From assembly GCA_040757115.1 (NCBI GenBank), contig JBFLYA010000067.1, positions 1-18,325 on the forward strand: a stretch of DNA of 18,325 bases, written 5' to 3'. The position numbers were made by a program, and so were the translations under genes. Every line of letters starts with the position of its first letter. Position 1 is the stretch's first letter. Below the pieces are notes generated by a model. It saw only the letters and a program-made list of their open reading frames with translations. It was not told the origin of the DNA and made no database searches. This stretch comes from a bacterium (GTDB lineage: Bacteria; UBA9089; CG2-30-40-21; SBAY01). Below are positions 1 through 18,325 of this stretch, one piece after another.

Positions 1-2
1 CA

Positions 3-710
3 TTCTGGGGATTCAAAAGCCATGCTGCCTTCCAACAAACCCAATTCGGAGTTGTTAATATTAACGAACAAACTACTCCTGGCAATACTCCGGATGTTAA
101 GGCCTTCTTTTCAGTTATTAAACCAATTACTAATACTCTCAACTTAACTATCAAGACCTTTTTGGCTGATGCTGCCTATGACGCCTGGTATGTCTATCAA
201 TATATTGCCAAAGGTGGTGGTGTTGCCTTTATACCTTTAAATACTCGGGGTCATAAAATCCTTCAACATTCCTTTGGTAAAAACGGTCGTCTTCTTTGCC
301 AGGATAACCGTGAAATGGATAATGGTGGAGCCTGGTTTGATAAACAAAAACAGCATCGACGACAAAAATTTATCTGCCCTCTTATTAATCCTAAAACAGG
401 TAAGAGAAAACCTGGTCAAAAATGCCGCTGCAACCACCCCAACTGGCAAAAGAAAGGCTGTACTCAATACATCAACCTTGACGATGTTGAAAATGCACGC
501 TTTGCCATTGATAGAGAATCTAAACTATTTAAACAAACTTACAAACATAGAACTCTGGCAGAAAGAGGGTTTTCCATTCTTAAAGATTATGCTATTGAAA
601 AACCTATCTCTCGTAATCTAAACTCTATTGCCAACATCTATACCCTTGCTTATGCTCTAATGAATGCCAAAGTAATCCTTCAGGCAAAAGAAAAAACTTC
701 ATCTGTGTAA
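3..710 (+). CDS. DDE-type transposase, C-terminal part (cut by window start)
   Basis: The reading frame is open from base 3 to the TAA at 708-710, so the gene begins before the window. A TTG at 162 lies inside the frame and is probably not the real start. The visible protein has the layout of DDE_Tnp_1-type (IS4/IS5/IS1182-like) transposases. Near its start is a WGFKSHAAF segment like the GxKxH region. LADAAYD at about 159-179 supplies the second catalytic Asp, and LAERGFSILKDY at about 556-594 supplies the catalytic Glu. Between them lies a cysteine-rich insertion (CP...C.C...C, about 378-461) that could bind zinc. The first catalytic Asp should lie upstream of the window. The C-terminus ends in a hydrophobic helix, as is usual. 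The right end of the insertion sequence cannot be placed because its left end is missing. The exact IS family is uncertain. Confidence 0.85.
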   Translation, partial: FWGFKSHAAFQQTQFGVVNINEQTTPGNTPDVKAFFSVIKPITNTLNLTIKTFLADAAYDAWYVYQYIAKGGGVAFIPLNTRGHKILQHSFGKNGRLLCQDNREMDNGGAWFDKQKQHRRQKFICPLINPKTGKRKPGQKCRCNHPNWQKKGCTQYINLDDVENARFAIDRESKLFKQTYKHRTLAERGFSILKDYAIEKPISRNLNSIANIYTLAYALMNAKVILQAKEKTSSV

Positions 711-1056
711 ATTTATCTCTCTTTTCACTTACTATCTTCTTTAGTTCGATACTCTAACTGTGTCTCTATTACATTTATTACATAATTAAATACCCCTTTC
801 TACTTCTCTTCTGCTCCATCTATCCATCTTTTATCCATCCTAAGATTTATTCCTTTTTAATACACCTCCCCTTTTGAAACCTAACCTCAATGTTTATAAT
901 GTGTTATATATATCTACCTCACCTCCTAAACACCCCCAAAATCTACCCTCTTAATATTATAGTCCCTTGATTTTACAGAGGTTAATAGGTCCGACCCTCA
1001 TCTCGTAACTATTTAGCCACAGATGGACACAGATGAAACACTGATTTTTTTTGTAA
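711..1056. other. Non-coding stretch after the transposase, with a CACAGAT-type repeat
   Basis: No convincing gene is seen. The plus strand is pyrimidine-rich. The right end of the insertion sequence presumably lies here but cannot be identified. At about 1013-1042 there is a copy of a dispersed repeat (TTAGCCACAGATGGACACAG followed by ATGAAACACTGA). It recurs in variant form at 4354-4380 and inverted at 4553-4578. Confidence 0.6.
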
Positions 1057-1197
1057 CTATTCACCACGAAGAGCACGAAGGTCACGAAGATTGGACAAGA
1101 CAAATCTTTTTATGCCTTCTTTCAATCTTTCTACATTGAAATTTATCAACAAGCCAACTTTGATATTTGCTAACTTTATTAGATATTTCATCAAATT
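1057..1197 (-). pseudogene. GxxExxY (PDDEXK_3-like) C-terminal remnant
   Basis: On the minus strand a short frame (ATG at 1189-1191, TAG at 1057-1059) encodes MKYLIKLANIKVGLLINFN followed by VERLKEGIKRFVLSN. This matches the characteristic C-terminus of GxxExxY proteins, which end in a GLLINFNV...L.GI.R.V pattern. The N-terminal two thirds, including the nuclease-like core, are absent, and an in-frame stop at 1198-1200 precedes the fragment. The reading frame then runs into the CACGAAG array, giving an LRDLRALRGE tail. I treat it as a broken gene. Identification rests on recalled family consensus, not a search. Confidence 0.7.
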
Positions 1198-1230
1198 TCA
1201 CTTCGTGCTCTCCCTGCCCTTCGTGGTTTA
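1061..1230. repeat. Inverted CACGAAG-heptad arrays flanking a gene remnant
   Basis: The left arm at 1061-1090 contains CACCACGAAG, GCACGAAG and TCACGAAG units. The right arm at about 1200-1230 contains the complementary CTTCGTG units (CTTCGTGCTC and CCTTCGTGGTTTA). The arms face each other and enclose a decayed GxxExxY fragment. A related right arm occurs at 4583-4620. Confidence 0.75.
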
Positions 1231-1275
1231 ATCTCTTTTAGTCTATCCTCACCATAACCCTTAATTCTTCTATCT

Positions 1276-4197
1276 TCATCTCTCTCCATGCAAAATAAAT
1301 GGTGCCCAGTAGAAGGGGTTAGGGTATTTTTTCTTTATCTCATTGCGGGCGAGTCTTAATGCCTCTCCTCGGGTCTTACCCTGTTTCAGGTGTTGATAAA
1401 ATAACTCCATATACTCTCCAGTCTCTTTTGATGCTACCTCCCAGAGGCTTACGAGAACACTCCTTGCTCCTGCGTGTTGAAATGCCCTGGCAAAGTTCAC
1501 TACTCCCTCACCTTCCATTACCTTTCCTCTGCCAGTGAGACAGGCTGAGAGAACCACTATGTCCGCATCCAGGCTTAGCCCTAATACCTCGGTTAAGGTC
1601 AGAAATCCATCATCTTCTCCCTTGTTTTCAACTTGTCCAAGGAGTAAGAAGGGTTCTTTTATGCCCTGCACCTTACCTGGTAAATCAGCATGGGTGGCAA
1701 AGTGGAGATAACGATAGTTTTTGAGTGTAGCCTTACGCAGGTTTGTCTCATTGGCATAGATATTTAATAAAACATCAGGGGGTTCTGATTTTACACCAAA
1801 AAGTCCTGCAATTGCTCTGACCTCGTCCTCTGTCTCAGGAAGTGGAATGAAAAACATCCCTTTGCCTTCTTTATCATCCTTACTTGTTTTTCCCCACTCT
1901 CGTCTTGTCGCAAGTCCTCGATAGGCATATTGGGCCAGATTCTGGGTCAGCAAGGTAGGTTGTGGTTGCCCTTTTTTATAAGCGATGTAACGAGGGTCAT
2001 TCTTATCATAAATGGGATTCCCAAGGGCAAATAAGATTTTAGAAGCCTGAGATGGTTTGAGCATACGGTTTAAGGCAAGGATTGATGCTGATTGGCAATA
2101 TGTTGTCTTATACTTATCACCTACATAAAGGCTATCTCGATAATCCTTTCCTGTGCTTATTACCAGTGCCTCAAAGGGAAGTAGTCCTAATATGCCATCA
2201 GGGATGATAATAATCTCTTTATCGGGTGATATGCCTTTTAATGCATCTTCTAAGAGAAGACAATAGAGGCTTTGACCAAGGAAGGGAGAAAAATCTTCTT
2301 GGGTATATGGGCTTTGCAAGGGCAAGACAAACTCCTCAACCAATGCCTCTATCCCTTCTTTATCTTTGGGAATCTTTATCAGTCTCTCTACCTTTCCTTT
2401 ACTCACCACAAAGAGATATGTGGCATCATCGCATATAGCATACTCCAGAAGAATCTCATTCTCCTTTAGAGGTAATTCCTCAACCGGAATAGGTTTTGGG
2501 TAATTTAGGCTGGCATAGCGTGGGTATTCCCTTCTCATATTTGAGATAAGCACATCAAGTTCCTTCTTTAAAGTTTCCTTCCTCTTTACCCATTCCTTAA
2601 ACACATCCTCACCCTTTGTATACATCTGTGTCCATTGCTCTTCTATGGCAGAGAGTCTATTCAGGATGTCTTCCTCTTTGTTTTTTATCTCAGGAGGTAG
2701 TTCTGACTTAAAGTATCCTCTAACTGATTCGGCGATTGCCTCAAGCAAAACCCTTGCCCTGGTTGATTCAGCAAAGTAAAAGCTCGTGGATAAGAGGTCT
2801 TTGCCATAAGGCTTAAACCTTTCATCTATTGTTTCTCCCGTGATTACCCTTTCTGAGAGGGTAGAGATAAGCCCTTTATATGACCTGATTCTTCCACCAT
2901 AATAACCTGCCCCAAAGAATCCTGCTTTCTCTCCTTTGATTCTCGCTCTCATTTCCTCAGAGATGGATACTGCCTGAAGGAATTCAGCTGATGCCTCCTT
3001 GAATTTACCCATCCCTTTTAATCCCAGACCATTCTGGGTATAAACCTGGATACGATATGGGTCAGCAGTATTCCATTTTGGTGCCATTTCCTTAAGGAGG
3101 TTTAATGCCTCATTATGCCTTCCGGTAGCAATATAAAGCTCAACAAAACCAGATCTTCCTTTTGCCTCACTGAAATACTTTTCAGCCTCTTTATATCTTT
3201 TTTGAGATAGGTAAATATCACCAATATTATTCAGGCTTATGGCGATATCCTGAGGAATATTGAGTTCTTTTCTTATCTTCAATGCCTCCTCAAAGTAGCT
3301 TAATGCCTTCTCATACTGACCAAGGAAGTAGTAAACATAACCGATATTATTCAGGCTTGTGGCGATATCCTGAGGGATATTGAGTTCTCTATATATCTTC
3401 AATGCCTCCTCATAGTAGTTCAATGCCTTTTCATACTGACCAAGGGAGGAGTAAACAGCACCGATATTATTCAGGCTTGTGGCGATATACTGAGGGATAT
3501 TGAGTTGTCTTCTTATCTTCAATGCCTCTTCATAGTAGTTCAATGCCTTTTCATACTGACCAAGGGAGTCGTAAACAAGACCGATATCATTCAGGCTTAT
3601 GGCTATATACTGAGGGATATTGAGTTGTCTTACTATCTTCAATGCCTCCTCATAGTAGTTCAATGCCTTATCATACTGACCAAGGTGGTGGTAAACAAGA
3701 CCGATATTATTCAGGCTTATGGCTATATACTGAGGGATATTGAGTTCTCTATATATCTTCAATGCCTCCTCCAAGTAGTTTAATGCCTTTTCATACTGAC
3801 CAAGGGAGCAATAAACAAAACCGATATTATTCAGGCTTGTGGCGATAGATTCTGGTGATAGATTGTTTTCTCTTTTTATCTTCAGTGCCTCCTCATAGTA
3901 GTTCAATGCCTTCTCATACTGACCAAGGGAGTTGTATACATAACCGATATCATTGAGATTTGCCGTAATAACCCGAAGATGATTTAAATCACGACAAATT
4001 TTTAATGACCTTTCATAATACGCCAGTGCTTCCTGATACCTTCCATATTTCTTTGCTTCCTTTCCCTGATTGTAAAGTCTTAGTGCTTTGTAAAGTCTTA
4101 GTGCTTCATCTACTGACTGTGAAAAGGTATTTCCCCAACACCCTATTACAAACAAAGCAATGAATAAAATGAATAAAGTAATTATTTTTCTCTTCAT
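1276..4197 (-). CDS. TPR-CHAT lipoprotein, caspase-like peptidase
   Basis: This 973-aa protein begins with a hydrophobic signal ending in lipobox VIGC (Cys20), so it is predicted to be exported and lipidated. Residues about 43-348 form eight tetratricopeptide-like units. Five in the middle (residues 118-317) are exact 40-residue units of the kinesin-light-chain type. Residues about 415-590 are a helical linker. Residues about 600-973 form a CHAT domain, including IIPDGILGLLPFEAL, LHFATHA and VVLSACLTG. The expected catalytic His (His836, or His832) and Cys886 are both present, so it should be an active cysteine peptidase. The start has a good AAGGAGG site at 4208-4214, ten bases from the ATG. 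It is the last gene of the minus-strand cluster and is separated from the DUF4384 gene by a repeat-rich leader. The substrate is unknown. The TPR part probably recognises partner proteins. Confidence 0.93.
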   Translation of the reverse strand: MKRKIITLFILFIALFVIGCWGNTFSQSVDEALRLYKALRLYNQGKEAKKYGRYQEALAYYERSLKICRDLNHLRVITANLNDIGYVYNSLGQYEKALNYYEEALKIKRENNLSPESIATSLNNIGFVYCSLGQYEKALNYLEEALKIYRELNIPQYIAISLNNIGLVYHHLGQYDKALNYYEEALKIVRQLNIPQYIAISLNDIGLVYDSLGQYEKALNYYEEALKIRRQLNIPQYIATSLNNIGAVYSSLGQYEKALNYYEEALKIYRELNIPQDIATSLNNIGYVYYFLGQYEKALSYFEEALKIRKELNIPQDIAISLNNIGDIYLSQKRYKEAEKYFSEAKGRSGFVELYIATGRHNEALNLLKEMAPKWNTADPYRIQVYTQNGLGLKGMGKFKEASAEFLQAVSISEEMRARIKGEKAGFFGAGYYGGRIRSYKGLISTLSERVITGETIDERFKPYGKDLLSTSFYFAESTRARVLLEAIAESVRGYFKSELPPEIKNKEEDILNRLSAIEEQWTQMYTKGEDVFKEWVKRKETLKKELDVLISNMRREYPRYASLNYPKPIPVEELPLKENEILLEYAICDDATYLFVVSKGKVERLIKIPKDKEGIEALVEEFVLPLQSPYTQEDFSPFLGQSLYCLLLEDALKGISPDKEIIIIPDGILGLLPFEALVISTGKDYRDSLYVGDKYKTTYCQSASILALNRMLKPSQASKILFALGNPIYDKNDPRYIAYKKGQPQPTLLTQNLAQYAYRGLATRREWGKTSKDDKEGKGMFFIPLPETEDEVRAIAGLFGVKSEPPDVLLNIYANETNLRKATLKNYRYLHFATHADLPGKVQGIKEPFLLLGQVENKGEDDGFLTLTEVLGLSLDADIVVLSACLTGRGKVMEGEGVVNFARAFQHAGARSVLVSLWEVASKETGEYMELFYQHLKQGKTRGEALRLARNEIKKKYPNPFYWAPFILHGER
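3247..3846 (-). repeat. Five tandem 120-bp coding repeats (TPR units)
   Basis: Within the TPR-CHAT gene, five consecutive 120-bp units encode residues 118-317. They have the consensus IA.SLNNIG.VY..LGQYEKALNYYEEALKI.R.LNIPQ. Diverged units flank them on both sides (about 4000-3847 and 3246-3150). Nucleotide identity between units is high by eye. Differences concentrate at a few codons: the residue after NIG, the two residues after VY, and the residues after EALKI. Confidence 0.9.
4071..4106 (-). repeat. 18-bp perfect tandem duplication
   Basis: TGTAAAGTCTTAGTGCTT occurs twice in direct succession at 4071-4088 and 4089-4106. It creates the ALRLYKALRLYN duplication just after the lipoprotein signal of the TPR-CHAT protein. 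The reading frame is kept. Confidence 0.9.
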
Positions 4198-4207
4198 TTT
4201 TTTATAA

Positions 4208-4214
4208 CCTCCTT
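4208..4214 (-). promoter_or_regulatory. Shine-Dalgarno site of the TPR-CHAT gene
   Basis: AAGGAGG on the minus strand, ten bases before the ATG at 4195-4197. It supports the chosen start, which also preserves a full lipoprotein signal. Confidence 0.85.
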
Positions 4215-4235
4215 ATAAAAGTAGCCATTTCCAGA

Positions 4236-4325
4236 GTGGAAAAGTTTCCACCTGTGCGGTTAGATTAACCTTCCTCACATCTTTTAAAACCACGAACGAC
4301 CCACAAGTGGGTACCCCGGAAGGGG
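4236..4325 (-). other. Cluster of four short perfect hairpins upstream of the TPR-CHAT gene
   Basis: Four small inverted repeats follow one another in the leader. They are GTGGAAA/TTTCCAC (4236-4251, two-base loop), GGTTA/TAACC (4258-4270), ACCCAC/GTGGGT (4299-4312, AA loop) and CCCC/GGGG (4314-4325, with a GGAA loop of the GNRA type on the plus strand). They may form a structured 5' leader of the CHAT mRNA or be part of the dispersed repeats around them. None has a T-tract typical of an intrinsic terminator. Confidence 0.5.
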
Positions 4326-4353
4326 ATGAAGAATTATAAACCAAATCGTAACT

Positions 4354-4578
4354 ATTCAGCCACAGATGGACACGGATGAAACACGGAAAAATCGGTGAGG
4401 CGTGTTCGGTATCCGTGTCTGTAATCAGGCTGAAGGCTGAAGGGCTTTTCTTCTTCTAACTTCCACCTTCCTTAATCCCCCGCCAGCGGGGGACATCTAT
4501 CTCTACCCTCTGCTTTCTCGCCCCTTGCATCTTGTCTTCTACTATCTGCTATTTATCCGTGTTAATCTGTGGCTGAAT
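4354..4578. repeat. Inverted CACAGAT/CACGGAT repeat pair
   Basis: ATTCAGCCACAGATGGACAC at 4354-4373 (continuing GGATGAA) faces its complement at 4553-4578 (TTATCCGTGTTAATCTGTGG, continuing CTGAAT). The 26-bp arms differ at about three positions. Between them are a simple GGCTGAAGGCTGAAGGG run and a perfect hairpin TCCCCCGC/GCGGGGGA at 4476-4493. No gene is seen in 4198-4735. Confidence 0.75.
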
Positions 4579-4582
4579 AATT

Positions 4583-4620
4583 ACATTTTCTTCGTGGTCT
4601 TCGTGCCCTTCGTGGTTTAT
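4583..4620. repeat. CACGAAG heptad array, right arm
   Basis: TTCTTCGTGGTCTTCGTGCC followed by CTTCGTGGTTTAT is the complement of CACGAAG units and resembles the right arm at 1200-1230. A short partner, AAACCACGAA, lies at about 4287-4296 in inverse orientation. The whole intergenic block therefore looks like one heptad-bounded unit with a second repeat nested inside. Confidence 0.6.
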
Positions 4621-4666
4621 CTTAATCGCATTAGTGACCATCCTATTGGTTAAATATAGCAAGATT

Positions 4667-4686
4667 ATAACCATTATAATGGTTAT
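4667..4686. promoter_or_regulatory. Perfect 20-bp palindrome (operator-like or weak terminator)
   Basis: ATAACCATTA is followed directly by its exact reverse complement. It sits about 50 bases past the stop of the DUF4384 gene (4736) in the direction of transcription. It has no T-tract and is AT-rich, so it is a weak terminator candidate. It could instead be a dimeric regulator site ahead of the TPR-CHAT gene. Confidence 0.4.
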
Positions 4687-4735
4687 TTGTCAAGTTAAAT
4701 CGCAACCACCAGTAGCTATTTTCATTTTTTTTCAC

Positions 4736-5530
4736 TCATCTATGCTTAAATTGATACATTCCGAATACCAGACCTGGTAATTTATCTGTTACCTGGTCAT
4801 TATGAATTAAGTGCGAAACGAGTTTTTCTGTCAAATCTCTTTTGTAAGTCAGTTCTCTTTCTGCATTCAGTCTGGCAGTTAATTCTTCCAGTCCCTCCTG
4901 TCTCCACCTTGAAGCTACCAGGTATATCTTCTCTGTCCCGGGTATATCGTCTAAGGAAAACCAATTAGCGTCATTGGGAATTCGTAGTGGTCCTGGTGGT
5001 ATAGGATTAGGTGTTGGGATATCTTTACCTGGAAAGAGTTGTTTTAAGACTCCAGAGCTATTTAATTGAAAGATATAGAGATAACAATAGTCAGATGCAT
5101 AAGTTGTCAGGTAATAAGGGTCATTGCTGGTTAGGATTAGGGTATCAGATGGAGTTTTAGCGGTAACAAATCTCTTTTGAGCAGGCAGGTAATGGAATTT
5201 GGAGTCAACCTTAAGTTCATCCATTAACAGGGAGTAGAGATTCTTTAGTGAGGCATCCTCGGGATTTGTCTTAAGCCTTTGGTTAAGTTTTGTTATGGCT
5301 GTATCGTAGTCTCCAGATACAATCATTTTATATATTTGTTCAGTGGAAACAGATGTGGTTTTCAGCCATTGTTTATTGACTGGTTTTGGTAATTTAAGGC
5401 TGGCTTTCTTAAGCCAATATCCTCCAGAGACTATGAGCAAAACAGCGATTGCTATTGGCAAGACGACTTTCATCATCAGCCTTTTTATTTTATCCCAGAA
5501 TATCATTTGCTGTAATGGAGTTCCAAACAT
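4736..5530 (-). CDS. Membrane-anchored TPR/DUF4384-like protein
   Basis: This 264-aa protein has a short basic N-terminus and one transmembrane helix at about residues 21-38. A TPR-like pair of helices follows at about 63-105 (EQIYKMIVSGDYDTAITKLN). Residues about 128-210 form a DUF4384-like domain, recognised by YCYLYIFQLNSSGVLKQLFPG, the Pro-rich middle and the PGTEKIYLVASR ending. DUF4384 domains are often found near or fused to caspase-like peptidases; their function is unknown. The predicted topology is N-in with the TPR and DUF4384 parts outside the cytoplasm. That places it in the same compartment as the TPR-CHAT lipoprotein encoded next. The Shine-Dalgarno sequence CAGGAGATA lies in the repeat starting at 5535, about eight bases from the ATG. 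It shares the DUF4384-like domain with the gene at 8705-9829. Confidence 0.85.
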   Translation of the reverse strand: MFGTPLQQMIFWDKIKRLMMKVVLPIAIAVLLIVSGGYWLKKASLKLPKPVNKQWLKTTSVSTEQIYKMIVSGDYDTAITKLNQRLKTNPEDASLKNLYSLLMDELKVDSKFHYLPAQKRFVTAKTPSDTLILTSNDPYYLTTYASDYCYLYIFQLNSSGVLKQLFPGKDIPTPNPIPPGPLRIPNDANWFSLDDIPGTEKIYLVASRWRQEGLEELTARLNAERELTYKRDLTEKLVSHLIHNDQVTDKLPGLVFGMYQFKHR

Positions 5531-5589
5531 AATAGTATCTCCTGATTGTAACTGTTCACCGCAGAGACACAGAGACGCAGAGAAGAAAA

Positions 5590-5838
5590 TTAAAATTTAT
5601 GGACGATACGCTTAATCCCATCCTTGATTTTCATCAGTGCAAGCTTTTGAGAACAGATTAATGTAACACTTTTAGCCATCTGAAGTGGAATCATGGTAAT
5701 CAGTTATCGGTAATCGGTTATCGGTGACCGATTACCTGATTACCGACCACCGATTACCCGATTACCTTATGGTCACCATGTCCTATGTATTACCATGATG
5801 TCCTCAATAATCTTTTCTGTTATCTGATTTATTTCCAT
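5590..5838 (-). pseudogene. GxxExxY gene remnant, copy 1 (N- and C-terminal ends only)
   Basis: On the minus strand ATG at 5836-5838 begins MEINQITEKIIEDIMVIHRT, which resembles the usual GxxExxY start (MEI..ITEKIIG.AIEVHR). It hits a TGA at 5773-5775. After about 100 bases of palindromic repeat, the frame VTLICSQKLALMKIKDGIKR followed by IVHKF ends with TAA at 5590-5592 and resembles the family C-terminus. The middle of the gene, including the nuclease-like core, is missing and seems replaced by the repeat at 5690-5799. This is clearly not a functional gene. Identification is from memory of the family consensus. Confidence 0.7.
5690..5799. repeat. Nested palindromic GATTACCG/CGGTAATC cluster (also at 6036-6145)
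   Basis: An outer 11-bp inverted pair ATCATGGTAAT (5690-5700) and ATTACCATGAT (5789-5799) encloses a run of repeated CGGTAATC, CGGTTATC, CGATTACC and GATTACCG units (about 5697-5767). On a single strand these could fold into several alternative hairpins. The cluster sits where the middle of the GxxExxY gene should be. The second copy is at 6036-6145. Confidence 0.8.
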
Positions 5839-5935
5839 ATCTTCTCTGTTCCTCTGCGTCTCTGCGGTGAATTACTATCTGTATCTCCTGATTGTAACTG
5901 TTCACCGCAGAGACACAGAGACGCAGAGAAGAAAA

Positions 5936-6184
5936 TTAAAATTTATGGACGATACGCTTAATCCCATCCTTGATTTTCATCAGTGCAAGCTTTTGAGAAC
6001 AGATTAATGTAACACTTTTAGCCATCTGAAGTGGAATCATGGTAATCAGTTATCGGTAATCGGTTATCGGTGACCGATTACCTGATTACCGACCACCGAT
6101 TACCCGATTACCTTATGGTCACCATGTCCTATGTATTACCATGATGTCCTCAATAATCTTTTCTGTTATCTGATTTATTTCCAT
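5936..6184 (-). pseudogene. GxxExxY gene remnant, copy 2
   Basis: This is an exact copy, 346 bases on, of the remnant at 5590-5838, with the same N-terminal and C-terminal fragments and the same internal palindromic insertion. It lies in the second unit of the tandem duplication. Confidence 0.7.
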
Positions 6185-6232
6185 ATCTTCTCTGTTCCTC
6201 TGCGTCTCTGCGGTGAATTACTATCGGAACGG

Positions 6233-6961
6233 TTACAAAAATAGTTTCTTAAATGCATCTTCTGTTTCAGCTCGTTGATAAAAGTGGTCGTCAGTAATTT
6301 TCAGTTCTGCTGAGCTAAAGATATCTACCCAGGTATTGACAATGTTTTTAAATTCCTTTCTTCCTGAGGCATTAACATAAAGACAATAAACCTCTGTATC
6401 TATGGGAAACCTTAAATCATCGGCATCCTGAAGTCTTGGTGGCCAGGGATACTGAATCATATCAGAAAAGATGATGATTGTATTACGATAATTACCTTCT
6501 TCTCTGTTTAAGAAGTGGGCGGTATGATATAAGGCACCTAAGATATCCGTTCCTTTATAAACCTCCTGGCGCCTGGTTAATTCTTGCACAGCTTTACTTA
6601 TCCTTGTCTTTTCTTGTATTGCCTGCAAGGTAGCTTCATTAAAGGTCTTTAGGGGAATCCTTACATCATCAATATCAAAGCCATGCTCATCAATCCCAAT
6701 CACGCAGAACTTATCACCAGGCTGAATCTGGTTTACTATCCGTCTAACCCAGGGGACGACCTCTGGCCAAAACATAGTGATTTGCCCTTGTGAGCTGTGC
6801 AAGGCAAAAGAATCTGTCTCATCTACTAAGACAATCACAAATCGGGGTTTTTCTGGTTGTTCCAATCCACCACATCCTGCTAATAACAGAAGAGGAATGC
6901 AGATACCTAATGTTGTTTTAACTATGGGCAGAAAACGATGGATTTGTGAAAAAGTCTTCAT
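6233..6961 (-). CDS. VWA-domain-like lipoprotein
   Basis: This 242-aa protein has a signal peptide ending in lipobox LAGC (Cys30), so it is probably lipidated outside the cytoplasm. The rest resembles a von Willebrand factor A fold. FVIVLVDETDSF (Asp47, Thr49, Ser51) corresponds to the DxSxS metal site, with Thr for the first Ser. KGTDILGALYHTAHFL supplies the MIDAS Thr (Thr138), and IIIFSDMIQY supplies the Asp (Asp167). The metal-binding set therefore looks nearly complete, suggesting divalent-cation-dependent protein binding. It starts 19 bases after the stop of the membrane coiled-coil gene and has a good AAGGAGG site at 6971-6977, so the two are probably cotranscribed. Its partner could be the coiled-coil protein or the TPR-CHAT protein; this is inference. 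Confidence 0.82.
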   Translation of the reverse strand: MKTFSQIHRFLPIVKTTLGICIPLLLLAGCGGLEQPEKPRFVIVLVDETDSFALHSSQGQITMFWPEVVPWVRRIVNQIQPGDKFCVIGIDEHGFDIDDVRIPLKTFNEATLQAIQEKTRISKAVQELTRRQEVYKGTDILGALYHTAHFLNREEGNYRNTIIIFSDMIQYPWPPRLQDADDLRFPIDTEVYCLYVNASGRKEFKNIVNTWVDIFSSAELKITDDHFYQRAETEDAFKKLFL

Positions 6962-6980
6962 TGGTGACTACCTCCTTTTT

Positions 6981-8651
6981 TTACCTTTTGCCCCAGTTCC
7001 ATGGTAATAATAAAGATAGATATTTGAGATTGTATTTCCATAGTAAACCTTTAAGTGTCTTCCTATGGTGGTTTACAGTCTCCTTTACCTTCCTGGTCCT
7101 ATCTTCAACCGCCTTATATGGAGCCGTTGCTATCGCTGGGGTATATTGGTTAAATTTTTCTCTTAGTTCCTTCAGAGTTTTACTGAGATTTTCCAGGTCA
7201 GTTTCTATCCCTAGAAGTTTATTAGACCGGACATTATTAGTGATTCTGTGGGATGTATCCAGGATATTTTCTGCACTTTCTTTTATCTTTCTATCCGAAG
7301 CCTTTGTCTCTTCTAATAAGCTCTCCAAATCCCTTCTTTGGTGATGAGGGATAACTGAAGACGGTGTTTGGACTCCGAGCAATATATTACTTATCTCCTG
7401 AGCGATGTTCTTTAAATCAATATGTAAGGGTGAAGAATCTAACTTCAGCAAATCCGTTTCAGCATCTACAAGTTTAGGTCCAAAGTCATTTTTAAATCTA
7501 TTTACTGTATCTTCCCATGTTTTTAGGGAAACAAACTGCACAACCTCTGGCAAAAATCGCTCAATCTCTTTATTCTGGTCATCTATCTCTTTATTAGCTT
7601 TTTTCACCGTCTTTTTTACCTGCTTCAATGAGCGCCAGTCATTAGCTTCTTCTATTCCCTTATCTATGTTATCTATCCTTGCGTCCCATTGTTTTATCTT
7701 GTTTTCAAATTGTCCTATTTTCTGTATCGGTTCATCAAAACTCTGAATTTTTTTCCCTAATATTTCGTTAGATGTTATCTCCGTCTTTAGTTCGTTAGTA
7801 TCTTTCTTCAATTTTTCAACCTTCTTTTCTAACTCATTAGTCTCATTCTTTAAGTCGGTTACCGCCTGGGGCACTTTCTCCCTCTGATGAATAATAACAG
7901 GTTTAGGAGATACACATACCCACCAAACGCCTATACCCCAGACTGAAACCATTAATCCGCCAAACCAATACAGACCAACTTTGACCATTGGCTCTATGAA
8001 TTGTCCGAAACCAAATGTGCCAGCAAGAATCTCACCGATAGGGACAAAGAGACCAATAATCCCTGCTAACCATGGGCCATATTTAGATATTATTATATCC
8101 ACCTGTGTAGGTGAGATTGGTATTTCGCCAGCATTCAATAGATATGCCCGCCAAATAGCAAGCCCTGCTTCACAAACAATTGATAAGGCAATCAGGATGA
8201 AGAGACAAATCTTTGCAAGTTTGGTCCAGAAGGTTTCGGCTCTGATAGCTTTAAATATTACCCCAAAGACTGTCTGAGTAATTGCCCAGAGAAAGCCCAT
8301 TATTAAAGGGAAGACAGAGTAAGTTCCTACCCAGGGGAGGGGAATTCGTCTTCCACCACCAGGAAAGACCATTTCTAAAACCTGTGCCAATATAAGCACA
8401 TTCAAGGCAATAAGAAATGGCCAGAGTAAGGCACAGAGAAATCCTACAACCGAGGCACCTTGTGGTAAATGGTGGAATAACTCGCCTGCTTTTCTCCACC
8501 AGCGGCTTCGATTGTCACATCCCCATTGACAACTATCCCGATTAAAGGGGAAGTACTTATTAAATAACCAGAAAAACCGTTGAATCAAACCGAGCACGAT
8601 AATTACTATAAAGGGTAGCGAAACCCAGATTTTAAAATCAGAAATCTCCAT
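6981..8651 (-). CDS. Polytopic membrane protein with long coiled-coil tail, function unknown
   Basis: I do not recognise this 556-aa protein. The first half has about six hydrophobic helices (roughly residues 8-28, 67-93, 110-135, 145-170, 192-214 and 225-250). Between the first two lies a small Cys/Trp-rich loop (DSCQWGCDNRSRWW). From about residue 265 to the end it is charged and heptad-like (NELEKKVEKLKKDTNELKTE and several later stretches), which predicts extended coiled coil. With six helices and an N-in start, the coiled coil would be cytoplasmic; one helix more or fewer would place it outside. AGGAGG lies ten bases before the ATG. It sits between the S16/DUF4384 gene (53-bp gap) and the VWA gene (19-bp gap). 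A scaffold or mechanosensor-like role in the same complex is plausible but unproven. Confidence 0.8.
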   Translation of the reverse strand: MEISDFKIWVSLPFIVIIVLGLIQRFFWLFNKYFPFNRDSCQWGCDNRSRWWRKAGELFHHLPQGASVVGFLCALLWPFLIALNVLILAQVLEMVFPGGGRRIPLPWVGTYSVFPLIMGFLWAITQTVFGVIFKAIRAETFWTKLAKICLFILIALSIVCEAGLAIWRAYLLNAGEIPISPTQVDIIISKYGPWLAGIIGLFVPIGEILAGTFGFGQFIEPMVKVGLYWFGGLMVSVWGIGVWWVCVSPKPVIIHQREKVPQAVTDLKNETNELEKKVEKLKKDTNELKTEITSNEILGKKIQSFDEPIQKIGQFENKIKQWDARIDNIDKGIEEANDWRSLKQVKKTVKKANKEIDDQNKEIERFLPEVVQFVSLKTWEDTVNRFKNDFGPKLVDAETDLLKLDSSPLHIDLKNIAQEISNILLGVQTPSSVIPHHQRRDLESLLEETKASDRKIKESAENILDTSHRITNNVRSNKLLGIETDLENLSKTLKELREKFNQYTPAIATAPYKAVEDRTRKVKETVNHHRKTLKGLLWKYNLKYLSLLLPWNWGKR

Positions 8652-8704
8652 CGTCTTTTAACCTCCTATTTTAGTTATCGCATCAAATTATATTTTTTCT
8701 CACC

Positions 8705-9829
8705 TCAATCTATGTGTTGGAATCTAAATTCTTTATAAAAATCTACCATCTTTTGAATGGTTTCCTTTCTTTTTTCCACAGGTAATACCTTTAACTTCTC
8801 TGAAAACAAATTGTTAGATGAGCGACTGGAGGCAAGAAAATAAAGCTTTTCTTCTCCTGTTTTCTCATCCAGATAATAGCAGGTATCCTCTGATGGAATC
8901 CAGTAAGATACACCTTCCTTAAGTGGATTTGTTTCCCTACTATATTTAACATTAGGGAATAAAATATCGAACTTACCCGAAGAGTCAATCTGGTATATAT
9001 AGAGATAACATTTAGTATCAGGTTTAATCTTAAACTGATAGTTATCTTTAGAGCTAAGAGAGAGATTTGAATTACTGTCTTCTTCTATAAGGTTTAGATA
9101 TTGATGTTGTGGATTGTAATAATGGAATTCCATTTCCTGAAAACTAAAGGGTTTTTTACTCACATTGTTTCCTAATACCCGATATCCAATTATAGCTAAA
9201 GCCATTATAGCCATCAAGATTAGCAGATATTTTCTGCCTGGCTTTTTATCAGGAGAACCATCGGGGATTCCCTTCAAAAGTGATTCTATTGCCTCCTTTA
9301 CTGTAGATACAGGTATAGCCTCTATCTGGCTTGTCATTATCCTTTCTCTTAGATTGCTATCTATCTCTGCATCATTTTCCTTAGGATAGAATATCTTATC
9401 ACCCTTCTTTAAGATGCCAAGAGTAGATTGGAGTTTTTCGTTTATTCCGTTTACCCTTTTTACTACGGCGTCGGCAGTTGAGTCTGAAATTACCCCTGTG
9501 GCAGAGATGGAGAATGGTAAAGGGTTGCCTTTCTTTCGACAAATTTCTTCCGCAAACTTAAGTGAGAATGCTAACCCTGCACTTTCGCCAAATGCCTTAG
9601 AAGGAGCTAAATCCTTAAATTCGTATGAAACAGCTTGTTTTTTGTTCTCTATCAATATTCTTCTATCTCTGAGGATATGATAAACCGAGATAGTCCCCTT
9701 CTTAGCTGAAGCTTCTATTTGTAAGTTATCTTGATTAATCACAAAAACCTCTATTGGTTTATCTGAAAAATAAGACCCCATTAACAACTCACTTATTGTG
9801 TTATCCTCAAATAGAGCAAATACACCCAT
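8705..9829 (-). CDS. Lon-like (S16) protease domain fused via TM helix to DUF4384-like domain
   Basis: This 374-aa protein has three parts. Residues about 1-185 resemble the Lon proteolytic domain without its AAA+ ATPase. GESAGLAFSLKFAEE carries the expected nucleophile (Ser83), followed by ISATGVISDS. RVNGINEKLQSTLGILKKGD carries the expected Lys (Lys132) in a LonB-like GxNxK context, then FYPKEND and a closing VKEAIESLL. A transmembrane helix follows at about 201-219. Residues about 262-336 form a DUF4384-like domain (CYLYIYQIDSSGKFDILFPN ... EEKLYFLASSR). The S16 part is thus predicted cytoplasmic and the DUF4384 part outside. The gene starts ten bases after the 126-aa gene, and its GAGGT ribosome site overlaps that gene's TGA, implying tight coupling. 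Whether it cleaves substrates without an ATPase partner is unknown; ATP-independent Lon-like proteases do exist. Confidence 0.8.
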   Translation of the reverse strand: MGVFALFEDNTISELLMGSYFSDKPIEVFVINQDNLQIEASAKKGTISVYHILRDRRILIENKKQAVSYEFKDLAPSKAFGESAGLAFSLKFAEEICRKKGNPLPFSISATGVISDSTADAVVKRVNGINEKLQSTLGILKKGDKIFYPKENDAEIDSNLRERIMTSQIEAIPVSTVKEAIESLLKGIPDGSPDKKPGRKYLLILMAIMALAIIGYRVLGNNVSKKPFSFQEMEFHYYNPQHQYLNLIEEDSNSNLSLSSKDNYQFKIKPDTKCYLYIYQIDSSGKFDILFPNVKYSRETNPLKEGVSYWIPSEDTCYYLDEKTGEEKLYFLASSRSSNNLFSEKLKVLPVEKRKETIQKMVDFYKEFRFQHID

Positions 9830-9839
9830 TTATTATACC

Positions 9840-10220
9840 TCAATCTTTAGGTTTGACGAAGAGCTTTTTAAGGTCAATATCTCTTATCTTTTTAACCTTC
9901 TGCGCTACCCTTCCTGAAACAATTTTCCCTTCAAGGAAGACCTCTCCTTTATCATTTGTAACTATTATACTTCTTCCCTCAATCTGGTTCTGATAAGGTT
10001 CGCTAACCTCCACAGTAATGAGTCCGTTTTCTGGCTCATCGATATTCTCTCTGAGTGCCAATCTATATTTCTTTCCTTCTGTATAAATGCTCATCATTCC
10101 CTGGAACTCTGTCGATGCCATTTTGGGCAAGGCTATGTCCCAGACTATAGCCTCTCTTTCTTGTTGCTTCCATTGTCCCCATAAAGTTAAAGCTTCATTT
10201 AAGGTTACCTCTCTTTTCAT
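9840..10220 (-). CDS. Hypothetical 126-aa soluble protein between sigma factor and S16 protein
   Basis: I do not recognise a family. It has no signal peptide or transmembrane helix, so it is predicted cytoplasmic. It opens with a short helix (VTLNEALTLWGQWKQQER). The middle looks like beta strands (YRLALRENIDEPENGLITVE, RSIIVTNDKGEVFLEGKIVS), and the tail is basic (VKKIRDIDLKKLFVKPKD). A GGAGGT ribosome site lies six bases before the ATG. It follows the sigma factor gene by 47 bases and leads into the S16 gene with a coupled start. Its position suggests a sigma-factor regulator or an adaptor or substrate of the S16 domain. This is inference from gene order only. Confidence 0.75.
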   Translation of the reverse strand: MKREVTLNEALTLWGQWKQQEREAIVWDIALPKMASTEFQGMMSIYTEGKKYRLALRENIDEPENGLITVEVSEPYQNQIEGRSIIVTNDKGEVFLEGKIVSGRVAQKVKKIRDIDLKKLFVKPKD

Positions 10221-10267
10221 TTTACCACCTCCGTTGGATAATTAGATAATATGTTCGGAACACGAAT

Positions 10268-10987
10268 CTAAAGGACATCTATCATTGACCACCCTTTCTT
10301 CTCCATACACTTCTTCAATATCTGCTTAGCTTTTTTTTCTTTCCTCTGAGTAGTAGGTATAGACATACCTAATGTTTCAGCTACCTCTTTTAGTGTTTTC
10401 CCTTCTACATATCTTTGTTCGATTATTTTCTTCTCTATTAAAGGGAGTTGTTCAATACATGAATTTAAAGCTCTGACAATTTCTTTCTCTTCTAATTTCT
10501 GACCAGGGCGTTTATTTCCAGTAGGGATTATATCTGAAATCTCAACCTCCTCTCCGTTCTTTGTAAAAATGGGAGTATCAAGTGATATGAAGACCAAATG
10601 CCAGGATTCTATTTCCTTTACTTCTTTTTCAGAAATACATAGTTTTTCAGCCATCTCTTTTCTAGTCGGCTCCCTACCAAGTGCTTGAGCAAACTCTTCC
10701 TTTATTCGTTTATATTCACTCAGTTTTTTTCTCTTTTCTGGAGGAAGATAATCCGACTTTCTCAAAAAATCTCTGATAGCTCCGTTAACACGATAGAAAG
10801 CATAGGTAGTAAATTTAGCACCTTTTTCAGGATTAAATGCCCTCGCTGCTTCTACCAAACCTAAGAGGGCTTCCTGAATAAGGTCATCTCTCTCCACTTT
10901 TACTCCACAGTTAACTAATTTTGGATATACCGCATTAACTTTGGAGATTGCCCAGTGATAGTACTTTTCTATTTTTATCTCTTCCAT
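10268..10987 (-). CDS. Sigma-70 family RNA polymerase sigma factor (FliA/SigB-like)
   Basis: This 239-aa alternative sigma factor has recognisable regions 2, 3 and 4 and no region 1.1. Region 2 spans about residues 8-78 and includes DDLIQEALLGLVEAARAFNP and the FTTYAFYRVNGAIRDFLRK promoter-melting segment. Region 3 is about 88-160 (GREPTRKEMAEKLCISEKEV). Region 4 is about 172-226, with a helix-turn-helix KTLKEVAETLGMSIPTTQRK. The size and three-domain layout fit the FliA/SigB/SigF type rather than ECF. It heads the minus-strand cluster behind a sigma-A-like promoter at 11043-11071. The ATG has no clear Shine-Dalgarno sequence, and a stop lies eight codons upstream with no better start. Its targets are unknown; they may include genes for the envelope system it heads. 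Confidence 0.95.
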   Translation of the reverse strand: MEEIKIEKYYHWAISKVNAVYPKLVNCGVKVERDDLIQEALLGLVEAARAFNPEKGAKFTTYAFYRVNGAIRDFLRKSDYLPPEKRKKLSEYKRIKEEFAQALGREPTRKEMAEKLCISEKEVKEIESWHLVFISLDTPIFTKNGEEVEISDIIPTGNKRPGQKLEEKEIVRALNSCIEQLPLIEKKIIEQRYVEGKTLKEVAETLGMSIPTTQRKEKKAKQILKKCMEKKGWSMIDVL

Positions 10988-11042
10988 AATTTTATTATCG
11001 TTTAGATTTTAATTTTTTCTCACACAAAATCTGCTCTTAATC

Positions 11043-11071
11043 ATTATACTAAAAAATCTCATTCTTGGCAA
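11043..11071 (-). promoter_or_regulatory. Sigma-70-type promoter of the sigma factor operon
   Basis: On the minus strand TTGCCA (11071-11066) is followed after exactly 17 bases by TATAAT (11048-11043). Transcription should start near 11036, giving a leader of about 48 bases before the ATG at 10987. Confidence 0.75.
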
Positions 11072-11092
11072 CATTAAAGTTTGTTTTTCAGA

Positions 11093-11221
11093 AATTCTCG
11101 GTGAAAAATTAGATAGAGACTCATTATTCTTTATTTTCCTCTCAAAATATTTACGAAAAATATTTTTCTCTATCTCTCCTCAACATAGGTGAATTCAGTC
11201 TCTAAAAATTCACCGAGAATT
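11093..11221. promoter_or_regulatory. Mirror-image 13-bp elements in the divergent promoter region
   Basis: TTCACCGAGAATT occurs facing outward on both sides: minus strand at 11105-11093 and plus strand at 11209-11221. Each copy is followed by exactly 21 bases and then the -35 hexamer of a divergent promoter. A second matching pair, AGTCTCTA, lies inside (minus 11121-11114, plus 11197-11204). Two AAATATTT palindromes (11145-11152 and 11158-11165) lie at the centre. The element's centre falls near -63 relative to each expected start, a place typical of upstream activators. Confidence 0.7.
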
Positions 11222-11242
11222 GCTGCATAAAAGGAAAAAAAC

Positions 11243-11271
11243 TTGACCAGCCATCTAAATTATGCTATAAT
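11243..11271 (+). promoter_or_regulatory. Sigma-70-type promoter of the AsmA/glycosyltransferase operon
   Basis: TTGACC (11243-11248), a 17-base spacer and a perfect TATAAT (11266-11271). The expected start is near 11278, about 69 bases before the AsmA-like gene. Confidence 0.85.
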
Positions 11272-11346
11272 ACTTATCGCAATTATTAAATTACATTAAC
11301 TCACTTCCAAAAATTCTAAAGTGGTTGTTAATGATAACAAGAGGTT

Positions 11347-13413
11347 ATGAAAAAGAAATCGTTAATCTTTATCAGTATATTTATTCTAATTTTAGTTCTT
11401 GGGGCTATTATCCTTCCGTTTATTACTATTTCCTCACCTCAACTAACCAAATTTATTTCAAACCAGTTAGAGAAAAATTTAGCACGAAAGGTCGAAATAG
11501 GCAGATTGAAAATTGGTATTTTGACCGGCATTGAATTACACGATGTAGTTGTCTTTAACAAATCAGGATTTAAGAGTAAAGCGTTGATAGAAAACAAGAG
11601 ACTTATTTTGAAATATAGGTTTTTCCCTTTGCTAAAAAGACAATTAATAGTTACTAATCTTTTATTTATTGAACCAACGATTTTTATCGAGCGAAATAAA
11701 TCTAATAGATGGAATTTTACAGATTTGTTGAAAAAGAATACTTATAAAAGAGAGAAAGAAGCGGGTAACTTTTCTTTTCAAATAGATAAGATAAGGGTAA
11801 AAAAAGGAAGCATATATTTTTTAGATGAGGGAATTTCACCAAAATTGAAAACATCTATTGAAAAGATTGATATTCAAATAGATGGATTAAATAAAAGAGA
11901 CGGGATAATTGGATTTAGAGTAAGAGCCGGGGAAATTGGTGGGAGGAGAATTAATCTTAAACTCGGAGGCGGGGTTGAGGTTGACCTGGATTCAGGAGTA
12001 ATAGAAATAGTTACAGCGACATTTACATTAGCCGATTTAAAAGCCGAACTCGAAGGAGGACTAAAAGATGAATTAATCAACATAACCCTGAAAACTAATG
12101 AGTTCTCTATAGCTAATATAATTAGATTAATTCCATTTCCTGACATTGAAAAACTAAAACTCGCTGGTAAAAGTAAAATAAATGTATCTTTAAATAGCAG
12201 GCTAAATGAAAATTTACAGGTTTTAGGTCGGGTGATATTAAAAAATGGTAAAGTAGAATATGAGGGGGTAAGGAACGGTATTAAAGATATTAACTTAGAC
12301 CTGCAATTTACTGAAGACGATATGAACTTACTATCCCTGACCGGCCAATTCGGTGAGTCTAATTTTAATATGCAGGGAGAACTCCAAAATTTCAAAAATC
12401 CTAAGATAAATTTTATGGTTCGCTCACAACAACTTATTTTAGATGAAATAATAGAGGGTTATGGTGAATTTATTGAAGCATTCCCAAATCTGAAATTTGA
12501 CCAACAATATAAATTAGATGTGAAAGGGGAAATTAATGTAGATGAATGGTCTTTTAAGAAAATTATAGGTAAGGAATTTTATACTGATTTTAAATGGGTT
12601 AGGAATATCCTGATGATTAAGGCATTAAAAAGTAAGGTTTCTGATGGAGTGGTAGAGGCTTCTGGAACGATAGATTTAGGTAGTAAATTGCCAGGATATT
12701 CTGTCTTTGCTAATGCAAAACAAATCGAAATTGCCAACATCATATCAAGTTTTTCTGAGACAAATAACAGGTTTGTTTGTGGTAAGTTGAGTTCAGAGAT
12801 AAATATTAAAGGAGCGGGATTTAAACTAAATGAATTAAAAGAAAATTTAGAAGGTTCTGGAAGTGTAGAATTAAAAGATGCAAAGATAAAAGGATTAAAG
12901 ATATTAGATAGATTAGCGGCTTTCCTTACTTTAGGCGTGATTCGTAACCTGACTCAATGTCATATATTAACGACATTTAAGATAGAAGATGGAATAATAT
13001 CAAGTGATGACTTTGAATTGAGAAGTCATTTAATTAAACTGTTAGGCAGTGGTAAAATATCCCTTGACTTAGATATGGACTTTAATATGACCGCGACATT
13101 CCCCGGACGATTAGGAAAACAAATCTCTAAATTAGGAAAAATAATTCCATTCCTGGGTGATAAAAAAGACAGGATGGGTGTTCGGTTTAGAATTAAAGGT
13201 AATTTTAAAGAGCCTGAATTTGCCAGGACAGAAGAAATAAAACAAAAGATTGAATTAGAAACTAAAGAAGAAAAGGAAAAAATTAAGGAAAAAATACAGC
13301 AACAGGTTGAAAAAGAAAAGGAAGAGATTAAAGAAATAATAGAAGAAAAACAGGAAAAGATTAAAGAAAAAGCAAAGGAAGAGGTTAACAAATTGTTCAA
13401 AAAATTATTTTAG
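11347..13413 (+). CDS. AsmA-like envelope protein
   Basis: This 688-aa protein has one N-terminal membrane anchor (about residues 5-27) followed by a large beta-rich region. The beginning fits the AsmA N-terminal pattern (SSPQLTKFISNQLEKNLARK, then IGRLKIGILTGIELHDVVVF and LIVTNLLFIEPTIFIERNKS). The late segment fits AsmA C-terminal repeats (GSGKISLDLDMDFNMTATFP, RFRIKGNFKEPEF). AsmA-like proteins of diderm bacteria are bridge-like, inner-membrane-anchored proteins linked to phospholipid transport and outer-membrane biogenesis. The last 64 residues are an unusually Lys/Glu-rich helix. The start has only a poor ribosome site (AGAGG two bases from the ATG), but the membrane anchor and an in-frame stop just upstream support it. 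It is followed after eight bases by a glycosyltransferase gene. Confidence 0.82.
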   Translation: MKKKSLIFISIFILILVLGAIILPFITISSPQLTKFISNQLEKNLARKVEIGRLKIGILTGIELHDVVVFNKSGFKSKALIENKRLILKYRFFPLLKRQLIVTNLLFIEPTIFIERNKSNRWNFTDLLKKNTYKREKEAGNFSFQIDKIRVKKGSIYFLDEGISPKLKTSIEKIDIQIDGLNKRDGIIGFRVRAGEIGGRRINLKLGGGVEVDLDSGVIEIVTATFTLADLKAELEGGLKDELINITLKTNEFSIANIIRLIPFPDIEKLKLAGKSKINVSLNSRLNENLQVLGRVILKNGKVEYEGVRNGIKDINLDLQFTEDDMNLLSLTGQFGESNFNMQGELQNFKNPKINFMVRSQQLILDEIIEGYGEFIEAFPNLKFDQQYKLDVKGEINVDEWSFKKIIGKEFYTDFKWVRNILMIKALKSKVSDGVVEASGTIDLGSKLPGYSVFANAKQIEIANIISSFSETNNRFVCGKLSSEINIKGAGFKLNELKENLEGSGSVELKDAKIKGLKILDRLAAFLTLGVIRNLTQCHILTTFKIEDGIISSDDFELRSHLIKLLGSGKISLDLDMDFNMTATFPGRLGKQISKLGKIIPFLGDKKDRMGVRFRIKGNFKEPEFARTEEIKQKIELETKEEKEKIKEKIQQQVEKEKEEIKEIIEEKQEKIKEKAKEEVNKLFKKLF

Positions 13414-13421
13414 AGGTAAAA

Positions 13422-14567
13422 ATGATGAAGATTGCTTTAGATGCAACCTATGCCGGACAATCATCTTCACAAAAAGGTGGGATTTATCAATATATCTTTC
13501 ATCTTGTTCAAGCATTGAGTGAAGTGGATAAAGAAAATAAGTATTTATTGTTTTTTAGCTTTTTTAGAAATAAGCATCGTCAGACAACTGATGAATTCTA
13601 CTCTTTGTTTAAAAAAGCAGGTTACGGCAGGAAAGATTGTCGGATTCCTTCTCTTATCTGGAAAAGACTCCAATTCCCAATCGAACTATTTACAGGCAAA
13701 ATTGACCTTTTCCATGGGCTTTTTGATTATGTTCCGAGAATGCTTTCTGGAAAGTCTATTGTCACTATTCATGACTTAGCCTATTTACGCAGACCTGAGT
13801 TTTTAGGAAGTAAAAGGGTGAAGTGGAAATATAAAGAAACACCTTTAGCCGTCAGGCGAGCAGATGCTATCATTACTGTTTCTAATTTTAGTAAAAATGA
13901 CCTTATTAAATTACTTGGTATTCCTGAAGAGAAAATTTGGGTAACACCACATGGCGTCTCCCCTGATTTTACTCCGATACAAGACAAAGAAATATTAGAG
14001 AGAATTAAAATAAAATATAGAATTAAGGAAAATTATATTTTGTTTGTCGGGGTACTTCAGCCAAATAAAAATATTGTTAAGTTATTAGAAGCATTTTCCT
14101 TATTAAAAAATTCTTGCAAATTAGAACATCAATTGGTTATTGCCGGTGAAAAAGGATGGCTTTATGAGGATATTTTTAAGAAATACAATGAATTAAAGTT
14201 AGGAGATACGGTTATTTTTACAGGATATGTTCCTGATGGTGACCTTCCTGCGTTATATAGTGGCGCAGACCTTTTTATTCTGCCATCCCAATTAGAAGGT
14301 TTTGGCATACCTGTTTTAGAGGCAATGGCTTGTGGGACACCAGTAGTTACCTCCAATACTTGTGCTTTGCCTGAAACAGCCGGGGATGCGGCTATTTTAG
14401 TTAAACCCGATTCTGTCCATGAAATTGCCGGGGGAATATATCAGGTGCTGTCTGATAATAATTTACAAGCAAGTTTGCGACAAAAAGGATTTGCTCACGC
14501 TAAGAAATTTACCTGGGAAAATACGGCAAAAATGACGCTGGAGGTTTATAGAAAGGGGATTCTATGA
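13422..14567 (+). CDS. GT4-family (glycosyltransferase group 1) enzyme
   Basis: This 381-aa GT-B fold enzyme is predicted to transfer a sugar from a nucleotide-sugar donor, probably in surface polysaccharide synthesis. The N-terminal half begins KIALDATYAGQSSSQKGGIYQY, with a Gly-rich acceptor/donor loop, and continues with HGLFDYVPRML, IVTIHDLAYLRRPEF and the ITVSNFSKNDLIK segment. The C-terminal half has ILFVGVLQPNKNI and LVIAGEKGW. It also has the EX7E motif, EGFGIPVLE, with Glu292 and Glu300. A GAGGT ribosome site overlaps the AsmA stop codon. The gene overlaps the next by four bases (ATGA), so the two are translationally coupled. The sugar specificity cannot be read from sequence. Confidence 0.92.
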   Translation: MMKIALDATYAGQSSSQKGGIYQYIFHLVQALSEVDKENKYLLFFSFFRNKHRQTTDEFYSLFKKAGYGRKDCRIPSLIWKRLQFPIELFTGKIDLFHGLFDYVPRMLSGKSIVTIHDLAYLRRPEFLGSKRVKWKYKETPLAVRRADAIITVSNFSKNDLIKLLGIPEEKIWVTPHGVSPDFTPIQDKEILERIKIKYRIKENYILFVGVLQPNKNIVKLLEAFSLLKNSCKLEHQLVIAGEKGWLYEDIFKKYNELKLGDTVIFTGYVPDGDLPALYSGADLFILPSQLEGFGIPVLEAMACGTPVVTSNTCALPETAGDAAILVKPDSVHEIAGGIYQVLSDNNLQASLRQKGFAHAKKFTWENTAKMTLEVYRKGIL

Positions 14568-15664
14568 AAATAGCTATTATTGGCACAAGAGGAATACCTG
14601 CTCGCTATGGTGGGTTCGAAACCTGCGTTCAGGAATTGAGTATGCGATTGGTGGAGAAAGGACACGAGGTAATAGTCTATTGTCGAAATAGCAACTCACC
14701 AGACCGACCTAAAGAATTTAAAGGGGTAAAACTCATTCACCTCCCTTCGGTTAGAACCAAAATAGCCGATACCTTTTCACATACCTTTTTTTCTATGATT
14801 CATGTTTTGTTTGGGCGGATTGATGTTATCCTTGTTTTTAATGCGGCTAATAGCCCGTTATGCCTCATTCCAAAGTTATTTGGAAAGAAGATAGCCATCA
14901 ATGTTGATGGACTTGAATGGAAAAGAAGGAAATGGGGCAAGACAGCTCAAACCTATTATCAATTTGCCGAATATCTGGCGACAAAGATATGTCACCAGAT
15001 TATAGCAGATTCAAAGGCTATCCAGCAATATTACCTGAAACGGTATAACACAACCTCTACCTTCATTCCCTATGGGGCGGACATTGAAACTTCTTCAAAT
15101 CCCAACATTCTTAAGGAGTATAATTTAGACAGGGATAATTACTTTTTTGTGGTCACCCGATTGGAGCCAGAAAATAACCCGGATTTAACCATTCAAGCCT
15201 TTGAGCAGGTAAAAACAGATAAAAAACTGGTTATAGTTGGTGGGACAGGTTATAAAAGTCGGTTTGTTCAAGAACTAAGAAAGACAAAAGACAAAAGAAT
15301 AATCTTTATGCCGCCTGTGTATGAAAAAGACCACATCAAAGAATTATTCTGTAATTGCTATGCCTATGTTCATGGGAATGAAGTTGGTGGGACAAACCCT
15401 GCTTTATTAAGTGCTTTAGGTTATGGGAATTGTGTTTTGGCTTTAAATGTGCCCTTTAATGAAGAGGTAGTGGGTGAAGCCGCTATTTTATATGATAGGT
15501 CAACCGAGGATTTAAGCCCAAAAATGCAATATCTTGTCGATAACCCTGATGTCGTCGCCGACTATAGAAAGAGAGCAGTAAATAGAATAAAGAAGGCAGA
15601 ATATACCTGGGAGAGAGTAACTGATGGTTATGAAGAACTTCTCGTAAGCCTTACAGAGTCTTAG
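14564..15664 (+). CDS. DUF1972-type glycosyltransferase (rhamnosyltransferase-like family)
   Basis: This 366-aa enzyme opens with KIAIIGTRGIPARYGGFETC, the signature of the DUF1972 N-terminal domain, followed by a group 1 glycosyltransferase domain from about residue 190. DGLEWKRRKWGK (115-126) is also typical. Members act in extracellular polysaccharide assembly, and some are rhamnosyltransferases; the donor here is unknown. In the C-terminal motif HGNEVGGTNPALLSALGYG the first Glu (Glu273) is kept. Position 283 is Ser, where I recall many relatives having a second Glu (NPSLLEAM), so activity or donor handling may differ. The start overlaps the previous gene's stop by four bases. The TAG at 15662-15664 is followed at once by an inverted repeat. 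Confidence 0.9.
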   Translation: MKIAIIGTRGIPARYGGFETCVQELSMRLVEKGHEVIVYCRNSNSPDRPKEFKGVKLIHLPSVRTKIADTFSHTFFSMIHVLFGRIDVILVFNAANSPLCLIPKLFGKKIAINVDGLEWKRRKWGKTAQTYYQFAEYLATKICHQIIADSKAIQQYYLKRYNTTSTFIPYGADIETSSNPNILKEYNLDRDNYFFVVTRLEPENNPDLTIQAFEQVKTDKKLVIVGGTGYKSRFVQELRKTKDKRIIFMPPVYEKDHIKELFCNCYAYVHGNEVGGTNPALLSALGYGNCVLALNVPFNEEVVGEAAILYDRSTEDLSPKMQYLVDNPDVVADYRKRAVNRIKKAEYTWERVTDGYEELLVSLTES

Positions 15665-15738
15665 GTTTCACGCAAAGGACGCAAATGTAATTTTTTCCCT
15701 TATTTCCCTTTGCGTTCTTTGCGTGCTTTGCGTGAAAC
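15665..15738. terminator. GCAAAG-type inverted repeat between convergent genes
   Basis: GTTTCACGCAAAG (start of 15665-15685) faces CTTTGCGTGAAAC (end of 15709-15738), giving a 13-bp perfect stem. The right arm has extra TTTGCG units and the left arm one GGACGCAAA. It lies one base after the glycosyltransferase stop and 28 bases before the csgG-like gene's stop, so it could end transcription from both sides. It has the same design as the CACGAAG and CGCAGAGAC boxes elsewhere in the window, but without a gene remnant inside. Confidence 0.6.
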
Positions 15739-15766
15739 TTCCTTTCTCCCTGTGAGGTTGAAAATT

Positions 15767-16747
15767 TTACTTTGTCATCTTCACCAGGTCATTCCGTTTA
15801 AATCCAGTGCCAGTGGTAATTATTGCTACAGAATATTTTTCCTTTACTTCTATGACTTCAATCGTCCCCATTTTTTGTCCTTCTTCTCTACCAAGAGATA
15901 AACCGGTAACCGGGTCAATTAATTCTTCTCCTATGGTCCAAACCTCCATTTTATCTCCAGTTTTAATCCCAACATCTATTCCACCATTGATAATGAGCCT
16001 TTCATCTTTTACCGTAACAATTCTTCCTTCCCATGGTTTAGCCTTTAATTGTCCCTCAATAAAACCTACCATATCTTCAATTGCTTGACGGGTAGCTTTA
16101 CCTAAGGGGGTTTTATGAAAATCAACTCCACCAATGGTTACATCACCTACCTTTACTCCACCGGCAACTATAACCGTATTTGCCTTTTGTTCAGTTCGAT
16201 GTGATTCAATAATTTCACCCGTCGAGGCATCAAACATCCTGATATCAACGGCTACCTGGGCGGTGATTACGCCACCGCCACCAAGTGTAATACCCTTAAC
16301 AAAGACTCCAACGCCTTTGATTGATTCAAACTGTGTAAATTCTGTAACTGCACCCTTAATTAAAATTTGAGCTCCAAGTATTTCACCAAATTTAGCCGCA
16401 GTTTCTGGTTTGATTCTATCCGCTTTTCCTAAATCCTGTTCTTTTAGCATATCTTGAAATGCCTTATTGTCCCGTTCCAGGACAATAGATTTACCCGTGT
16501 TATGGAGTGCGGTAATGAGCATCTCTGACATCCCACTTCCAATTTTGGCTTCTACTCCAGGTGCTTTAACCTCAAAATCAAGCACCGCAACTCGTTTCTT
16601 CGGACCAAAATAAGATGTTGTTGAAGTCTCCTCATTACCTTTGGAACTCTTTTCCTTCTTTGCTCCTTCTATCATTTTAAAAGAGAGGATGATACTCAAG
16701 GAAACCATCACTCCAACATTAGCCCATTTTAAAAAAATTTTATTCAT
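15767..16747 (-). CDS. CsgG-family exported protein with C-terminal FlgT-like domain
   Basis: This 326-aa protein has an N-terminal hydrophobic segment (about residues 9-27) without a lipobox Cys, so it is exported or membrane-anchored. Residues about 51-235 match the CsgG family: KKRVAVLDFEVKAPGVEAKI, GSGMSEMLITALHNTGKSIV, LERDNKAFQDMLKEQ, and AAKFGEILGAQILIKGAVTE. Residues about 240-325 look like the small beta domain seen in FlgT-like proteins (GRIVTVKDERLIINGGIDVG ... VIEVKEKYSVAIITTGTGF). CsgG proper is a nonameric outer-membrane secretion channel, but many CsgG-family proteins are periplasmic and not linked to curli. No curli genes are seen here. AGGAGG lies ten bases before the ATG. 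It follows argB after 17 bases and is probably cotranscribed, an unexpected pairing. Confidence 0.87.
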   Translation of the reverse strand: MNKIFLKWANVGVMVSLSIILSFKMIEGAKKEKSSKGNEETSTTSYFGPKKRVAVLDFEVKAPGVEAKIGSGMSEMLITALHNTGKSIVLERDNKAFQDMLKEQDLGKADRIKPETAAKFGEILGAQILIKGAVTEFTQFESIKGVGVFVKGITLGGGGVITAQVAVDIRMFDASTGEIIESHRTEQKANTVIVAGGVKVGDVTIGGVDFHKTPLGKATRQAIEDMVGFIEGQLKAKPWEGRIVTVKDERLIINGGIDVGIKTGDKMEVWTIGEELIDPVTGLSLGREEGQKMGTIEVIEVKEKYSVAIITTGTGFKRNDLVKMTK

Positions 16748-16764
16748 CGTAATTTTTCCTCCTG

Positions 16765-17616
16765 TTACTGAATTATTTGTGTTCCAATTCCCTCATCTGT
16801 AAATAATTCTAAAAGAATCGAATGAGGGATTCGACCATCAATTATGTGTGCTTTATCAACCTTTTTTGAAGTGATTGTCTTTTTACAGGCATTAATCTTC
16901 GGGAGCATTCCTTCAGCAATACACCCATCCTTTATCAATCCCTCAATTTCTTCCAGTTTTAAAGTTGAGATAAGGGAACTGGCATCTTTTATATCCTTAA
17001 AAATACCTTTGATATCCGTCAGGATAATTAATTTTTGAGCAGATAAGGTAATAGCTATTTCTGCGGCGGCTATATCAGCATTGATATTATATCGTTTTCC
17101 ATCTTTTCCTATGCCAATAGGAGCAATAACCGGTATAAATCCATTTTCATCAAGGGTTTGGATTATTTTTGAGTTAATATTAGTTACCTGTCCAGTTAAA
17201 CTTCCATTTGTCGTTTGCATTGCCTCAATCAAATCGCCATCCACACCAGTCAATCCAATTGCTGGAGAGCCATGATGATTAATCAAGGAGACAATTTCTG
17301 CATTTATTCGTCCACCTAAAACCATCTCAACAATTTCCATTGTCTCTGAATCAGTATGTCGAAGTCCGTTGATAAATTCTATTTTCTTACCCATTTTTTT
17401 CATCACCTGGTCTATTTGTGGACCTCCGCCATGGACAATAACTGGTTTAATACCAATATATCTTAATAAAACTATATCCTGGGCAAAACTATGTTTTAAT
17501 TTTTCATCAACCATAGATTTTCCCCCATATTTGATGACGATTATCTTCCCAGAAAATGCCTTGATGTAAGGTAATGCTTCGACTAAAACATTAGCCCGAG
17601 TAATTAATGAATTCAT
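16765..17616 (-). CDS. argB: Acetylglutamate kinase
   Basis: Phosphorylates N-acetylglutamate with ATP, the second step of arginine synthesis, in the cytoplasm. The protein carries the amino-acid-kinase pattern in order: IVIKYGGKSMVDEKL (phosphate-binding Lys), VIVHGGGPQIDQVMKKMGKK, a FINGLRHTD segment, VEMVLGGRINAEIVSLIN, IGLTGVDGDLI, NINADIAAAEIA and LIILTDIKGI, ending ...IGTQIIQ. Length (283 aa) is normal. I place the start at the ATG at 17614-17616. It has AGGAG at a seven-base spacing, whereas the in-frame TTG two codons upstream is too close to that site. The N-terminus (MNSLITRANVLVEALPYIKA) resembles the helix linked to arginine feedback in some ArgB proteins. No other arginine genes are visible in the window. 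Confidence 0.97.
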   Translation of the reverse strand: MNSLITRANVLVEALPYIKAFSGKIIVIKYGGKSMVDEKLKHSFAQDIVLLRYIGIKPVIVHGGGPQIDQVMKKMGKKIEFINGLRHTDSETMEIVEMVLGGRINAEIVSLINHHGSPAIGLTGVDGDLIEAMQTTNGSLTGQVTNINSKIIQTLDENGFIPVIAPIGIGKDGKRYNINADIAAAEIAITLSAQKLIILTDIKGIFKDIKDASSLISTLKLEEIEGLIKDGCIAEGMLPKINACKKTITSKKVDKAHIIDGRIPHSILLELFTDEGIGTQIIQ

Positions 17617-17639
17617 TTTCAATCTCCTCTCACTATTTT

Positions 17640-17668
17640 ATGTTACACTATTTAGTCTCGAAAGTCAA
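17640..17668 (-). promoter_or_regulatory. Probable argB-csgG operon promoter
   Basis: On the minus strand TTGACT (17668-17663), a 17-base spacer and TAACAT (17645-17640). The -10 hexamer matches only partly. The predicted start is close to the argB ribosome site, leaving a very short leader. Confidence 0.45.
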
Positions 17669-17783
17669 CTGAAATTTTTCGACCTGTGAAATAGGTTTTA
17701 AAGGAAAATGGAAAAACCTCCGATAATATATATATCCAGTAAAAACAAAGACTGGCTATGTAAAAAAGAGGGGGTTAGGTAAA

Positions 17784-17984
17784 ATGAGAAACAAAATGAA
17801 GATTTTGGTATCGATCGAGGATGAATTTGGCAATGAAGAGATACAGCCTGTAACAATTGAGGCAGATGTACCTGATTACAAGGAATTTGAGAATTTCAGG
17901 CAAGGCTTTGATGTGTATGAAAGAGCAGTTTTGAGAGCTCAAAAAGAAGCTACAGAAGAGGCTACAGAGAGATGTGTGCTTTGA
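17784..17984 (+). CDS. Short reading frame interrupted by the putative group II intron
   Basis: The frame encodes MRNKMKILVSIEDEFGNEEI, then a stretch rich in acidic residues, FRQGFDVYERAVLRAQKEAT and EEATER, before ending CVL. The last codons already belong to the proposed intron beginning at 17974. The native protein would continue in the downstream exon beyond the window. ATG at 17796 (MKILVSI) is an alternative start; a GGGGGTTAGGT stretch lies a few bases before 17784. The helix FDVYERAVLRAQKEATEEAT reminds me of N-terminal regions of some large transposase families, but I cannot name one with confidence. If it is a transposase, the intron has invaded another mobile element, which is common. 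Confidence 0.55.
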   Translation: MRNKMKILVSIEDEFGNEEIQPVTIEADVPDYKEFENFRQGFDVYERAVLRAQKEATEEATERCVL

Positions 17985-18325
17985 AGTATGGGATACCCGA
18001 GTGGTTGGGAAAACCACCTATGCAAGCCTAATCCTTGTATAGAAGTTTGTAATTATGTAGATAAAGGAACAATCTGTATCTACAGAAAGATAGGGTATCA
18101 TCGTGAGGTGATATGATGGAGTGACGAATTACAAATGACCTACTGGGGTGTATGACTATGGCGTATTAACTCGTGCCAACTGCCCTTTCTCAGCGAAACA
18201 CTGGCAATGTCCTTGTCGGAGATGAATAAATAGGTTAGGTTAAAGCATCTCTGGGTAATGCGTTTGAACATACATCACGGAAGGAAAATGGGTAATCCAT
18301 ATGACCAAAGGAGGACTCACATCTT
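17974..18325 (+). mobile_element. Putative group II intron, 5' part (runs off the window)
   Basis: From 17974 the sequence starts GTGTGC, matching the GUGYG 5' end of group II introns. It abruptly ends the preceding reading frame, and no long frame follows through 18325. The stretch is rich in short complementary segments, for example GTGGTTGGGAAAACCAC at 18001-18017 and TATCATCGTGAGGTGATA at 18097-18114. A candidate EBS1, ATCTCT at 18247-18252 (about 274 bases into the intron, a normal place), pairs perfectly with the last six exon bases, AGAGAT at 17968-17973. EBS2 is unresolved: TGTAG at 18056-18060 complements CTACA at 17962-17966 but lies too early. Domain V and the reverse transcriptase gene, if any, lie beyond the window. 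Confidence 0.6.

Follow-up and report, generated by a model that had tools for sequence, protein, structure and literature searches.

The locus considered here raises the question of whether a run of genes headed by a sigma factor, and including two unrelated proteases, forms a single system for envelope proteolysis and signalling, as the original prediction proposed. It lies in an 18,325-nucleotide stretch of a contig from a bacterium of an uncultured phylum (JBFLYA010000067.1; hereafter the window) and comprises seven open reading frames, all on the minus strand. In order, these encode a sigma factor, a 126-aa protein, an S16-TM-DUF4384 protein, a six-TM coiled-coil protein, a VWA lipoprotein, a TM-TPR-DUF4384 protein and a TPR-CHAT lipoprotein; open reading frames, Pfam, phmmer and hydropathy bear out both the order and the positions originally assigned to them. 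Our tentative answer, held with slightly less than even confidence, is that this is an accessory signalling locus whose core would be the sigma factor, its small partner and an S16 protease that is anchored in the membrane and bears a DUF4384 sensor facing outward.

The first five genes are indeed tightly packed within the predicted 10–53 bp, with successive spacings of 47, 10, 53 and 19 bp, and the sigma gene lies 438 bp upstream of the protease gene. The VWA gene is separated from the TM-TPR-DUF4384 gene by 702 bp, and the latter from the TPR-CHAT gene by 538 bp. As for the single promoter suggested for the first five genes, a candidate sigma-70 element (TTGCCA-17-TATAAT; 11043..11071, minus strand) matching 11 of 12 consensus positions is present directly upstream of the sigma gene, but promoter-like matches of this kind are no more frequent across the window than expected by chance (50 observed, 54 expected). 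The sole match to all 12 positions in the window, TTGACA-18-TATAAT (4664..4693, minus strand), falls between gene 6 and the TPR-CHAT gene. No FliA-type promoter consensus was detected in the window with up to two mismatches allowed, and no Rfam match reached its gathering score. Within the 702-bp gap, a 300-bp stretch occurs twice in identical form at a spacing of 346 bp (5535..6180); this sequence is also repeated elsewhere in the genus. Neither this duplication nor the separate TPR-CHAT promoter featured in the original prediction. The seven genes are probably not a single operon, because the interval between the VWA gene and the second DUF4384 gene is filled with repeats and TPR-CHAT is equipped with a promoter of its own.

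Just upstream of the operon promoter sits a copy of a MITE-like dispersed repeat of about 140–150 bp (11076..11225), with terminal inverted repeats whose arms span 30 nt; about 15 near-full-length copies with 92–99% identity are found in the genome. Identity with a same-genus genome (G001) ends at base 11302, being about 95% to the right, with no similarity to the left. Because of this boundary, and because the closest sequenced relative lacks the S16, 6TM, VWA and CHAT genes, the locus looks like accessory DNA.

The protein at the center of the proposed core is the product of gene 3 (8705..9829). Its N-terminal domain drew no Pfam match; however, three routes agree that it is an S16 (Lon-type) protease domain, an assignment that holds at the level of sequence comparison: phmmer matches the N-terminus to the protease domain of Archaeoglobus fulgidus LonB (E 0.002–0.006), the profile of S16-like domains (A4) has the Methanocaldococcus LonB structure 1xhk (MjLonB) as its best PDB match (E 0.017), and a further profile (A3) recovers, outside the cassettes described below, only Lon-type proteases among its genome matches. 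Further, hhalign gave 88.5% to Lon domains and 85.5% to S16-like domains. Ser83 and Lys132 align with the Lon catalytic dyad and are invariant in an 11-row alignment with Lon proteases, and the dyad is kept in all seven S16-like domains. The S16 domain is followed by a single TM segment (residues 202–220, by hydropathy) and a C-terminal DUF4384 domain (PF14326; 4.9e-14, 52.6 bits against a gathering cut-off of 27), and no AAA+ unfoldase domain fused to it was detected with Pfam. AlphaFold without an alignment modelled the S16-DUF4384 protein poorly (pLDDT 36); given 20 sequences, it modelled DUF4384 alone well, as an Ig-like beta-sandwich (pLDDT ~90), the S16 half remaining too low for fold comparison (pLDDT ~26–67). 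The Foldseek/VIA matches of the DUF4384 model to RhoGDI, GbpA and Wzt domains (Z ≤8.7) reflect a common Ig-like arrangement and are no proof of function.

Gene 1 (10268..10987) encodes a 239-aa sigma-70 factor of the FliA/WhiG type with regions 2, 3 and 4 (Pfam region 4, 1.7e-11, with regions 2 and 3 better still; TIGR02479, 4.7e-39, under its cut-off), whose best solved relative is 6pfv. Between it and the protease gene, gene 2 (9840..10220) encodes the 126-aa protein, which has no TM segment. This protein matches no family in Pfam, NCBIfam or PADLOC, nothing above chance in PDB sequences and nothing in plasmids. From its position, we propose that it is a regulator or substrate acting between the sigma factor and the protease.

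The remaining genes predominantly encode predicted envelope proteins. Gene 4 (6981..8651) codes for six TM segments by hydropathy, followed by a long C-terminal coiled coil; loops 1 and 3 are enriched in K/R, a weak indication of an N-out/C-out topology that may place the coiled coil outside the cytoplasm. Apart from weak coiled-coil matches, no homologues of it were found among 386 genomes, and its matches to ZorA, SMC and Rad50 were put down to coiled-coil composition. The gene 5 product (6233..6961) has a VWA_2 match under the cut-off (E 0.0017), a MIDAS-like DETDS motif and the lipobox LAGC. Gene 6 (4736..5530) encodes one N-terminal TM segment by hydropathy, a TPR-like part backed by weak matches and a DUF4384 domain (3.3e-8, 33.9 bits against the same gathering cut-off of 27) sharing 33% identity with the gene 3 copy (E 3.5e-10); the two, assessed by search, are paralogues. 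Gene 7 (1276..4197) encodes the TPR-CHAT protein (Pfam CHAT, 8e-57), with intact HFATHA (832–837) and LSACLTG (883–889) motifs, so that catalytic residues are preserved in both proteases, as had been reported. Lipoprotein-type signals are predicted on both the VWA and CHAT proteins, in line with the expected export of the latter.

The claim that all seven genes make up one system fared less well: the complete order, sought in other genomes, was absent from every genome searched, and just the one genome carries this exact set. Single-sequence searches with the S16-DUF4384, 6TM and VWA proteins across genomes, plasmids, phages and viral contigs gave no convincing relatives, returning DUF4384 itself, weak coiled-coil matches, one VWA protein of 27% identity and a flagellin (L006) judged spurious; profiles of the S16-like and gene-2 families found no relatives in viral contigs or plasmids. 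A composite locus is a real though doubtful possibility, in which a sigma/S16/6TM/VWA operon stands next to an unrelated DUF4384/TPR-CHAT pair in a repeat-rich accessory region, their proteases serving separate pathways. It would account for the lone occurrence of the seven-gene order, the 702- and 538-bp gaps, the duplicated DNA in the former and the perfect CHAT promoter, but sits less easily with the paralogy of the two DUF4384 copies, the shared strand of all seven genes and the absence from the same-genus genome of all four genes sought there (CHAT and three from the five-gene operon).

The core, in contrast to the full set, does recur in type: S16-like domains stand at the start of the third gene in compact three-gene cassettes, accompanied by sigma-like and anti-sigma-like genes in KSB3 (Moduliflexota; L056, L069, L070 and L071, with hosts DOLJORAL78 and UASB270), and in comparable cassettes of a further lineage (L086 and L087). 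The pairing of a protease with a sigma factor, originally called suggestive, is hence not a coincidence of one locus. The KSB3 cassettes run from a sigma-like or unassigned gene through a small protein to an S16-like fusion. The sigma-like first gene matches TIGR02985 in L056 (E 0.004), to which that of L069 is 41% identical, and the second gene carries an anti-sigma zinc finger in L070 (ChrR, 1.6e-5) and L071 (zf-HC2, 2.9e-6). Fusion partners of the S16-like domain are nSTAND1-WD40, TIR, NB-ARC-TPR or a TM segment, which follows it in L086 and L087 as in gene 3 of the window. The window conforms to this pattern in that S16 starts the third gene after two tight co-directional genes (gaps of 47 and 10 bp), and it resembles the KSB3 cassettes in gene order and in the retained catalytic Ser and Lys. 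However, the KSB3 sensor or effector modules are nSTAND1-WD40, TIR and NB-ARC-TPR, as against TM-DUF4384 in the window; their sigma factors are ECF-like rather than of the FliA/WhiG type; and their second gene is either different from the 126-aa protein or diverged from it beyond recognition. The 126-aa protein showed no significant sequence match to the anti-sigma or other gene-2 proteins of these cassettes, its hhalign score of 17.5 against the gene-2 family (187–234 aa) falling below the 20.9 reached by shuffles; a forced MAFFT alignment with these proteins was dropped after this shuffle test. The S16 domain of the window scores about equally against true Lon proteases (44.6) and the KSB3 S16-like domains (39.5), a result that does not establish common descent of the cassettes.

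Proteolytic release of sigma factors is a main route by which signals arising at a distance are linked to transcription in bacteria, and the example of such release by a Lon-type protease known to us is the CRISPR-linked Calp system. In the signalling reading that we favor, an envelope event would be detected by DUF4384, perhaps with help from the products of genes 4 to 7. The gene 3 protein would relay the signal across the membrane, probably through oligomerization, whereupon the cytoplasmic S16 domain would cut the 126-aa protein, a putative anti-sigma factor, freeing the sigma factor held by it to transcribe response genes. Counting against this proposal are the occurrence of the exact gene set in one genome only, the lack of a match between the 126-aa protein and other gene-2 proteins, and the differing sigma type. 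For proteolytic sigma release by a Lon-type protease as such, Calp provides an experimental precedent (PMC11417357).

An anti-phage function, in which envelope damage by phage would set off proteolysis by S16/CHAT together with a response that is sigma-driven or lethal, overlaps with this signalling reading and differs from it in the nature of the signal; we consider it unlikely. The TIR, nSTAND1-WD40 and NB-ARC-TPR modules of the related cassettes, the defensive roles of CalpL/CalpT/CalpS and TPR-CHAT (PMC11417357, PMC10028731) and the accessory distribution are in its favor. Nevertheless, most of the window proteins are predicted to face outward, no recognized defence gene is found in the window, and PADLOC matches of any strength are limited to TPR repeats, the coiled coil and a generic sigma domain. 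Envelope quality control, with S16 and CHAT degrading proteins on either side of the membrane, S16 clearing damaged proteins without signalling and the sigma factor merely regulating the set, appears quite improbable: Lon domains are usually degradative and the DUF4384 and VWA domains are predicted to face the envelope side, but the S16 domain of gene 3 lacks a fused AAA+ unfoldase, S16-like domains elsewhere are joined to sensor or effector modules (nSTAND1, TIR and NB-ARC) and none to Lon-type unfoldases, and the distribution is accessory rather than core.

Several known systems share parts of this organization. DUF4384 adjoining clan-CD proteases is a recurrent arrangement and is also noted in the literature (PMC6426788, PMC7475262), and its linkage to proteases by fusion or adjacency, as originally pointed out, extends to the window; unlike in the orthocaspase-DUF4384 proteins, the fusion partners of DUF4384 here are an S16 domain and a TM segment. 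In the VMAP/MoxR-VWA ternary systems the VWA protein has a MoxR AAA+ partner, whereas Pfam detected no AAA+ ATPase among the cluster proteins. The EACC2-caspase/ECF sigma/DUF1822 neighbourhoods likewise combine a constant protease part with variable C-terminal domains and an ECF sigma link (Kaur et al. 2021, PMC8195603); their protease is a caspase in place of S16, and neither caspase nor DUF1822 matches were found in the window or the S16-like cassettes scanned. The type III-E Craspase (Cas7-11, TPR-CHAT, Csx30, RpoE), to which the locus was initially likened, does share a TPR-CHAT protein and the co-location of a protease with a sigma factor. However, its TPR-CHAT is cytoplasmic and bound to Cas7-11, whereas that of the window is a predicted exported lipoprotein encoded outside the sigma operon, and no cas genes, Cas7-11 included, were found among the window proteins searched, as anticipated.

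This analogy is weaker than that with CalpL/CalpT/CalpS, the closest characterized system, in which it is the Lon-SAVED protease that cleaves the anti-sigma factor (PMC11417357). Both follow a three-part logic, in which an N-terminal Lon-type protease joined to a C-terminal sensor is accompanied by a small partner protein and by a sigma factor whose gene lies beside that of the protease. They differ in that CalpL carries SAVED where the window protein, lacking it, has TM-DUF4384; in the ECF rather than FliA/WhiG-type sigma factor; in the anti-sigma substrate of Calp as against a 126-aa protein without a family match; and in the type III CRISPR association of Calp, the window proteins searched including no Cas protein. 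Among PDB chains, gene 3 had no sequence match to CalpL. Judging from sequence and gene order, the locus may be an envelope-sensing cousin of the Calp CRISPR alarm circuit. More speculatively, and with distinctly limited confidence, the window could be a branch of a widespread, undescribed group of proteolytic sigma switches with a constant Lon-type output that would cut or release a small partner binding the sigma factor, and with swappable sensors (SAVED, nSTAND1-WD40, TIR, NB-ARC-TPR and envelope DUF4384). Calp would then represent the branch captured by CRISPR, within a larger family that monitors the cell envelope as well. If the S16-like domain is such a constant output module, Calp would be one case of a general design, in which the KSB3 loci would link TIR and STAND sensors with transcription and the window would contribute an envelope-facing sensor.

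All seven minus-strand genes that the original prediction had joined into one sigma-factor and protease envelope system (sigma-70, a 126-aa protein, S16-TM-DUF4384, a six-TM (6TM) coiled-coil protein, a VWA lipoprotein, TM-TPR-DUF4384 and a TPR-CHAT lipoprotein) were found in their claimed places, and the first five are indeed tightly packed, with gaps of 47, 10, 53 and 19 bp up to the VWA gene; those beyond it measure 702 bp and then 538 bp. A Pfam scan of the window proteins recognized sigma-70 regions 2, 3 and 4, DUF4384 twice (both above the cut-off) and CHAT (8e-57), with a sub-cut-off match to VWA_2. The gene 1 sigma factor is of the FliA/WhiG type, but under the curated cut-offs, and its nearest solved structure is 6pfv, which we take to be a WhiG complex. 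PADLOC matches of any strength among the window proteins were limited to TPR-repeat, coiled-coil or generic sigma domains.

The S16 (Lon-type) domain of gene 3 is undetected by Pfam and NCBIfam. The N-terminal 190 residues resemble the protease domain of A. fulgidus LonB (E 0.002-0.006), the catalytic dyad of Lon aligns with Ser83 (in GESAG) and Lys132 (in NEK), and hhalign against a small Lon alignment returned a probability of 88.5% (score 44.6); at the sequence level these matches bear out the predicted domain. In a structure model of gene 3 the DUF4384 is well modeled as an Ig-like sandwich, and the S16 half is mostly below pLDDT 60, too low to confirm the fold. Because a single TM segment separates the two domains and an N-terminal signal is absent, the S16 domain would most likely be cytoplasmic and the DUF4384 outside. 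Loop K/R counts favor an N-out/C-out 6TM protein, weakly suggesting that its coiled coil may be outside too, and the VWA and CHAT proteins bear lipoprotein signals.

The locus is real and looks accessory. The window is an entire contig of a 4.3 Mb assembly; the AsmA gene right of the cluster is 95% identical to its counterpart in a same-genus genome (G001), with which DNA identity ends at base 11302. Searches of G001 for the S16, 6TM, VWA and CHAT genes gave no match; for S16, 6TM and VWA, the 18 further genomes searched in this phylum likewise gave none. The empty site in G001 is only partly visible because its contig stops 143 bp past the break, and the absence may instead reflect loss there. 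Directly upstream of the sigma promoter lies a MITE-like repeat (11076-11225) with inverted ends (AATTCTCGGTGAA); the genome holds some 15 copies of near-full length, and G001 has a copy as well. The 702-bp gap contains two identical 300-bp non-coding stretches (5535-6180; 346-bp spacing), with relatives among repeats on another contig (C85) and in G001, and a 12/12 promoter match precedes TPR-CHAT. Genes 1-5 are therefore taken to be a likely single operon, and TPR-CHAT a likely transcription unit of its own.

An initial search of 386 genomes with gene 3 recovered DUF4384 proteins, one of them (in G254) close to a three-gene run whose third protein combines an N-terminal pattern (GDS..LAYLLAL / CTG / GF..KL / LF.VP) with nSTAND1 and WD40. 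This N-terminal domain as a query retrieved three further loci, all in G386, with S16-like fusions to TIR in one and NB-ARC-TPR in another; the rest of the remaining protein is similar (4e-227) to the nSTAND-WD40 region in the protein from G254. The two records are KSB3 DOLJORAL78 and UASB270, the latter presumably Ca. Vecturithrix of the phylum Moduliflexota. In these KSB3 cassettes (L056:10544-15414, L069:6657-10723, L070:9088-15343 and L071:6311-10874), for which we found no name in the open-licence literature, a conserved small protein precedes the fusion gene. A profile search then extended the set to G146 and G282, related genomes with cassettes (L086:14067-16547 and L087:2949-5219) whose third gene encodes an S16-like domain, a TM segment and an uncharacterized C-terminal part; the genes that follow encode apparently exported proteins. 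Their second genes match those of KSB3 (E 1.1e-5 and 3.1e-5 in a small local database), so the conserved cassette is independently supported in both lineages. A profile of the S16-like domains had MjLonB (1xhk) as top PDB match and, in the 386 genomes, Lon-type proteases as its sole matches beyond the cassettes.

The gene 2 proteins of L070 and L071 begin with an anti-sigma zinc finger (ChrR 1.6e-5 and zf-HC2 2.9e-6, respectively). An ECF-like gene 1 occurs in L056 (TIGR02985, E 0.004) and L069 (41% identical to that of L056); gene 1 of L070, L071 and L086/L087 was assigned to no family. Hence, at least some members of the class seem to use gene 2 as a partner that binds the sigma factor. The window shares with the cassettes tight co-directional genes, an S16-like domain in the third gene with invariant Ser and Lys and, as in L056 and L069, a leading sigma factor, but the sigma types differ (FliA/WhiG versus ECF-like). 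Against an S16-like profile lacking its own row the window domain scored 42.4 (shuffle maximum 31.4), and it is equally close to true Lon proteases; hhalign found no match between the 126-aa protein and gene 2 of the cassettes. We conclude that the window and the cassettes share a design, which may or may not come from common descent.

Genes 6-7 are kept in the picture mainly because DUF4384 elsewhere adjoins clan-CD proteases: caspase-type ones in L016, L055, L057 and L048/L063 (in the last pair the motif was read by eye only) and TPR-CHAT pieces nearby in L056. DUF4384 is also published in orthocaspases (PMC6426788, PMC7475262), and its pairing with CHAT in the window fits this habit. Elsewhere in the window's genome (L016:11532-14988), another DUF4384 gene, with a MITE copy immediately upstream, precedes a co-directional gene that encodes a caspase domain. 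At L060:2626-7371, a VWA protein weakly similar to gene 5 adjoins a 1042-aa protein that is tubulin-like by eye.

The locus is probably an envelope-facing Calp-like switch, in which the sigma factor, the 126-aa protein and S16 would occupy the cytoplasmic side and all other parts the outer side, with the 126-aa protein as putative anti-sigma substrate and middle link; membership of genes 6-7 is uncertain. In the CRISPR-linked CalpL/CalpT/CalpS system, cA4 binding to SAVED makes the Lon-SAVED protease CalpL oligomerize, and this protease cuts the anti-sigma factor (PMC11417357). All three kinds of component recur in the window, with TM-DUF4384 replacing SAVED; it is not a Calp member because SAVED is absent, although on paper it would operate in the Calp manner. 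The open-licence literature yielded no description of S16-like domains that occur with sigma factors and with either STAND or TIR modules. A design parallel is found in the caspase-EACC2 proteins with variable C-termini that adjoin ECF sigma factors (Kaur et al., PMC8195603).
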